From Paludisphaera borealis (GTDB lineage: Bacteria; Planctomycetota; Planctomycetia; Isosphaerales; Isosphaeraceae), in the NCBI RefSeq assembly GCF_001956985.1, contig NZ_CP019082.1:2914001-2978000 (forward strand): 64,000 nucleotides of DNA. Reading direction: 5' to 3'. Position 1 is the first letter of the stretch, and every line of letters starts with the position of its first letter. Positions 1-64,000 of the stretch are shown piece by piece. The translations under genes and the position numbers were made by a program. Under the pieces are notes generated by a model that saw only the letters and a program-made list of their open reading frames with translations, was not told the DNA's origin and ran no database searches.

Positions 1-27
1 GAATGGGAAGCGGATCGGAACGACGAC

Positions 28-1626
28 ATGGGTGACATGCTGAGGCCGTGGCGAGCCGGGTTGCAGATTCTCCTCCGCGAGTGGCGGACGGGCGTGCTGC
101 TGATCCTGCTCGTCGGACCGTTCCTGGCGTACATCGGCTTCGGCACGCTCTGGCTGATCGAACGCGGCTGGCTGCTGGTCGCGGTCATCGCGTGGATCGT
201 GGCCGGCGGGGCGTTCGCGATCCTCGCCGCGCGGTGGACGACGAGCGTCCGCACGGTCATGCCGCCGCTCGACTGGGACGCCCCGAAAACCTTTTCGCCA
301 CAGGACCGCGAGGCCTGGAAGATCGTTCAGGACGACGCCCAAGAGGCCGAAAAGCTGGCGATGGAAGCGCTCATCGACGGCGACCGCTACATCGAGACCG
401 GCCGCGAGCTGCTCAAGCACCTGGCCGCGCATTACCACCCGGATTCGACCCACCCGCTCGACGAGGTGCCCGTCGTCGAGCTGCTCACGGCCCTCGAACT
501 GGCCGCCGAGGACCTCGCCAAGCTGACCCGCCAGGTGCCCGGCGGCGACCTGATCACGCTGTCGCACTGGCGGCGGGCAATCCAGATGGCCGGCTACATC
601 TCGAAGGCCAACGACCTCTACGCCCTGGTCTCGCCGTTCCTCAACCCGCTCAGCGGACTAACCCGAATCGGCACTCGCGAGCTGATCGTCAAGCCGGCGT
701 GGAAAAACATGCAGCAGAATGTGCTGCGGTGGTTCTTCCAGGCCTACGTCAACCGGATGGGCGTCCACCTGATCGAGCTGTTCAGCGGCCGGCTGGCGAT
801 CGGCGCCGACCAGTACCGCCGACTGACCCGCCGAGGCTCGTTGCCTGCACTTCCAGACGGCGGCGACACGCTCATCATCGACGTCGTCGGTGCCCGCGAG
901 TCGGGGAAATCCCGTTTGATCGCCGCTGCCAAAGAGGTTTTCGAGGGCGACGACCGGCCGATCCGGGCGCGACTCGAAGGGATGGGGCTCGACGGCGCGC
1001 TCGTCGATCGGCTCAAGCACGTGCGGTACGTCGAGGTCCCCGGCTACTCCACACGGAGCACGCCCGAACACGACTCGCGAACCGACCGCAACACGCGCGA
1101 AGCGGCCGTCGAGGCGGCGGTCGGCTGCGACCTGTTGATCCTGGTCATCGACGGCCGCAAGAGCCTGCGACCGGCCGACGTCGCTTTCGCCGAGGCCTGG
1201 GACCGGTACTTCCTCCAGCACACCAACCGCGAAGCCCCGCCTGCCCTGGTTGTGGTCACGGGCGTTGATCGCCCCGAGTTCGGGCCGGTCTGGGCGCCTC
1301 CCTACGACTGGTCGGCCGGCCAGGGTGTGCGCGAAGCCGCCGTGCGGAACCTCTTCGACTCGCTCCGCGCGACCTTGCCGCCGGGCTTCTCAACGTTCGC
1401 CGCCGCCGGCCTGCCCGAGCAATCATCCTTCGGCATGGTCGAACACGTCCTCCCCGCCCTCGCCGCCCAGCTCCACCGCGCCGAACGCGCCGCGCTGTTG
1501 CGAAGGCTCCAGGCCGTGGCCAGCCGCTCCAAAGCGGGCCGCGTGATGAGCCAGCTCGGCCAGCAAGGCAAGCAGGTCTGGACCCATCTCAAGAACCGCC
1601 GCAAGAAGGCGAAGACGACGCCGTGA
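28..1626 (+). CDS. Membrane-tethered GTPase-like P-loop protein
   Basis: Unnamed planctomycete-type protein of about 532 residues. Two hydrophobic segments lie near residues 18-38 and 48-68, so the rest is probably cytoplasmic and tethered to the inner membrane. A P-loop GARESGKSR sits near residue 288, followed by a switch-like VEVPGYS (D-x-x-G replaced by P-G) and a TGVDRPE segment in the place of NKxD. This suggests a divergent GTPase of the HSR1/TRAFAC kind, with nucleotide specificity unproven. The reading frame is open to the window edge, so the true start could lie upstream. An ATG at 37 overlaps a frame-2 stop at 41-43 (ATGCTGA), an overlap form also seen at 27944, so 37 is a plausible start behind a cut-off upstream gene. 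It converges with the permease gene, 1 bp apart. Confidence 0.7.
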   Translation: MGDMLRPWRAGLQILLREWRTGVLLILLVGPFLAYIGFGTLWLIERGWLLVAVIAWIVAGGAFAILAARWTTSVRTVMPPLDWDAPKTFSPQDREAWKIVQDDAQEAEKLAMEALIDGDRYIETGRELLKHLAAHYHPDSTHPLDEVPVVELLTALELAAEDLAKLTRQVPGGDLITLSHWRRAIQMAGYISKANDLYALVSPFLNPLSGLTRIGTRELIVKPAWKNMQQNVLRWFFQAYVNRMGVHLIELFSGRLAIGADQYRRLTRRGSLPALPDGGDTLIIDVVGARESGKSRLIAAAKEVFEGDDRPIRARLEGMGLDGALVDRLKHVRYVEVPGYSTRSTPEHDSRTDRNTREAAVEAAVGCDLLILVIDGRKSLRPADVAFAEAWDRYFLQHTNREAPPALVVVTGVDRPEFGPVWAPPYDWSAGQGVREAAVRNLFDSLRATLPPGFSTFAAAGLPEQSSFGMVEHVLPALAAQLHRAERAALLRRLQAVASRSKAGRVMSQLGQQGKQVWTHLKNRRKKAKTTP

Positions 1627-1627
1627 C

Positions 1628-3262
1628 TCAGCGGTGTCGATTCCAGTCGAGGGCCAGCGGAGCCAGCGCGAACCGGCCCAGCGGCGAGGTGATCGCCGCC
1701 GCGCCGAGCATCCAGAAGGCCGAGAACGGCGGGTCGAACGGCGACGTCACCAGCCAGGCGAGCCCCCACATGCACAACGTGAACGCAAGCCAGATCGCCA
1801 ACGCTCCCGCCGTATAGGGGCCATCGATCAGCCGTCGGCCGATCGCTTTCCGAAAGCCGACGACAGCCACGATCGCCTTGAACGGCGCCAGCGCGACGAT
1901 GAACAGCGGGATTGATTCGATCAGCGTCGGCAGCCATTCGCGATGTCCCACAAGCCAGACGAGGGGAACCGCAAGAGCCATCGTGACCGCCGCGAACACC
2001 CAGGCGTGGGACTCGACGACCCATCGGCGTCCGGTCAGACCGAACGGGAGGCCGCTGGTCAAGCACTTCCACGAGAGCGCCGGCGTCAAGATCAGCGCGA
2101 GGCTCGCGATCAGCCACGCACTCCTTGCTTCATAGGGTCTGGCCGCTTTCCTGAGCAGCTCGACCGTGTCGAGCCAGGTTTCACTTCCAAGCACCGTGAC
2201 GGCGACGAGAACCACCACGACGCCCCAGGCCAGCAAGACGCTCGCAAGTGCATTGCGGAACTTGGCCACGACCAGCGATTGCGTCGTCATCGGCCGAGTC
2301 CCCATGAACCCAATCGACGGCGACCCCGCCCACCAGAACGGCTCGAACCGACCAAAACGCGCACTCACCGAGAGCGCCATCAGCGGCGGGCTCGCGAACG
2401 CAAGCGCGAGCAACGACGTGGAGAAGACCGGCTGCGTCGCCCGAAACGGCGTGGCCGCGAGGAAGACGATGAAGACCGCCAAGAACCAGAACGTGATCGA
2501 CGGCAGCATCCAGAGATGACAACGCGCCTCGAACCAGAGCTGCGCCGAGGCCGACGAGCCGAAACTTCGCCGACGCTCGAACGCCCCCGACGCGAGATTC
2601 ACGAGCTTCCCGCCTTTCAGGCGCGGCATCCAGACGTCGCCCCGTCGCGAACGCGACACCGCCCAGTAGGCGAGCCCCCAGGCCCCGAACAGGTAAGCGG
2701 TCAGGAGCAGTTCCCATGGAAAATCGATCTCGAAGACCAGTTTGGCCACGAGCGGCGGCATGGCGAGCGTGATGTAGACGGTCAGGCAGACGACCAGCCG
2801 ATACCAACTTGCGCCGAACGGACACCAGACCATGGCCTGGAGCCACGAGACCGCGGCGGCCAGTAGGAGGATTGGCAGTAGCATCGGCGGCGCGGCCGTG
2901 AAGCTGTCGGGGACGATCGCGACCGTCAAGAGCCAGAGGGTCGTGACCGTTGCGACGTTGAGAACCATCGGCCAGAAGGCCAATGTCGTCGCCGAGACCG
3001 GGAGCACGAACAGCCGCCGAGGATACCCCGACGCCAGGTCCCCCTCCCGGTCCAGGAACAGGATCGCGTTGAGGATGTATCCCGAGATCACCGACAGGAT
3101 CGCCACGGTCAGCAAGCGGATCAACCACCACTCGCCGCCGGACCAGGCGATGAGGGGACGACTTGCGATGAGCAGGATCGCGAGCGCGACGAGGACGGCA
3201 CGCATGCCGACGCGATGCCGAATCCACGGCTGCGCGATGATTGTGAGTCCAGGAGTGAGCAT
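1628..3262 (-). CDS. ABC-2 type exporter permease
   Basis: Polytopic membrane protein of 544 residues with about ten hydrophobic stretches, for example around residues 20-35, 48-70, 92-115 and 130-150. It is the last gene of a three-gene operon behind a GntR/YtrA-type regulator and an ABC ATPase, which supports a permease role in export (antibiotic, peptide or lipid; substrate unknown). The ATG at 3262 lies 3 bp past the ATPase stop, and a GGAGGG ribosome-binding site sits inside the ATPase 3' end. It is longer than typical YtrC/YtrD permeases, so it may combine two half-permeases or belong to another ABC-2 subgroup. Confidence 0.75.
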   Translation of the reverse strand: MLTPGLTIIAQPWIRHRVGMRAVLVALAILLIASRPLIAWSGGEWWLIRLLTVAILSVISGYILNAILFLDREGDLASGYPRRLFVLPVSATTLAFWPMVLNVATVTTLWLLTVAIVPDSFTAAPPMLLPILLLAAAVSWLQAMVWCPFGASWYRLVVCLTVYITLAMPPLVAKLVFEIDFPWELLLTAYLFGAWGLAYWAVSRSRRGDVWMPRLKGGKLVNLASGAFERRRSFGSSASAQLWFEARCHLWMLPSITFWFLAVFIVFLAATPFRATQPVFSTSLLALAFASPPLMALSVSARFGRFEPFWWAGSPSIGFMGTRPMTTQSLVVAKFRNALASVLLAWGVVVVLVAVTVLGSETWLDTVELLRKAARPYEARSAWLIASLALILTPALSWKCLTSGLPFGLTGRRWVVESHAWVFAAVTMALAVPLVWLVGHREWLPTLIESIPLFIVALAPFKAIVAVVGFRKAIGRRLIDGPYTAGALAIWLAFTLCMWGLAWLVTSPFDPPFSAFWMLGAAAITSPLGRFALAPLALDWNRHR

Positions 3263-3265
3263 GGT

Positions 3266-4183
3266 TCAGCCCTCCACCGAGGCGTGTCGTCGGCTTCCAA
3301 CCTGGGCCACGAAGATCTCGTCGAGCGACGGCGTCTGGTCCTCGACGATCCGCCCGCCGAGGCCGGCGGCCTGCATGGCGACTGCCTCGATCGGACCGGG
3401 GCAGACGGCCGTCCAGTCGCGGCCGAAGCCGTCGCAGACGACCGTTCCCGCCAGCGCGGGGGGCTGCGGCTGGGACTCGTCGAAGCGGAGCGTCAGGCGT
3501 CGATGCGATCGCTTGATCTCGTCGAGCGGGCCGGAAAGGACGATCCGGCCGCGATCGATGAGGGCCACCGAATCGGCCACGCGCTCGACCTCGTCGAGCA
3601 GGTGCGACGAGAAGAAGACCGTGCGCCCTTCCTCGGCGATCGTCCGGATGATCGCGGCCAGGATGTCGCGGCGGACGATCGGATCGAGGCCCGTCGACGG
3701 CTCGTCGAGGACCAGCAGATCCGGCCGAAAGGCCAAAGCCCCGACCAGCCCGACGCGCGCCCGCTGGCCTTGAGACAAGCTTTTGATCCGTGCTTGCGGG
3801 TCGAGATCGAAGTCGTTCCGCAGCCGATCGGCCAGGGCGACGTCCCACGTCGGATAGAAAGCCCGCAAGTAGTTGAGCAACTCGCTGATCCGCATCCAGT
3901 CGGGCAGGTCGCGGTCCTCGCTCAGATAGCCGATCCGCGACAGGACCTCGACCGGCTGCGTCACCGGATCGCCGCCGAGCACGCGGACCGTCCCGGTCTG
4001 CGCCCGGTAGAGGCCGAGCAGGTGCTTGATGAGCGTCGTCTTGCCCGCGCCGTTCTCGCCGACGAGGCCGAAGACCAGGCCGCGAGGGACATCGAGCTGA
4101 ACCCCGTCCAGGGCCAGCGAGCGGCCGAACCGCCGCGACAGGCCCGACACTTCGATCACGCCGTCCACGCCTTCGGTCGTCAT
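3266..4183 (-). CDS. ABC transporter ATP-binding protein
   Basis: ATPase subunit of 305 residues. It shows a Walker A motif GENGAGKTTL near residue 40, the signature LSQGQRAR near residue 138, Walker B LLVLDEPSTGLDP near residue 160 and the H-loop SSHLLDE. The roughly 90 C-terminal residues form the accessory region common in YtrB/CcmA-like ATPases. Its start codon overlaps the stop of the GntR gene (4180-4183), which implies translational coupling. It should power the adjacent permease. Transcription is probably controlled by the regulator encoded just upstream. Confidence 0.93.
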   Translation of the reverse strand: MTTEGVDGVIEVSGLSRRFGRSLALDGVQLDVPRGLVFGLVGENGAGKTTLIKHLLGLYRAQTGTVRVLGGDPVTQPVEVLSRIGYLSEDRDLPDWMRISELLNYLRAFYPTWDVALADRLRNDFDLDPQARIKSLSQGQRARVGLVGALAFRPDLLVLDEPSTGLDPIVRRDILAAIIRTIAEEGRTVFFSSHLLDEVERVADSVALIDRGRIVLSGPLDEIKRSHRRLTLRFDESQPQPPALAGTVVCDGFGRDWTAVCPGPIEAVAMQAAGLGGRIVEDQTPSLDEIFVAQVGSRRHASVEG

Positions 4184-4581
4184 GAGCCCCCCCCTTCCTC
4201 GCCGTTGCGCATCACCACGTCGCGCTTCCGGATCAGATCGAGCACGTCTTCCAACGACACGCCGAGCTGCCGCGATTCGGCGAGCAAGGCGTCGATCCGC
4301 TCGGCCAGGATCTTCAACCGCTCGCCGCGCGCCAACCGCGAGCCGTTGTCGGCGACGTACGTACCCGCCGTCCGCCGCTTCTCGACCAACCCCGCCCCCT
4401 CCAGCTCGCGATACGCCCGCGCCACCGTGTTGGGGTTGACCACGAGCTGCTCCGCGAGCACCCGGATCGGCGGCAGCTCCTCGCCGGCCGACAGCCGGCC
4501 CGAAGCCACCAGGTACTTCACCTGGTTGACGATCTGCAAATAGATCGGAACACCTTCATTCGTTGAGATGTGTATCCGCAC
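4180..4581 (-). CDS. GntR-family (YtrA subfamily) transcriptional regulator
   Basis: Short GntR repressor of 133 residues. It has a winged helix-turn-helix with the family's PPIRVLAEQLVVNPNTVARA segment at about residues 37-56, then a short C-terminal helical region without a large effector domain, which is typical of YtrA regulators of ABC exporters. The frame stays open to a TTG at 4596, but the GTG at 4581 fits better: a GGAG lies at 4589-4592, 7 nt upstream, and the protein then begins with RIHISTNEGVPIYLQI as in relatives. It heads the operon with the ATPase and permease, and the operator at 4606-4629 lies just upstream, consistent with autoregulation. Confidence 0.9.
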   Translation of the reverse strand: MRIHISTNEGVPIYLQIVNQVKYLVASGRLSAGEELPPIRVLAEQLVVNPNTVARAYRELEGAGLVEKRRTAGTYVADNGSRLARGERLKILAERIDALLAESRQLGVSLEDVLDLIRKRDVVMRNGEEGGGS

Positions 4582-4605
4582 GACGTGACTCCGCAAGCGG
4601 CCACA

Positions 4606-4629
4606 GTTGTATTAACACAATAATACAAC
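4606..4629 (-). promoter_or_regulatory. Operator palindrome of the GntR/YtrA regulator
   Basis: Perfect inverted repeat GTTGTATTA-N6-TAATACAAC (arms 4606-4614 and 4621-4629, spacer 4615-4620), AT-rich within a GC-rich genome and 25-48 bp upstream of the GTG start of the regulator gene. YtrA-type regulators bind palindromes upstream of their own operons, so this is very probably the autoregulatory operator. Assignment is by position and symmetry only. Confidence 0.8.
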
Positions 4630-4666
4630 AGGCGCAGACTGAGTCAAGGAGGGAATCCAGCTTTCT

Positions 4667-4738
4667 TATTGTAGCCGGGGAATGTGACCCCGGGCCGGGC
4701 CGGACGACAGGCCGGCCTCAAAGAGGCCGGCTACAATA
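4667..4738. repeat. MITE/REP-like element with nested hairpins
   Basis: A 72-bp element bounded by perfect 12-bp inverted repeats TATTGTAGCCGG / CCGGCTACAATA. Inside are two further hairpins: CCGGGG-N7-CCCCGG (4675-4693) and GCCGGCCTC-AAA-GAGGCCGGC (4711-4731). It sits between the GntR promoter and the 3' end of the convergent adaptor gene region. The second hairpin could also act as a transcription barrier, but there is no T-run after it. This resembles dispersed palindromic repeats of GC-rich planctomycetes. Copy number cannot be judged from one window. Confidence 0.65.
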
Positions 4739-4744
4739 GATGCG

Positions 4745-5917
4745 TCAGAACGGCGTGGCGCCCTGGGCGGGGGCGGGCGCTGGGGCGGAACGCTTAGGGG
4801 TCGGGGTCGTGCGTTGGCGAGTGGCGGGGGGATCGGCAGGAGCGGCGACCGACGCGTTCTGGCCGCGGCGGGCGGGGTCGGGGGTCGTGCCTTCGACGCC
4901 CGCGACACCCTGGCCGAAGCGAATGAGCGTGCCCGCGAGCAAGGGCGACGACGACGAGGCGATTAGGCCGTCGCTGGCGCGGAAGGCGCCGGCGACCTGG
5001 AGACGGTCGGGGCCGACCTTGCCCAGCACCTTGACCGGCACATTGGTGACGTACTCGTTGCGGATCACCTGCACTTGCGAAGGCTCGGCACCGGCCGTGA
5101 CGGGCTTGACCGCCCCCTTGGGAATCGTGGCGATCGCCGTGACGGGGAGGCTTGAACTGCGAACGCGGAAGCCGGGGTCAAGCTCGCCCTTGGGGTTGGC
5201 GACCTGGACCCAGGCGGTCGCGAACGGCGCGGCCAGCTCGCGAAGCGGCTTGTACTCGTCGGTCGTTGGGAGCGGCCCGATCGACTGGATCTTGGCGGTC
5301 TGATCCTGGTCCTCGATCTGGACCAACAGATCCCCCCCCGCCTTGGCGACGCGGCGGTCGACGGGTACCCACGACTTCAGGGCCGAGACGTCGGCAAGCT
5401 CGGCGATCACCGTTCCCTTGAGCACGAACTGGCCGGAGGTCACGGGGACCGCGACGATCCGTCCGGCGAACGGCGCGCGAAGCGTCAACCGATCGAGGGC
5501 GATCCGAGCCAGCTCGACGCGCGCCTCAGCCGCCTCGGCCTGGGCCAGCCCGACGGCGTCCGGAATTTGATGGATCGCGACCTGCGCCTGCTTTTCCTTG
5601 AGTTCCGCCTGGGCGACCTTGAGCCTGGCGCCGGCCTCGGCGCGGTCGAGTTCGGCGATCTGCTGGGTCTCGCGGACCGTCGAGCCCAGGCCGGCGTCGA
5701 GGCTGCGGATCAGCCCGTCGGCGGGAGCGACGATCAAGACCCGGCGAATCGGTTCGAGCGTCGAGACGATCTGGAACCGCTCGGGCATCGTCAACTCGAG
5801 CGGGACGGCGTCGATGGTCGCCGACGTCGGAAGGCTCTGGCTCCGCGCCTCAATCGTCGCGAGGACGGCGAGGCTGACGCACAGGACTCGGGCGCACGAT
5901 CCGGCTCGGGATTTCAT
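4745..5917 (-). CDS. HlyD-type periplasmic adaptor (membrane fusion protein), solitary
   Basis: 390 residues with an N-terminal signal peptide (about 1-28). A biotinyl/lipoyl-like half (VAPADGLIRSLDAGLGSTV) is followed by an alanine/glutamate-rich coiled-coil hairpin at about residues 90-135, then the second lipoyl half (LRAPFAGRIVAVPVTSGQFV) and beta-barrel domains. The last 60 residues are a proline/alanine/threonine-rich tail, unusual for the family. Adaptors normally bridge an inner-membrane pump to an outer-membrane channel, but no pump gene adjoins it. It may serve a pump encoded elsewhere or have a regulatory role. Confidence 0.8.
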   Translation of the reverse strand: MKSRAGSCARVLCVSLAVLATIEARSQSLPTSATIDAVPLELTMPERFQIVSTLEPIRRVLIVAPADGLIRSLDAGLGSTVRETQQIAELDRAEAGARLKVAQAELKEKQAQVAIHQIPDAVGLAQAEAAEARVELARIALDRLTLRAPFAGRIVAVPVTSGQFVLKGTVIAELADVSALKSWVPVDRRVAKAGGDLLVQIEDQDQTAKIQSIGPLPTTDEYKPLRELAAPFATAWVQVANPKGELDPGFRVRSSSLPVTAIATIPKGAVKPVTAGAEPSQVQVIRNEYVTNVPVKVLGKVGPDRLQVAGAFRASDGLIASSSSPLLAGTLIRFGQGVAGVEGTTPDPARRGQNASVAAPADPPATRQRTTPTPKRSAPAPAPAQGATPF

Positions 5918-6191
5918 AAGCGGCCTCGCACGGGAACGCGACGGAGAACGGAATCGCTACAGGGACTTGAGCATTCGCCGATCGATCATTCCCTCAAAGC
6001 TAATGAGCCGGCCAGCGGTCGTCAACCGGCTCTCGACGGCCGACGCCGGGCGGTCGCGACCGGTCGCTTGCCGCGAGCCTGTCCGCAGGCTATCAATCGT
6101 AACGGGAAAGAAGTACGATCGGCTTCATCCATCCGCCGGCATCTCTCTGCCGGGTTGACTTGATCGATCAACCGGGAAAGGCGAACGAAAC

Positions 6192-7550
6192 ATGGCGAGT
6201 GAGCAGGTCACGAGACGCAATTTCGTGGAGACGGCGGGCATTGCGGCGGGGGCCGCGGCGGCGTTCGGCGCGCCGGCGATCGGCCGCGAGGAGCCCCCGA
6301 GTCGTCGGTATCGGCTGGGCCTGATCGGGGCCGGAAGCCGTGGTGGACAGCTCCTCGACTCGTTCCTCGCCCAGAAGGACGTCGATATCGTGGCGATCGC
6401 CGACGTCGACGACCATCACTCCGGAAACACCGCCGACCGGATCAAGAAAGAGAAGAAAGGCGACAGGCCCAAGGTCAGCCGCGACTACCGGGCGATGCTC
6501 GACCGCAAGGACGTCGACGCCGTCATCATCGCCACGCCCGACCACTGGCACGCACTGCCGACCATCCAGGCCGTCGCCGCCGGCAAGGACGTGTACGTCG
6601 AGAAGCCCGTCGCGCACAACGTCGCCGAGGGCCGAGCGATGATCGCCGCGGGCCGCAAATACAACAAGATCATCGCCGTGGGCACCCAGCAGCGGTCGTC
6701 TTCGCATTTTCAGAAGGCCGTCGAGATCGTCCAGTCGGGCAAGCTCGGCAAGATCTTCTGGGTCCAGACCTGGAACTATGAGAATATCAGCCCGACCGGC
6801 CTCGGCCGATGCCCGGACAGCGAAGCGCCGGCGTGCGTCGACTACGACCGCTGGCTCGGCCCCGCGCCGCAGCGCGCGTTCAACCTCAACCGCTTCCACC
6901 TGCTGTTCCGCTGGTATTTCGACTACGCGGGGGGCATGATGAGCGATTGGGGCGTCCACCTCAACGACATCGTCCTTTGGGCGCTGAACTCGAAGGGACC
7001 GGAGAGCGTATACGCGACCGGCGGCGTGGTCACGTCGGACGACGACCGCGACACGCCCGACACGCTTCAGGTCGTCTACGAGTTCCCCGGCACGACGCTC
7101 ACGTACTCAATGCGCAAGGGGAACGGCCTGAAGTTCAACGGCCACGACTACGGCATCTTGTTCTGCGGCACCGACGGCAGCCTGATGCTCGACCGTTCGG
7201 GTTACGAAGTGATCCCCGACAAGACGGTGCTCCCTTACGGCATCAAGCTCGTCCACGGCGACCGGCCGCTCCGGAAGATCGACCTTGAAGCCTCGACGGC
7301 CAAGGGGGTCGACGGCCAAGACGCGCACGTCCGCAACTTCCTCGACTGCCTCGCCTCGCGCGCCAAGCCGACGACCGACGTCCAGACGGCGCACTATTCG
7401 ACCAACACCTGCCACATGGGCAACATCGCCTACAAGGTCGGTCGCAAGTTGTTCTGGGACGCCGCGACCGAGACGTTCAAGAACGACTCCGAGGCCAACA
7501 AGCACCTCGCGCGGGAAGCGCGCAAGGGGTACGAGCTGCCCGCCGTCTGA
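6192..7550 (+). CDS. Tat-exported Gfo/Idh/MocA-family oxidoreductase
   Basis: 452 residues. A Tat signal TRRNFVE followed by an alanine-rich hydrophobic stretch occupies residues 8-36. The Rossmann motif LGLIGAGSRGG starts near residue 43 and the family's conserved EKP appears as YVEKPVAHN near residue 137. The C-terminal half is the usual alpha/beta domain of the sugar or inositol dehydrogenase superfamily, which uses NAD(P). Planctomycetes carry dozens of such secreted paralogues, presumably for carbohydrate breakdown; the substrate is unknown. It is followed by a strong intrinsic terminator at 7573 and so is probably monocistronic. Confidence 0.92.
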   Translation: MASEQVTRRNFVETAGIAAGAAAAFGAPAIGREEPPSRRYRLGLIGAGSRGGQLLDSFLAQKDVDIVAIADVDDHHSGNTADRIKKEKKGDRPKVSRDYRAMLDRKDVDAVIIATPDHWHALPTIQAVAAGKDVYVEKPVAHNVAEGRAMIAAGRKYNKIIAVGTQQRSSSHFQKAVEIVQSGKLGKIFWVQTWNYENISPTGLGRCPDSEAPACVDYDRWLGPAPQRAFNLNRFHLLFRWYFDYAGGMMSDWGVHLNDIVLWALNSKGPESVYATGGVVTSDDDRDTPDTLQVVYEFPGTTLTYSMRKGNGLKFNGHDYGILFCGTDGSLMLDRSGYEVIPDKTVLPYGIKLVHGDRPLRKIDLEASTAKGVDGQDAHVRNFLDCLASRAKPTTDVQTAHYSTNTCHMGNIAYKVGRKLFWDAATETFKNDSEANKHLAREARKGYELPAV

Positions 7551-7572
7551 CGACGCGCGGCAACGATCTTCC

Positions 7573-7615
7573 GGCGAGCGAGGGCCGCGGCTCTCGCTCG
7601 CCTCTCTCCCTTTTT
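7573..7615 (+). terminator. Intrinsic terminator after the Gfo/Idh/MocA gene
   Basis: Perfect 10-bp stem GGCGAGCGAG / CTCGCTCGCC (7573-7582 and 7593-7602) with a GC-rich 10-nt loop, followed by a pyrimidine tract ending in five T. It lies 22 bp past the stop codon of the oxidoreductase and 16 bp before the next gene. Confidence 0.75.
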
Positions 7616-7630
7616 CGTCGAGACCGATTC

Positions 7631-7891
7631 ATGTCCCAAGCCCAAGCCGTCGGGCCGATCCTGCGCATCCTCGGGCTCGCTATCGAGCTGCTCGGCGTGA
7701 CGATCCTGATGCTCTCGGGGCGGAACGACGCCGTGGACGTCGGGTCGCGATTCGGGATCACCACGAATCAGATCTGGGGGACCGTGATCGTCGGCTTCGC
7801 GCTCTGGGCGACCGGAACCGCCTTGATCTTCGCGAGGAAAGGCCGAACCCAGCGCAAGGACGCCGCGGACCTGGACCGCGACGCCTCCTGA
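7631..7891 (+). CDS. Small two-helix membrane protein
   Basis: 86 residues with hydrophobic segments at about 9-31 and 48-68 joined by a short polar loop (GRNDAVDVGSRFGITTNQ), and a basic/acidic C-terminal tail. I do not recognise the family. The ATG at 7631 follows a terminator and it converges with the TPR gene at 7909. Lack of overlap with other genes and the clear membrane pattern support it as real. Confidence 0.6.
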   Translation: MSQAQAVGPILRILGLAIELLGVTILMLSGRNDAVDVGSRFGITTNQIWGTVIVGFALWATGTALIFARKGRTQRKDAADLDRDAS

Positions 7892-7908
7892 CGCCCGCGC
7901 GGCTCGGC

Positions 7909-8994
7909 TCACGTGCCGCTCGGCTCGGCGGGGACGCTCAGCCACGAACTTCGGGGATACTCCTGCTTGAGCCGCTGGGCGTACTCCTCAGCGCGAGGCG
8001 TATTCCCCAGTTGGCGGAACAGGCGTTCGAGCTGGAAGAGCGCCCGGGGGTGTTCTTGCTTGTCCTTGGCGTACAGCAGGTCGGTGTGCAGATAGGCCAG
8101 GACGGCGTCGCGAGGGCGGTTCGCGGCGCGGAGGCAGTCGCCCAGGGTGTTGTAGGCCGCCGACTCCGCGGCGACGTCCTCGGCGGGAGCGGCGGCGATC
8201 ACCTGGCGGACGAGCGCCTCGGCGTCCTTGAACTTCTTGTCGCCGACCAGGCTCTGGGCCTTGGCGAGCCGCGCCTCGCGCTGCCGCTGGGATTTGTCGG
8301 GCAAGGTGGCGATCAGTTTGTCGAGTTCGGCGATCGCGCCCGCGTGATCACCGCGCCGGGCGAGCAGCCGCGCCTTGAGGACCGTCGCGCGCTCCGACGA
8401 CTTGGGTAGCTTGGCCAGCTCGGCGACGGTGGCCTCGGCCCCCTTGTAGTCCTCGGTGTGCAACTGGAGCCGGGCCAGGCCCTCGCGGGCCGCGGCGATG
8501 TGGCGGCTGGTGGGATGCGCCTGGATGAAGGCGGCGAAACGATCCTTGGCTTCCTTCATGCGGTCGGGCTCGACCAGGGCGATCTCAGCCAGGGCCTCGG
8601 CCTCGTTGACGAGCGCGGTCTCGATGATGAACGGCTTGCCGGCGGCCTCGGTCGCGGCCTTCTTGAACTGAACGACGGCGTCGTCGTACTGGCCGCTGGA
8701 CTCACGGGTTTCGCCGAGCTGGAGCGAGGCGGGCTGGCCGCTGTACTCGATCCGGGCGATCTGGTCGGTGGGGACGTTGATCGTGGTGGCGCCGACCATG
8801 ACCACGACCTCGGCCGGCGACTCCGACTGCACGGTCCCGCGCACGGCCCCTCCCTGCCCCTGCTTGAAGGTCGTGCCGGCGATCAGGGTGACGACGTCGG
8901 CCCGGGCGGCCGACGCGGCGGCCAGGGCCGCACAGCACAGGAGGGCCCGGCGGGCGAGCCGTAAGGCGATTCGCGAACGTCGAAGAGGCGTCAT
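7909..8994 (-). CDS. Secreted TPR-repeat protein
   Basis: 361 residues. The chosen ATG at 8994 gives a classic signal peptide (MTPLRRSRIALRLARRALL then an alanine-rich core to about residue 32). A longer form from a GTG at 9066 would overlap the upstream stop (GTGA) but would bury the signal peptide. The N-terminal 80 residues form a small beta domain (VVTLIAGTTFKQGQGGAVRG) seen in planctomycete exported TPR proteins; tandem TPR helices follow to the end (for example VQFKKAATEA, ARLLARRGDHAGAIAELDKL). Probably a periplasmic scaffold; the partner is unknown. Second gene of an operon with the larger TPR protein. Confidence 0.8.
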   Translation of the reverse strand: MTPLRRSRIALRLARRALLCCAALAAASAARADVVTLIAGTTFKQGQGGAVRGTVQSESPAEVVVMVGATTINVPTDQIARIEYSGQPASLQLGETRESSGQYDDAVVQFKKAATEAAGKPFIIETALVNEAEALAEIALVEPDRMKEAKDRFAAFIQAHPTSRHIAAAREGLARLQLHTEDYKGAEATVAELAKLPKSSERATVLKARLLARRGDHAGAIAELDKLIATLPDKSQRQREARLAKAQSLVGDKKFKDAEALVRQVIAAAPAEDVAAESAAYNTLGDCLRAANRPRDAVLAYLHTDLLYAKDKQEHPRALFQLERLFRQLGNTPRAEEYAQRLKQEYPRSSWLSVPAEPSGT

Positions 8995-9062
8995 GCGGGG
9001 AGACCCTTGCGACACGGAGGAACGAAAAAAGCCAGAGTCCGACGGGCCGAGCGACCGCCCGA

Positions 9063-11837
9063 TCACTTCAGCGTTTCCAGGAACTGTTCATACTTTACTT
9101 TCATCTCAGGACCGCCCAGCCCCGGGTTCAGCCGCATCACGCCGATGAGCGTCTGTCGCGCCTTGGCGGTCTGCTTCTCCTTCGAAAGCGCGTGCGCGGC
9201 GTGATACCAGGCGTCGAAGTACGACGCGGGGCGAGGTTTCAGCCGAGCGAGCTTCTGGGCGAGACCTTGCCAGTGGGCGGCGGCGGCGTTCCAGTTCGCC
9301 TTTCCAGCCTCAGCCTGGGCGTCGAGGAGCATCCCTTGCTCCACTTGCGGCTCGATATACCGCTTGTAGACATGGTCGGAAAGAACTCCTTCAAGCGTCG
9401 TTTCCGACTCGTCGAACTTCTGCTGAAGCCGCAGGGCCGTGGCCAGCCTGAGCCTCGTCCGGAGCAACTTCTCCGACGAACCTTCCTGCTTGGTGAACTC
9501 CGGGTTCTTGATCGCCTCGTCGAGGACCCGCTTGAGGACGACCTCGGCCTCGGCGCCGGCGTCGAGCGACAGGAGACTTTCGGCGGCCCACTGTAGCGAT
9601 TCGTACGTCTGCCCCGTCTTGTTCTCGGTCAACGCCTTCAAGAACGTCCGGAACGAATTTTGCGTCGCGGCCAGCGCCTTCAAGTCTTTCTTTTCTCGGA
9701 GCCGATCCAGCTCGCGTTCCAGCAGCCTGCCGAGCTTGTAGTAGAGCTGCGCCCGGTTCGTGCCGGCTCCGGCCTGCTCGATCGCCTTCATTGAGACGAT
9801 CGCCGGCTCGACCTGGCCGGCGTTGATCTGGGCGAGCAGGTACGCTTCCATCAGCCGGGCGTAACCGACGCCCGACTTCGTCGCCTGCTGCTGGACGATC
9901 GGGGCGAGCAGCGCGAGGGCCGCTTCGGGCTTGTCGGTCTCGGTCAAGGCCACGCCGAGATCGGCCGCGTTGCTCAGGAAGCCCACGTCGCCCACGGCGG
10001 CTCCCCCCGACTTTCTCGCTTCGAGCGTCTTCTGAAGGACGTCGATCGCGATCGCCGCTTCGGACGCGGCCGCGGCCTTCCCGGCGTCGCCCTGACGGTC
10101 GAGGGCCCGGCTCTTGGCCCAGTGGGCGGCGCCGAGCCGGCTCTGCGCTTCGTTGCGCTTCGGCGACCGCTCGCGGACCGCGGCGTACTCGGCGATCGCC
10201 TCGTCGTACTGGCCTCGCCCGAGGTAGACCTGGCCGAGGTTCAGCCGGGCGTCGTCGCCTTCCTCGCGGTCCGCCCAGGTCTTCGCCGCGTACTTGGCCA
10301 GGTCGATGAACCGTTCCAGGTCCGCCACCCGATCGCGCTCTTTGTTCTCGTTGTAGGCGTCGATCAGCGACTGCATGCCGATCGCCGACGCCTTGGGCGA
10401 TAGCCCTCCCTGGGGATACCGCCTGGCCAGGTGCTCGGCCAGCACGTCGGCCTCGTAATACTGCTTGTTCATGTAATACGCGAAGGCCAGGTTGTAGCGA
10501 GCCAGGTTGACCTTGTCGATGCCGCGCACCAGGTCGCCCTTCTTGACGGCGGCCTTGAAGTACGAGATCGCCCGACCGAAGTCGAGCGAGGCGATCGCTT
10601 CTTCGCCCTGCGCGACGGCGTCGTCGAACGTCAGCCGGCTCAGTTCCTGGGCCTGCACGGCGGCGTTCGGTTTGTATCTCTTGAGTATCTCCAGCGATTC
10701 CTTCTTGAAAGGCGACGCGTACCGGACCACCTGGACGAGGGCGTCGACGATCTTCTTCGACGCCTGCTGGCGCTCGTTGACCGGCGTCTCCGGGGTGAGT
10801 TGGGCGTCGATGTTCTTGGCCAGCTCGAACAAGACGCCCAGGCCCTCGCGCGACCGCAGCTCGTCGCGCTGGCTGTAGGTCTGAAGCCAGGCGACGGCCT
10901 CGTCGGCTGCCAGGGCGAACTGCTTTCGCTTGGCCAGCGCGACGATGTAGAAATAGTGGACGTTGCGTTTCAGGGTGCGGAGCCGTGGGTCGGGCTGTCG
11001 CAGCAACGCCTGGTAGATTCCGATCGCCTCGCCGAGCTTCCCCTGTTCCTCATAGCACTTCGCCTGCCACATCTGGGCCGTCAGGCCGGCGAATTGCGTC
11101 CGGAAGTCGTTGTAGAGCGTCTCGAACTGCTTGAGCGCTTCGTTGAGTTTGTCGATCCGCTCCTTGGAGGCGGCGGGGTACGTCTGGGCCAGTTCGTAGT
11201 CGGTCACGGCGCGCCGGAGCATGGCGTCGAGCATCGACGCGAAAACCTTGTCGCGATGCGCCAGCCGAGGGTCGTCCTTGGGTAGGAAGCCGGGGATCGT
11301 CTTGTTCTCGGCCGCGAGCTGTTCGGCGGCCTTGTTGTACGCCTCGTGAGCCTGCTGGAACGAGACGCGGGCCTCCTCGATCTTGGCCGTCTTCTGGGCC
11401 GGGTCCTGCGATTCCTCGCCCACCAGCATGGCGAGGTGGCCCCGCTCGAAGATCCGCCGGGCGATCTCGACGAGCGCCTCGCGCGACAGAGGGTTGTCGG
11501 GATGCTCCTTGACGAACTGTTCCAGATGGCGGCTGGCCTGGTCGAGCAGCTCGCGACGGCGCACGAGGTCGCCGCTCTTGGCGGCCTCGTCGATCAGCGT
11601 CTTGCCCTCGTGATAATCGAGCACCGATTTCATCTCGGCCGGGATCTCCGGATCGCCGCGAAGCTGGTCGATGTAATCGAGTGCCACGTCGAACAGGCCG
11701 CGGTCGCGCAGCGCCTGGAGGAACTTCTCGGCGATCCGGGGGTCCTCGCCGGCCCGTCCGACCCCGGCGCCCGCCAGAACGACGACGCCTACCGCCACGA
11801 TGATCCGTCCAACCTGCTTGAGACCAGGGCGCGGCAT
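9063..11837 (-). CDS. Large secreted TPR-repeat protein
   Basis: 924 residues, almost entirely TPR-like helices after a signal peptide (MPRPGLKQVGRIIVAVGVVV, cleavage after about residue 29). The start at 11837 is set by an AGGAG at 11844-11848, 6 nt upstream. Repeats are visible throughout, for example near residues 440-480 (AISYFKAAVKKGD) and 560-600 (LNLGQVYLGRGQYDEAIAEY). It probably works as a periplasmic or envelope protein-interaction platform with the smaller TPR protein encoded directly downstream (68-bp gap between stop and next ATG). No catalytic domain is visible. Confidence 0.82.
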   Translation of the reverse strand: MPRPGLKQVGRIIVAVGVVVLAGAGVGRAGEDPRIAEKFLQALRDRGLFDVALDYIDQLRGDPEIPAEMKSVLDYHEGKTLIDEAAKSGDLVRRRELLDQASRHLEQFVKEHPDNPLSREALVEIARRIFERGHLAMLVGEESQDPAQKTAKIEEARVSFQQAHEAYNKAAEQLAAENKTIPGFLPKDDPRLAHRDKVFASMLDAMLRRAVTDYELAQTYPAASKERIDKLNEALKQFETLYNDFRTQFAGLTAQMWQAKCYEEQGKLGEAIGIYQALLRQPDPRLRTLKRNVHYFYIVALAKRKQFALAADEAVAWLQTYSQRDELRSREGLGVLFELAKNIDAQLTPETPVNERQQASKKIVDALVQVVRYASPFKKESLEILKRYKPNAAVQAQELSRLTFDDAVAQGEEAIASLDFGRAISYFKAAVKKGDLVRGIDKVNLARYNLAFAYYMNKQYYEADVLAEHLARRYPQGGLSPKASAIGMQSLIDAYNENKERDRVADLERFIDLAKYAAKTWADREEGDDARLNLGQVYLGRGQYDEAIAEYAAVRERSPKRNEAQSRLGAAHWAKSRALDRQGDAGKAAAASEAAIAIDVLQKTLEARKSGGAAVGDVGFLSNAADLGVALTETDKPEAALALLAPIVQQQATKSGVGYARLMEAYLLAQINAGQVEPAIVSMKAIEQAGAGTNRAQLYYKLGRLLERELDRLREKKDLKALAATQNSFRTFLKALTENKTGQTYESLQWAAESLLSLDAGAEAEVVLKRVLDEAIKNPEFTKQEGSSEKLLRTRLRLATALRLQQKFDESETTLEGVLSDHVYKRYIEPQVEQGMLLDAQAEAGKANWNAAAAHWQGLAQKLARLKPRPASYFDAWYHAAHALSKEKQTAKARQTLIGVMRLNPGLGGPEMKVKYEQFLETLK

Positions 11838-12131
11838 GGAGAACTCCTGCGAAGCCTTCGAGGCTGAGATGCGACGACGTCGCGTGCGGGACTGCAACGT
11901 CGCGCGACGCGACCCGGTTCACGATCCACAAGATGGGCTTACCTTATCCACTCTAGGACTTTGGTTTTTCCCGAGTCAAGGCGGGGGCGCCCTCGACGAC
12001 GGCCGGCGGTTCCAGCGTTGCCGATTCGAGGCGAGCTTGCCAACCCACGCCCCCCGTGCCACGATGGGTCGAGCCGCCGCGACCTTTCCTCCTTATCCCA
12101 TCTTAGGACGACCTCCGCGAGGATTCCGCAC

Positions 12132-13571
12132 GTGTCCCGCTATTTCAAATACAAGAAGAGCGTGCAGCTCGCCGACGACGCGAGCCGGCTGGGCCTAGCG
12201 GTTGAACTCCTGCCCGACCTGTCGCCGCTGCTCGAACCGTTCGACGTCGACGGCCGGAAGGTCGGAAACCGGCTCGCCGTCCAGCCGATGGAAGGTTGCG
12301 ACGCCGAGCCCGACGGCAAGCCCGGCCCCTTGACGATCCGCCGCTTCGAGCGGTTCGGCGGCGGCGGGGCGAAGCTGATCTGGGGAGAAGCCTGCGCTGT
12401 GGTCCCCGAGGGCCGGGCCAACCCACGCCAGCTCCTGATCAACGACGCCAACGCCGCGAGCCTCGGAGCAATCGTTCAGACCTGCCGCGAAACCCACCGC
12501 GGGGAATGCGGCGACGACGACGACCTGATCGTCGGCTTGCAACTCACGCATTCGGGCCGCTACAGCTTCGCCCGGCCGATCCTGGCGCAGCACGATCCCC
12601 TGCTCGATCCCCGGACCGTCGTCGACAAGGCGACCGGGACGAAAGCCGGACCGGATTTTCCGCTGATCTCCGACGACGAGCTGCTGCGGCTTCAGGATAC
12701 GTTCGTCGCCGCCGCCGACCTGGCGTACCGGATCGGTTTCGATTTCGTCGATCTGAAGCAGTGCCACCGCTACCTGCTCAACGAGCTGCTGTCCGCCCGG
12801 ACGCGCCCTGGGCGGTTCGGCGGTTCATTCGAGAACCGCACCCGCTTCGTTCGGGAAGTCGCCGGCCGGATTCGCGAGGCGCACCCGGGCAAGATCGTCG
12901 CGACCCGGATGAACGTCTTCGACGGCGCGCCCTACCAGGTCGGACCGGACGGCGCGGGGGAACCCTGTCCGTTCGCGTCGCCGGTCCAGTCGACCTGGGG
13001 GACGCGGGCCAACGATCCGCGCGAGCCCGATCTCGACGAGCCCATCGCCCTGATCGGCTTACTGCGAAAGCTCGGCGTCGGGTTGGTGAACGTCACGCTC
13101 GGCAACCCATACGCGAGCCCGCACCTGCTCCGGCCGTTCGAGTATCCGCCCCCCGACGGCTACGAGACGCCCGAGCACCCGTTGATCGGCGTCGACCGCC
13201 ATTTCCGGCTGACGGCCCAGATTCAGTCGGCCTTCCCGGACCTGGCCGTCGTGGGGTCGGGTTATAGCTGGCTCCAGGTGTTCGCGTTCGAAGCCGGCGC
13301 GGCGAACGTGGCCGCCGGCCGCGCGACATTCATGGGAGTCGGCCGGGGCTCGCTCTCCCAGCCCGATTTCGGCGTCCGGATCGCAAGCGGCGAGCCGCTC
13401 GACCCCAAGCGTCTCTGCCGGACCTTCAGCTACTGCACCGCCCTGATGCGCTCGAAGCACAATGAGCTGGGCCAGTTCGCCACCGGCTGCCCCCCGTTCG
13501 ACAAGGCTGTTTACGGCCCGATCTGGGATGAGGCCAAGAGGCCGTCGGATCAGGATTTCGACCGCAAGTAA
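12132..13571 (+). CDS. Old Yellow Enzyme-type NADH:flavin oxidoreductase
   Basis: 479 residues from a GTG at 12132, preceded by GAGG about 9 nt upstream; the longer open frame upstream looks non-coding. It carries the FMN-binding TIM barrel of the OYE family: RLAVQPMEG near residue 41, LQLTHSGRY near residue 138, GGSFENRTRF near residue 236 and a C-terminal VGRGSLSQPDF. The catalytic region usually reading HGAH appears as KQCH, so one of the two substrate-binding histidines is replaced. It likely reduces an electrophilic alkene or related substrate with NAD(P)H; the substrate is not predictable. The 3' end overlaps the convergent phosphatase gene by 22 bp. Confidence 0.88.
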   Translation: MSRYFKYKKSVQLADDASRLGLAVELLPDLSPLLEPFDVDGRKVGNRLAVQPMEGCDAEPDGKPGPLTIRRFERFGGGGAKLIWGEACAVVPEGRANPRQLLINDANAASLGAIVQTCRETHRGECGDDDDLIVGLQLTHSGRYSFARPILAQHDPLLDPRTVVDKATGTKAGPDFPLISDDELLRLQDTFVAAADLAYRIGFDFVDLKQCHRYLLNELLSARTRPGRFGGSFENRTRFVREVAGRIREAHPGKIVATRMNVFDGAPYQVGPDGAGEPCPFASPVQSTWGTRANDPREPDLDEPIALIGLLRKLGVGLVNVTLGNPYASPHLLRPFEYPPPDGYETPEHPLIGVDRHFRLTAQIQSAFPDLAVVGSGYSWLQVFAFEAGAANVAAGRATFMGVGRGSLSQPDFGVRIASGEPLDPKRLCRTFSYCTALMRSKHNELGQFATGCPPFDKAVYGPIWDEAKRPSDQDFDRK

Positions 13572-13999
13572 TCCTCGACCTTGGTCTTGAGGCCCCCATC
13601 GAGGCGCAGCCCCTCGGCTTCGCCCTTGGCGAGGGCCTCGTCGGCCTTCCAGCCGCCGGCCCGCGCCTGCTGGAGCAAGACGAGCGCGGCGGCCCGCCCC
13701 CCTTTACGGCAGTGGACGAGCACCTTCCCCTCGTCGGTAAGTCGGTCGATGAAGTCACAAACCTCGACGACGCCGGGATCGGCAAGCGGCGCCGAGCCGA
13801 CTCCGAAGTGCAGGTACGCCATGTCGAGCGCCCGTACCTTCGTCCCTTCCTCGTCGACGCTCAACGGCTGCTCGGGCTCGCCGTCGTTCCGCAAGTTCAC
13901 GACGCCGACGTACCCCTCCTTCTTGAGGTCGGCCAGGTCGCTGGCCTCGGGCTGATCGGCGATGGTGATCCGGTCGGTAATCGCGCGCTTCACGTTCAT
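13550..13999 (-). CDS. DUF442/beta-lactamase-hydrolase-like phosphatase
   Basis: 149 residues starting at the ATG at 13999, with GAGGG about 8 nt upstream. The motif VHCRKGGRAAAL has the C-x4-R loop of the DUF442 branch of dual-specificity/tyrosine-phosphatase-like proteins, and the N-terminal ADQPEASDLADLKKEGYVGV matches the same family. The loop would hold a phosphoryl or sulfur-containing ligand; members are linked to sulfide metabolism or to phosphatase activity. Function is not determined here. It is convergent with, and overlaps, the OYE homologue, so the two 3' ends share sequence. Confidence 0.82.
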   Translation of the reverse strand: MNVKRAITDRITIADQPEASDLADLKKEGYVGVVNLRNDGEPEQPLSVDEEGTKVRALDMAYLHFGVGSAPLADPGVVEVCDFIDRLTDEGKVLVHCRKGGRAAALVLLQQARAGGWKADEALAKGEAEGLRLDGGLKTKVEDYLRSKS

Positions 14000-14193
14000 A
14001 ACATGCCCTCTCGATCTCGATGCCGTGGAAATCCTCAACACGCCAGCCGCAGCCGGGCTGGACCCGATTCGCCGTCGATTGTACGCTCCCGGACGACGCA
14101 TCGAGAGGAATCACCCTCGCAAACCACACACCCCCAACCATCCGCCCCTCTCCTCCAGATCGACCTTGACGGTTTTTCGGGGCCCCTCAATAA

Positions 14194-14232
14194 TACCTAC
14201 CGCTCGGTAGACGAACTACCTACCGTTCGGTA
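14194..14232 (+). promoter_or_regulatory. Tandem TetR operators upstream of the efflux operon
   Basis: Two 16-bp copies, TACCTACCGCTCGGTA (14194-14209) and TACCTACCGTTCGGTA (14217-14232), offset by 23 bp. Each contains a palindromic core TACCG-N2-CGGTA, typical of TetR/AcrR sites. They lie 45-83 bp upstream of the TetR start codon and probably overlap the promoter of the regulator-adaptor-pump operon. Confidence 0.82.
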
Positions 14233-14276
14233 AACCCACTTGTTCGGCTACCCTCTCGATCTCGGAAGGTGTCTCA

Positions 14277-14906
14277 ATGGCGTCGTCGCCGGTGAATCCG
14301 GGGGCTAGTGAAGTGGCGCGGCACATCGCCCGGGTGGCGGCGCGATTGTTCGCCGACCGGGGGTACGACGCGACGTCGGTGCGTGAGATCGTCGAGGCGG
14401 CGGGGGTGGCGAAGCCGACGCTTTATTACTACTTCCAGAGTAAGGAAGGGTTGGCGAAGGCGTTGATCTCGATGCCCCTGGAAGGCCTGGTCGAGCGGCT
14501 CAAGCTGGCCGTGGAGACCGAGGTCGACCCGGTGCGCTGTCTGGAACAAGTCCTCGAAGCACACTTCGCGTTCTGCCGCGACGATCCCGATCGCATGCGG
14601 TTCTTGTACGCCTTGCTGTTCGGTCCCAAAGCGTCGGGTATGGCCACCGACACGGAGTGCTGCAAAGTCGACCTCAAGCGGTGGACGGAGGCGGCGGTGC
14701 GTCGTTGTGCGGAAGCCGGGGTCATCCCCGGCGACCGGGTCGAGGCGTGCATGACGATGTGCCGCGGGATGATCGTGATCTCGACGGTTGATTTCTTGTA
14801 CGGCGATAAACCTCTCGGTGAGGACCGTGCGCGCGTGCTCGTCGCGGACCTACTCCGAGGATTTGACGTTCGTCGCGAACGCGACGGCCGGGATGATCCC
14901 TCATGA
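14277..14906 (+). CDS. TetR/AcrR-family transcriptional regulator
   Basis: 209 residues. The N-terminal helix-turn-helix covers about residues 15-60 (AARLFADRGYDATSVREIVE, then AKPTLYYYFQSKEGL), and the variable C-terminal ligand domain includes a cysteine-containing stretch (ECCKVD). It is the first gene of an operon with an RND adaptor and pump; the stop overlaps the next start as ATGA. It probably represses the operon through the two palindromes at 14194-14232 and is released by a pump substrate. Confidence 0.92.
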   Translation: MASSPVNPGASEVARHIARVAARLFADRGYDATSVREIVEAAGVAKPTLYYYFQSKEGLAKALISMPLEGLVERLKLAVETEVDPVRCLEQVLEAHFAFCRDDPDRMRFLYALLFGPKASGMATDTECCKVDLKRWTEAAVRRCAEAGVIPGDRVEACMTMCRGMIVISTVDFLYGDKPLGEDRARVLVADLLRGFDVRRERDGRDDPS

Positions 14907-16288
14907 AACATCGATACGCGGTGATTCTCGCCCTGGGCGCGGCCGTGGGCCAGGCCGGATGTTCCCACGAAGGGGCCAAGGTTTCGTCCAAGGCCGACCT
15001 CGACGCCAAGCCGGTTCCCGTCACGGTCGCGCCGCTCGAACGGCGGACGGTGGAACGGACGATCGAGGCCGTCGGCTCGCTCCGGGGCTGGGAGCAGGTG
15101 ACCATCGGCGCGAAGCGGAGCGGAAAGGTCCTCAAGGTCTACCATGACATGGGCGACCGGGTCCGTCCCGACGAGCCGCTGGTGCAACTCGATCCGATCG
15201 ACGCCAAGCTCGCCTTCGACGTCGCCCAGTCGAGGTATCTGGCCGAGTTGGTCAAGCTCGGGATCTCCGCCGAGGAGGCCGACGAGTTCATCAAGCGGTA
15301 CGGCGTCACCGAGGCCCTGATCCGGGGCAAGCAGGCCGAAGAGGCCATCGGTCAGGCGCCCGCCGTCAGGCAGGTGCAGGCTGCCATGGAGAAGTCGCTC
15401 CAGAACCTCGCCCGCCAGCGTGCCTTGAGCAAGAAGGGGGCGGGTACGGCCCAGGAGCTTGGCGACCAGGAGAACGACTACCAGGCGGCGATGGCCGCCT
15501 ACGATAACGCCAAGGCGACGGCCCGCAACGTGATCGCCATGGCGATCGCCAACCGCATCGCCCGAGATCAGGCCCAGCAGACCATGGCCGACCTGACGAT
15601 CCGTTCGCCGCATCCCCAGGTCGCCCCGCCGATCCCCGGCCGTCCCGATGCCACCGTCTACGCCGTCACGCAGCGGTCGGTCTCCGAGGGCCAGATCCTC
15701 AAGGAAGGCGACGCCGTCTACGACCTGGTCATCGAGAACCCGCTACGGCTCTGGACCAACGTTCCCGAACGGTACACGACGTCGCTCCGCGCGGGCCAGC
15801 CCGTGCGGGTCTCGGTCGCCTCGCATCCGGGGAAGGTCTTCGAAGGCAAGGTGGCGCGAATCAATCCCTCGGTCGATCCGACCAGCCGGACCTTTCAGGT
15901 GGAGACTCAGATCCCCAACTCCGAGGGTCTGCTGCGCCCCGGCGGGTTCGCCAAGGCCACGATCATCACCGACGCCACGGCCCGGGCGGCCGTCGTCCCC
16001 ATCGAATCGATCATCCAGTTCGCGGGCGTCACCAAGCTGTTCCTCGTCGAGAACGACAAGGTCCGCGCGATCGACGACCTTGTGCTCGGCAAGGAAGGAT
16101 CGGGCTGGGTCGAGGTCTCCAGCGCCTCGCTGCCGGAGACGGCGACGGTCGTGACGACCGGCCAGTCGCTGCTGGCCAACGGCACCTCCATCGTCGTTCG
16201 CGCTCCCGCGCCCGACGCCGGACCGAAACACAAAGCCGACGAGACGCAACACGCCGCGGCCGAGGCGAAAGCGCCGCCCGCGCGATAG
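14903..16288 (+). CDS. RND efflux periplasmic adaptor (HlyD/AcrA family)
   Basis: 461 residues. The N-terminus has a signal sequence ending in QAGC, a possible lipobox with an unusual Q at -3, so lipid anchoring is likely but not certain. Lipoyl-like half-sites (AVGSLRGWEQVTIGAKRSGK and later RSVSEGQILKEGDAVYD) flank a long alpha-hairpin at about residues 100-230. The beta-barrel and membrane-proximal domains follow (LRAGQPVRVSV; FVAK-like PGGFAKATI). It links the pump encoded next to an outer-membrane channel that is not encoded nearby. The start overlaps the TetR stop. Confidence 0.92.
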   Translation: MKHRYAVILALGAAVGQAGCSHEGAKVSSKADLDAKPVPVTVAPLERRTVERTIEAVGSLRGWEQVTIGAKRSGKVLKVYHDMGDRVRPDEPLVQLDPIDAKLAFDVAQSRYLAELVKLGISAEEADEFIKRYGVTEALIRGKQAEEAIGQAPAVRQVQAAMEKSLQNLARQRALSKKGAGTAQELGDQENDYQAAMAAYDNAKATARNVIAMAIANRIARDQAQQTMADLTIRSPHPQVAPPIPGRPDATVYAVTQRSVSEGQILKEGDAVYDLVIENPLRLWTNVPERYTTSLRAGQPVRVSVASHPGKVFEGKVARINPSVDPTSRTFQVETQIPNSEGLLRPGGFAKATIITDATARAAVVPIESIIQFAGVTKLFLVENDKVRAIDDLVLGKEGSGWVEVSSASLPETATVVTTGQSLLANGTSIVVRAPAPDAGPKHKADETQHAAAEAKAPPAR

Positions 16289-16487
16289 CCCGAGTTCCAA
16301 AAAAAACGATGCGAACACGCCTTCTCCCGCAAGGGGCGAAGGGAAGAAGTCTTCGCCCAAGACGCCGCTCCGAATCTCGCTCGAAATCAACCGTTCCGAG
16401 AGTACGAGAACCCTTGACCCGCGTGTCGGCCCAGACAGGCGTCTCCGCCGTCGATCGGCCGCCGCCGACTCATCCACCGGATCTCCC

Positions 16488-19400
16488 ATGACGCTCTCCG
16501 ACATCTGCATCAACCGCCCCGTGTTCACCTGGGTCCTCGTGGCCATTCCCCTGGTTCTGGGGATCGTGTCGTACAACGAGTTGGGGGTCGACCTGTTCCC
16601 GAACGTCGACTTTCCGGTCTGCACGATCACGACCGTCCTCCCCGGCGCGAGCGTCGAGGAGATGGAGACCACCGTCACCAAGCCGATCGAAGACATCATC
16701 AACACCGTCTCGGGCATCGACGAGCTGCGGTCGATCACCCAGGAGGGGGTCTCGATCGTCACGGCGCAGTTCCTGCTCTCGAAGAACGGCGACGTGGGGA
16801 CGCAAGAGGTGCGCGACAAGGTCAATACGATCCTCTCCGACCTCCCCGACGGCACCCAGCCGCCGATCATCGACAAGTTCGACACCGGGTCGATGCCGGT
16901 GATGACGATCGCGATCTCCGGCCGTCGCGACTTCCGCGAAGTCACCGAGATCGCCCGCCGGCAGATCAAGGAGCGGCTCGAAACGGTCTCCGGCGTCGGC
17001 GCCATCAACCTGGTCGGCGGCCGGATCCGCGCCATGAACGTCGTCGTCGACACTGACCGGCTCGCGGGCTTCAACCTGTCGGTCGACGACGTCCGCCAGG
17101 CCTTGGTCCGTCAAAACCTCGAAGTCCCCGGCGGTCGCGTCGATCAGGGGCCTCGCGAGTTGGTCCTGCGCACGCTCGGGCGGCTCACCACGGCGAGCGA
17201 GTTCAACAACTTGATCATCGCCAACCGCAACGGCTACCCAGTCCGGGTCCGCGACGTCGGCAAGGCCGTCGACTCGAATGAGGAACCCCGCACGCTCGCC
17301 CGACTCGACGGCGACGGCGCAGTCAGCCTCGTCGTCCAGAAGCAGTCGGGCGTCAACACCGTAAAGGTGGTCGAGGACGTCAAGAACCGGCTCGAAAAAC
17401 TCAAGGCCGCGCTCCCGCCCGACATCTCGATCGAGATCATCCGCGACCAGTCGCGGTTCATCAAAAAGTCGATCGAGGAGGTGAAGTTCCACCTGCTGCT
17501 GGCCGCCGTCTTGGTCTCGGCCACCATCCTCCTGTTCATCCGAGACTGGCGGACCACGCTAATCGCCACCGTCGCCATCCCGACGTCGATCATCCCGACC
17601 TTCATGTTCATGCGATACATGGGCTTCACGCTCAACAACATCACGATGCTCGGGCTGATCCTGGCCATCGGCATCGTGATCGACGACGCGGTGGTGGTTC
17701 ACGAGAATATCTTCCGCCACATGGAGGAAGACGGGATGGACGCCATGGAGGCGTCGCGCAAGGGGACGCGCGAGATCGCCCTGGCGGTCCTGGCGACGAG
17801 CCTCTCGCTGATCGTCATCTTCCTGCCGATCGCCTTCATGGGGGGGATCGTCGGCCGGTTCTTCTCCAGCTTCGGCCTGACGGTGGCCTTCGCCGTCGCC
17901 ATGAGCCTGTTCGTGTCGTTCACGCTCACGCCGATGCTTTGCAGCCGGTTCCTCAAGCTCGAAGCCGCCGAGCCGGGCCACAACCACCAAGTCAAATCGA
18001 AGTCCGGCTTCTTCTACCGGATCGTCGACGGCGGCTATGTCGGCCTGCTCCGCGGAGCGCTCCGGTTCAAGTTCCTGGTGGTGATCCTGACGATCCTGGT
18101 CATCGGCAGCACGGTGCCGATCGGCAAGAGGATGGGGTTGTCGCTGATCCCGCGCGACGACCAGAGCGAGTACGAGATCACCGTGACCACCCCCGAGGGC
18201 TACAGCCTCGAGCGCAGCACGAAGCTCTTGAGCGAATTGGAGAACCGCGTCTGGAAGCTCAAGGGGACCGAACACGTCTTCACGACGATCGGGCAGACGG
18301 AAGGGGGCCGGTCGATCAAGGGCGAGGGGGACGTCACCCGCGCCACGATCTACGTGCGCATGACCGAGCTTGAAGAGCGCGAATACACCCAGTTCGCGGT
18401 TCAGCAGGAGGCCCGCGACTTCCTCGTCGACTACCCCGATCTCCGCGTGAGCGTCAACGACGTCTCGGCGTTCCAGGGAGGCCGGCGCGCCCAGACGTTC
18501 CAGGTCAATCTCGCGGGCCCCGACCTGGAGAAGCTCGCGGGCTACGCCGAGCAGTTCATCGGCGAACTCAAGAAGGAAGGGAACCTCGTCGACCTCGACA
18601 CGACGCTCTCCCTTCGAAAGCCCGAGGTTCAGGTGCTCGTCGACCGCGAGGCCGCCAGCGACCTGGGAGTACCGGTCGGGACCGTCGCCGATACGTTGCG
18701 AGTCCTGGTCGGCGGCCTGCCGATCACCAAGTTCCGCGACGGCGAGCAGCAGTACGACGTCTGGCTTCGGGCCGAGGCCGAGGAGCGAGCGGCCATCCAG
18801 GAGCTTTACCAGCTTACGCTGCCGTCGCCGACCGCCGGCCTCGTCAAGCTCGCGAGCCTCGCCAAGCTGGTCGACGAGCGCGGGCCGACCGAGATCGAGC
18901 GGCTCGGGCGGGAGAGGATTGTGACGGTCCTCGGCAACCCCGAAGGCATCGCCCTCGGCGAGGCCGTGAGCCGCGCCGAGGCGATCCTGAAGGGGATGAA
19001 CCTCCCCCCCCAGTACACGTACATCTTCACCGGCCAGGCCAAGACGCTCGGCGAGACGGGCTACTACTTCTTGATCGCGTTCGCCCTCTCGTTCACGTTC
19101 ATGTACCTGATCCTGGCGGCGCAGTTCGAGAGCTGGATGCAGCCGATCGCCATCCTGATGGCGTTGCCCGTCACGATCCCCTTCGGCATGCTCTCGCTCG
19201 TCCTGTTCAATACGCCGATGGACCTGTACGCGATGTTCGGCCTGTTCATGCTGGTGGGGATCGTCAAGAAGAACGGCATCCTCCAAGTCGACGCCGCGAA
19301 TCAGCTTCGAGCCAAGGGCAGGTCGCGCTACGACGCGACCATCGAGGCCAACCAGACGCGGCTGCGGCCGATCCTGATGACCACCGTCATGCTCGTCGCG

Positions 19401-19655
19401 GCCATGGTGCCGATCGCCTTGGGCCAGGGCCCCGGCGCGGGAGCCAGGGCCAGCATGGCCAAGGTCATCATCGGCGGCCAGATGCTCTCATTGATTCTCG
19501 CGCTGCTGGTCACGCCGGTGTTCTACGTCCTGCTCGACCAGTTCGTGAACCTGACGCGTCGCATGGGCCTTCGGTTCTCCGTCGAGCCGACCCCGCCGTC
19601 GCAGACCGCGGCACACGCGATCAAGCCGACGGCCGACGGCGTGCAAGCGGCCTGA
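16488..19655 (+). CDS. RND-family multidrug efflux pump (HAE1/AcrB-like)
   Basis: 1055 residues, full length for the family. The N-terminal helix (SDICINRPVFTWVLVAIPLV) and the paired transmembrane blocks at about 335-480 and 865-1030 are present. Proton-relay aspartates are in IGIVIDDAVVVHEN and the matching lysine in GIVKKNGILQVD, so it should be an active proton-driven exporter. It forms a tripartite system with the adaptor upstream (199-bp gap) and an unlinked outer-membrane channel. Regulation is probably by the TetR protein. A hairpin terminator follows at 19687. Confidence 0.95.
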   Translation: MTLSDICINRPVFTWVLVAIPLVLGIVSYNELGVDLFPNVDFPVCTITTVLPGASVEEMETTVTKPIEDIINTVSGIDELRSITQEGVSIVTAQFLLSKNGDVGTQEVRDKVNTILSDLPDGTQPPIIDKFDTGSMPVMTIAISGRRDFREVTEIARRQIKERLETVSGVGAINLVGGRIRAMNVVVDTDRLAGFNLSVDDVRQALVRQNLEVPGGRVDQGPRELVLRTLGRLTTASEFNNLIIANRNGYPVRVRDVGKAVDSNEEPRTLARLDGDGAVSLVVQKQSGVNTVKVVEDVKNRLEKLKAALPPDISIEIIRDQSRFIKKSIEEVKFHLLLAAVLVSATILLFIRDWRTTLIATVAIPTSIIPTFMFMRYMGFTLNNITMLGLILAIGIVIDDAVVVHENIFRHMEEDGMDAMEASRKGTREIALAVLATSLSLIVIFLPIAFMGGIVGRFFSSFGLTVAFAVAMSLFVSFTLTPMLCSRFLKLEAAEPGHNHQVKSKSGFFYRIVDGGYVGLLRGALRFKFLVVILTILVIGSTVPIGKRMGLSLIPRDDQSEYEITVTTPEGYSLERSTKLLSELENRVWKLKGTEHVFTTIGQTEGGRSIKGEGDVTRATIYVRMTELEEREYTQFAVQQEARDFLVDYPDLRVSVNDVSAFQGGRRAQTFQVNLAGPDLEKLAGYAEQFIGELKKEGNLVDLDTTLSLRKPEVQVLVDREAASDLGVPVGTVADTLRVLVGGLPITKFRDGEQQYDVWLRAEAEERAAIQELYQLTLPSPTAGLVKLASLAKLVDERGPTEIERLGRERIVTVLGNPEGIALGEAVSRAEAILKGMNLPPQYTYIFTGQAKTLGETGYYFLIAFALSFTFMYLILAAQFESWMQPIAILMALPVTIPFGMLSLVLFNTPMDLYAMFGLFMLVGIVKKNGILQVDAANQLRAKGRSRYDATIEANQTRLRPILMTTVMLVAAMVPIALGQGPGAGARASMAKVIIGGQMLSLILALLVTPVFYVLLDQFVNLTRRMGLRFSVEPTPPSQTAAHAIKPTADGVQAA

Positions 19656-19686
19656 TCCGAGCCGAGCCTCGCCGATCCCAACACAG

Positions 19687-19724
19687 AGCCCGGACCGAGG
19701 TTCACGCCCTCGGCCCGGGCTTTC
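19687..19724 (+). terminator. Terminator of the RND operon
   Basis: Stem AGCCCGGACCGAGG / CCTCGGCCCGGGCT (19687-19700 and 19708-19721, one central mismatch) followed by TTT, 32 bp after the pump stop codon. The short T-run makes efficiency uncertain. Confidence 0.6.
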
Positions 19725-19891
19725 GCCGTATTGGGCTCTTGCCGGCGCGTGGCCGCCCAGCGGCGACCGGAATCGCCGCCTGCTCGAATTCCATGATTTC
19801 GCCGCAATCCGTCCAAGAAAAACCAGGCGGAAGCGAAAAAGAAGTGGTCGACTAAACGCACCGCTTCCTCGATCACGAAGGATGTCCGATC

Positions 19892-20107
19892 ATGACGCCA
19901 ATGGTCGTCGAGTACAACATGATGACGACTCTTATCCAGCACATCCCATGGTTCGCCTGGATCGCCCTGGCGGCGATCGCGTGTGGAACCCTGAGCGCCA
20001 TCGTGAAGATGATCATCGTCCACAGGGAGCGGATCGCGATGATCCGCTGTGGGATGGACCCGGACGCCCCGGGTCGCAAGGCGATCTACGAGGAACTTAA
20101 CGCCTGA
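19892..20107 (+). CDS. Small single-helix membrane protein
   Basis: 71 residues with one hydrophobic segment (about 20-41, WFAWIALAAIACGTLSAIV) followed by a conserved-looking tail HRERIAMIRCGMDPDAPG. Short proteins with one helix and an 'RERxAMIxxGMxPD' tail are common in planctomycetes and other bacteria, but their function is unknown. The ATG at 19892 has GAAGG about 10 nt upstream. A strong hairpin at 20119-20162 ends the unit. Confidence 0.65.
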   Translation: MTPMVVEYNMMTTLIQHIPWFAWIALAAIACGTLSAIVKMIIVHRERIAMIRCGMDPDAPGRKAIYEELNA

Positions 20108-20118
20108 GCAAGACCGCG

Positions 20119-20162
20119 CCGGAGCGGGCCGTCCTGGATCGATCGGCCGTGGCCCGCTCCGG
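20119..20162. terminator. Bidirectional hairpin between convergent genes
   Basis: Perfect 12-bp inverted repeat CCGGAGCGGGCC (20119-20130) / GGCCCGCTCCGG (20151-20162) with a 20-nt spacer, between the 3' ends of the small membrane protein gene and the convergent gene ending at 20178. A pyrimidine-rich TCTCTCTT follows on the + strand. Confidence 0.55.
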
Positions 20163-20177
20163 GGTCTCTCTTACACT

Positions 20178-21053
20178 TCAGCGTCGTCTCGTATCGGCGG
20201 TGGCTTCGTTGGGGTTGGTCATGACCACCGGGCGGCCGTCCGAGGCGTTCGGCTTTCGATTCTGGGCGACGATCTCTCGGAACCGCTCGCGAGCTGGTTC
20301 ATCGGCCTCGTTCTGCTTCATCGCGACGTCCGTGGCCCACGTGGGGTACATGACCACCAACCGGCTCATCAACGACACGAACTGCCCTGCCTCACGCACC
20401 TGGTCTTCGAGCACGCGTTCGATCACCGGGCGGACCGTGCGAGCCAGCGTCTTCCAGCCCTTCGAGTCGACCTTCACGAACGCCTCGACGTCGTGCTGGA
20501 CGTACGGCTCGCGGTTGACTTCGCGATAATAGCCCGTGTGCAGCACCAGAACGATCCGGGCGTCGATCTTTGCGTTGCCGCGCGGGCTGACGTAGCTCAG
20601 GTAAGCCAACAGCACGTGGACCTTCGGCGTGCGAAGTACGAAGTCCCAGGTCGCCGTCGAGCCCGAGCCGTCCTCGCCCTGATAGCGGTTGGGCCCGATC
20701 CGCTTGACCTGCACGGGCGACTCCGCAAGGTCTTTCCAAAGCGCCAGGGTGATCGATGGTTCGTTCACCAGCGACATGTAAAGCCCGGCGTTGCACGGGA
20801 ACGACTCGGCGTCGCCCTGCCGGTGAAACGTGTGGTCGCGGATCACCTCGCTGACCGATTCCCGAAACTCGGCCGGAATCTGATCGAGCGGGACCACCTG
20901 CGCGGGATCGACCCGCGACCACCCCAGCCCCGCCGCCCGGGCCGACGACGTCGAAGTCGACGGCGGCGTGATCGAGACCGCGAGCATCAGCAAGAGGCCA
21001 AGGCCGAAGCCTCCCCCTACCGAGCGTGATCGGCTGTTTCCAGGTCCGCTCAT
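20178..21053 (-). CDS. Secreted conserved hypothetical protein
   Basis: 291 residues. The start at 21053 is fixed by GGAG at 21060-21063, 6 nt upstream, and gives a basic N-terminus plus a hydrophobic segment (GLGLLLMLAVSIT), probably a signal peptide or anchor. The mature part is a mixed alpha/beta domain with no motif I recognise; it has a single cysteine in AESFPCNAGLYM. Codon use matches its neighbours. It is divergent from the HEAT-repeat gene at 21607. No function can be assigned. Confidence 0.65.
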   Translation of the reverse strand: MSGPGNSRSRSVGGGFGLGLLLMLAVSITPPSTSTSSARAAGLGWSRVDPAQVVPLDQIPAEFRESVSEVIRDHTFHRQGDAESFPCNAGLYMSLVNEPSITLALWKDLAESPVQVKRIGPNRYQGEDGSGSTATWDFVLRTPKVHVLLAYLSYVSPRGNAKIDARIVLVLHTGYYREVNREPYVQHDVEAFVKVDSKGWKTLARTVRPVIERVLEDQVREAGQFVSLMSRLVVMYPTWATDVAMKQNEADEPARERFREIVAQNRKPNASDGRPVVMTNPNEATADTRRR

Positions 21054-21606
21054 GAATCGCTCCGTCGCCGCGCAGCCGCGCATGGCACCGCGGTACTCCC
21101 GGGACTCCTCTCCCGAGGCCGCGCTCCTCCTATCCACAGACTCTAGGATCGGCCGATCGCCCCCTCTTTCCTTACCCTCTCCTGAGTAAACCAGGCAATC
21201 TCCGCACCGAGAGATAAAATAGGAGGCCTGGGCAACCCATGCAGAGGAAGTGCGGTGATTGAAGCGACCACGCACGCGTTTCCGTAATTGGCTCGGCTGC
21301 CGCAGACACAGTCCGTTTCGAGGTTCTGGTCTTCGTCGGCAGGCGAGCCGGAAAACTGAAGAGAAAACGGAAGTGATCTTGCTCTACAAGCGATTCTCAA
21401 TATGATCCAGCCCGATGACGGAAACGTGCAGTCCGCCGTGGAAGGCGGGCGAAACGTCCCTCGAATCGCGCCGGCTGTCCAGTTCGCACGTCCTAACGGA
21501 AGCCGTCGAGCGATTTCCCGTCGCGGCCGCAGAGCCGGGATCGGGACGTTCCAATCGAGCACGCGGGAATCAAGGAGTTGGTTCCGGTCTACGCAGGGAG
21601 GCAAGC
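21054..21606. other. Long divergent intergenic region
   Basis: 553 bp between the divergently transcribed genes at 21053 and 21607. It is locally less GC-rich around 21190-21400 and should hold both promoters. I see no convincing small gene, RNA fold or repeat. Reading frames through it are short and lack family features. Confidence 0.5.
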
Positions 21607-22806
21607 ATGCCAGAGCGACGTCGGGCGGGGCTTTGGGTTACGGGCGTCTTGGCATTCACCGCGGCCGGAGCGGGACTGTTCTTCGTCTCCTCCGCGCGGC
21701 GGCGACCGCACGAGGCGGCGCGGGGGACGGCGACGGTATCGGCCGTGGCCGACGACGGCAGCTCGCGGGAGGCTCTCAACCAGGGGCTCCGCGGCGGTGA
21801 TCTCAAGGCGCTGGGGATCTTGCAGCAGCGGGTCGCCGACGCGAACAACGCTCCTCGCAACGCGCTGAGCGAAGCCGAGGGCGGACAGTGGCTGGAAACC
21901 TTGAACTCGCTTCGCGCGGGGTTCCTGAGCTTCAACCCCGCGGGGCGGGCCACATCGGCGATCATCGCCGCCTCGGTCCTTGAGAAATTCAGCGCCGAGC
22001 CGGCCCCCCCGCAATGGATCGAGGCGCTCAAGCCGCTGCACGACATCTACACGGCGAGCCTGTCCGACGCCGAGGGATTCGTGCGATTCACGGCGCTCAA
22101 CGAGATCCGCCGGTTCTGGGTCTGGATGCCCGGACGGTCGCTCACGCCGGCCGAGGAGCAGAACCTGGCCGACTGGAAGGAAGGGCTGCATCGCCCCGTG
22201 CTTCGATGCCTGGCCAGCGACGACGGCCGCACTCGGATCGCTGCGATCAACACCCTCGGCTATCTCCCGGTCGACGCCGCGGCCGCGCCGGCCGTCGCCT
22301 ACCTCGACGATACGGCCACCGATGTTCGCCGTCAGGTCCTGCTCTCGTTCGCCGGCCGGCCCGGCGTCCTGAACGAGGACATGCTGCTCAAGCGGCTTCA
22401 TGACACGGACGAAGCCATCCGCGAGGCCGCCAAGACCACTCTCAAGGTGCGCGGGCTGAGCGACGAGCTGATCAGCCTGGGGGGTCTCATGACCAGCCCC
22501 AAGGCCGACCAGCGGGCCTCGGTGATCGCGCTCGTCAAGGACCGCAACGACATCGACCCGATCGTCTGGTTGCTCCAGCTCTCGCACGACGCCGACGAAT
22601 CGGTCCGGATTCACGCCGTCGAGGCCCTGGGCGCCCAGAAGTCGCAGACGGTCTCGGTCAAGCGACGGATCGTCGAGATGGCCCGCTCCGACCGCTCGCA
22701 GCAGGTCCGCGACGCCGCCACCAAGCTGATGCCGTCGCCCGAAGAGACGACCGCCTCGCTGCCCCCCCTGCCCGGCTCGTCGATGCTCAACCCCAAGGCC
22801 AACTGA
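21607..22806 (+). CDS. Membrane-anchored HEAT-repeat protein
   Basis: 399 residues from the ATG at 21607, preceded by GGGAGG 5 nt upstream; the longer upstream frame looks non-coding. One transmembrane helix at about residues 9-30 (WVTGVLAFTAAGAGLFFV) is followed by an alpha-helical region. HEAT-like repeats run from about 190 to 380, for example RTRIAAINTLGYLPVDAAAA, VRRQVLLSFAGRPG and VRIHAVEALGAQ. Probably an envelope protein that binds other proteins; no enzymatic motif. It ends near a bidirectional hairpin at 22839. Confidence 0.75.
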   Translation: MPERRRAGLWVTGVLAFTAAGAGLFFVSSARRRPHEAARGTATVSAVADDGSSREALNQGLRGGDLKALGILQQRVADANNAPRNALSEAEGGQWLETLNSLRAGFLSFNPAGRATSAIIAASVLEKFSAEPAPPQWIEALKPLHDIYTASLSDAEGFVRFTALNEIRRFWVWMPGRSLTPAEEQNLADWKEGLHRPVLRCLASDDGRTRIAAINTLGYLPVDAAAAPAVAYLDDTATDVRRQVLLSFAGRPGVLNEDMLLKRLHDTDEAIREAAKTTLKVRGLSDELISLGGLMTSPKADQRASVIALVKDRNDIDPIVWLLQLSHDADESVRIHAVEALGAQKSQTVSVKRRIVEMARSDRSQQVRDAATKLMPSPEETTASLPPLPGSSMLNPKAN

Positions 22807-22838
22807 GCGCGGCCAGCTCCGACGAATGCGACCGAAAC

Positions 22839-22885
22839 ACGGCGTGGACGGCCTGGAGATTCCCTCTCCGGTCGGCCCACGCCGT
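22839..22885. terminator. Bidirectional terminator-like hairpin
   Basis: Perfect 9-bp stem ACGGCGTGG (22839-22847) / CCACGCCGT (22877-22885) enclosing a further GC-rich inverted region, placed between the convergent HEAT-repeat gene (ends 22806) and the DUF1570 gene (ends 22909). No long T-run on either strand. Confidence 0.5.
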
Positions 22886-22908
22886 TCTCGCTTTCGAAGC
22901 GATCCGAT

Positions 22909-23931
22909 TCAGAGCGATCGAAGTAGACGGATCGAATAGGCCTTCAGGGCACGGTCAAGGGCGGCGAGATCGCCCAGGTGTTGCTTGGCGTCGTCGAGCC
23001 GGTGCGCGGTGGTCTTGCGCGTCCGGATCGCGTTCAGGTAGTCGCGGAACTTGGGGGTGAACTCCGCGTCGTTCAGCAGGAAGTGGACCAGGAGCCAGCT
23101 CTGGGCGTAGGCGAGGCTGACCCGCACGACGAGCCCTTCGCGGATGATTGCGTCATTGACGATCAAATCATGGAGCGGAATCCAGTCGGTGACCCGCTGA
23201 AGCTTGGCCAGATCGTCGAGCCGTCGCAGGTTGATCCTCCCGAGCGCGCTGGGGCCGATCACCTTGCGGGGTTCACCGTAGGTTCCGAGCCCCTCGATGA
23301 TCGAGACCGGTACGTCGCCGGAACGATTGAGAAGGCCGGTGTTGAAGGTGAGCTGGTGAGTCCCCTCGTGGGCGACGGTCTGAACGTTGAGGTGCGACGA
23401 CCGCGCGGCCATCGGCACGTTGCGCCAGTCGAATACGTTCAGCAGGTTGGTCGACCGGTCGTAGGCGCCGGTCATCTGGGCCCCGATCCCCTTCGAGGCC
23501 GCCTCCGGCAGAGAGGGCATGCGGAAGAATTTGCCGAACGAGCGATCGTCGCGGAACACCAGCAGGATCAACGACCGCTCGGGCGCGTGAATCTCGAAGC
23601 CGCGATCCTTGAAGTGCCGCAGGTAAGCGACCGCAAGCTGCTCGCAGTCGCCGAGGATCGACTTCATGAACACGTCGGCCGCGTCGCCGACCGCCTGGTA
23701 GTGCGCCGAGTCGAGCCGGTGGACGCGGGTGATCCCCGCCTTCTCAAGCTTCCGCTCGACCTCGGCGAGGTCGGAATCCTTGATCTCGATCGGCGGCTTG
23801 TCCTCCTTTTTCACCGCCTGAGGCGCGGCAAGGACGGCGTCGCCGACGAGCATTCCCGAAACGCCCAGAGCCGTCGCCCGGATCCACTCACGCCGGCTGA
23901 GATCGCCGGCCATCGCATCCAGTCTTCTCAT
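22909..23931 (-). CDS. Tat-exported DUF1570 putative metallopeptidase
   Basis: 340 residues. The N-terminus has a twin-arginine signal (SRREWIRATALGVSG) at about residues 12-35. The HExxH motif appears as AHEGTHQLTFNTGLL near residue 185, and a downstream glutamate region follows (IIEGLGTYGE), matching the gluzincin-like DUF1570 family common in planctomycetes. The predicted role is zinc-dependent proteolysis outside the cytoplasm; activity is unproven. The start at 23931 is chosen for the Tat motif; an ATG at 23913 would also keep it. Confidence 0.8.
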   Translation of the reverse strand: MRRLDAMAGDLSRREWIRATALGVSGMLVGDAVLAAPQAVKKEDKPPIEIKDSDLAEVERKLEKAGITRVHRLDSAHYQAVGDAADVFMKSILGDCEQLAVAYLRHFKDRGFEIHAPERSLILLVFRDDRSFGKFFRMPSLPEAASKGIGAQMTGAYDRSTNLLNVFDWRNVPMAARSSHLNVQTVAHEGTHQLTFNTGLLNRSGDVPVSIIEGLGTYGEPRKVIGPSALGRINLRRLDDLAKLQRVTDWIPLHDLIVNDAIIREGLVVRVSLAYAQSWLLVHFLLNDAEFTPKFRDYLNAIRTRKTTAHRLDDAKQHLGDLAALDRALKAYSIRLLRSL

Positions 23932-24028
23932 CGCCTTGATCCACCCGTCCCAAAAACACTCGGATCCCGCCGCCCCTTCCTTTCTCGTAGCGTACCATCG
24001 CCCCCGCGCCGCGTCGGCGCTATGGCCG

Positions 24029-25039
24029 TCACTTTTCGCTCTTGGGCGTCCGGGCGGCCTCCGTGTCTTGAAGCAGTACATGGACCCTTTCGCCGAGCTG
24101 CTCGAAGTCGACGTCGTCGGAGAGCTGTTCGGCCTTGTCGAGAGCGGCTCTCAACTTCGCCGTCTGGGAGGCGAGTCTCTCATCCCAACTTTGGCGTTCC
24201 TTGGGATCGGCCGGCGGGCTCTCCTTCAACTGGGTTTGCAACGTACTCTCCAATGCAACGGCTTCGTCCAGGGCCGAGAATAGGGGCGCCCGGTTCGGCT
24301 TTTTTCGCTTCTTGGCGAGTTCAGCCCGTTGCTTCATGAGTGCGAGGTCCTCATTGAAAGCCTCGAGGCTTTCCTTCTTGATCAATTCATCGGCGAGCGC
24401 TTTTTCGACCTCGACTTGCAGCTCCTTCGTCCGTTTCGGCTTTTGATATGCTTCGAAGCTCTTCAGCTTGCCCTGGGCCTGTTCCAGTTCGATCTGATAC
24501 TTCGGAATTTGAAGCTGTGCAGCCCTCAACGATTGCTGGAGGTTGTAAACGGTCGTCATCTCGTAGATCTGCGTCGGCTCGAACTTCTGCAACTTCTGGA
24601 GGGTCGCTTCGATCTTGTCGACCATCGCCTTCGCTCTGGCTGCCGAGTTCTCAGCGAGACGGATTTCGCCCATGATCGTCGCGCGGTCCAGAACGGCGAT
24701 TCCCTCCTCGTATTCGTTAACCCTGATCTCGGCGACCTCGCGCGCGAGCTTGGCCTGCTGGTACGCCGCCTCCTCGCCTCGTTGCTCGATTCCGCGATTG
24801 ATCAACTCGTCCTCCAAGCCCCTCTGCACCGGCCGCTGCGCGTTCAGCGCAGCTTCGGCGAGCTTCCGGATTCGCAGTCGAACGTCGCGATTAAGTTCTT
24901 CGAGGCTGATCGGCCCGATGCGCGGCTTGTCGTCCTGAGCGGCGAGCCGCGCCGGAGCGATCATCGCCGCAGCCAGCATTAGGCCGATCCAGACGAGACG
25001 ACGTGATGATCGCGGACTGTCGAAACGAGATGACGCCAT
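24029..25039 (-). CDS. Secreted coiled-coil protein, paralogue 1
   Basis: 336 residues with a signal peptide (about 1-34, WIGLMLAAAMIAPARLAA) and a mature region that is almost entirely charged helix, predicted coiled coil from about 45 to 260. It shares blocks with the next gene upstream: SLEELNRDVRLRIRKLAEA, EEAAYQQAKLAREVAEI, AQGKL and SPPADPKERQSWDE. This is a tandem duplication. I do not recognise the family. Such proteins could be periplasmic spacers or scaffold filaments. The gap to the paralogue is 78 bp, so the two may be co-transcribed. Confidence 0.7.
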   Translation of the reverse strand: MASSRFDSPRSSRRLVWIGLMLAAAMIAPARLAAQDDKPRIGPISLEELNRDVRLRIRKLAEAALNAQRPVQRGLEDELINRGIEQRGEEAAYQQAKLAREVAEIRVNEYEEGIAVLDRATIMGEIRLAENSAARAKAMVDKIEATLQKLQKFEPTQIYEMTTVYNLQQSLRAAQLQIPKYQIELEQAQGKLKSFEAYQKPKRTKELQVEVEKALADELIKKESLEAFNEDLALMKQRAELAKKRKKPNRAPLFSALDEAVALESTLQTQLKESPPADPKERQSWDERLASQTAKLRAALDKAEQLSDDVDFEQLGERVHVLLQDTEAARTPKSEK

Positions 25040-25117
25040 GGTCGACCCCCTGGGAGTAAGGATGGAACGCGCAGAGGATCAGCCCTGGAGATCCCCAAGC
25101 GCCACGATCACGCCTCA

Positions 25118-26266
25118 TCATTTTTCCTTGCCATGGGCCTGCATCTCTTTGAACCGCTCGATCTCCGACTCGGTGAACCCCGCCTTCCTTAAGATCGCGT
25201 CACGCTGTTCCGGCGCCGACGAGAAGAGGGCTTTGCGATCCTCGGGAGCGATCGCACGCAGCCGCTCGAGAAGCGATCCCGAACCCGCGCGTTGAGCCTC
25301 GTGGATACTGCGGCCGAGTCGTCCGAAATCGATGTCGTCGCGGAGTTGCTCCGCGTTGTCGAGCCCGGCTCGCAGCCGACTTGACAGGGTGCTGGACTTC
25401 TCCTCCCAGCCTGCGCGATCCTTGGGATCGGCCGGCGGGCCTTCCTTCAATCGCGCCTGGAGTTCAGCCTCCAGTCCGATGATCTCGCCCAGCGCCTTGA
25501 CGACAGGAGCCCACATCGATTCCTGCGGGCTCTTAAATAATTCGATCGCCCGTTTCCGGCTCGCGATCTGGTCTCCCCTCAGCTTCAGGGTCTGCTCTTT
25601 CGCGAGTTCGTCGGAGTACGCCCTCTCGACGTCGCTGCGCAGCTCCTTGATCGTCTTGGCCTTGGTGAACTGGTCGAGCACGATCAGCTTGCCCTGGGCC
25701 TGCTCAAGCCCAAACTTCTCCTTCTCCAGCGAAAGCTGCGCCGACTCCACCATCGCCTCGACGCCGTCAGCTCTCATGAACTCCAAGATCGACGTAGGCT
25801 CGATCTGCTTCGCCTTCAGGGCGATCGCCTCGATGCCGCGCAGGTTCTCCTCCGCACTGCGGATCGCAGCCTCCGCGAGCCGGATCTCGGCCTCGAGCTT
25901 CGCGTGTTCCAGCGGCGCGGCGACCTCTTTGTATTCCCTGCTCGCCAGCTCGGCGATCTCGCGCGCGAGCTTGGCCTGCCGGTAGACGGCCTCCTCGCCT
26001 CCCCCTTTGATCCTGGGACCGATCCGAATCTCTACGGACTCTTGCCACCGTTTCTCATCCGCCAACACCGCCTCGGCCAGCTTCCGGATTCGCAGTCGGA
26101 TGTCGCGGTGGAGTTCTTCGAGGCTCATGAGGCCGGAAGACGGCTTCGGCGGCTTGTCGTCCGGCGCGGCGAGCGAAGGCGGCGCGAGCATCGCCGAGGC
26201 CAGCAAAACGCCGATCCAGACGGGTCGCCCCGTTGATTGTGACCATTCGAAGCGAAACGCGCTCAT
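25118..26266 (-). CDS. Secreted coiled-coil protein, paralogue 2
   Basis: 382 residues from the ATG at 26266, which begins a signal peptide (WIGVLLASAMLAPPSLAA). It parallels its neighbour in SLEELHRDIRLRIRKLAEA, EEAVYRQAKLAREIAE, AQGKL and GPPADPKDRAGWEE, but has an extra C-terminal region of about 50 residues (RAIAPEDRKALFSSAPEQR) absent from paralogue 1. That segment resembles generic secreted helical tails. Function unknown. It is probably the first gene of the pair. Confidence 0.7.
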   Translation of the reverse strand: MSAFRFEWSQSTGRPVWIGVLLASAMLAPPSLAAPDDKPPKPSSGLMSLEELHRDIRLRIRKLAEAVLADEKRWQESVEIRIGPRIKGGGEEAVYRQAKLAREIAELASREYKEVAAPLEHAKLEAEIRLAEAAIRSAEENLRGIEAIALKAKQIEPTSILEFMRADGVEAMVESAQLSLEKEKFGLEQAQGKLIVLDQFTKAKTIKELRSDVERAYSDELAKEQTLKLRGDQIASRKRAIELFKSPQESMWAPVVKALGEIIGLEAELQARLKEGPPADPKDRAGWEEKSSTLSSRLRAGLDNAEQLRDDIDFGRLGRSIHEAQRAGSGSLLERLRAIAPEDRKALFSSAPEQRDAILRKAGFTESEIERFKEMQAHGKEK

Positions 26267-26505
26267 CGTGAGACCCCTGATAGGTCGAGGCGTGCGAGGC
26301 GGACGGGACGTGCAAGCATAAACCGAAGCGAACAGCGGTTTCAAGCATGCACGAATTTTTTCGATCGTTTCGGGACCGCCGCCCAGATCGACGCTCGGAG
26401 ATCGACCGGCGGCCGTTCTTGGATTAGCATCAAGGGACGCGGGCCGACTTCTCTCGGTCCTCGACGCTCTGGTCTTTGCTAGACTCTTGGTGAATGGAGA
26501 CGGTC

Positions 26506-27237
26506 ATGACGACGTCGCTGGCTTCCTCGCGCAACGGCCGCCTCACGCTTCGATTGTCGATCCTCGGCGGCCTCGCGGTCTGCGTTCTGCTGGGGGCGTT
26601 CGCGGGCGCTCGGGCCGTCGGCGAGGAGCCGGCCGAGAAGCCCAAGGCGATCGTCCTGTTCGACGGCAAGACGCTCGACGGCTGGAAGAAGACCGACTTC
26701 TACGGCGCGAAGGACGTCGACGTCCGGGTCGCCGACGGCGCGATCGTCCTGCCGCTGGGCAAGTCGATGACCGGCGTGACCACGACCCGGACCGATTTGC
26801 CGAAGACGAATTACGAGCTGACTTACGAGGCGATGCGGACGGAAGGGGTCGACTTCTTCGGCGCGGCGACGTTTCCGGTCGGCGGATCGTTCCTCTCGTT
26901 CGTCAATGGCGGCTGGGGCGGCCACGTCACGGGGCTTTCCAGCCTCGACGGCGCCGACGCCTCGGAAAACGAGACGACCTACAGCCATGCCTACAACAAC
27001 AAGACCTGGTACCGGTTTCGAATCCGGGTGACCGATCAGGCGGTCCGGTGCGCGATCGACGACAAGGAGATCATCGCGGTCGACGTCACGAATCGCCACC
27101 TCAGCACGCGGGTCCAGGTGCGGGCGAGCCAGCCCTTGGGTTTCGCCACCTGGGAGACCGCCGGGGCCGTCCGGAACATCCAGATTCGCCCGCTCACCGC
27201 CGCCGAAGTCGCCGCCGCTAAGGTCGTCGAGCCCTGA
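26506..27237 (+). CDS. Secreted DUF1080 (3-keto-disaccharide hydrolase-like) protein
   Basis: 243 residues from the ATG at 26506, chosen over 26494 because GGAG at 26496-26499 is spaced 6 nt before it. A signal peptide or anchor covers about residues 12-38. The motif IVLFDGKTLDGWKKTD near residue 50 is the hallmark opening of DUF1080 domains, a concanavalin-like beta sandwich common in planctomycete exported proteins acting on carbohydrates. It ends with a typical RNIQIRPL strand. Substrate unknown. Confidence 0.85.
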   Translation: MTTSLASSRNGRLTLRLSILGGLAVCVLLGAFAGARAVGEEPAEKPKAIVLFDGKTLDGWKKTDFYGAKDVDVRVADGAIVLPLGKSMTGVTTTRTDLPKTNYELTYEAMRTEGVDFFGAATFPVGGSFLSFVNGGWGGHVTGLSSLDGADASENETTYSHAYNNKTWYRFRIRVTDQAVRCAIDDKEIIAVDVTNRHLSTRVQVRASQPLGFATWETAGAVRNIQIRPLTAAEVAAAKVVEP

Positions 27238-27338
27238 ACCGACCCGGCCGGGGCGCGGCGTGGTACACTGGAAATTCGCAACGGCGAACGTCGCGCCGAG
27301 CCTTGCCGGCATCCGGTTCGAGCACGTCGAGGGGATCG

Positions 27339-27950
27339 ATGGGGGACGAAGACCGAGGCTCGGTGACCCACTGGCTGGGCGATTTGAAGGTGGGCGACAT
27401 GACCGCCGCCCAGCCCCTCTGGGAGCGCTATTTCGGCCAGCTCGTGGTCCTGGCCCGGGCCAAGCTCCGTCGGCTGCCTCGGTCGGGCGCCGAACAGGAC
27501 GAGGAAGACGCCGCGCTCTCGGCGTTCAACAGCTTCTGCGCGGGTGCCGCGCGCGGCAAATTCCCCAAGCTCGACGACCGTGAAGACCTCTGGAAGCTTC
27601 TCGTCGTGATCACCGCGCGCAAGGCCTTCGCCCAGGCGGGACGCCAGCGCCGGCTCAAGCGCGGCGGCGGCCGGATCGTTGAGGAAGGCGATTCGAACGT
27701 GAAAGGGCTCGACCTGGTCGCCGGCCCCGAGCCGACCCCCGAGTTCGCGGCGATGGTCGCTGAGGAGTACCGGCGGCTGCTCGACGCGCTCGAGGACGAC
27801 GGTCTCCGCGAGGTCGCCGTCCGCCGCATGGAAGGTTTCACCTGCGACGAGATCGCCGACCGGCTCGGCTGCGCGCGCCGCACCGTCGCGCGACGGCTCG
27901 ACTTGATCCGCCAGACGTGGCTCGACCGCGACGGGGAAGCCTCATGCTGA
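27339..27950 (+). CDS. ECF-type RNA polymerase sigma factor
   Basis: 203 residues from the ATG at 27339 with GAGGGG 4 nt upstream. Region 2 is recognisable (AAQPLWERYFGQLVVLARAK through AFNSFCAGAARGKF), and region 4 contains the helix-turn-helix FTCDEIADRLGCARRTVARR near residue 175. It fits planctomycete ECF groups linked to Ser/Thr kinases. It overlaps the kinase start by 7 bp (ATGCTGA), so translation is coupled. It probably redirects polymerase after a signal received by the kinase; no anti-sigma factor is visible. Confidence 0.88.
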   Translation: MGDEDRGSVTHWLGDLKVGDMTAAQPLWERYFGQLVVLARAKLRRLPRSGAEQDEEDAALSAFNSFCAGAARGKFPKLDDREDLWKLLVVITARKAFAQAGRQRRLKRGGGRIVEEGDSNVKGLDLVAGPEPTPEFAAMVAEEYRRLLDALEDDGLREVAVRRMEGFTCDEIADRLGCARRTVARRLDLIRQTWLDRDGEASC

Positions 27951-29785
27951 ACAGCCACCCCGAGGGACTTCACGGCGCCGACGCCTCCGACGCGCTGGCG
28001 ACCGCTCGCCAGGTGCACCGAGTCTGCGAGCGGTTCGAAGCCGCCTGGCGCTCCGGGCCTCGCCCGCGCATTGAGGACTACCTCGAAGGGGACGAAGGCC
28101 CCTGCCGAACGCGGTTGGTCGAGGAGCTGATTGCCCTCGAAATCGAGCTGCGGCGAAGCCAGTGCGAACATCCCACGATCCACGAATACCTGACGCGCTT
28201 CCCCGATTTCTCGGAAGTCGTAGGCGGCCTGTTCGGTCAGTCGACCACGATCGGCCTGTCCCCCGATCAAACCGTGATCTGGCCCCCCATCCAGTCGACC
28301 TTGAACGACTCCGAACCGGTCGGCGACGTTTCCGAGAAATCGTCGCACCGATCCTCGCCGCCGTCGCAGGGGGAGCGGTTCGGGAAGTACGAGCTGCTCT
28401 CGGAAATCGCCCGGGGGGGGATGGGCGTGGTCTACCGGGCGCGCGATACGGTCTTGAACCGGGAGGTGGCGGTCAAGATGATCCTCTCCGGCTCGCTGGC
28501 CACCGATGTCGAGCGGGCGCGATTCCGCCGCGAGGCCAAGCTGGCCGCGAACCTCGATCACCGCAACATCGTGCCGATCCACGAGGTCGGCGAGCAGGAC
28601 GGCTTCCTTTACTTCACGATGCGACTGGTCGAAGGGGGATCGCTGACGGAGCGAGTGGACTCGTTCGGCAGCGATCCGCACGCGGCGGGCCGGTTGATCG
28701 TGGTGCTGGCCCGGGCGATCCACTACGCCAACGATAAAGGCTTCGTCCACTGCGACCTGAAGCCGTCGAACATCCTGATGGACCGCGACGGCGTCCCCCA
28801 GATCACCGATTTCGGCCTCGCCCGCCAGGCATCCACCGATAGCTCGCTGACGGCGTCGGGGGCCGTGCTGGGAACGCCCAGCTACATGGCGCCCGAGCAA
28901 GCGTCGGGCCAGCGCGAGGCGATCAGCCCCGCGACCGACGTCTACGGCCTGGGGGCGATCTTCTACGAACTGTTGACCGGCCGGCCGCCGTTCCGCATGC
29001 CGACGATGATGGAAACGGTCCTCCAGGCCCTCTATAACGAACCGACGCCCCCCCGCGAGCTTCGCCCCGAGCTGCCCCGCGAGCTGGAGAGCATCTGCCT
29101 GAAATGCCTGGAGAAAGCGCCGCAAGACCGCTACCCCTCGGCCGAGGCGCTCGCCGACGACCTGGTCCGCTCCCTTCAGGGCGAAACGATCGACGCCACC
29201 GGAACCCTGCGCAAGCTAAGGCGATGGACCCGACGCGAGCCCGAGGTCGTTTCAAGGCTCGCCGGGCTGGGACTCGTCAGCCTGCTGACGGAATACAACT
29301 TCCACGTCGGATCGTCGAACCCCGACCCCGTCGCCCACGTTCGCGTGCAGACGGTCCTGGCCTTGTGGGCCGGCCTGACGCTGCTGTTCCAGCGACTCCA
29401 TCGAAACGGCTGGGATTCCGACCCCGTTCGCCGGCTCTGGTCCACCGGCGACATGGTCTGCCTCACGCTGCTGCTCTGGATCCTGGATGGCCAGTACACC
29501 CCGCTGTTGATCGGCTATCCTCTCATGATCGCCGCGTCGGGCCTCTGGTTCCGGGAAGGGATCGTCTGGTTCACGACCGCGCTCGCGATCTTCGGCTACC
29601 TCACGCTCTACCTCCGCGCCGGCCTCGACTGGAGCCGCGGAACGCCTGCCTGGATCGGGCCCGACGTCTTGCCTTATGCGAACATCTATATTGCTTGCCT
29701 GGCGCTGACGGGCTTCGTGGTCGCGCGCATGGTCAAGCGGTTCCTGGTCATCAGCCAGTATTACGAGATCCGCCGCAATGCCTGA
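27944..29785 (+). CDS. Membrane Ser/Thr protein kinase
   Basis: 613 residues. After a 145-residue N-terminal segment lies a Hanks-type kinase domain at about 148-410: glycine loop EIARGGMGVVYRARD, lysine in VAVKMI, DFGLAR, and GTPSYMAPEQASGQ. The catalytic loop reads VHCDLKPSN, with cysteine in place of arginine in HRD, so it is a non-RD kinase that may not need activation-loop phosphorylation. About five hydrophobic segments follow (roughly 440-600), an unusual polytopic C-terminus that could be a sensor or anchor. Translationally coupled to the ECF sigma factor. Confidence 0.92.
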   Translation: MLNSHPEGLHGADASDALATARQVHRVCERFEAAWRSGPRPRIEDYLEGDEGPCRTRLVEELIALEIELRRSQCEHPTIHEYLTRFPDFSEVVGGLFGQSTTIGLSPDQTVIWPPIQSTLNDSEPVGDVSEKSSHRSSPPSQGERFGKYELLSEIARGGMGVVYRARDTVLNREVAVKMILSGSLATDVERARFRREAKLAANLDHRNIVPIHEVGEQDGFLYFTMRLVEGGSLTERVDSFGSDPHAAGRLIVVLARAIHYANDKGFVHCDLKPSNILMDRDGVPQITDFGLARQASTDSSLTASGAVLGTPSYMAPEQASGQREAISPATDVYGLGAIFYELLTGRPPFRMPTMMETVLQALYNEPTPPRELRPELPRELESICLKCLEKAPQDRYPSAEALADDLVRSLQGETIDATGTLRKLRRWTRREPEVVSRLAGLGLVSLLTEYNFHVGSSNPDPVAHVRVQTVLALWAGLTLLFQRLHRNGWDSDPVRRLWSTGDMVCLTLLLWILDGQYTPLLIGYPLMIAASGLWFREGIVWFTTALAIFGYLTLYLRAGLDWSRGTPAWIGPDVLPYANIYIACLALTGFVVARMVKRFLVISQYYEIRRNA

Positions 29786-29816
29786 CCGCCCCGCGAGCAA
29801 CGGCGCTTCGAGATCG

Positions 29817-30764
29817 TCAGGGGTTCGCGGCGAGGCGTCGCGCGGCCTCGACGTCGAGGCGGATCTGGCCGAGCAGGTCGTCGAGGCCGGCGAACGTCCG
29901 GGTAGGCCGCAGGTGTTCGAGGAAATCGAGTTCGACCGTCCGGCCGTAGAGGTCGCCCTTGAAGTCGATCAGGTGCGCCTCGACCTTGCGGACCTGCTCG
30001 CCGAACGTGGGGTTCGGGCCGATGTTGCAGGCCGCCGGCCAGGACCGGGGCTCGTCGCCGGGATCGTCGCCGGGGACGAGGGCCGTCGCGGCGTAGACGC
30101 CGTCGCCAGGGATGAGCGTGTCGACCTCCTCGAGATTGGCCGTGGGGACGCCGATCCCCGCGCCTCGGCCCGCGCCGTGGCTGACGACCCCTCGAATCCG
30201 GTACGGCCGTCCGAGCAGCCGGCGGGCCTCGGCGACGTCGCCGTCGACCAGCGCCTCGCGAATCCGCGACGACGAGATCAGCCGGCCGGCGTCGAACGTC
30301 GGCTCGGCGACGTCGAAAGCCAGGCCCTTCTCCGCACACCAGCGGCCCAGGGTCTCGACGTCTCCGCGACGATCGCGGCCGAAGAAGAAGTTGGGCCCCT
30401 CGACGAGCCCGCGCGCGGCGAACTGGCCGAGGATCACTTGCTCGAAGAACGCGCGGGCCGAGAGTTCGAGCAGCCAGGGACCGGTCCGAAAGACGGCCAC
30501 CTCCGACGCGCCGGCGGCCTTGAGCAGCTCGTACTCGCGCTCTTGCCAAACGAGCGGCAACGGGGCCTTGTCGGGGCGCAGCAGGGCGACCGGGTGCGGG
30601 TCGAACGTCACGGCGACGGCCGGGACGCCGGCCGCGTCGGCCTGGCTTCGCAGTTCGGCGATCAGCCGACCGTGGCCGCGATGGACCCCGTCGAAGTTGC
30701 CGATCGTGACATACGCCCCACGGGCCGAGGCCGGAAAATCGCGGACGTTCTCGATCGTGATCAC
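29817..30764 (-). CDS. ribF: Bifunctional riboflavin kinase / FAD synthetase
   Basis: 315 residues from a GTG at 30764, the normal length for the family; the open frame extends far upstream but without conservation. The FAD synthetase half has GNFDGVHRGHGRLI near residue 21 and the HxGH-like site, with ISSSRIREAL near residue 160. The riboflavin kinase half has GIGVPTANLE near residue 200. It makes FMN and FAD from riboflavin in the cytoplasm. No FMN riboswitch is visible upstream. It converges with the kinase gene, 31 bp apart. Confidence 0.93.
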   Translation of the reverse strand: MITIENVRDFPASARGAYVTIGNFDGVHRGHGRLIAELRSQADAAGVPAVAVTFDPHPVALLRPDKAPLPLVWQEREYELLKAAGASEVAVFRTGPWLLELSARAFFEQVILGQFAARGLVEGPNFFFGRDRRGDVETLGRWCAEKGLAFDVAEPTFDAGRLISSSRIREALVDGDVAEARRLLGRPYRIRGVVSHGAGRGAGIGVPTANLEEVDTLIPGDGVYAATALVPGDDPGDEPRSWPAACNIGPNPTFGEQVRKVEAHLIDFKGDLYGRTVELDFLEHLRPTRTFAGLDDLLGQIRLDVEAARRLAANP

Positions 30765-30890
30765 CGACGCGTTTCCCCGCCCCTTTGGAATCGAACTCCC
30801 CGCTCGCGCATCACGATTATCGCCAGACCGCGCGAGCGAGGTCAATGCGGACCGGCCGGCGACCTTACGCCCTGAAGGACTCTCTCCACG

Positions 30891-32087
30891 ATGAAGATCT
30901 TGATAATCGGCGACGGCGACGATGAGCGAGCCTGGGCCGAGTGGGCGATCGAGCAAGACGACCTCGACGTGATCGCCGTCCAACCCGGCTTTGCGGGAGG
31001 GTCTCCGTTCGACGGCTGCGCGATCGCCGATCTCGACGAAGCTCTGGCCACGCCGGGGCTGGACGCGGCGATCGTCGGCGGCCCGATCGAGCAGCGGGCG
31101 GAAGCCCTCCGACGCGCGGCGGCCGAAGGGCTCGCAACCCTCTGCCTGCACCCGCCGGGGCTGGATTCCGAAGCCTATTATCAGGTCGCGATGAGCCGTC
31201 ACGAGACCGGGGCGGTGGTCGTCCCCGACCTGCCGCTACGGCTTCACCCCGGAGTAGGCCGGTTGCAGGAAGTGATCGCCGCCGGGACTCTGGGCGCGTT
31301 CCGGGCGATCCGCCACGAGTCGCCGGCCGAGGCCGACGAAAGCCTCGTCCGCGTCGGCTTCGCCCGGGCCGTCGACGTCGTCCGGGCGTTGCTCGGCGAG
31401 GTCGAGGCGCTCACCGCCAACGGCGACCCGCCGGGGGTGAATCCCAAACACGAGCTGATCGTCCAGCTTCGCGCCGAAGCGGGTCGACGGGCGGAAATCC
31501 GGCTTTCGTCCGAACCGGGCGAGACGGCCCGGCTGATGGTCGTCGGCTCGAACGGCTCGCTCACTCTTGAATACGACCCGCACTTCGAGTCCCCCGCGCG
31601 GCTGATCCAGCGAGCGTCGGCCCGTGACGCCGAGCTGACGACGGACCTCGGATTCTGGGATTCCCACGCCGCCGTCTTCGACGTGCTGCGAGCCTCGCGG
31701 GCGCTCGCGCCCGACGCCGACGTCCGCCTCGCGCCCGCGCCGAGCCTTCACGACGGCACCCGGTCGATGGAGCTGACCGAGGCCGTCGTCCGCAGCCTCC
31801 GACGGGGCCGGACGATCGACCTCCACTACGAGCGGATCAGCGAGGCCGCCAGCTTCAAATCGATCATGACCTCCACCGGCTGCATGCTCTTGCTGGGCTC
31901 GCTGTTCGTGCTCCCCCTGGCCCTCGCCGGCCCGGCGCTCGGGTTCAATTGGACGATCTACATCGCCTATCTGATCCTGCCGATCCTGATCCTGTTCACC
32001 GCCGTCCAGTTGCTCCGGTTCGGCATCAAGCCCGAGCCGACGCACGACGTCGGCGACGACCTCGACCAGCCGTCGCCGTCGAAATGA
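30891..32087 (+). CDS. Gfo/Idh/MocA-like protein with C-terminal membrane anchor
   Basis: 398 residues. The N-terminus ILIIGDGDDERAWAEWAIEQ is a Rossmann-like start but lacks the usual GxGxxG, and the EKP region is replaced by LCLHPPGLDSEAYYQVAM near residue 88, which loses the catalytic lysine. The C-terminal domain keeps the superfamily layout (VVGSNGSLTLEYDP). Two transmembrane helices at about residues 325-345 and 350-370 end the protein. It is probably a membrane-associated, non-catalytic or altered relative of sugar dehydrogenases. It is divergent from ribF, starting 126 bp away. Confidence 0.72.
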   Translation: MKILIIGDGDDERAWAEWAIEQDDLDVIAVQPGFAGGSPFDGCAIADLDEALATPGLDAAIVGGPIEQRAEALRRAAAEGLATLCLHPPGLDSEAYYQVAMSRHETGAVVVPDLPLRLHPGVGRLQEVIAAGTLGAFRAIRHESPAEADESLVRVGFARAVDVVRALLGEVEALTANGDPPGVNPKHELIVQLRAEAGRRAEIRLSSEPGETARLMVVGSNGSLTLEYDPHFESPARLIQRASARDAELTTDLGFWDSHAAVFDVLRASRALAPDADVRLAPAPSLHDGTRSMELTEAVVRSLRRGRTIDLHYERISEAASFKSIMTSTGCMLLLGSLFVLPLALAGPALGFNWTIYIAYLILPILILFTAVQLLRFGIKPEPTHDVGDDLDQPSPSK

Positions 32088-32096
32088 AAGCCGGGG

Positions 32097-33128
32097 TCAC
32101 GCCGCCTTCCCCGCCCCGCCGGGGACGACGCCCGGAAGCTCGCGGAAGCTGTCGAGGCTCTTGCGAAGGGTCGGCGCGAGGGCCTCGAACCGCTCGGTTT
32201 CGAGCGTGTATTTGACCTCGTAGTCGAACCGGTCGCCCCGGAATTTGCGCTCGATCACGGTCATCGAGAACGGTCCTCGGCGCGTGCGGACGATGGTTTC
32301 GAGGGCCTCGATCTTGCCCTGGGGGACCACCTGGCACGAGACCAGCTCGCTGTTCGGGTCCTCTTGCTTGAGGAGCGCGGGGAGTTCCTTGGCCTGCTCG
32401 TCGAGGCTCAACTTGCTGTGCGCATGGGCCAGGACCAGGACGTTGTCGGACCAGACGCCATGCGACGGCCCGTTGGCGAACAGGAGCGCGACCTCGCTCG
32501 GGGCCAGCACGGGGCTCCAACCCTCGGGCAGGTCGAGCGTGAACTTGTACTCGCGCTGGACCCAGCGATTGGCGCTCCGGGTCAAGAGGTCGGCGCCGGT
32601 ATTGGGGGGTGAGAACGTCGTCGCCGCGACGAGGGCGTCGAACGCCGGGCGGGCCGTCGCGTACACGGCGTCCTCGACGTTGAGCGTGAAGCTGTAGAGC
32701 TGCCGGTGCGCGACAGTTCGCACGACGACCTCCCTCCAGAACCCGCCCGTCGCCGGATGGAACTCCCAGATGGTCTCCAGCCGCTCCCCCTTGTCGTCCT
32801 TGACGATCCGGTTGACGGCGAGCTTGCCGTTGGGCCGGCCTCGGTCGCGCGCGTTCCGGTCGATCCGCGTCCGGTAGTCGTCGAGGCTCGACGGGGCCAG
32901 GCCCAGTTCGCACGCGGCGACCCCCGGACGGTCGGCGTCGTTCTGGGCGATCAGGGCGACGAACACCTGGTCGTCCTTTTCACGCACGGCCAGCGGCCAC
33001 GCCTTGGGCAACTTCGTGGCCACGCCGTACTTCGGGGCGTCGAACGGCTCGGTCGCCGACAGATCGACGGCCGCGGGCTGCTGCGTCAGAACCTGAAGCG
33101 CGAGCAAGACGACCAGCGGGCTGGGCAT
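32097..33128 (-). CDS. Secreted conserved hypothetical protein
   Basis: 343 residues. The ATG at 33128 gives a short signal peptide (PSPLVVLLALQVLTQQ). Two related-looking halves can be seen: YGVATKLPKAWPLAVREKD near residue 30 and YKFTLDLPEGWSPVLAPSEV near residue 195, each an LPxxWxP-like opening of a beta-rich domain, so an internal duplication is likely. No catalytic motif. It lies 19 bp downstream of the stop of the neighbouring gene and is probably co-transcribed with it. Confidence 0.65.
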   Translation of the reverse strand: MPSPLVVLLALQVLTQQPAAVDLSATEPFDAPKYGVATKLPKAWPLAVREKDDQVFVALIAQNDADRPGVAACELGLAPSSLDDYRTRIDRNARDRGRPNGKLAVNRIVKDDKGERLETIWEFHPATGGFWREVVVRTVAHRQLYSFTLNVEDAVYATARPAFDALVAATTFSPPNTGADLLTRSANRWVQREYKFTLDLPEGWSPVLAPSEVALLFANGPSHGVWSDNVLVLAHAHSKLSLDEQAKELPALLKQEDPNSELVSCQVVPQGKIEALETIVRTRRGPFSMTVIERKFRGDRFDYEVKYTLETERFEALAPTLRKSLDSFRELPGVVPGGAGKAA

Positions 33129-33147
33129 GATCACCGATCCTTTCCCA

Positions 33148-35019
33148 TCACTGCTCTCGGATGTAATCGGCCGCATACGAGCGGACGTGCTTGCCGTTGA
33201 GGACGTGGAACGTGCGCAGGCGTTCGATTATCTGTCCGCTGAACCGCTTGAGCGGCAGGTGGACGATCTTGCGGCCGTACTTGCGAGCCAGCCGACGCCA
33301 GGCGGCCGGCGGCGGTCCGGGGCTGACCACCGCCACGTGTCGATCTTTACTGTGCAGGAAGGCCGAGGCGAGCAAGGTCTCTTCCAGGGTCTCGACGCTC
33401 CGCAGCCTCGGGTCGGTCCAGATCTCGGGGATCGGCCGGGGCGGATAGAGAAACAGAGCGCCGCCGTACTGGGCCTCGGCGATCCCCGGCCCCACCAGGT
33501 TCGTCATCGGGTCGGTGGCGTAGAAGGCGAGCGTCGATTCCTCGGAGTGCTCGGCGTACCACGTCGCGCGGTTGGTGTAGAGCTTGGGGTCGGCGGGGAC
33601 GTCGAAGAGGAAGACGACCACCTCGATCGAACCCCGGCCGGGCGGGATCACCTTCACGTAGACGTCGCCGGTGTGCCAGTTGCGCAGAGTTTCGCGGATG
33701 TCGATGCCGTCGCGCACGCTCGTGGTGAACTTCTCCGACTTCACCAGGTCGGCGCCGAGGATCGCCCGCGCCTGGTCTTTCACATGGCGGTGAAAGCTCT
33801 CGATTCGATCGTCCTCGGGAGGCCAGGAGCACATCCCGTACGGGTCCCAGCGCTGCCGCCAGCGCTTCTGTTCGCGCTCCAGCGGCCGGGGCCGAAGCTC
33901 GCACGACCGCCACGAGACGGCTTGCCCCGGAAGCCGGCTGACCATCGCGCCCAGTCCCCAGCCCGGTACGTCGGCCTGGTCCACGCCCATCCGAAGCGGT
34001 TCGGGGTCGCCGAACGCGTCGGCGTCGACCTCGTGGCCGGCATAGGCGTATTCACGGGCCGTTTCGGCCACGGCCAGGGCGAAGTCGTCGCCCGAGGTCT
34101 GCTTGGCCGCCAGCACCAGCGTGAACAGGTCGGGGGTCAGCCGGCGCTCGCTCAACGCCAGGTTGCGGACGTACCGGAAATAGGTCCCGAGCAACTGCGG
34201 CGTGATCCGCTGCGCGATCCTGGGACGCTCGACCCGCAACCGCTCGCGCGCCTGGAGGATCAGTTCCTTGACGCCGTCGACCGAGAGGTTGTCGTCGGGC
34301 GTCAGCTCGGCTCGCCCGCGCTCGTACAGTGCGGTTATGAACGGCAGCTCGCCCAACAGAAAAAGCAAGGTCTTGGGATCGGCCTTGAAGGAGGACAAAG
34401 GCGCGAAGAACGGCTCGGCCTCGGGGGGATCGATCCGTCGCTGGTAGGCGTCTCGAATCCAGGGCCAATCGAGAATCGAGCACACCAGGAGGATGCGCCG
34501 GTATCGCCGTTGCAGGTCGTGGAGCCGGGCGGCCATCCAGGCGATTCGACCGACCTGCCATTCGGACGGCGGCGGGGGGGTCGCCGGCAGGATCGCGGCC
34601 GAGAACCGTTCGGGGGTCACGGTCTTGAGCGCGTACGGGTCGGGGAAAACGCCGTGAACCGCCTCGAAGTACGGGGTTTCCCGATCGATGAACGCCCGCG
34701 CGATCCGCTCGCCGATCGCCGTCCGCAGCCCGGCGATCACCCCCTGGCAAGGGTCGATCGGGACGTAGCTGAAGCCGTCGCCGCCGTCGTCGCGGTCGAC
34801 GTCGCGCTGAACGACGACCGAAATCGCCGGCAGCCGCTCGACGCCGGCCTCGACCTCGTCTTGAAACGACGGGGGCAACGGCACGGCGAGGCAGTCGTAG
34901 GGTCGCGCCAGCAACTCTTCACGAACGCGGATCGCGCAGTCGCCCGAGCCGTGGACGATCGGCAAGACCCGGATTCCGGGTCCGATCGTCAGAAAATCGT
35001 CCGCGGTGGGCTGCGACAT
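33148..35019 (-). CDS. Large conserved hypothetical protein
   Basis: 623 residues from the ATG at 35019. The opening FLTIGPGIRVLPIVHGSGDC and VVQRDVDRDDGGDG resemble the start of TraB/ChaN-like domains, but I cannot confirm this. A segment LVCSILDWPWIRDAY near residue 180 and a C-terminal alpha/beta part (HLPLKRFSGQIIERLRTFHV) complete it. No signal peptide or transmembrane helix is obvious, so it is probably cytoplasmic. Length and steady codon use support a real gene. Function unknown. Confidence 0.65.
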   Translation of the reverse strand: MSQPTADDFLTIGPGIRVLPIVHGSGDCAIRVREELLARPYDCLAVPLPPSFQDEVEAGVERLPAISVVVQRDVDRDDGGDGFSYVPIDPCQGVIAGLRTAIGERIARAFIDRETPYFEAVHGVFPDPYALKTVTPERFSAAILPATPPPPSEWQVGRIAWMAARLHDLQRRYRRILLVCSILDWPWIRDAYQRRIDPPEAEPFFAPLSSFKADPKTLLFLLGELPFITALYERGRAELTPDDNLSVDGVKELILQARERLRVERPRIAQRITPQLLGTYFRYVRNLALSERRLTPDLFTLVLAAKQTSGDDFALAVAETAREYAYAGHEVDADAFGDPEPLRMGVDQADVPGWGLGAMVSRLPGQAVSWRSCELRPRPLEREQKRWRQRWDPYGMCSWPPEDDRIESFHRHVKDQARAILGADLVKSEKFTTSVRDGIDIRETLRNWHTGDVYVKVIPPGRGSIEVVVFLFDVPADPKLYTNRATWYAEHSEESTLAFYATDPMTNLVGPGIAEAQYGGALFLYPPRPIPEIWTDPRLRSVETLEETLLASAFLHSKDRHVAVVSPGPPPAAWRRLARKYGRKIVHLPLKRFSGQIIERLRTFHVLNGKHVRSYAADYIREQ

Positions 35020-35508
35020 GGCGACCGCCGTTCCTCTCCTCGACCGAGTCACTTCCGCAAAGAGACAGTGTAGCGTCGGCGCCCGGCCGGGGCGACGCCA
35101 GACGCGCGGCGGTCGAGCCATTCGGGTCGGGTCATTTCAGGCTCCGGGAAATCCAAAACAAATTGGGACGGACGCTCGCGGAATATCGCTGACTGACAGT
35201 GTGAGGAACGGCAGGCCCCACCGCCCGAAGTGATCGCCAAGACCGTCCGGGCCCGTCCGTCATTCGCACCGCCTGTCCTGGGCGGAATCCTCCCGTGAAG
35301 TCCTCCCGACCACCTCGGCCGGGACGACCTTCTCTCCAGGGATCGTTCCCTCGTTTCGGCGGATGCGCGGTGTGTGCGCTCCGGCTGAGCCGCGCTCTAT
35401 TTCCATGGATCGAGGTCGGGAGCTCCGCTCCGCGACCTTCGAGCCGCATTGCGCTCTTATTTCGATTCGTTAACGTGTTTTCGCCACCAGTCGTCGAGGT
35501 CGGGTCTC
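35020..35508. other. Divergent intergenic region
   Basis: 489 bp between the gene starting at 35019 (minus) and the STAS-FHA gene at 35509. It becomes less GC-rich near 35440-35490 with TTCGTTAACGTGTTTTCGCC. No clear small gene, RNA or perfect repeat is visible. It must hold promoters for both directions. Confidence 0.5.
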
Positions 35509-37128
35509 ATGGCTCACTCTGAAATTGCACTCGCGACGGGGCCCGAAGCAACAGAAGGCGAAACCCGGCCGGCGCGCCTGATCAGCCTGAAGGCCGTGAA
35601 GAACGACCGCGTCCACGACCGTCGCCTTGAGGATTGGATCGCCGGCAACCTCGACGCGCAGACCGAACGCCCCGAGACGAATCTCTGGAACCAGTTGGTG
35701 GGCGCCTTGCCGACGGCCCGCCGGACTCCTTCCCAGGTCAAGAGCACGGACCGTGGATTCAAATCGCGGGGGACCTGGAATCGGTTCAGCGTGGCGTACA
35801 AGCGAGGGATCACCGTGGTCCGGCTCACGGACCGAGCGCTCGTCAAGCAGGCCGAGATTCGCGAGCTGGCCGACGATCTCGACGACCTGATCGGCGTCGG
35901 GAACCAGCGGGTCGTCCTCAACTTCTCGAAGGTTGAGCGGCTGGGAAGCTGGATCGTCGCGGCGGCCGTCGACGCGCATCGTCGTTGCGAGGCGGCCGAA
36001 GGGGGCCGGCTCAAGGTCTGCGGTTTGACGCCGCAGCTGGCGGAGATTTTCGAGATCATCGGCATGGGTCGGCGGATCGTCCTTTGCGACGACGAGCAAG
36101 CCGCGATCGACGGCCCCTGGCCCGCCTCCCCGGGGCCGCGCGCCTTGCCCGTCGATATCCTTGAAGCCCTGGTGAACGCCTCGATCGTGCCTCCCTTGCA
36201 AGGCGGCTCGCCCGTCGAGAACCCAGGCGCCCACGCGTCGGCATCGGCGCCCGCGAGAGCGAGTGGGGCGGAGACGATGGAAGGCAAGGTCTGGCTGCGG
36301 GTCGAGTACGGCGGTTCAAAAGGGCGGATGATCGCCGTCGCCGGCAACTCGTTCGTCGTCGGCCGCGATCAGGGCAGCCACTTACGACTGGGGTCTCCCC
36401 ACGTCAGCAAGCGACACGCGGCCGTCGAGATCCGGGGCGCCCGGGTCTTCCTCCGCGACCTCGGCAGCACCAACGGCACGATTCTCAACGGCGAGCCGCT
36501 CCGCGCCGCCGAGTCCGAGCTGCACTCGCAAGACAAGATCCTGATCGGCCCGGTCCGCTGCAAGATCTGGATCGGGCTGTCGCGAGCTGAGATGGAGTTC
36601 GTCGGGGCCCTCGCGCCTGCGACGGTCCACGGCGATTCCCCGCCCTCGGAAGCCGCCGCCGCGCCGGCCGACCCGTTCCCGACTGAGAACCTGACGGCGC
36701 TCGGAGCCCTGAACCAGGCTTCCAACGCCGACGACGACGCCGGCGTGCGCATTAAGTGCGAGGTCGTCCAGAACGTCCTCGTCGTCACCCCAATCGTGAC
36801 GGACCTCGAAGGCGAGGAGCCCAACGAGGCGCTCCGGCTCAAGCTGCACGAGCTGTCGGCGCAGCCGCTGCCGCGACGGGTCGTCGTCAACCTTGAATTC
36901 GTCGGCCGGCTCACACGACAGACGATCGGCGTCTTGCTCGCCCACCATCTCCGTCTCGACCGCGTGGGGGGCGCTTTGCGGATCTGCGAGGCGCATCCCC
37001 GGATCATGGCCCTGCTCGACCAGGTGCGTCTGACCATGCTCGTCGACTGCTACCCGTGCCTCGACGAGGCCGTCCTCGCCGCCTGGACGGCCCACGCCTC
37101 AACCGACGCCTCCCCGACGGACTGCTGA
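35509..37128 (+). CDS. STAS-FHA-STAS domain signalling protein
   Basis: 539 residues from the ATG at 35509. A first STAS-like domain covers about residues 90-190 (NFSKVERLGSWIVAAAVDAH, an anti-sigma-antagonist-like core). An FHA domain covers about 270-365 with the phosphothreonine-binding signature VVGRDQGSHLRLG, SPHVSKRHAAVEI and DLGSTNGTILNG all intact. A second STAS-like domain covers about 425-525 (VVNLEFVGRLTRQTIGVLLA). The layout suggests a cytoplasmic adaptor that reads threonine phosphorylation. It converges with the MoxR ATPase 46 bp away. Confidence 0.85.
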   Translation: MAHSEIALATGPEATEGETRPARLISLKAVKNDRVHDRRLEDWIAGNLDAQTERPETNLWNQLVGALPTARRTPSQVKSTDRGFKSRGTWNRFSVAYKRGITVVRLTDRALVKQAEIRELADDLDDLIGVGNQRVVLNFSKVERLGSWIVAAAVDAHRRCEAAEGGRLKVCGLTPQLAEIFEIIGMGRRIVLCDDEQAAIDGPWPASPGPRALPVDILEALVNASIVPPLQGGSPVENPGAHASASAPARASGAETMEGKVWLRVEYGGSKGRMIAVAGNSFVVGRDQGSHLRLGSPHVSKRHAAVEIRGARVFLRDLGSTNGTILNGEPLRAAESELHSQDKILIGPVRCKIWIGLSRAEMEFVGALAPATVHGDSPPSEAAAAPADPFPTENLTALGALNQASNADDDAGVRIKCEVVQNVLVVTPIVTDLEGEEPNEALRLKLHELSAQPLPRRVVVNLEFVGRLTRQTIGVLLAHHLRLDRVGGALRICEAHPRIMALLDQVRLTMLVDCYPCLDEAVLAAWTAHASTDASPTDC

Positions 37129-37173
37129 CGGCTGGCACCGGACTTGCGGGTAAAGAAACCCGGCGTCACGTGA

Positions 37174-38133
37174 TCAGTCTTCGTCGTCGTCCTCTTGGGC
37201 GTCCGGGTGCAAATCGTCGTCGGGATCAAAGAACAGGTCGCCCAGACCGAGCGGCGCGTGCCTCTCCCCCATCGATCCGCGCTTGCGGCGCGCGAGGTCT
37301 TCGAGGTTCACGGCGTCGTCGCCGAGGACGCATGCGAGCGCCTCGCGCCAGGCGGCGTCGCGACCGAGCGGATGGTTCGTGTCCTGCGCCATCCGCTTAA
37401 TGGCGTACCGCAGGATGTTGAGCCCGTCGCGCGGCGAGAAATCGAGCTTCAGCTCGTGAGCCTGCTGGAGGAACTCGACCGTCAGGGCCAACAGGTCGGT
37501 CTCGGCGAACGGAAGGTGGTACTTGAGGATCGCCATCTCGTCGTCGCGGGCCGGGAAGCCGAGGGTCAAGGTCGGCTGCAACCGCGACAGGATGTAGTCG
37601 GGGACTTCATAGGTCGATTCGTCTTCGTTCATCGTCACGCAGACGCGGAAGTCGGGATGGGCGTGGAGCGTGATCCCGGCCACGACGCTCTCGGCGTACC
37701 GCCTGTGGTCGAGCAACGGCGCGAGGCTCGCCCACGATTTCTCGTTCATCCGGTTCCCCTCGTCGAGCACGCAGACGCCCCCCACGAGCATCGCCGTGAC
37801 CAGGGGCGAGGCGTGGTAGGCGATCTTGCCGTTCTCGGCCAGGACCGGCGTGACCAGCAGGTCCTCGGGGCGGGTGTCGGCGGTGCACTGGGTGATATAG
37901 AGCGGCTGACCGCGGAGCTTGGCGGCGGCCATCGCGAGCGTCGTCTTGCCGATACCCGGCGGACCGATCAGCCGGGGCGAGAGCGGTCGATCGCGGGGAT
38001 CGACCACCAGCCAGCAGGCCGACAACTGCCGCAAGACTTCGTCCTGGCCGATCCAGCTCTGGTCGGTCGCGTCGGGCTCGCCCAGGTGGAGAACCACGCC
38101 GCCGACTTCCACTCGCTTCCTGACGTCGTTCAT
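37174..38133 (-). CDS. MoxR-type AAA+ ATPase
   Basis: 319 residues. It has Walker [11 protein letters not shown] near residue 55, Walker [11 protein letters not shown] near residue 112, sensor-1 [14 protein letters not shown] near residue 150 and an arginine-containing IPxxLLSRL-like region ([13 protein letters not shown]). The C-terminus is very acidic. MoxR ATPases act as chaperones that remodel complexes, often with a VWA-domain partner, which is absent here. The ATG at 38133 is used; an ATG at 38196 with GGGAC upstream is an equal alternative. Divergent from the Uma2-like gene. Confidence 0.88.
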
Positions 38134-38360
38134 GGGCAAGGTGTTCCGTAGTCCCGTCGCGGGCGTTGCGCCGCGTTCTTGTGGATTTTCATGCATCAAT
38201 CGTCCCGGCCGTCGTGTTATGCTCACGAGTGTAATCGTTTCCGACGCGGGGAGCGAGCCAGGCCGCCAGCGACGGCCGCAAAACACGTCGGTCTCGCCAG
38301 TCGTTGAAGTCCGGTTGCGATCACTGTCGACGTTCCGAGTCATCTCCAGGAGATTCTCTC

Positions 38361-39248
38361 ATGGCGACGAAGACCCCCAATACAACGCCGAACGAACCGA
38401 ATCGCCCCACCGCGTCCCGCGCCAGGTCCAAGGCCGATGCGGTCGACTCGAAATCGGCGGCTCCCGCGCGGCCGAAGGGCGTCGCGGCCAAGCCCACCGC
38501 GAACGCCAAGCCCAAAGCCGCGCCGGCCGCGAAGGCCGAGGCCGCCGCGAAGCCGAAACCGAAGCCGGCCAAGTTGACGGCCGCGGCTTCGGACGCCTCG
38601 AAGACTCGCAAGGCGCCGGCGCCGAAGGCCGCTCACGCCAAGCCGGCCGTGAGTAAAGAGCGCCCGCATGCGTCCGAAGCCTCGCGGATGGCGAGTCGCA
38701 AGACTTCGGCCAAGAAGACGAGCGCGGGGAGGGCCGACGACCGCGATGCTTCGACCGGACTCCAAACCGTTCAGCCGGAAGCGACCGCCTTCGAGAACCA
38801 CGTCGTCAAGACACTGTTCGATTCGCTCGAAGCCCACGTCGCGGCCAACGAACTCGGTCACGTCGTCGGCCCCAAGCAGTTCGATCTGGGAGCCGGCGAG
38901 CCGACCGGCCGGCTGCCCGACATCGCGTTCGTCTCCTTCGACCGCTGGGCGCAGTACCGCCGCGTGCCGTCCCACGACCGCTGGCACGTCGCGCCCGATC
39001 TCCTGGTTCAGATCGTCCGCAAGGGCGAGCTGGCAGAGGATTTCACCTTCCAGCTCGACGACTGCTTCAACGCCGGCGTCCGTCGCGTCTGGCTGCTCTT
39101 TCCCGACAAGGGCGAGGCCCGCGTCTACCAATCTCCGACCGACGTCCACACGCTCAACGACGATCAGGCGATCGAAGGCGGCGACGTCCTGCCGGGCTTC
39201 CAGCATTCGCTCGTCCTATTGTTCCGCGAGCCGCAAGCCGGCGAGTGA
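38361..39248 (+). CDS. Uma2-like protein with histone-H1-like N-terminal tail
   Basis: 295 residues from the ATG at 38361 (AGGAG about 8 nt upstream). Residues 1-125 are a low-complexity lysine/alanine/proline tail of the histone H1 or Hc1 kind (for example KPKPKPAKLTAAASDASKTR), expected to bind DNA. Residues 145-290 match the Uma2/DUF820 restriction-endonuclease-like fold: RLPDIAFVSFDRW, APDLLVQIVRKGE, FNAGVRRVWLLFP. The PD aspartate is kept, but the usual glutamate (VEV) is Q and the usual lysine ahead of the Y-x-x-x-GV region is Q, so nuclease activity is doubtful. Function unknown. Confidence 0.75.
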   Translation: MATKTPNTTPNEPNRPTASRARSKADAVDSKSAAPARPKGVAAKPTANAKPKAAPAAKAEAAAKPKPKPAKLTAAASDASKTRKAPAPKAAHAKPAVSKERPHASEASRMASRKTSAKKTSAGRADDRDASTGLQTVQPEATAFENHVVKTLFDSLEAHVAANELGHVVGPKQFDLGAGEPTGRLPDIAFVSFDRWAQYRRVPSHDRWHVAPDLLVQIVRKGELAEDFTFQLDDCFNAGVRRVWLLFPDKGEARVYQSPTDVHTLNDDQAIEGGDVLPGFQHSLVLLFREPQAGE

Positions 39249-39585
39249 ATCGTCAGACGGCAAGGCGCCCAATACAAGCCCGAAGCGCCAGCGAGTGCAT
39301 CCTCCCGGCCGGCGGGCCGAGTACGCGAACGCAAAACAATGCACTCGCAGACGCTTCGAGCTGCTCTGAAAATTCCGGTTTGTGGTTTGCCGTAGGGGCG
39401 CCCCTTGTGGGTGCCCGATCGCCGAGCGGTCGGCGTGAAACGAACCGGGCCCCCACCAGGGGCGCCCCTACCGGACCTGGTCGTGACGCCATGCGAAAAG
39501 CCCCCCATTTTCATGAGGCCGGGCGTCGCCACGGCGTCATGATGGTTTGAATTCGGAGGCCGGGCGTCCCCGCGACGTCGGCGCA
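39249..39585. repeat. Composite palindromic repeat region
   Basis: Two unrelated palindromes sit back to back. The first has 20-bp arms CGAAGCGCCAGCGAGTGCAT (39281-39300) and 39339-39358 with two mismatches; its translated form contains the 'SPKRQR' tell-tale seen in many planctomycete intergenic repeats. The second has 25-bp arms at 39392-39416 and 39447-39471, two mismatches, with a GTAGGGGCGCCCCTTGTGGG core. A related second copy of the latter lies at 56300-56384. No gene is seen here. Confidence 0.75.
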
Positions 39586-39614
39586 TAAAAAAAGGGAGCC
39601 GACGAATCGGCTCC
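39586..39614 (-). terminator. Intrinsic terminator of groL
   Basis: On the minus strand a perfect 9-bp stem GGGAGCCGA / TCGGCTCCC with a TTCG loop is followed by seven T (39586-39592). It lies 33 bp past the groL stop codon and is the cleanest terminator in the window. Confidence 0.9.
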
Positions 39615-39647
39615 CTTCTTCATTTCCGTATGGTGTATTGATCAGGA

Positions 39648-41270
<1,623 letters not shown>

Positions 41271-41405
41271 CTTGCTTTGATCTCCCCACACCAAAAGGTG
41301 AAAGTGTTCGTGTTTCCGCGATCCCCGACCACGTGATTCATGCGCTCAAGCCGCCGCGCGGCGGCCGGCTCGGCCCCGCTCAGCACGGCTCGGCTCGATC
41401 CGGCT

Positions 41406-41696
41406 TCAGCCGATGACGGCGAGGATGTCGTCTTCGCGCATCAGCAAGACTTTCTTCTCGCCGTCGAGCTTGAACTCTTCGCCGGCGTAGGAGGTGAACA
41501 GAACCACGTCGCCGGGCTTGACCTGGAGCTCGCGACGCTTGCCGTCCTTGGTCACGCGGCCATCACCCACCGAAACGACCTTCCCCTTCTGGGGCTTGTC
41601 CTTGGCGGTGTCCGGCAGCACGATGCCGCCCGCGGTCGTCCCCTTGGCCTCTTCCCGCTCGACGACGACGCGATCTCCCAACGGCTTCAGATTCAT
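41406..41696 (-). CDS. groS: Co-chaperonin GroES
   Basis: 96 residues, normal length, from the ATG at 41696 ([18 protein letters not shown]) with AAGGG about 5 nt upstream. The mobile loop is [20 protein letters not shown], and the C-terminal strand [14 protein letters not shown] is typical. It forms the heptameric lid of GroEL. No CIRCE element (TTAGCACTC-N9-GAGTGCTAA) is visible in the 170 bp upstream, so HrcA control is not supported. Confidence 0.96.
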
Positions 41697-42005
41697 CTGA
41701 CCCTTGCTCCTCTTGGCGACTGACTTCAAAGTTCCGGTCTTGGCCGGGCCCGGGAAACGCCGTGAAGCCGACTCGCCGTCTCGAATTCCCCGGGCGGCGC
41801 ATTGACTTGCCTCACCCGTTAAGCAAGCCTTATGCCGACCGATCCACTATTCGTAAGTAGCCTTGAAAGCAAAACTTACGTCACGCCCAATTTCTTCCTC
41901 CGGAGCGTCGCTCCTGCCGACCCTGGCATTACGTCGAGCCGCCATGTCATTTTGGCAGGCCCGCCGGACGGGCGCGGGTGACGGCTTCAGGCCCGGATCG
42001 GCGGG

Positions 42006-42992
42006 TCAGATCCGGGCTCCAGCGGCGGCTTCGACCAGGCGGCGGGCGTTCTGAAAGCCGAGCAGCGCGGCGACGCCGGGGCTAAACACTTTCGACAGCC
42101 ATTCGGCGACCTTCTCGACCTCGCTAAGCCCGGCGACGGTCGCGTCGAGTTCCAGGTAATCGGTCCCGACGCCGATCCCCTCGTAGCCGGTTTGACCTCG
42201 GAACGGCGACGCGGCGAGGGCTTCGATCCTCGACCTGAGCGCCTCGGCCGATTCGACCGCCGGCGGGCCGACGCTCAGACCGATCACGCCACCCAGGGCT
42301 CGAAACCGGCCCGGGAAGTCGGGGCCGAGGCCGTCGATCGACCCGTGCGAATGAAGGAGCGGAAGCCGGTTCGCGCGGGTCTCGTCGTGCTCGAACCACG
42401 CCAGCACGTCGGCGCACGTCGGGGCGTTCATGTGGGCCAGGTCGAGCAGCGGCCTAGACCCGGGTTTTCCGGCCAGGGGTGCCAGATCCAGCAGCCGCTC
42501 CAGAAACGCCCGGCCGAGATCGCTGAGGCCGCGCGCGTCGTCCGCGTCAGACGAGCCGCCGAGAAGGCCGTCGGCCGTTTCGACCGGCTGGTACAGTCGG
42601 ACGCCGCGCTCGAACAGCGGGGCGAGGCGATCGAGGTCCGCCGGCGACCGGACCAGGCGGTCGAAGCCGGACACGCCGAGCAGGCCCCAGCAAAGGCCCT
42701 GGTCGGCTTCGGCCCGCCAGCGGTCGACGTCATCGGGGGTGGCGACCAGCCGGCCGGCGAACTCGGCCTCGTACCGATCGATCATGGACGCGAGGGCGAG
42801 CCAGGGTTCGGCCTGACGCTCCCAGTCGCCCGCCGCGCGGCCGCAGGCGAGGAAGGCCAGCGACGTACCCATCAGGTAGCCGTCGACCTGCGCCACCTTG
42901 GCGGCGATCTCCGGGTAGAAGGACGCGTCGTACTGCGACGTTTCGGCGGCGTACTGGAGCGCCCAGTTGCAATGCAGGTCGATCAAACGCAT
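42006..42992 (-). CDS. M19 (membrane dipeptidase)-like protein, probably inactive
   Basis: 328 residues from the ATG at 42992. It shows the M19 amidohydrolase layout: LIDLHCNWALQ at the N-terminus, LLDLAHMN near residue 190, LLHSHGSIDG near residue 218 and GIGVGTDYLEL near residue 275. Metal ligands are partly lost: the HxD pair reads H-C-N, and the bridging glutamate region (usually GxEG) reads GVSGFDRL. The two later histidines are kept. A noncatalytic or altered-metal relative of renal dipeptidase is likely. It probably forms an operon with the gene ending at 43024. Confidence 0.78.
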   Translation of the reverse strand: MRLIDLHCNWALQYAAETSQYDASFYPEIAAKVAQVDGYLMGTSLAFLACGRAAGDWERQAEPWLALASMIDRYEAEFAGRLVATPDDVDRWRAEADQGLCWGLLGVSGFDRLVRSPADLDRLAPLFERGVRLYQPVETADGLLGGSSDADDARGLSDLGRAFLERLLDLAPLAGKPGSRPLLDLAHMNAPTCADVLAWFEHDETRANRLPLLHSHGSIDGLGPDFPGRFRALGGVIGLSVGPPAVESAEALRSRIEALAASPFRGQTGYEGIGVGTDYLELDATVAGLSEVEKVAEWLSKVFSPGVAALLGFQNARRLVEAAAGARI

Positions 42993-43023
42993 GGGTTCTC
43001 GTTCTCGGATGCGGGGGACCGTC

Positions 43024-44694
43024 TCAAGGAGTGTCCGGCGGCGACTGGGGCACGCGGTCGAGGAACCGCGCGACAAGCCGTCGGAGGTCCGGCCAGCGTA
43101 CCAGATCCCAGGCCCGGCCGCCCTCCTCGCCTCCTCGCCATACGACGGGGGCCCCCTCGGACAAGCTGACAGTCAGGGGCGACAAGGCATTCAACCCCAG
43201 CATCGGCAACGCCAGCCGACCCGGCCAGTACACGCCCGCCCGGCTGGTGGGACGCTCCCCCGCGCCGGCCCCTGCCCGCTCCCGCTCGACGACGGCGGCG
43301 GCCGAGTGCTCGGGCCGGTCGATCGACTGGAGCCCGAGTTCGAGCGTTTTATCGCCCCAGCCGACGAGCACGCTCGTCCCCCGCACAGCCGCCTCAAGCG
43401 GACGACCGGAGACCCGACCCAGCGCCACGGTTTTCGACTCCGCGGCGTTCTTGCCGCCGCCGAACAGCCCCGACATCGGCCTGACGACGCGGGCTAGAAT
43501 ACGCTCGGCGTCTTCCGCTCGGTCGGTGTGAAGGGCGAGCAGGACGCCGCCGGCTCGGCCGGCCTGTCGGGGATCGGCGAGGCCCGCGACAGTGACGCCG
43601 CGGAGGATCGGCCAGAGGTCGGCTTCGAGCCTGACGCCTCGGGCCATGGCCAGAAAATTCAGCCGAACCCGCAGCGGCGCGAGCTGGGCACGGGCCGGAT
43701 CGGCCCGGTCGACGCGATCGGCCACGTCGAACAGTCGATTCCAGTAGTCGGCCCCGCGCCCGAAGGCGATCGCCACGGCCGCCTGGGCACTCTGCGCCGG
43801 AACGCACGCCAGCCACGAGGGATCGAGAACCGCCCCTTGCCCTTCGGCGGCGGCCGGCACGCGTTCCGGATCGAGCCCCGTGCTCAGGTTCAGATCAAGA
43901 TGGTCGTCATCGAGAGCGAGCCGGCCGAGGCTCGTCTTCACTCCCCCCGCGCGAGCGGCGGTCGCGATCCGCGACAGCGTCAGGTTGGCCCCCCCTGGAG
44001 GGGCGAGCCTGTCGAGATCGAAGCTCAGCCGAAACCCCGAGCCGTCGACGCCGGCGGGAAGCGGCTCGGTCGCCTTGGGATCGGCTTCGGCCTTTGCCCG
44101 CAAGACCTGGACGGCCGATGCCAGTTCGTCGCGCCGACCGGCGAACGCCACGCCTTCCGGCAGCCGGGCCCCGACCGCCGCCCCAGGGCCTCCCAGACGC
44201 TCGACGACGACCGGCGGATCGGCGATCGGTGGTTCGTTCGCGCCCCCGGAGAGCCGCAGCGACGTGATGAGGGCCGAGAGCGTGCCGTCGTCCTCGGGCG
44301 CGATCACGCGCCACAGCGGCTTGCCGTCCTCGGGAGCGAAGCCGACGGCCAGTTCGACGTCGTGGAACGCCTTCCACTCCGCGATCATCTGAGGATTGAA
44401 GATCGCGGCGACCGCCTGGAGCGGCTTGCCAAGCTGGCTGATGTCGGCCGTCGCCCGTCGCCACGCGGCCATCGCCGCCGCCGGGTGCGGCGAACGCGAG
44501 TCGGCGAACAGCCCAACCACCGCCGCGGCCTGCCGGTCGGGATGAACGGCGCGGACGACGATCGCGGGCTCGCGACCACCTGGAGGCTCCTCCGCGACGA
44601 CCGCGGACAGCGTCGACGCGATCACGACGCCGAGGCCCAGCACGCTTCGCCGCGCAACCTTCACCGAACTACTCGCATCTCGAATCCGCATCAT
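43024..44694 (-). CDS. Secreted conserved hypothetical protein
   Basis: 556 residues from the ATG at 44694 with GAGG about 9 nt upstream. A signal peptide covers about residues 15-38 (VARRSVLGLGVVIASTLSAV). The mature region is rich in alanine, glycine and arginine, with repeated beta/alpha units (VELAVGFAPEDGKPLW; FRLSFDLDRLAPPGGANL). It resembles planctomycete exported proteins of unknown role, with no catalytic motif. It lies 31 bp upstream of the M19-like gene and is probably its operon partner. Confidence 0.68.
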   Translation of the reverse strand: MMRIRDASSSVKVARRSVLGLGVVIASTLSAVVAEEPPGGREPAIVVRAVHPDRQAAAVVGLFADSRSPHPAAAMAAWRRATADISQLGKPLQAVAAIFNPQMIAEWKAFHDVELAVGFAPEDGKPLWRVIAPEDDGTLSALITSLRLSGGANEPPIADPPVVVERLGGPGAAVGARLPEGVAFAGRRDELASAVQVLRAKAEADPKATEPLPAGVDGSGFRLSFDLDRLAPPGGANLTLSRIATAARAGGVKTSLGRLALDDDHLDLNLSTGLDPERVPAAAEGQGAVLDPSWLACVPAQSAQAAVAIAFGRGADYWNRLFDVADRVDRADPARAQLAPLRVRLNFLAMARGVRLEADLWPILRGVTVAGLADPRQAGRAGGVLLALHTDRAEDAERILARVVRPMSGLFGGGKNAAESKTVALGRVSGRPLEAAVRGTSVLVGWGDKTLELGLQSIDRPEHSAAAVVERERAGAGAGERPTSRAGVYWPGRLALPMLGLNALSPLTVSLSEGAPVVWRGGEEGGRAWDLVRWPDLRRLVARFLDRVPQSPPDTP

Positions 44695-44891
44695 GATCGC
44701 TCGCCGCCTCCCTCGTTTGATCGACCGATCCAGGATAGCGAGCAAGGCCGAGCGACGACACGCCAAGCGCCTCACGGCCCGGACGGAAACCGTGGCCCAC
44801 GGGAACTTCCGAAATCGAGGCGAACATCAGGACCGGCCCGCGCGTCTCAGTACCGGAATCATCGACTTCCAGGCGAAAGGAGCGAGGGGCC

Positions 44892-44966
44892 ATGTTAGGT
44901 TGTCGCGGCTATCTGCAAACCAGAACCAAAAGCGCCGATCGCTCCGGCGACGCGCTTCGCCAGTGA
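44892..44966 (+). CDS. Candidate 24-codon small ORF ahead of a terminator
   Basis: ATG at 44892 with a strong AAAGGAG about 10 nt upstream encodes MLGCRGYLQTRTKSADRSGD plus four residues, stopping at 44966. An intrinsic terminator follows 34 bp later. It could be a small protein, a leader peptide, or part of a short noncoding RNA ending at the terminator. Support is positional only. Confidence 0.3.
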   Translation: MLGCRGYLQTRTKSADRSGDALRQ

Positions 44967-45000
44967 CTCCGCCCGACGGCCCTTCTCCCGGTCCGCCACG

Positions 45001-45031
45001 GCCCGGCGTCATGCGACGTCGGGCTTTTTTT
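45001..45031 (+). terminator. Intrinsic terminator upstream of tRNA-Cys
   Basis: Stem GCCCGGCGTC (45001-45010) / GACGTCGGGC (45015-45024), one G-T wobble, ATGC loop, followed by seven T. No annotated large gene ends on the + strand before it, which implies an unannotated short transcript from the 44700-45000 region. Confidence 0.8.
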
Positions 45032-45083
45032 GTTGGCCGTCGTCCGTCTTTGACAATTCGGCGTTCGCACATCTTGTCTCAAC

Positions 45084-45154
45084 GACGCTGGAGCCAGACG
45101 GCCAGGCGACCGGCTGCAACCCGGTTCAAGTGGGTTCGACTCCCACCGGCGTCT
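45084..45154 (+). tRNA. tRNA-Cys (anticodon GCA)
   Basis: Full 71-nt cloverleaf. The acceptor stem is GACGCTG / CGGCGTC (one G-T wobble), the D-arm GCC...GGC, the anticodon stem ACCGG / CCGGT with loop CTGCAAC and anticodon GCA at 45116-45118, and the T-arm GTGGG-TTCGACT-CCCAC. The discriminator base is U (45154), a key cysteine tRNA identity element. No CCA is encoded. Confidence 0.9.
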
Positions 45155-45302
45155 CTCGCGACGACCCTCCAACTCACAAGGAGCGTCGCACTGATTTTCA
45201 AGCAAGCGGCCGGTCTCGTCGGCTCGACGGCGCGCCTTTCTCGTGTGCTCACGATCGGCGGTGCGCGTTCCGTATCGGGGTTCGAAAACACGGCGGGGCC
45301 GG

Positions 45303-45374
45303 ATCGTGGTAGCTCAGCGGATTGAGCATCAGGCTAGGAACCTGAGGTCACGGGTTCGACTCCCGTCCACAAAC
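45303..45374 (+). tRNA. tRNA-like gene, anticodon AGG, imperfect acceptor stem
   Basis: The D-arm (GCTC/GAGC), anticodon arm (TCAGG-CTAGGAA-CCTGA) and T-arm (ACGGG-TTCGACT-CCCGT) are perfect, and T8-A9 are in place. The loop puts AGG at 45335-45337 as the anticodon, which would read CCU (Pro). The acceptor ATCGTGG pairs with CCACAAA at only five of seven positions, and the proline hallmarks in the acceptor are absent. It may be a degenerate tRNA, a specialised tRNA or a relic. No CCA is encoded. Confidence 0.55.
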
Positions 45375-45810
45375 CCGCGATTGGTTTTCCCACCAATTGC
45401 CCTACGACGCTGAAAACGTCGCAGACCATGAAGCCGAAGGAGGACGGGCGGCCGGACCGGTCGGCCGGCGCACGGCCCCGAGCGTCTCGCGACGCACGGC
45501 CCGACGCCGGCACCGCCGACGGACGCCCTGTAGCACGCGGATTCCGCCCCGTTCGGTCGACGGCCAGCACGCCGCGACGGACGATCGTCGAGCAGCCGGG
45601 CGCACGCCCGATCGCTCGACCCGTCCCGACCCGCATGCAAACCATCGCCCGACGAGGCTCAAGCGTCGCTCCGCGACCCGACGCGCGACCATCGGTCGTC
45701 CCGTCCCCCGACGGCGTTTCATCGTCCATCCGATTCATCAAGGTCTCTTATCATGCACAATACTTAGAATTCGGCCGCCGGACTGGGTCCGGGGCCGGGG
45801 AGGCTCAGTC
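45375..45810. other. Intergenic region between tRNA-like gene and SPFH gene
   Basis: 436 bp. Two small hairpins follow the tRNA-like gene: ATTGGT-N6-ACCAAT (45380-45397) and CGACG-N7-CGTCG (45405-45421). The remainder is rich in GACG/CGACCC words. Open frames through it give arginine/proline-rich sequence with no family likeness, so I do not call a gene. Confidence 0.5.
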
Positions 45811-46917
45811 ATGTTCCTTTTCAAGCGGCTCAAGATCCGCAGCTTCGAGATGGGTCTGCACTTCCGCGACGGCGAGTTCCGGGGCCTGATCGGCGTCGGT
45901 TCGCATTGGATCTTCGACCCGTTCAACCGCACGAACGTCGAGGTCGTCTCGCGCCGCGCGCCGTTCCTCGCGCACGAGAAGCTCGACCTGATCGTCAAGT
46001 CGGGGGTGCTCAAGGGCTACGCACAGGTGATCGACCTTCAGGATGATCAGCGCGCGCTGGTCTGGATCGACGGCCGGTTCGCGCGGATCTTGCCGCCGGG
46101 CCAGCACGTCGTCTGGCTCGGCCAGCGCGAGGTGAGGGTCGAGGTCGTCGACGTCCGCGCTCCGAGGTTCGAGCACGTCGACCTGAAGGTCGTGCTTCAG
46201 AGCGCGACGGCCCGCGAGCAGCTTGAAACCGGAGCGGTCAATCGCGGCTGCGTGGGCGTGCTGTTCCTCGACGGCCGTTGCGCGGGCTTGCTCGATCCCG
46301 GCCCTTGGGCGTTCTGGAAGCGGTCGGCCGACGTCCGGGTGGTCGAGGTCGACCTTCGCGAAACGACGATCGACGTGCCGGGCCAGGAGATCATGAGCGC
46401 CGACAAGGTGACGCTCCGGCTCAACGCCTCGGCGACCTACCGCGTCGTCGACCCGCGCAAGGCCGTCTGCACGATCGACGACCACAAGCAGGCCCTTTAC
46501 CGCGAAGCCCAGCTCGCGCTTCGGGCCGTCGTGGGAGGCCGCGAACTCGACGCGCTGCTCGCCGACAAGGAAGCCGTGGCGGTCGAGGCCGCCGGCCTGC
46601 TCGCGCCCCGGGCCGAGGCCCTGGGACTCGCGGTCGCCTCGCTCGGCGTCCGCGACCTGATCCTCCCGGGCGACATGAAAGACCTGATGAACAAGGTCAC
46701 GGAAGCCCGGAAGGCCGCCGAGGCCAACCTCATCACCCGCCGCGAAGAAACGGCCGCCCTTCGCAGCCAGGCGAACACGGCCAAGCTCCTCGCCGACAAC
46801 CCGACCCTCATGCGGCTTCGCGAACTCGAAGTCCTCGAAAAGGTCGTCGCCGGCGGCAAGCTGAACGTCATCCTCGGCGAGAAAGGACTCGCCGACCGCG
46901 TCCTTAACCTCCTCTGA
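45811..46917 (+). CDS. SPFH/Band 7 (slipin-like) protein
   Basis: 368 residues from the ATG at 45811, with GGAGG 7 nt upstream; the longer open frame upstream is not conserved. An SPFH domain covers about residues 165-300 (VVEVDLRETTIDVPGQEIMS, ADKVTLRLNASATYRVVDP) and a helical region follows (AEANLITRREETAALRSQ). There is no clear N-terminal transmembrane helix, so membrane contact may be through the hydrophobic start. Such proteins organise membrane microdomains and proteases. No NfeD-type partner adjoins it, which is unusual. Confidence 0.85.
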   Translation: MFLFKRLKIRSFEMGLHFRDGEFRGLIGVGSHWIFDPFNRTNVEVVSRRAPFLAHEKLDLIVKSGVLKGYAQVIDLQDDQRALVWIDGRFARILPPGQHVVWLGQREVRVEVVDVRAPRFEHVDLKVVLQSATAREQLETGAVNRGCVGVLFLDGRCAGLLDPGPWAFWKRSADVRVVEVDLRETTIDVPGQEIMSADKVTLRLNASATYRVVDPRKAVCTIDDHKQALYREAQLALRAVVGGRELDALLADKEAVAVEAAGLLAPRAEALGLAVASLGVRDLILPGDMKDLMNKVTEARKAAEANLITRREETAALRSQANTAKLLADNPTLMRLRELEVLEKVVAGGKLNVILGEKGLADRVLNLL

Positions 46918-47171
46918 CCGACCGGCCGCGACGAACCGGATCGTCCGGCCGGTCGACTTTTAGGCGGACACACTTCCCTAAACTATGGGCCAAGCCAACC
47001 AAGAATGGCCGCACAAGGCGTAATTTAGCCAACCAAGATAACACACGTGCACCATCAGCAACACACCTCCTTGATTCGTATTTCATTGAAGCCCCTCGAT
47101 CACTTACGATCTCCGGAGTTGTTGCGTGAACAACGGCACACATACCGCCGCGCCAATTCCAGGAGTCACCC

Positions 47172-47744
47172 GTGTTGAACCGGATTTCGCATGCCTCCAA
47201 ATGGTTGCTTGTTTTGGGAGTCTGCTCGGCCTTTTCCCCCTCCTTATACGCAGATGGCATCTACATATCCGACCATTTAACAGACGAGCAAGTATTCCGC
47301 CCATTAGATGGCACGGTGCGCGTCGACTTTCAAATTCAACTCTCAATGTCATCCAATTACGCTTTCGAGCGAATCAGAGTCACGCCGCTCTACAACGCCC
47401 ATGGAGACATGATCCAGCTTGTCGTCCCCGATTGGTCCATAGCCGACTTCCCCAAGGGGGTTGGAACGGAGTCTCTGTTCTGGGCCCTGATCGACAAGGA
47501 CACGCCGCTCGGCCTCTACGACAGTTCCTCCCCCACGTCCCATCAGCCGGCGATCTTCACTGCCTACGCCCTCAACCCAACCGCACAACCTCTCGACGAG
47601 GCGTCTGTCTCCATTTCCTTCTCTCTTGATATCCAGCCCAACCCCCTCGCCGTCCCCGAGCCCTGCTCCGCCCTCTTGCTGTGCCTGGGCGCGATGGTCC
47701 CTCTGGGACCATTCGCACTCCGCCGCCACCGCTGTCGAAGCTGA
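47172..47744 (+). CDS. PEP-CTERM domain secreted protein
   Basis: 190 residues from a GTG at 47172, with AGGAG 6 nt upstream. A signal peptide (about 10-27) is followed by a beta-rich region, and the C-terminus is a PEP-CTERM sorting signal: VPEPCSALLLCLGAMVPLGP then RRHRCRS. Such proteins are processed by exosortase and placed in the outer envelope or extracellular matrix. Base composition is more AT-rich than in neighbouring genes, suggesting later acquisition. No exosortase is encoded nearby. Confidence 0.82.
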   Translation: MLNRISHASKWLLVLGVCSAFSPSLYADGIYISDHLTDEQVFRPLDGTVRVDFQIQLSMSSNYAFERIRVTPLYNAHGDMIQLVVPDWSIADFPKGVGTESLFWALIDKDTPLGLYDSSSPTSHQPAIFTAYALNPTAQPLDEASVSISFSLDIQPNPLAVPEPCSALLLCLGAMVPLGPFALRRHRCRS

Positions 47745-47783
47745 ACCCGCCAGCCTCCCGTTCGAAAAAAATCTTCGACCACG

Positions 47784-47828
47784 ATTTTACCCGGGCGATA
47801 TTGCCTGCCGATATTATCCGGGTAAAAT
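47784..47828 (+). promoter_or_regulatory. Long inverted repeat upstream of DUF2239 gene
   Basis: Perfect 11-bp arms ATTTTACCCGG (47784-47794) and CCGGGTAAAAT (47818-47828) around a 23-bp spacer. Extending to 18 bp, the arms agree at 15 positions. The start codon of the DUF2239 gene lies 43 bp downstream. It may be a two-site operator covering the promoter. No cognate regulator gene is adjacent. Confidence 0.55.
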
Positions 47829-47871
47829 ACGTCGGGCATCGAAGAATTCGATTCAAGGGGAGGACCGAAGA

Positions 47872-48459
47872 ATGGATGGCGAACGGCGGTTGTGCACGGC
47901 GTTCGAGGGTGATCAGCGGATCGCGCGGGGGTTGTTGATCGACGTGGCGGTCGAGGTCAAGCGGGTGGTGGATCGGGGCGAGTCGGCGCCCGTATTGATC
48001 TTCGACGACGAGACGAGCGAGCAGGTCGAGATCGACCTGCGCGGGACGGTCGACGACGTGTTGAAGCGGTTCGAGCGATCGACGGAGGCGGCCGACGACG
48101 CGCCGCGAGGTCCGGGGCGTCCTCGGCTCGGGGTCGTGTCGCGCGAAGTAACGCTCTTGCCGCGACACTGGGAATGGCTCGGCGATCAGCCCGGCGGCGC
48201 GTCGGTGACGCTCCGCAAGATCGTCGACGAGGCCCGCCGCGCCAATGAAGGGAAAGACCGGGTCCGTAAGGCGCAGGAAGCGGCCTACCGGTTCCTCTCG
48301 ACGATGGGCGGCAACTTGCCGGGCTTCGAAGAAGCCAACCGGGCCCTGTTCGCCGGCGACGCCGACCGGTTCGCCCGCGAAGTCGCCCTCTGGCCCGCCG
48401 ACGTCCGCGAGCACGCGACGAACCTTGCCCTCGCCGCGTTCCAGCCGACGAACCGTTGA
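47872..48459 (+). CDS. DUF2239 family protein
   Basis: 195 residues from the ATG at 47872 (GGAGG 8 nt upstream). It matches the DUF2239 pattern: CTAFEGDQRIARGLL at the start, FDDETSEQVEIDLRGT near residue 43, GRPRLGVVSREVTLLPRHWE near residue 85 and TLRKIVDEARRA near residue 120. Members are small cytoplasmic proteins of unknown role. An unusual inverted repeat stands before the gene. Confidence 0.82.
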   Translation: MDGERRLCTAFEGDQRIARGLLIDVAVEVKRVVDRGESAPVLIFDDETSEQVEIDLRGTVDDVLKRFERSTEAADDAPRGPGRPRLGVVSREVTLLPRHWEWLGDQPGGASVTLRKIVDEARRANEGKDRVRKAQEAAYRFLSTMGGNLPGFEEANRALFAGDADRFAREVALWPADVREHATNLALAAFQPTNR

Positions 48460-48832
48460 CAACCCGCCCCCGAACTAAGACAGGTGTCCTCGATCGGGAA
48501 TTCTATCAATCCCCGGATCGCGCGGATTTTCACAGTTCACGGATGCTCCGATCCCAGTCTGTGGAAATCAGCGCAATCCGCGGACGAGTCGCGAGGAAGC
48601 CCAGGTCGGCGGCGCGGAATCATCGATCCGCCGATTGACGCCGGTCAGGGATTTCTCAAAGTGTGATTCGCAAGAAGAAAAGTCACCTGAGCGTTCGAGC
48701 CGAATGCGGAGTGCGGCGGCTTGCCGCCGCTTGGTTGTCAGGCGCGGAGCAAGCTCCCGCACTCCAGAAAGACGGTTCGGCCGCACGCCAGGCGTCCTGA
48801 AGTTTCAGTCGAGCTTTCTGTTTTCAGATCGT
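48460..48832. repeat. Intergenic region with palindromic repeat
   Basis: 373 bp. At 48708-48765 lies an element with 9-bp arms GGAGTGCGG / CCGCACTCC enclosing two perfect hairpins, GCGGCGGC-TT-GCCGCCGC (48713-48730) and GGAGC-AA-GCTCC (48746-48757). This three-way fold is typical of a dispersed palindromic repeat. Around 48510-48600 words such as ATCAGCGCAATCCGCGGA also look repeat-like. No gene is evident. Confidence 0.6.
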
Positions 48833-50062
48833 TCAGACGATCTCTTCGGTGGTCGGGTCCCAGCGGACGGTGGTCCCTCGGCGGTAGGAGTCGATGGCCA
48901 TCCGGCAGGCGATCGAGGTGCGAAAGCCCAGCTCGAACGGGACGGCCGGCTCACTGCGGCTCCGCACGCAATCGAAGAAGTTCTGCATATGCAGACCCGT
49001 GAAATCTTTGTAGCCGGCCGAGGGCTTCGATTCGTTGGGCTTCGCGCCCCTGGCGATCACCTCGAGATTCCCGTTGGAATGGCTGTAGCTCAGCGTCCCC
49101 TTGTTGCCGAAGAGGAAGTCGCGGCCCTCGCCGTAGTAGCCGTTGCCGAACATCGACGTGAACGTGAACAGCAGCTTTTCCGGATGGCTCATCGAGACCT
49201 GGAAGGTGTCGGGGACGTTCATCTTGGGTGACAGGTAGTTCGCGCCGGTCATCGTCACCGAATCGGGGATCGAGAGGTTGAGGGCGCCGAACCAGAAGGC
49301 CAACGTGTGGACCATGTTCTCGAACACGTTGCCGCCGGAGTAGTCCCAGAAGAACCGCCAGTTGATGTACCGCTGGGGGTCGAACGGGACGGCCTTGGCC
49401 TCGCCCTGGAAGGCGGCCCAATCGACGTGTTCCAGGTTGCAGTCGGGGGGGACGTCGCGGAGCCAGCCGCCGTACGCGGCGTTGCGGAAGTGGTGGGTCT
49501 GGACGAGCGTGATGTCACCCAGATCCTTGGCCGTCACATGCTCGCGGACCTTCCGCACGCCGTCGCCGCTGTTCATCTGCATGCCGACCTGAACGACCCG
49601 ACCCGTCCCCTCGAGCGCATTCCGCATGCGGCGGGCGTGGTTCGGGTTGAACGCCATGGTCTTTTCCTGGTAGACGTCCTTGCCCGCCTGGATGGCCGCG
49701 ACGAAGTGGAGCGCGTGCAGGTGCTGCGGCGTGGCGATCAGCACGGCGTCGATCGTCTTGTCGTCGAGCAGCGCGCGGTAGTCGCGGTACGTCGTGGCGC
49801 CCGGCGCGATCGCCTTGGCCTCGTCGAGACGCCGGGTGTAGACGTCGGCCACCGCCGCTGGCTCGACGTTCGGGCACTGGATCGCGGCCCGCAAGATCTC
49901 CTTGCCGCGCGAGCCGCCGCCGATCAGACCGAATCGAATCCGGTCGTTCGCGCCCCGGACCCGCCCCTTGGCCCCCGCGATCGCGGTCGTCGCCGCGCCC
50001 GTCATCGCGGCCCCGGCCGCTCCTCCGATCATCGTCCCCAAGAAACCGCGACGGCTCGACAT
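48833..50062 (-). CDS. Tat-exported Gfo/Idh/MocA-family oxidoreductase
   Basis: 409 residues from the ATG at 50062, with GAGG 6 nt upstream. A Tat signal SSRRGFLGTMIGGAAGAAM opens the protein. The Rossmann motif FGLIGGGSRGKE is near residue 46, and the family EKP is EKT in DVYQEKTMAFN near residue 130, with the lysine kept. C-terminal alpha/beta domain as expected. It is a probable periplasmic NAD(P)-dependent sugar-related enzyme, paralogous to the one at 6192. Substrate unknown. Confidence 0.9.
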   Translation of the reverse strand: MSSRRGFLGTMIGGAAGAAMTGAATTAIAGAKGRVRGANDRIRFGLIGGGSRGKEILRAAIQCPNVEPAAVADVYTRRLDEAKAIAPGATTYRDYRALLDDKTIDAVLIATPQHLHALHFVAAIQAGKDVYQEKTMAFNPNHARRMRNALEGTGRVVQVGMQMNSGDGVRKVREHVTAKDLGDITLVQTHHFRNAAYGGWLRDVPPDCNLEHVDWAAFQGEAKAVPFDPQRYINWRFFWDYSGGNVFENMVHTLAFWFGALNLSIPDSVTMTGANYLSPKMNVPDTFQVSMSHPEKLLFTFTSMFGNGYYGEGRDFLFGNKGTLSYSHSNGNLEVIARGAKPNESKPSAGYKDFTGLHMQNFFDCVRSRSEPAVPFELGFRTSIACRMAIDSYRRGTTVRWDPTTEEIV

Positions 50063-50428
50063 GGTTCGCCTCATGGAAGAAAGAGAAGGAACGGACGGAA
50101 CGGACTCACGCGGAAGCACATCAAACGAGGGAGAACGTCGGCATTCAAGAACACCCCTGTCGCGGTTCGATCTTCCCGACGCAGGGCGTGCTCTCCGGCC
50201 CCATCATACAACGCTCGAAGGTCGGGATGTCCTCCCCGCTCCAGTTCTTCGTGATCGCCGCGTCGGCGGAACATGGATTGGACTTGAGGGAAAATTCGAC
50301 CTCTGATAGGTTTCCGCTCGATCCCAGGCGCGATCCCCAGGACGGGGATTCGGATTGGAACGCCTGCCCCATCCATCCCCTCGTTCAATGCATGGTTTCT
50401 AGCCAGACCGGCATGGAGGCCTCCTGGC

Positions 50429-51721
50429 ATGAATCGCCGCACCGCGCTATTGCTGACGACGTTGCTGGGAGCGTTCTCTCCCGCGAGCCTCCTCGGCCAG
50501 GAAGCCAAGCGGCGCGCCCCGAAAACACGTTCCCGTCAGGATCGTGGGTTTCAACCGGCGTCCTCGACTTCGGCCCTGCAAGCCGAGGAGCCGCCCATCC
50601 GCGACGACCCCGATGCGGAGCCCGCGAGCGAAGACCCGCCGGTCGGCTTCAGCAATGAGCCGGGCTTCCAGTGGAAGCGGTTCTCGATCGGCCGTTACAC
50701 GCGGGTCGCGCAGAATCAACAGAACCCGCAAAAGGCGATCATCGACTGGATCTTCCGCCGCACCGGCGCGAACGACTGGCACGGCGAGAAGACCGCCGTC
50801 CTGTGCGCCAGCAAGACCGAGCTGCGGGCTTACAACAGCCCCGAGATCCTCAAGCAGGTCGACGAGGTGGTCGAGCGGTTCACGGGCGCGACGGAGGACG
50901 TGCTGTCGATCCACGTTCAGTTCATCGCGGCCGTCGACACCCGCTGGCGGCACACCGTGTTCTCTCGGTTGACGTCCGTCGGCAGCGGCCCGCAAGGCCA
51001 GCAGATCTGGATGATGCGGGTGGAAGACGCCGCGTTGGTCCTCTCGCAGATGCAGGTGCAGCAAGGCTTCCGCAAGCTGGCCGACCAGCGCGTCGACATG
51101 GTCAACGGCCAGACCCTGACGATCAAGACCGCCGAGCCCCGGACCTTCTCCGGCGGCATCCAGCGCGAGAGCGCCGCCGGCACGGGCTTCCAGCCCAAGG
51201 CCGACAAGCTGGAGGAGAGCATCGTCCTCCGCCTCAGCCCGCTCCTCACGTTCGAGGGGGACGGCGTCGACGCGGCCATCGACCTGACCGTCAACTCGGT
51301 GCAGTCGTTCCAGCGCACCAAGATCATCGCCCCGCGCGAGATCGGTCCCAGTGAGATGTCGATCGACGTGCCGATCTCGTACCAGACCCATCTCGACCAG
51401 ACCGTCAAGAACTGGCCGCTCGGCCAGACGCTGCTCCTCAGCGGCGGGATTCACCCCGGCATCATCGACAAGAAGGGGGGATGGCTCGGCACCCCGCTCG
51501 GCGCGCCGAGCAGCACCGAGGTCCTCGTGTTCCTCGACGCCGAGACCGTCAGCCGAGCCAAGACCCGGTCACGCAACACCGACGTCACCGCCGCCCGCAG
51601 CGCCGACGACAACAGCAACGACGAGGAAGAAGAACAGCCGGCCCCGCGGCCGAAAGCCCGCAAAACCACCCGCCGCGCCACCCGAGGCCCCGACCTCGAC
51701 ACCGAGCCCGAAGCGAACTGA
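50429..51721 (+). CDS. Secreted secretin-domain-like protein
   Basis: 430 residues from the ATG at 50429 (GGAGG about 9 nt upstream), with a signal peptide at about 1-23. A secretin N1-like part (AYNSPEILKQVDEVVERFTG near residue 130) leads into a secretin-like beta segment (VLSIHVQFIAAVDTRWR, SIVLRLSPLLTFEGDGVDAA, WPLGQTLLLSGG). It is much shorter than a full GspD/PilQ secretin and lacks a long C-terminal barrel. The acidic and basic tail (EEEEQPAPRPKARKTTRR) is unusual. Possibly a pilotin- or gate-like relative. Function unknown. Confidence 0.7.
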   Translation: MNRRTALLLTTLLGAFSPASLLGQEAKRRAPKTRSRQDRGFQPASSTSALQAEEPPIRDDPDAEPASEDPPVGFSNEPGFQWKRFSIGRYTRVAQNQQNPQKAIIDWIFRRTGANDWHGEKTAVLCASKTELRAYNSPEILKQVDEVVERFTGATEDVLSIHVQFIAAVDTRWRHTVFSRLTSVGSGPQGQQIWMMRVEDAALVLSQMQVQQGFRKLADQRVDMVNGQTLTIKTAEPRTFSGGIQRESAAGTGFQPKADKLEESIVLRLSPLLTFEGDGVDAAIDLTVNSVQSFQRTKIIAPREIGPSEMSIDVPISYQTHLDQTVKNWPLGQTLLLSGGIHPGIIDKKGGWLGTPLGAPSSTEVLVFLDAETVSRAKTRSRNTDVTAARSADDNSNDEEEEQPAPRPKARKTTRRATRGPDLDTEPEAN

Positions 51722-51730
51722 GGGCCGACC

Positions 51731-53650
51731 TCAACCCCGACCGTCAAGCGTCGAGACGAGGTTGGCTTCCGAGTCGCTAGGTTTCGTCGCTGTCCAGCAG
51801 GATGGGCAGAGCGGGTGCCCGGCGTCCGCGACTCCGAAGAACTCGTGGACAGCCGGCGTCACGCCCAAGAGCCAGTGAGCCGTCTGACGATAGTCGTGGC
51901 CCGCGAGAATTCCCCCGGGCTTGACTTTCGGCCACCAGGTCCGCAAGTCCTCCATGACACTCTCGTAGCTGTGGTCGGCGTCGATGAAGCATAAGTCGAC
52001 GCTGCCGGCCTGGAAGAGGTTCGCGGCCCGAACGGATGTGGTGAAGATCGGCACTACCAGATCATCCACGCCGCAGCTTATCAGATTGCAGTGGAAGACT
52101 CCGGCCATTGAGCCGCCCAGTGACGGTGCGATGTCTTGGCCGGTCATATCCGACGCCGATCCCCGCCCGGTGTCGACCGCGTAAAGAGTGATAGCCTTGC
52201 CCGACTCCCGGATTTTGGCGGCGAGGTAGCAGGTGGAACGGCCCGCCAGGCAGCCCACCTCGACGAAGACAGCCCCATCCGGCGCGGATTCGACGGCAGC
52301 GTCGTATACGGCGGCGAAGTCGAACATGCCCGGGATCTGGTCCCAGGACGAAGCCCGCTGCGCCCAGGGGGAATCGAGTTCGACCGGTCCGACTGAACTG
52401 GTCGGTTGGACGAACGGCGGGGCCGACGAAGGCGTCACTTCGCGAATGAATCGAGCCGATTGCGCTTCAAGGAGGTCGGAACTCCATCGCAAGGCTTCGA
52501 TTCGGGCTCGCCGGGCGTGCTCCTCCATGAGTTCCGGATCGTCCCAGAGTCGACAGATCGCCTCGATCCACGGGCTCACCTCCTCGCCGGTCGGCAATTC
52601 GCGCGAGTAGGGCATCAGACGTTCGGGAAGCGGTAAGACGACCCCGGAATTCCCCAGGGTCTCGGGTATCCTCCCTCGGTCGGAGCCGATGACGGGAATC
52701 CCGTTGACCATGGCTTCGATCGCCACCAATGGCTGGTTTTCCCACCAGAGCGAAGGCAAGAGGCAGACGCGAGTGACCTCCCAAAAGTGCCTCGGGTCGG
52801 GCGTATGAGTCATCAGATGTACGTTGCCGTGGTCCCGCAAATCCAGTCCGCAGTCGACGAGGGTGCGCTCGGTCCCTCGCGACTCCACGACCAATACGGG
52901 TATGTCGGGACGTTTACGTCCCAACTCGTCGGCGATGCGGGCGAGTGCGAAGACCCCTTTTTCCGGCGACGGGTTCACGAAAGTCAGGTATTCCGGCCTC
53001 CTCGTCTCGGTCCGGACCCTCTCAAGATCGATCAGATTGGGAAGGGCCGTGCATTTCAATCCGATCGATCGACGGTAGTGATCGGCCGCGAACCGCGATG
53101 GCACGATCACCGCGTCGACGTTCGCGAACGTGTCACGGGTCCGATAGCCGAAATTATGCAGGGCGAAGACGACCGCGATCCCTCGGGCGCGAGCCTGGGA
53201 ACGAAGCGCGTCGTCCAGGACGTCTCCTTCGTAGGTGACGATGCACCGAGGCCGAAATCGATCCAGCGTCTTCTCGTAGATTCCAAGGAACTCCGCGCGT
53301 TCCTGGTCGCTCAGCGCGTCGTCGCTGGGCCGCCCCCGGTACAGCGTCACCGGCACGCCGTGCACGGTAAGCCGTACCTGGGGGGCCTCCAAGGATCGCA
53401 TGCCGCTCGAGTCGAACGACCACGCCGTACCGAGATCCGCAGCGGTCGACTCTTCGATCTCGTGGTAGCGACCACTGTCCCATCTGGAACCCGAGAGGGC
53501 CTCGACGGCGATCCCGCGCCTCGCCAGGCCTTCGAGAAGCGACCGTGAGGCCACGGCCGCCCCGCTTGAATTGTCGAGATAGCAAGGATAGGCCGCGAAC
53601 AGGACGCGAGCGGCCGGCGGCTCGGTGGGCGGGGTATCAGTAGAGGACAT
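51731..53650 (-). CDS. Glycosyltransferase-methyltransferase fusion
   Basis: 639 residues. The N-terminal part (about 15-410) is a GT-B fold family 4-like glycosyltransferase: FVNPSPEKGVFALARIADEL near residue 225 and NGIPVIGSDRGRIPETLGNS near residue 315. The C-terminal part (about 440-600) is a class I SAM methyltransferase: VFVEVGCLAGRSTCYLAAK near residue 475 and VDLCFIDADHSYESVMEDL near residue 555. It probably glycosylates and methylates a surface polysaccharide or glycan. It stands alone, with no polysaccharide cluster beside it. Confidence 0.85.
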   Translation of the reverse strand: MSSTDTPPTEPPAARVLFAAYPCYLDNSSGAAVASRSLLEGLARRGIAVEALSGSRWDSGRYHEIEESTAADLGTAWSFDSSGMRSLEAPQVRLTVHGVPVTLYRGRPSDDALSDQERAEFLGIYEKTLDRFRPRCIVTYEGDVLDDALRSQARARGIAVVFALHNFGYRTRDTFANVDAVIVPSRFAADHYRRSIGLKCTALPNLIDLERVRTETRRPEYLTFVNPSPEKGVFALARIADELGRKRPDIPVLVVESRGTERTLVDCGLDLRDHGNVHLMTHTPDPRHFWEVTRVCLLPSLWWENQPLVAIEAMVNGIPVIGSDRGRIPETLGNSGVVLPLPERLMPYSRELPTGEEVSPWIEAICRLWDDPELMEEHARRARIEALRWSSDLLEAQSARFIREVTPSSAPPFVQPTSSVGPVELDSPWAQRASSWDQIPGMFDFAAVYDAAVESAPDGAVFVEVGCLAGRSTCYLAAKIRESGKAITLYAVDTGRGSASDMTGQDIAPSLGGSMAGVFHCNLISCGVDDLVVPIFTTSVRAANLFQAGSVDLCFIDADHSYESVMEDLRTWWPKVKPGGILAGHDYRQTAHWLLGVTPAVHEFFGVADAGHPLCPSCWTATKPSDSEANLVSTLDGRG

Positions 53651-53747
53651 CGGGTTTTCTATTCGTCAGGGTTCTGCGGGATCGAAAACCGCCCGGATCG
53701 CCTCTCTGTCTGAGGATCGCACCCGTTGCCCGGTCCTCGCGGCCGAT

Positions 53748-54167
53748 TCACGTTTTCTGATACACCCTCAGTTCTTCATGGGCGGCTCGTCCCAGTGAAT
53801 CAGAGGCTTGAATGGATTCACGTTCGCCCCCAGGGCGAGAGTCAAGCAGCGCGATGCAACCAGCTGATCGCGCGTGTGGGCAGTGCATGGTGTTCGAGAG
53901 GACCAACTCAGCAATCGCCACCGCGTTGGGGTCATCGCAGTAGTAAATAAAGGGAGAGGGCGGGTGGGGGAGGCCACAATCCCGATAAAGCGCCGCCAGG
54001 GAGCGGCACATCCGACTCAAATCATCCGCTTGCAAGCACAGAACCCTACAGCGCAAGAAATGGGGGACGGCGTGTCTCGCGAACCGGGCTGGGGCGAGGA
54101 TCAAGGCGACGACCGAGACCGCGAGCATCAGGCGGCGAATCGTGAACTGCATGCGGGGCGGTTTCAT
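53748..54167 (-). CDS. Small 'FTIRRLM' leader membrane protein, possibly frameshifted
   Basis: 139 residues from the ATG at 54167 (GAGGG about 8 nt upstream). The opening MQFTIRRLMLAVSVVALIL is a leader common to many planctomycete one-helix proteins. After about residue 90 the sequence loses its character. A minus-strand frame ending at 53768 instead gives LALGANVNPFKPLIHWDEPP, which looks more protein-like, so a frameshift near 53880 is possible. Function unknown. Confidence 0.5.
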   Translation of the reverse strand: MKPPRMQFTIRRLMLAVSVVALILAPARFARHAVPHFLRCRVLCLQADDLSRMCRSLAALYRDCGLPHPPSPFIYYCDDPNAVAIAELVLSNTMHCPHARSAGCIALLDSRPGGERESIQASDSLGRAAHEELRVYQKT

Positions 54168-54503
54168 GTCCGAGCCCTCGTTGAGTCTCGACCGTTTCGA
54201 TGCCGACGGACGCGACCAGGCGTCAACCCTCGGCCGCTGTCCGCGTCCGGGGCCTCCCGTAGTCGGGCATTCAGCCGACCGCCGATCCTGCCAGCCTTTA
54301 GCGGTCGGCGGTTCATGAGTGGCCGTCGACCGTTTGAGAGGCTCGACCGATCCACGAAGGCCATTCTCCCACGGCGCTCGAGGGAGTGGCTACGACGTTC
54401 GTCATGCTGTCGGTCGTAACCACCACTGTGTCGGTGTGGTCGGGTCCGGGTGGACAACGCTTACGGATATCCCGAACGACCAAGCCACTTTGTACAGGGC
54501 CAC
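54168..54503. other. Intergenic region
   Basis: 336 bp downstream of the gene ending at 54504 (minus) and upstream of 54167. It contains a 9-bp inverted repeat GCCGACCGC (54274-54282) / GCGGTCGGC (54301-54309), which could be a weak terminator for the minus-strand gene. No gene is seen. Confidence 0.45.
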
Positions 54504-56045
54504 TCAGACACCGCTCGGAGGCTGGTACATTAAGTATGTGACGTAGTGTTCAGGCGAGTAGGTGCTGCCCGCGGGAACCTTGTGCCCGATGGTCAGATTT
54601 AGAACTATACCCTGGTAATATTTCATCATTTGACTATCCCACATGGATACTGCCCGACTAGTTTCACCTGCGGAGACGCTCCACTCATGAACATAAACAT
54701 CCGGGGGATATCCAGCGAGCCAATAGCCCGTCTTCCCACATGGGTCATCGAGGTTCCACTCGCCGGACGCCCATCCCGGCGGACTGGATCTTTCGTCCCT
54801 CGCCTCCATAATTTCGGTTCTTGGCAAACCCGTCACTCTGTCATTGAACCTACGCGATCGATCCGGCTTCACCAGTTGAAGAAACATGAACTTACCGCCG
54901 ACCGATGATGCCGCCTTGGTGCTGGCTGTGATCTCGATCCCGGACTCCGCTTCGGTCTCGCCATAGGGAGTAAGGCACAATCCTGTCCAGATAAAAGCGT
55001 ATGGGTTACCGGCTTGCGGCGTACCCTGATGCTCCACCGTCAATGTGGCCGTGTCCGGAGAGACGGTGGTGAACGTGCAGTGCAAGACGGAATCCGGGGC
55101 CGTGCCCGTGGGCTCCGCTTTATACTTGATCGTCAACTTCACATCGTAATTCTGCGGGGCGACCGTGGCGGGGATGATGAAATCATACCCCGCCTGATTA
55201 GTGGGCACCCCGGGCGTCATGCTGACGAACTTGTGCAGGGACGAAGCGTCCTGGCCGTCACCGCCGAAATAGCTCTTAATGTCGCTGCCGCCGGACCAAG
55301 TATAGGACAAGATCTTCGATGTATCGATGTTCTCCACCCAGAAGTGCATGATGTCGCCAATCGGAGCCGGGTTGTTGTTGTAGAGGATCCAATTCTTCGG
55401 CTTGGCAGGGTCTTCTCCCGGGGCCAAGATCGAGCCTACGCTGCCGCCGCTGCCCTTCAAGGTCGGATAGTAGGCCGGGGGGTTGCCGCCGGAGCCGCTC
55501 ATCGTCGTGAAGTCGAGCGTGGAATCGCGAGCGGTGGAGCGGCTGGCCCCAGGAGCGAGGGCCAGGGGACGAATCGCGCCAGGCGTCGAGACAGCGGCCG
55601 ATCGTAAGCGCGTGACCCCGGAGCGGTTCGCCGGAACCGCCACAGCGACGCCCGCGGACGGCGTGTTTCCGGCGTTCGACGAACGCATGGCGCGATGAAC
55701 GGGATTCGATCCGGCCGACGCCGTGAAGATGCCGTTTGCTCCGAGCGCGGATGTGTGAGCGACGTGGTGCTGTGAGCCCGCTGCTTTCGACGCCGTCAAT
55801 CAAGCCACGACCACCGAATTCGCGAAGCCGCGGTGAGCCAGAGATGCACCGTCGCCGTTAACGAGCCCCTGGATTCGCACTGGCATCGCGGTCGAAGCAC
55901 TGTTTCTCCCGTAGCCGACCCACCCTCCATGAGCCGTCGGAGACGGCACGGCAACGCCGGCGACCAGCGTCGACAGCACGAAGCGTTCCTCGAGATGATC
56001 GATCTTGGGTGTCAACGTCCGCGATCTGCGCGCGGAGCGTCTCAT
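54504..56045 (-). pseudogene. Large secreted-type gene with in-frame TGA
   Basis: From the ATG at 56045 (GAGG about 9 nt upstream) the protein opens with RRSARRSRTLTPKIDHLEER, the LEER-type N-terminal motif of planctomycete giant surface proteins. After 81 residues the frame meets TGA (55800-55802) and continues in the same frame for 431 more residues with no other stop. The rest is beta-rich and of lower GC (VPTNQAGYDFIIPATVAP, YLMYQPPSGV). A TTG at 55799 could restart translation, but that form has no signal peptide. I read this as one gene interrupted by a nonsense codon, or a recoding case. Confidence 0.65.
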
Positions 56046-56242
56046 GCTTCGTATCCTCGATGATTTTGGCCACGGGTGCGTCAAGTCAACGGAGTTCAAC
56101 CATCGGCGATCTGCTGGCTATCTTGCACGGGATGGCGGGAATTGGTGGGCACGCGATAAACCGGACATTAAGCCCGTACGAATCGTTTAGCAAGATAAAT
56201 AACTCGCTCGCCTTTACATTTAAATACCATCATCAAGCATAC

Positions 56243-56412
56243 TAGAGCGGTTAACCTTTGAGTCGCGCACAGCAGGGGCGGCCGGAAGACCGCGTGACTG
56301 TAGGGACGTCCCTTGTGGGCGCCCGAATTGCGGGGCCGCCGCGGTCGCCGACGCCGATCGGGCGCCCACAAGGGACGCCCCTACGTGTGCAGCCCAAACG
56401 CGAACCGCTCTA
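56243..56412. mobile_element. MITE-like element with nested palindrome
   Basis: A 170-bp unit bounded by perfect 10-bp inverted repeats TAGAGCGGTT (56243-56252) and AACCGCTCTA (56403-56412). Both ends carry TA, so the repeats can be read as GAGCGGTT with a TA target duplication, as in IS630/mariner-type MITEs. Inside sits a second palindrome with 25-bp arms (56300-56324 and 56360-56384, one mismatch) related to the one at 39392-39471. It has no coding capacity. Confidence 0.65.
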
Positions 56413-56663
56413 AATGACAAAATCGAAGTCACTCGAACTGCGGATGGCGCCAGTTCCGATCCGCGGCGGTTTCGACGCTTGCCACGGGCCCGCACCTCCT
56501 ACCAGAGGGGAGCGGCGTGCATCGATCGGCGATATCGAACCGCTCCATTCAAATCGCCCGCAAGCTGGAGTCGAGGCTCTTGCCGCGCCGAAGAACCTGG
56601 TAAACTTGCCAGGCGACGAGGGACGCTCCGGCCCTCCGCTATGCTTCACCTGAAAGGACGACG

Positions 56664-58244
56664 ATGATGGGCACGCAGCGCACGCGTCGGGAGTTTCTGG
56701 GGAACGTGGGTCGGGGGATGCTGGTCGCGAGCGTCGGCTTCGGCACGGCGTTCGACATGGGGCTCACGCCCGCCTGGGCGGACGGCGAGAAAGGCGAACG
56801 CCTCGTCTTCGGCGGAATCGAACCGCTCGTCGGCCTGATGCAGGAGACGTCCGTCCAGAACCTTCTTCCAGTACTGGTCGAGAAACTCCGGTCGGGAACC
56901 GAACTGAAGCAACTCGTGGCCGCCGCCGCGCTCGCCAACGCGCGAACGTTCGGCGGCGAGGATTACATCGGCTTCCACACCCTGATGGCGCTCGCCCCCG
57001 CCTACCACATGGCGAAGGAGCTGCCCGAAGACCGCCGCGCCCTCCCCGTGCTCAAGGTGCTGTACCGGAACACGAACCGGATCCACGAACACGGCGGCGC
57101 GGCCTCGGAAGTCCTCCACACAGTCAAGCCGGGCGCGCTCTCCGCATCCCACGAGTCGGGCGAAGCGCTCCGCGACGCGGTTCGCGGGAAGGACATGAAA
57201 GAGGCCGAGCGCACGTTCGCCGCGATCGCCGCCATCTCGCCCGATGAGGCGTTCAACAGCCTCCTCGTCGCGGTTGAAGACGAGACCGAAGTCCACCGCG
57301 TCGTCCTCCCCTACCGCGCCTGGGAACTGCTCGACGTCGTCGGCCCCGAACAGGCTCACACGATGCTCCGGCAGTCGGTCCGCTACTGCGTCAAGAGCGA
57401 GCAGAACAGTCGGCGCACGGCCGAGAACGTCGAGCCTCGCGCGCTCTTGCCTCGGCTGTTCGACCAGCACAAGCTGCCGAGGACGTCGCCCGGAACGAAG
57501 CGGGCCGACGACGCATGGGTCGCCGCGATGAGCAAGACGGTCTTCGAATCGAGCCCGGCCGCCGCCGCCGACGCCGTCGCCGCGGCCCTGGCCGAAGGGA
57601 TCGACCCGCGCGACGTCGGCGAGGCGATCGCCCTGGCCGCGAACCAGCTCGTCCTCCGCGACGCCGGCCGCCCCGAGCGCTGGGCGTCGCCGGGCAAACC
57701 TCCGGGTAGCGTGCACGGCGACTCGGTCGGCGTCCACGCCAGCGACGCCGTCAACGCCTGGCGGAACATGTCGCGCGTGGTCAACCCACGCAACGCCGCC
57801 GCCTGCCTGATCCTCGCCGGCTACGAGGTCGCCCGCGACCGCCAGGCCCGGGCCGCCGACTTCCTCAAATGGACCCCGCGCCCGCTCGCCGAAGTCCTCG
57901 CCGACGTCAAGTCGACCGACGCGAACCGCCTCGTGACCGAGCTGGAATCGGCGGTCCAGGCCAACCAGCAAGAGATCGCCTCGGCGCTCGTGCACCGCTA
58001 CGGGACGCTCGGTCACGACCCCGCGCCGGTCTTCGCGCTCTTGCTCAAGTACGCCGTGAGCGAGGACGGCGCGCTCCACGCCGAGAAGTACTACAACACG
58101 GTCCGCGAGGAGTTCGCCTCGACCCGTCCCGCCTTCCGCTGGCGTCAGCTCGTCGCCCTCGCCCGCGTCACCGCCAGCGAATGCGGCCGCCCCGCCCCCG
58201 GCATGGCCCAGGCCCGCGAACTGCTCAAGGTCATAAGCACATAA
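56664..58244 (+). CDS. Tat-exported conserved hypothetical protein
   Basis: 526 residues. Twin-arginine signal TRREFLGNVGRGMLVASVGF at residues 7-26. The mature part is an all-helical repeat-like domain (LKQLVAAAALANARTFGG; SPAAAADAVAAALAEGIDPR) with conserved histidines (IGFHTLMALAPAYHM, IHEHGG, VHASDAVNAW). No family name comes to mind; such proteins occur beside planctomycete exported oxidoreductases. ATG at 56664 or 56667, with AAAGGA upstream. First of four consecutive genes directed outside the cytoplasm. Confidence 0.75.
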   Translation: MMGTQRTRREFLGNVGRGMLVASVGFGTAFDMGLTPAWADGEKGERLVFGGIEPLVGLMQETSVQNLLPVLVEKLRSGTELKQLVAAAALANARTFGGEDYIGFHTLMALAPAYHMAKELPEDRRALPVLKVLYRNTNRIHEHGGAASEVLHTVKPGALSASHESGEALRDAVRGKDMKEAERTFAAIAAISPDEAFNSLLVAVEDETEVHRVVLPYRAWELLDVVGPEQAHTMLRQSVRYCVKSEQNSRRTAENVEPRALLPRLFDQHKLPRTSPGTKRADDAWVAAMSKTVFESSPAAAADAVAAALAEGIDPRDVGEAIALAANQLVLRDAGRPERWASPGKPPGSVHGDSVGVHASDAVNAWRNMSRVVNPRNAAACLILAGYEVARDRQARAADFLKWTPRPLAEVLADVKSTDANRLVTELESAVQANQQEIASALVHRYGTLGHDPAPVFALLLKYAVSEDGALHAEKYYNTVREEFASTRPAFRWRQLVALARVTASECGRPAPGMAQARELLKVIST

Positions 58245-58302
58245 CCCTCTATCTCGGCCCCGACCGGCTCGCCACGAGCCCTTTCTTCCACGAGGAGTCG
58301 TC

Positions 58303-59280
58303 ATGGACTTCAATCGTCGAGATTTCCTCCAGACGGCCGCCGTCGGGGCCGTCGTCGCTCCCGCGCTTGGAGCCGGCGCCCTCGCCGACTCCAAGCTGCC
58401 GATGCGCGACTTCGGCAAGACCGGCATCAAGGTCTCGGCCCTGGGCTTCGGCTCGGGGAGCCGGTTCTTGATGTACGAACAGGAGGACCGCGCGCTCGAG
58501 GCGCTGACCTTGGCCCTCGACCTCGGCGTCACCTACATCGACACGGCCCACTCGTACGGCGACGGCAAGAGCGAGGGGTGGATCGGCAAACTCATGCCCG
58601 AGCGTCGCAAGCAGGTCACGCTCGCGACCAAGATCGCGGCGCGGAAGGCCGACGACGCCCGCCGCCAGATCGAGCAATGCCTCAAGCTGCTCCAGACCGA
58701 CCACCTCGACGTCCTGCACATCCACGCCCTGTCCGGCCCCGAAGACCTGGCCGCGATCGAGGCGAAAGGGGGCGTGCTGGAGGCATTGTACGAGGCCCGC
58801 GAACAGAAGATCGCGCGGGCCATCGGCATCACCTGCCATGCCGCCCCTGAAGCCTTGAGGACGGCCCTCGAACGGCACGACTTCAATTGCACCCAGATGG
58901 CGCTCAACGCCGCGATGGCCCGGATGGCCGAGGGAAAAGGGGGCATGAAAGCGACCCGCATGCCGACCGGCGGCTTCGAGGAACTCGCGCTGCCGGTAGC
59001 CGTGCGCAAAGGAATGGGCGTCATCGCCATGAAGGTGTTCGGCCAGGACCAGATCACGAGCGCCGCCCCGATCGACAAGCTGCTCGCCTATTCGCTCTCG
59101 CTCCCCGTCAGCCTGGCGAGCCTGGGCATGCCCAAGCCCGAGTTCATCCGCCGCAACATCGCGCTGGCCCGCGCCTTCACCCCGATGCCCGACGCCGAAC
59201 GCCGCCGGCTGACCGACTCGATCGCCACCGAACGCAAAGCGGCGCTCGTGGAGTTCTTCCGTGACCATCGGGACGCATGA
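58303..59280 (+). CDS. Tat-exported aldo/keto reductase
   Basis: 325 residues from the ATG at 58303 (GAGGAG 5 nt upstream). Tat signal NRRDFLQTAAVGAVV at residues 4-18. Catalytic tetrad elements are visible: D in YIDTAHSYGDG (with the Y) near residue 80, K in TLATKIAARK near residue 108, and H in DVLHIHALS near residue 143. It belongs to the AKR TIM-barrel superfamily and probably reduces or oxidises a sugar-like carbonyl in the periplasm. It starts 58 bp after the upstream stop, so co-transcription is likely. Confidence 0.88.
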   Translation: MDFNRRDFLQTAAVGAVVAPALGAGALADSKLPMRDFGKTGIKVSALGFGSGSRFLMYEQEDRALEALTLALDLGVTYIDTAHSYGDGKSEGWIGKLMPERRKQVTLATKIAARKADDARRQIEQCLKLLQTDHLDVLHIHALSGPEDLAAIEAKGGVLEALYEAREQKIARAIGITCHAAPEALRTALERHDFNCTQMALNAAMARMAEGKGGMKATRMPTGGFEELALPVAVRKGMGVIAMKVFGQDQITSAAPIDKLLAYSLSLPVSLASLGMPKPEFIRRNIALARAFTPMPDAERRRLTDSIATERKAALVEFFRDHRDA

Positions 59281-59370
59281 GAGTGTTGAATCGATTATTA
59301 AACGGGTCGGGAGTCCCTTCCATCCCGGAAATCGACTTCTGATCGGTTTGATTCTTATCGGAACTCCAGA

Positions 59371-61266
59371 ATGGCTACCACAAGGGCGCGACCACGATTC
59401 GGGAAGCGCGTCGGGGTGGCCTGCCTCTTCGGGTCGGCGGCGATGGCGTTTGGATTCGCCGCATTCCTCGCATCGAACTACATCGACTCGGCCTGGCGGC
59501 TGGCTCGCGGCCGGGCGGCGTATACTCGAGGTGAATGGGCGGAATCCGTCAAAGGGGCTCGGGAAGTCCTCAAGAAGGACCCGGGGAATCAGGGCGCGCT
59601 CGTTCTACTCGCCCGATCCTTCGCCCGCTCCGGGCGTGACGACCAGGCGCTGGCGGTCTACCAACGAATCGACTCGGCCGCCCTCGAGTCTTTGGACTAT
59701 CTCCTCATCGGCGACGGGTGCTCGAAATTGGGCCAGGAGCCGATGGCGGTCTCGGCCTGGCTTGACGCCGAACGGCTCGCGCCCAACGATCCCCAAACCC
59801 TCTTCCGGCTCGCCCTTTACTCTCACAAAGAAAAGCAGCCCCTGGAAGCGCTTCCGAGGGCCCGAAAGCTCGCGAGCGATCCGAAACTCGGCCTGCGCGG
59901 CGCCTGGATCGAGGCGCGGATCTACAGCGATCTCGACGAGCCCGAGTCAGCGTCAACGCCACTTGAACGAGTCCTGAAAGTCGACGCCCCGAGCCTGCGG
60001 ACGATCGGCATCGAGCGGTCCGAAGTCGCCTCGCTCGCGGCCCGCGTCAACCTGAGGCTGGGGCGGCCGGAACGGGCCCTGGAGATCCTCGACTCGGCCT
60101 CTGGGGGCGAACGGAACCGCGAGTCGCGATGGCTTGCAAGCCGCGCCTTTCTCCAGCAGGGCAAGGCGAGCGAAGTCGCGTCGGCCCTCGCCGCCGTGAT
60201 CCCCCCCATGCCTCCGCTGGCCCGCGAGCCCGCCCCCTATACCAGCGCAGTGAGCTGCCGGCCTTGCCATGCTTCGATCTACGAGTCGCAGCAGTACAGC
60301 CGGCATGCGCTGACCTTCCAAGATCGTTGGAAAAGCCCGACCGCCTCAAAGCACAAAGCAGAGGGAGAGATCCCCGACCCGATCTCGACCCGAGTACGCC
60401 ATCGATTGACGAACGACCACGGGACGACCACCCTGGAAACGACGGTCGACGACCAGACTTATCGCGCGATCGTCCAGTACGTCCTCGGCTCGGGGAATCA
60501 CGGCGAGACCCTCGTGGTGAAGGATGCGCACGACGAACTCCGCGAGGGCCGCGTCTCCTATCATGCGAAGCAAGAAAAGTGGAGCAAGACGATAGGTCAC
60601 ACGGATCTCCCCCCCGACGCGATCGGCTATCTGGGTCGTCCGATCACCGAGGACTTCGCTCGAAAATGCGTGCACTGCCACACGACGACCGCGTCGTCTG
60701 TATTGACGCCGGCTCCGGAACGTCCCCATGACCGCGGGATCGGCTGTGAACGCTGCCACGGCCCTGGAGGCAACCACCTCAAGGCAATCGCGCTCGGGCT
60801 TACCGACCGGGCTATCGTCAGGCCGTCGGCTGCGACCGCGGACGAAGTGACGAACTTGTGCGCCCAATGCCACAGCCCTGTCTCACCGACGATGTCGCCC
60901 GACTCCCCCGACTTCATCAGGTTCCAGGCCCCGTCATTAGTGAAGAGCCGTTGCTACAAGGAGAGCGGTTCATTAAGTTGCGTGAGTTGTCACAACCCCC
61001 ATCAGAACGTCGCGACCTCCTCAACCGCCTACGAGGCGGTCTGCCTCAAGTGCCACTCCGCGACCAAAGACGCCGATCCGACGAGTCGGGGGGCGAGAGA
61101 CGCCTCCATGGGCGCGATATGCCCCGTGAACCAGACGGAAGGGTGCCTGAACTGCCACATGCCCAAAATTCCCGAGGCCGTCCCGAACGCGGAGTTCACC
61201 GACCATTTCATCCGGGTTCGAGAAGACTCCAGCGCCGGCGGCCCTCGGCCCAATCGCCGGCAATGA
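59371..61266 (+). CDS. TPR-heptahaem cytochrome c protein
   Basis: 631 residues. An N-terminal transmembrane helix (about 18-40) is followed by TPR helices (about 45-280). The C-terminal cytochrome region has seven CXXCH haem sites: CRPCH, CVHCH, CERCH, CAQCH, CVSCH, CLKCH and CLNCH. Extra histidines near them can serve as distal ligands. It is membrane-tethered and exported, where it would carry electrons or act as a redox enzyme. The TPR-multihaem form is common in planctomycetes. Partner enzymes are not identifiable here. Confidence 0.9.
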   Translation: MATTRARPRFGKRVGVACLFGSAAMAFGFAAFLASNYIDSAWRLARGRAAYTRGEWAESVKGAREVLKKDPGNQGALVLLARSFARSGRDDQALAVYQRIDSAALESLDYLLIGDGCSKLGQEPMAVSAWLDAERLAPNDPQTLFRLALYSHKEKQPLEALPRARKLASDPKLGLRGAWIEARIYSDLDEPESASTPLERVLKVDAPSLRTIGIERSEVASLAARVNLRLGRPERALEILDSASGGERNRESRWLASRAFLQQGKASEVASALAAVIPPMPPLAREPAPYTSAVSCRPCHASIYESQQYSRHALTFQDRWKSPTASKHKAEGEIPDPISTRVRHRLTNDHGTTTLETTVDDQTYRAIVQYVLGSGNHGETLVVKDAHDELREGRVSYHAKQEKWSKTIGHTDLPPDAIGYLGRPITEDFARKCVHCHTTTASSVLTPAPERPHDRGIGCERCHGPGGNHLKAIALGLTDRAIVRPSAATADEVTNLCAQCHSPVSPTMSPDSPDFIRFQAPSLVKSRCYKESGSLSCVSCHNPHQNVATSSTAYEAVCLKCHSATKDADPTSRGARDASMGAICPVNQTEGCLNCHMPKIPEAVPNAEFTDHFIRVREDSSAGGPRPNRRQ

Positions 61267-61379
61267 TCGAATCGTCATGTCGCGAGATTGCACGGGGTAC
61301 GGCGGAATGGCATCAAGTTTAGCGCAAGTTCCTTTCGAGAATACGTCGCAGCAACACGATCCCAACGGAGAAACTGCGG

Positions 61380-62882
61380 ATGTCGATCGCGCGGATGGAT
61401 TTGCGCTCCAGCCGGAGCCGACTTATCGGGCGACTGGCCAAACCGGGCGTCGCGCTACAGGTCCTGCTCCTGGCCTGCGGCCTCAACGCCTTTGAACCAA
61501 CTCACGCTCGATCGGCCGTCTGGTTCGCGCGAGCCAAGGCGACCGGCGACGGGACGGACATATCGACCCCGATCGGCTCCTTGGCCGCTCTCGAGGCGGT
61601 TACCAAGCCGCGCGACGTCATCATGCTGCTGCCGGGCGAGGACCCGCTGGACGGCGGCCTGGCGTTGAAGCAAGGTCAGACCTTGGTGGGAATCCAGGTC
61701 GACCGGAAACCGTCGATCACCAACAGCTCCGTCGAGCGGAACAGCGGCAACGGCCTCGTGCTGGCCGACGACTGCCAGGTCATCGGAGTGCGTATCGAAC
61801 GAACCAAGGCGAGCGGCGTCCTCGGCGTCGACGTCACCGGCGTCAGCCTCATCGGCGTCGACATGGACGACGCCAATCAATCCGCCGGCCTCACCACGAC
61901 CGAGGTCGGCCTGCTTGGCCCGATCTCCCACGCGGGAGTGCTGTTCATCTCGACCCAACCCGGCAGGAGAACCGAGAATCGCCTCCTTCGATGCAACATC
62001 AATCGGGCGGCCGGCCTCGGCGTCGGTTCGTTCGCATTGAAGGGAGCCACCAGCCGCCTGGTCGTCGACCACTCCCGAGCCGAAGGCGGCCTGCCCAGCT
62101 CTCCACTATTCGACATCGGAGTCATGGCGTTCGCCGAGGGCAAGGGCTCGGAGGCTCAGCTCGAACTTGCCGACGCAGTGGTCAGTGGCCGCATGAGCCA
62201 ACAGGGCCGCAACATCCTCGTCTTCGCCAGCGCCGACGCCAGGGCCAAGGCCCGGATCGAGCGAACCACATCGGGTGAATCGGGCCAGGACGGCGTCGTT
62301 GGCGTCGCGTCATCGGTCCCGGCGACGGTCGAGATCGAGATTCGCGACTCCACGCTCGAGAAGGCGGCGCAAATGAATCTCGAAGGGTCGATTCTCAACC
62401 TACCTCCGTCCGACCCGGCCCGAGCCGGCGAAAGCCTTGTCTCGATCAACGTGCAAGGAAGTGTCATCCGCGACGTCGGCTTCGTCGACGGGTTTCGCGG
62501 CGAGGCCCAGAACATCTGGCTCGCTCCCTCGGTGATCGACAAAAGGCCGTTCGCCAAGGGGCGCTATCGACTCTCTTTACGCAACTCCATCGTGGAGAAA
62601 GCCCTCAAAACCGGCATCGGCGTCGGCAACGTCGGCGAGGATTTCGGGATCGCGCCCGACGAAGGCGAGTACGACGTCGTATTGAGTGAGAACACGATCC
62701 GGAACAACGGCCAGTCCGACGTCACCATCGCCGCCTCGAACGCCCTCATCGACGCCCGACGTAACGACTGGGGCGTGCCGACGGGACTTGCGGACAGTCG
62801 CCTCGTCCTACTCGGCAACGCGAAACGGTCGCAGCTCAATGCGTCGCAACCGCTCTCTCGTCGGCTGGATCAGCCCCGATGA
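61380..62882 (+). CDS. Secreted right-handed parallel beta-helix protein
   Basis: 500 residues from the ATG at 61380 (GGAG about 9 nt upstream). Signal region at about 20-45. The mature part shows the recurrent short strand pattern of parallel beta-helix proteins (LVLADDCQVIGVRIERTKAS, GVLGVDVTGVSLIGVDMDD, LIDARRNDWGVPTG). Such folds usually bind or cleave polysaccharides, but no catalytic residues are evident. It is the last of the four-gene exported group, 113 bp after the cytochrome. Confidence 0.78.
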   Translation: MSIARMDLRSSRSRLIGRLAKPGVALQVLLLACGLNAFEPTHARSAVWFARAKATGDGTDISTPIGSLAALEAVTKPRDVIMLLPGEDPLDGGLALKQGQTLVGIQVDRKPSITNSSVERNSGNGLVLADDCQVIGVRIERTKASGVLGVDVTGVSLIGVDMDDANQSAGLTTTEVGLLGPISHAGVLFISTQPGRRTENRLLRCNINRAAGLGVGSFALKGATSRLVVDHSRAEGGLPSSPLFDIGVMAFAEGKGSEAQLELADAVVSGRMSQQGRNILVFASADARAKARIERTTSGESGQDGVVGVASSVPATVEIEIRDSTLEKAAQMNLEGSILNLPPSDPARAGESLVSINVQGSVIRDVGFVDGFRGEAQNIWLAPSVIDKRPFAKGRYRLSLRNSIVEKALKTGIGVGNVGEDFGIAPDEGEYDVVLSENTIRNNGQSDVTIAASNALIDARRNDWGVPTGLADSRLVLLGNAKRSQLNASQPLSRRLDQPR

Positions 62883-63117
62883 GACAGCGACCGGCGCGTT
62901 TCCCGGCTCATTTCTTTGGACGTAACCCTCCACACGCCGAGGGCGACAAGCGTACGGAAACGTATAGAGCCGCGAAGATATCTCCCGAGCGCGTCAGCCG
63001 ATCCGACCGAAGCGCGCTACCCAACGCCCCCGCTCATCTGCCGGGGCCAACTCCGCGGCCCAGGTCAGGTTCAGCGTCTGATTGGGCTGCTCTGTCGGAC
63101 CGACGTCACGCTCACGA

Positions 63118-63744
63118 CTACCAGACAAAGGGAACCAGTTTCCGCACGCGGCGTGAATACTGTTCGTACTCCATCGGACACTCCTTACGGAGCGCGGCTT
63201 CCTCAAGCGGCAGTTTCTTCATTAACCGGTCGATTCCATATACAAAGATCAGCGCCCGCACTTCACCCAGCGCGATGATCATCCCCAACTGAGCCACGAG
63301 AAGCCCGAGGTAGATCGGATGCCGAACGATCGCGTAGGGGCCTCGTCGTACCAAAGCATGCGCCGGTACGATCGCGACATCGCCGCTCCAGCGTTTCCCC
63401 AGAGCGCGTCGCGCGCAGATGCCAAATCCAACGCCGGCCACGCACATCGCTGCCCCGGCCCATCGCACCGAAGCCAACGGCGGAAGCAACCGAAGACCGA
63501 GAATCGGGACGTCCGCCAAGGGCAAGCAGTAAAGCAGGTGGGGGAAGTTCGTCAGAATTCGTGATCTCAAGGAAGCGACGCGGCCGTTGCCCGCCGGCGC
63601 AATCTTCCGTCCCGATAGATGCCACACGAGATCAACTGATGCCCAACAACCGATCGTGACGAGCCAGGGAACACTGACGTCGGGAACCGCGCCAGTGGCC
63701 GCATATGCAGCCCATATGACGACGATGGCAATCCAGATTCGCAT
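63118..63744 (-). CDS. Isoprenylcysteine-methyltransferase-like membrane protein
   Basis: 208 residues with about five hydrophobic segments. The SAM-binding C-terminal motif of the ICMT/PEMT family is intact: VRRGPYAIVRHPIYLGLLVA near residue 135, then a paired-glutamate region (LEEAALRKECPMEYEQYSRR) near residue 180 and a final LVPFVW. Bacterial members methylate small or lipid substrates rather than prenyl-cysteine; the substrate is unknown. It is separated from neighbours by more than 200 bp on both sides. Confidence 0.88.
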   Translation of the reverse strand: MRIWIAIVVIWAAYAATGAVPDVSVPWLVTIGCWASVDLVWHLSGRKIAPAGNGRVASLRSRILTNFPHLLYCLPLADVPILGLRLLPPLASVRWAGAAMCVAGVGFGICARRALGKRWSGDVAIVPAHALVRRGPYAIVRHPIYLGLLVAQLGMIIALGEVRALIFVYGIDRLMKKLPLEEAALRKECPMEYEQYSRRVRKLVPFVW

Positions 63745-64000
63745 TTGAGCAGCCTACCGGAAATGGGGGCGCTCCTTTCGACTCGACTTCGACCACAAAA
63801 CGTACTGTAATCACGTAAGATCGGGATTGCCAGCGGCGCCGCCGGCTCGCCGGGCCGCTAGGTGCGTCGGTCCGACACATCGACGCGTTTTGGGGGGCCT
63901 TCGGCCGTGAAGTGGAAGTTAGGCTTCGTACCGCCACACTCGGATCCTGCCTGAGCAATTATCCCCCCGGCTCGTAAACGCCTACCTTTAGACGGAGTTT

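Follow-up and report, generated by a model that had tools for sequence, protein, structure and literature searches.

The window analysed here is a stretch of 64,000 nucleotides from the genome of Paludisphaera borealis. Strain PX4 is a wetland planctomycete of the Isosphaeraceae, and its genome comprises 7,651,896 bases in three contigs (a chromosome of 7,497,544 and two others of 111,833 and 42,519). A gene on the + strand at 38361-39248 encodes a protein of 295 amino acids with a basic N-terminal tail and a Uma2 domain, hereafter the tailed Uma2 protein. An AGGAG sequence resembling a Shine-Dalgarno site was read directly at 38348-38352 (+ strand), 8 nt before the ATG, and third-position GC is 0.85 in the tail part and the domain part alike, as expected for coding sequence. 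Since the 295-codon frame is intact, is preceded by a ribosome-binding site and has even third-position GC, these features argue for a translated gene. A scan for sigma-70-type promoters returned no site for it. An origin of the tail by frameshift was considered and rejected, the open reading frames in other frames, read by eye, lacking the Uma2 first strand.

The gene is flanked upstream by a divergent AAA_5-type gene (37174-38343), which we take to be MoxR-like, with a STAS-FHA gene beyond it, and downstream by a convergent GroEL gene (39648-41294). Orthologues of both flanking genes were found in all five congeners compared, with 80-83% identity for the AAA protein and 91-92% for GroEL. They lie on one contig in two congeners, about 370 and 740 kb apart, and on different contigs in the other three, where the 7.4-9 kb around the AAA gene did not contain GroEL, nor the surroundings of GroEL the AAA gene. 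On the same side of the AAA gene, four of the five congeners carry genes labelled from their translations as alpha/beta-hydrolase-like, methyltransferase-like and permease-like, and the fifth has different content. The tailed Uma2 protein had no match in the ten congener stretches around the AAA and GroEL orthologues. The interval 37174-41294 is a synteny junction, the adjacency of the AAA gene and groEL not being found in any of the five congeners. Since the flanks were not found adjacent in the congeners and recurring repeats lie between the gene and groEL, the locus marks a rearrangement junction that, within the set compared, is private to P. borealis.

Two inverted repeats of different genomic families occupy the space before groEL. 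The first, just 3' of the gene at 39277-39362, is imperfect, with 24-nt arms that are 88% complementary. Its motif AAGCGCCAGCGAGTG, which we label REP-like, was present in 24 of the stretches of the P. borealis genome examined, the window included, and frequently as two copies in opposite orientation some 40 nt from each other. The second, at 39392-39471, has 26-nt arms that are 92% complementary and forms a strong hairpin (z -4.5). Its palindrome GTAGGGGCGCCCCT occurred at seven independent places of the genome, including the window, among the stretches examined, as opposite pairs 63-70 nt apart in three of them; a copy with one mismatch lies at 56371-56384 of the window.

Composition, the structural model and, for its end, alignments place the Ala/Lys/Pro-rich tail at approximately residues 1-127 (38361-38741, + strand). 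The remainder of the protein matches Pfam Uma2 (PF05685) at residues 139-281 (38775-39203, + strand) with a score of 49.7 bits, where the cut-off is 27; this is the weakest of the 24 Uma2 matches of the genome. An AlphaFold model built with 18 relatives gave a mean pLDDT above 90 in 11 of the 16 ten-residue blocks from residue 141 and 72-84 in the rest. In VIA-align this predicted model aligned with the solved Uma2/DUF820 structures 9y1l, 6okh, 3ot2 and 1wdj with Z of 19.9, 19.6, 19.4 and 19.0, respectively, the next-best Z being 11.5, indicating that the predicted fold is of the PD-(D/E)XK type common to these structures. The proposal of an earlier note on this DNA that a Uma2-like fold follows the tail is thus borne out by both profile and structure comparison.

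The same note had read two of the three catalytic positions as glutamine, and alignment to Uma2 families agrees. The passages of PMC551604 on COG4636 predict a site of the form PD - EXX - K with two practically invariant carboxylates. They describe the Lys as moved to a neighbouring helix, with variable placement and variable adjoining residues, and the nuclease activity of the family as a prediction. In the tailed Uma2 protein the Asp of the PD motif is retained as Asp187 (codon 38919-38921), Glu is replaced by Gln217 (39009-39011) and the migrated Lys, present in 31 of 35 clade relatives, by Gln231 (39051-39053), all on the + strand. Glu was kept in all 35 clade relatives and the complete D-E-K in 30 of them. 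Among 76 Uma2 rows, 59 had D-E-K, the tailed protein alone had D-Q-Q, one had D-Q-R and the remaining 15 showed other changes or were fragments; the rows, taken from a set of 100 loci, contain some fragments, count one gene or more twice via overlapping loci, and leave out two matches of the same genome at C1 559442-560568 that gave no score. The alignments revealed no intact triad elsewhere in the protein at the sequence level. These comparisons indicate that the tailed protein is a Uma2 member by descent and by predicted fold that departs from the predicted catalytic pattern, and its Uma2 fold is likely non-catalytic.

The D-Q-R row is a Uma2 paralogue of a congener (L024; G005 C38:33139-33825) that belongs to another clade. 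It has lost both Glu and Lys, apparently an independent disarming of the Uma2 site.

Conservation was reduced beyond the site as well. Of the 51 columns with a conservation of at least 85%, the tailed protein keeps 32 in a row that began at residue 137 and so excluded the first strand, and 33 once a longer row had aligned that strand; the relatives keep 40-51 of 51-54. The first strand, YE-V-V-x-G in the relatives, aligns as Arg128-Asp129...Gly133 and is divergent, with Gly133 kept. Thirteen columns are identical across the 35 clade relatives; three of them are changed in the tailed protein (first-strand Glu to Asp129, Glu to Gln217 and Ser to Arg220). Loss was not significantly concentrated in the triad (2 of 3 positions versus 17 of 48 other conserved columns; Fisher p 0.55).

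It could be argued that the protein has remained a nuclease or nickase and that its site has been rearranged, in which case Asp187 might act with Asp129, Lys221, Glu223, Glu226 or Asp227, for example, and the tail would raise affinity for DNA. The variable placement of Lys and of the residues around it in COG4636, as described in the passages of PMC551604, leaves room for such a site; Asp129 is still a carboxylate, and several charged residues follow Gln217. However, one of the two carboxylates which those passages call practically invariant is lost, as is the Ser at position 220 that is invariant in 35 of 35 relatives, and we consider residual cutting, by these residues or others, improbable.

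Sequence searches found no orthologue of the gene in the five congeners or in 39 other genomes of the family. Among the matches listed (59 relatives and 45 family genomes) none exceeded 42% identity except the gene itself, and the 42% match spans 108 residues; the top-scoring homologues were 31-40% identical and came from other genera of the family, for example Singulisphaera acidiphila (L107), whose Uma2 protein has the intact D-E-K pattern. A search at the level of the order yielded the same 45 genomes. A scan of genome contigs that used the full-length protein as query recovered no relative, and an alignment-based scan of genome contigs found 35 loci with 27-40% identity; the plasmid search gave one record, with 33% identity. 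Among the titles listed for papers mentioning Uma2, none concerned a tailed, degenerate Uma2 protein, and no paper was found that joined 'Uma2 family' with planctomycetes or that contained three of four pseudoenzyme terms. The gene looks species-specific. In a tree built from the 65 rows that reach 140 residues or more, the tailed protein fell within a clade of 36 rows (98/92), and the other 19 Paludisphaera rows, in which each congener is represented only by its best match to the tailed protein, were all outside. Its terminal branch is the longest of the clade, at 1.49 changes per site where the median is 0.32, and because of this long branch its exact place in the tree is unsure.

Since no orthologue was found, selection in favour of the tail or of the altered site is unsupported, and relaxed selection also fits the long branch and the reduced number of conserved columns. 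It is quite possible that the gene is a decaying or neutral orphan, that is, a Uma2 gene drifting after its use was lost, with a low-complexity N-terminal expansion of no particular role. The failure to find an orthologue in five congeners, the longest terminal branch of the clade, the location among repeats at a junction that congeners do not share and five other Uma2 rows of the same genome with a changed Glu or Lys position are all in keeping with such a gene. On the other hand, its 295-codon frame is open, has a ribosome-binding site and shows even third-position GC, and at 10 of the 13 columns that are invariant in the relatives, mostly Gly, Pro, Trp and Phe, the protein is unchanged.

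The earlier note had also described a tail of 125 residues rich in Lys, Ala and Pro, and this description holds with a slight change in length: the first strand can be aligned from residue 128, and the tail proper therefore ends near residue 127. Residues 1-130 contain 29% Ala, 15% Lys and 12% Pro and no aromatics, with a net charge of +20 and a calculated pI of 11.5, whereas residues 131-295 have a net charge of -11 and a pI of 4.7. The ten-residue blocks of the tail had mean pLDDT of 43-57 in the AlphaFold model and are predicted to be unstructured. A low-threshold scan for 60-residue stretches with at least 15% K and at least 45% K+A+P, covering 1.664 of the 7.652 Mb of the P. borealis genome as six-frame stop-to-stop segments 80 aa or longer, retained 11 of 10,490 segments, and K+A+P exceeded 75% in two of the 10,490, the tailed Uma2 protein and one other. 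The tripeptide AKP occurs four times in the tail, against a mean of 0.7 in shuffled sequences (reached in 7 of 2000 shuffles), and KPK three times. The motifs PAKK, KAAK, PAKKA and S/TPKK were each absent from residues 1-130. The likeness to histone H1 that the earlier note had seen therefore stands as a likeness of composition, accompanied by predicted disorder, and does not extend to H1 motifs.

No comparable tail was seen on other Uma2 proteins. Ahead of the Uma2 domain the tailed protein has 20 Lys, compared with at most six in the other 75 rows. Of the 35 clade relatives, 27 had a longest Met-started leader of 15-62 residues; several begin MAT or MST, and in none of the 35 does the leader contain more than two Lys. 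A search with the tail alone in 45 genomes of the family matched nothing besides the gene itself. With such a tail on none of the 75 other rows and no orthologue found, the result comes close to the absence from orthologues that the earlier note had named as counting against its proposal.

Proteins with tails or leaders of similar composition do occur in the genus. An HU-family protein of P. borealis (PF00216, 57.3 bits; L173:11709-12083, + strand, G000 C1 5131709-5132083) has an N-terminal AKP-rich leader and is conserved in five of five congeners with 75-80% identity. A small H1-like protein without Pfam match (L161:8660-9157, - strand, G000 C1 3528660-3529157) carries a C-terminal tail with 88% K+A+P over 60 residues. 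It has matches in five of five congeners (54-60% identity, E 2.7e-17 to 5.1e-5), which are partly composition-driven, the heads being alike by eye. HC2-type histones, which have a Lys/Ala/Pro-rich composition, were looked for and set aside: HC2 (PF07382) was matched in none of the six genomes of the genus, and the Pfam scan of the tailed protein returned Uma2 only.

A possible origin of the tail as a copy from the small H1-like gene of P. borealis was examined, and comparison of the tail with these proteins gave a mixed picture that is driven by composition. At the DNA level, local alignment with the H1-like gene scored 68; codon shuffling of the whole tail reached this score in none of 200 trials, and shuffling of the tail core in 4 of 1000. 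The score of the tail core against the homologous H1-like genes of the congeners was reached by 2, 6, 7, 16 and 24 of 60 shuffles, and that of the whole tail against the HU gene by 35 of 200. At the protein level the score was reached by 32 of 200 shuffles against the H1-like protein and by none of 200 against HU. We infer that the tail grew out of a leader like the short, neutral one seen ahead of the domain in the relatives, which became longer.

The tailed protein thus resembles known systems in part. With Uma2/DUF820/COG4636 (PF05685) it shares the Pfam match, the predicted fold (Z 19.0-19.9) and the Asp of PD, but it has Gln at the Glu and Lys positions, a divergent first strand and a basic tail of about 127 residues, a combination found in none of the other 75 Uma2 rows. 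With mycobacterial HupB and the AKP-leader HU of the genus it shares a Lys/Ala/Pro-rich tail on a small folded domain, but its folded domain is a nuclease relative and its tail lacks PAKK and KAAK, and according to a passage of PMC5676037 the PAKK/KAAK tail domain of HupB is needed for association with the nucleoid. From histone H1 and linker histone-like tails it has the disordered, basic Lys/Ala/Pro-rich segment without PAKK, KAAK or S/TPKK, and with chlamydial-type HC2 it has composition alone in common. HupB, the AKP-leader HU and the small AKP-tailed protein offer an analogy for tail-mediated binding of nucleic acid.

On balance our tentative preference is for a species-specific Uma2 paralogue that has become an orphan pseudonuclease and whose polybasic tail would be a non-specific binder of nucleic acid, although a drifting orphan accounts for the observations almost equally well. 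In the pseudonuclease reading, cutting of DNA would have been lost and the tail would attach to DNA (or RNA) through its charge and without specificity, in the manner of the basic tail of HupB. The Uma2 fold would remain as a body that does not cut and that perhaps serves for dimerisation or for weak docking on DNA. The net charge of the domain is -10, more acidic than most relatives (mean -4.5, range -12 to +1), and it is therefore not an obvious DNA-docking body. A tail of +20 and a domain of -11 within one chain, the tail being predicted unstructured, could also point to another use of the tail, such as contact with RNA or the ribosome, with membranes or with acidic polymers, or folding of the tail onto the acidic domain as an arm that aids solubility or is autoinhibitory. 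The sequence gave no signal for any such use, however, and the similar tails of the genus occur on HU and H1-like proteins; such uses appear doubtful.

If the pseudonuclease reading is true, a proliferating nuclease-like family would have given rise to a DNA-binding protein that does not cut, assembled from elements already in use in the genus, namely the AKP tails on HU and on the small H1-like protein. A further step would be recruitment of the disarmed fold as a nucleoid protein whose tail coats DNA and whose dead Uma2 body bridges or marks cut sites of active Uma2; such a protein could also protect the chromosome against the 23 other Uma2 copies of the genome. We regard this recruitment as unlikely. 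The role in nucleoid organisation in planctomycetes that the earlier note had suggested is unsupported. As matters stand, the tailed Uma2 protein is one protein in one species and has no bearing on planctomycete nucleoid organisation in general.

For the question of the planctomycete nucleoid, the conserved AKP-tailed HU and H1-like proteins are a better handle. Both look like better nucleoid candidates than the Uma2 relative, and the small AKP-tailed H1-like protein is a strong candidate. A further short protein (L187:4230-4625, - strand), without Pfam match, has a charged N-terminus rich in Lys, Asp and Glu.
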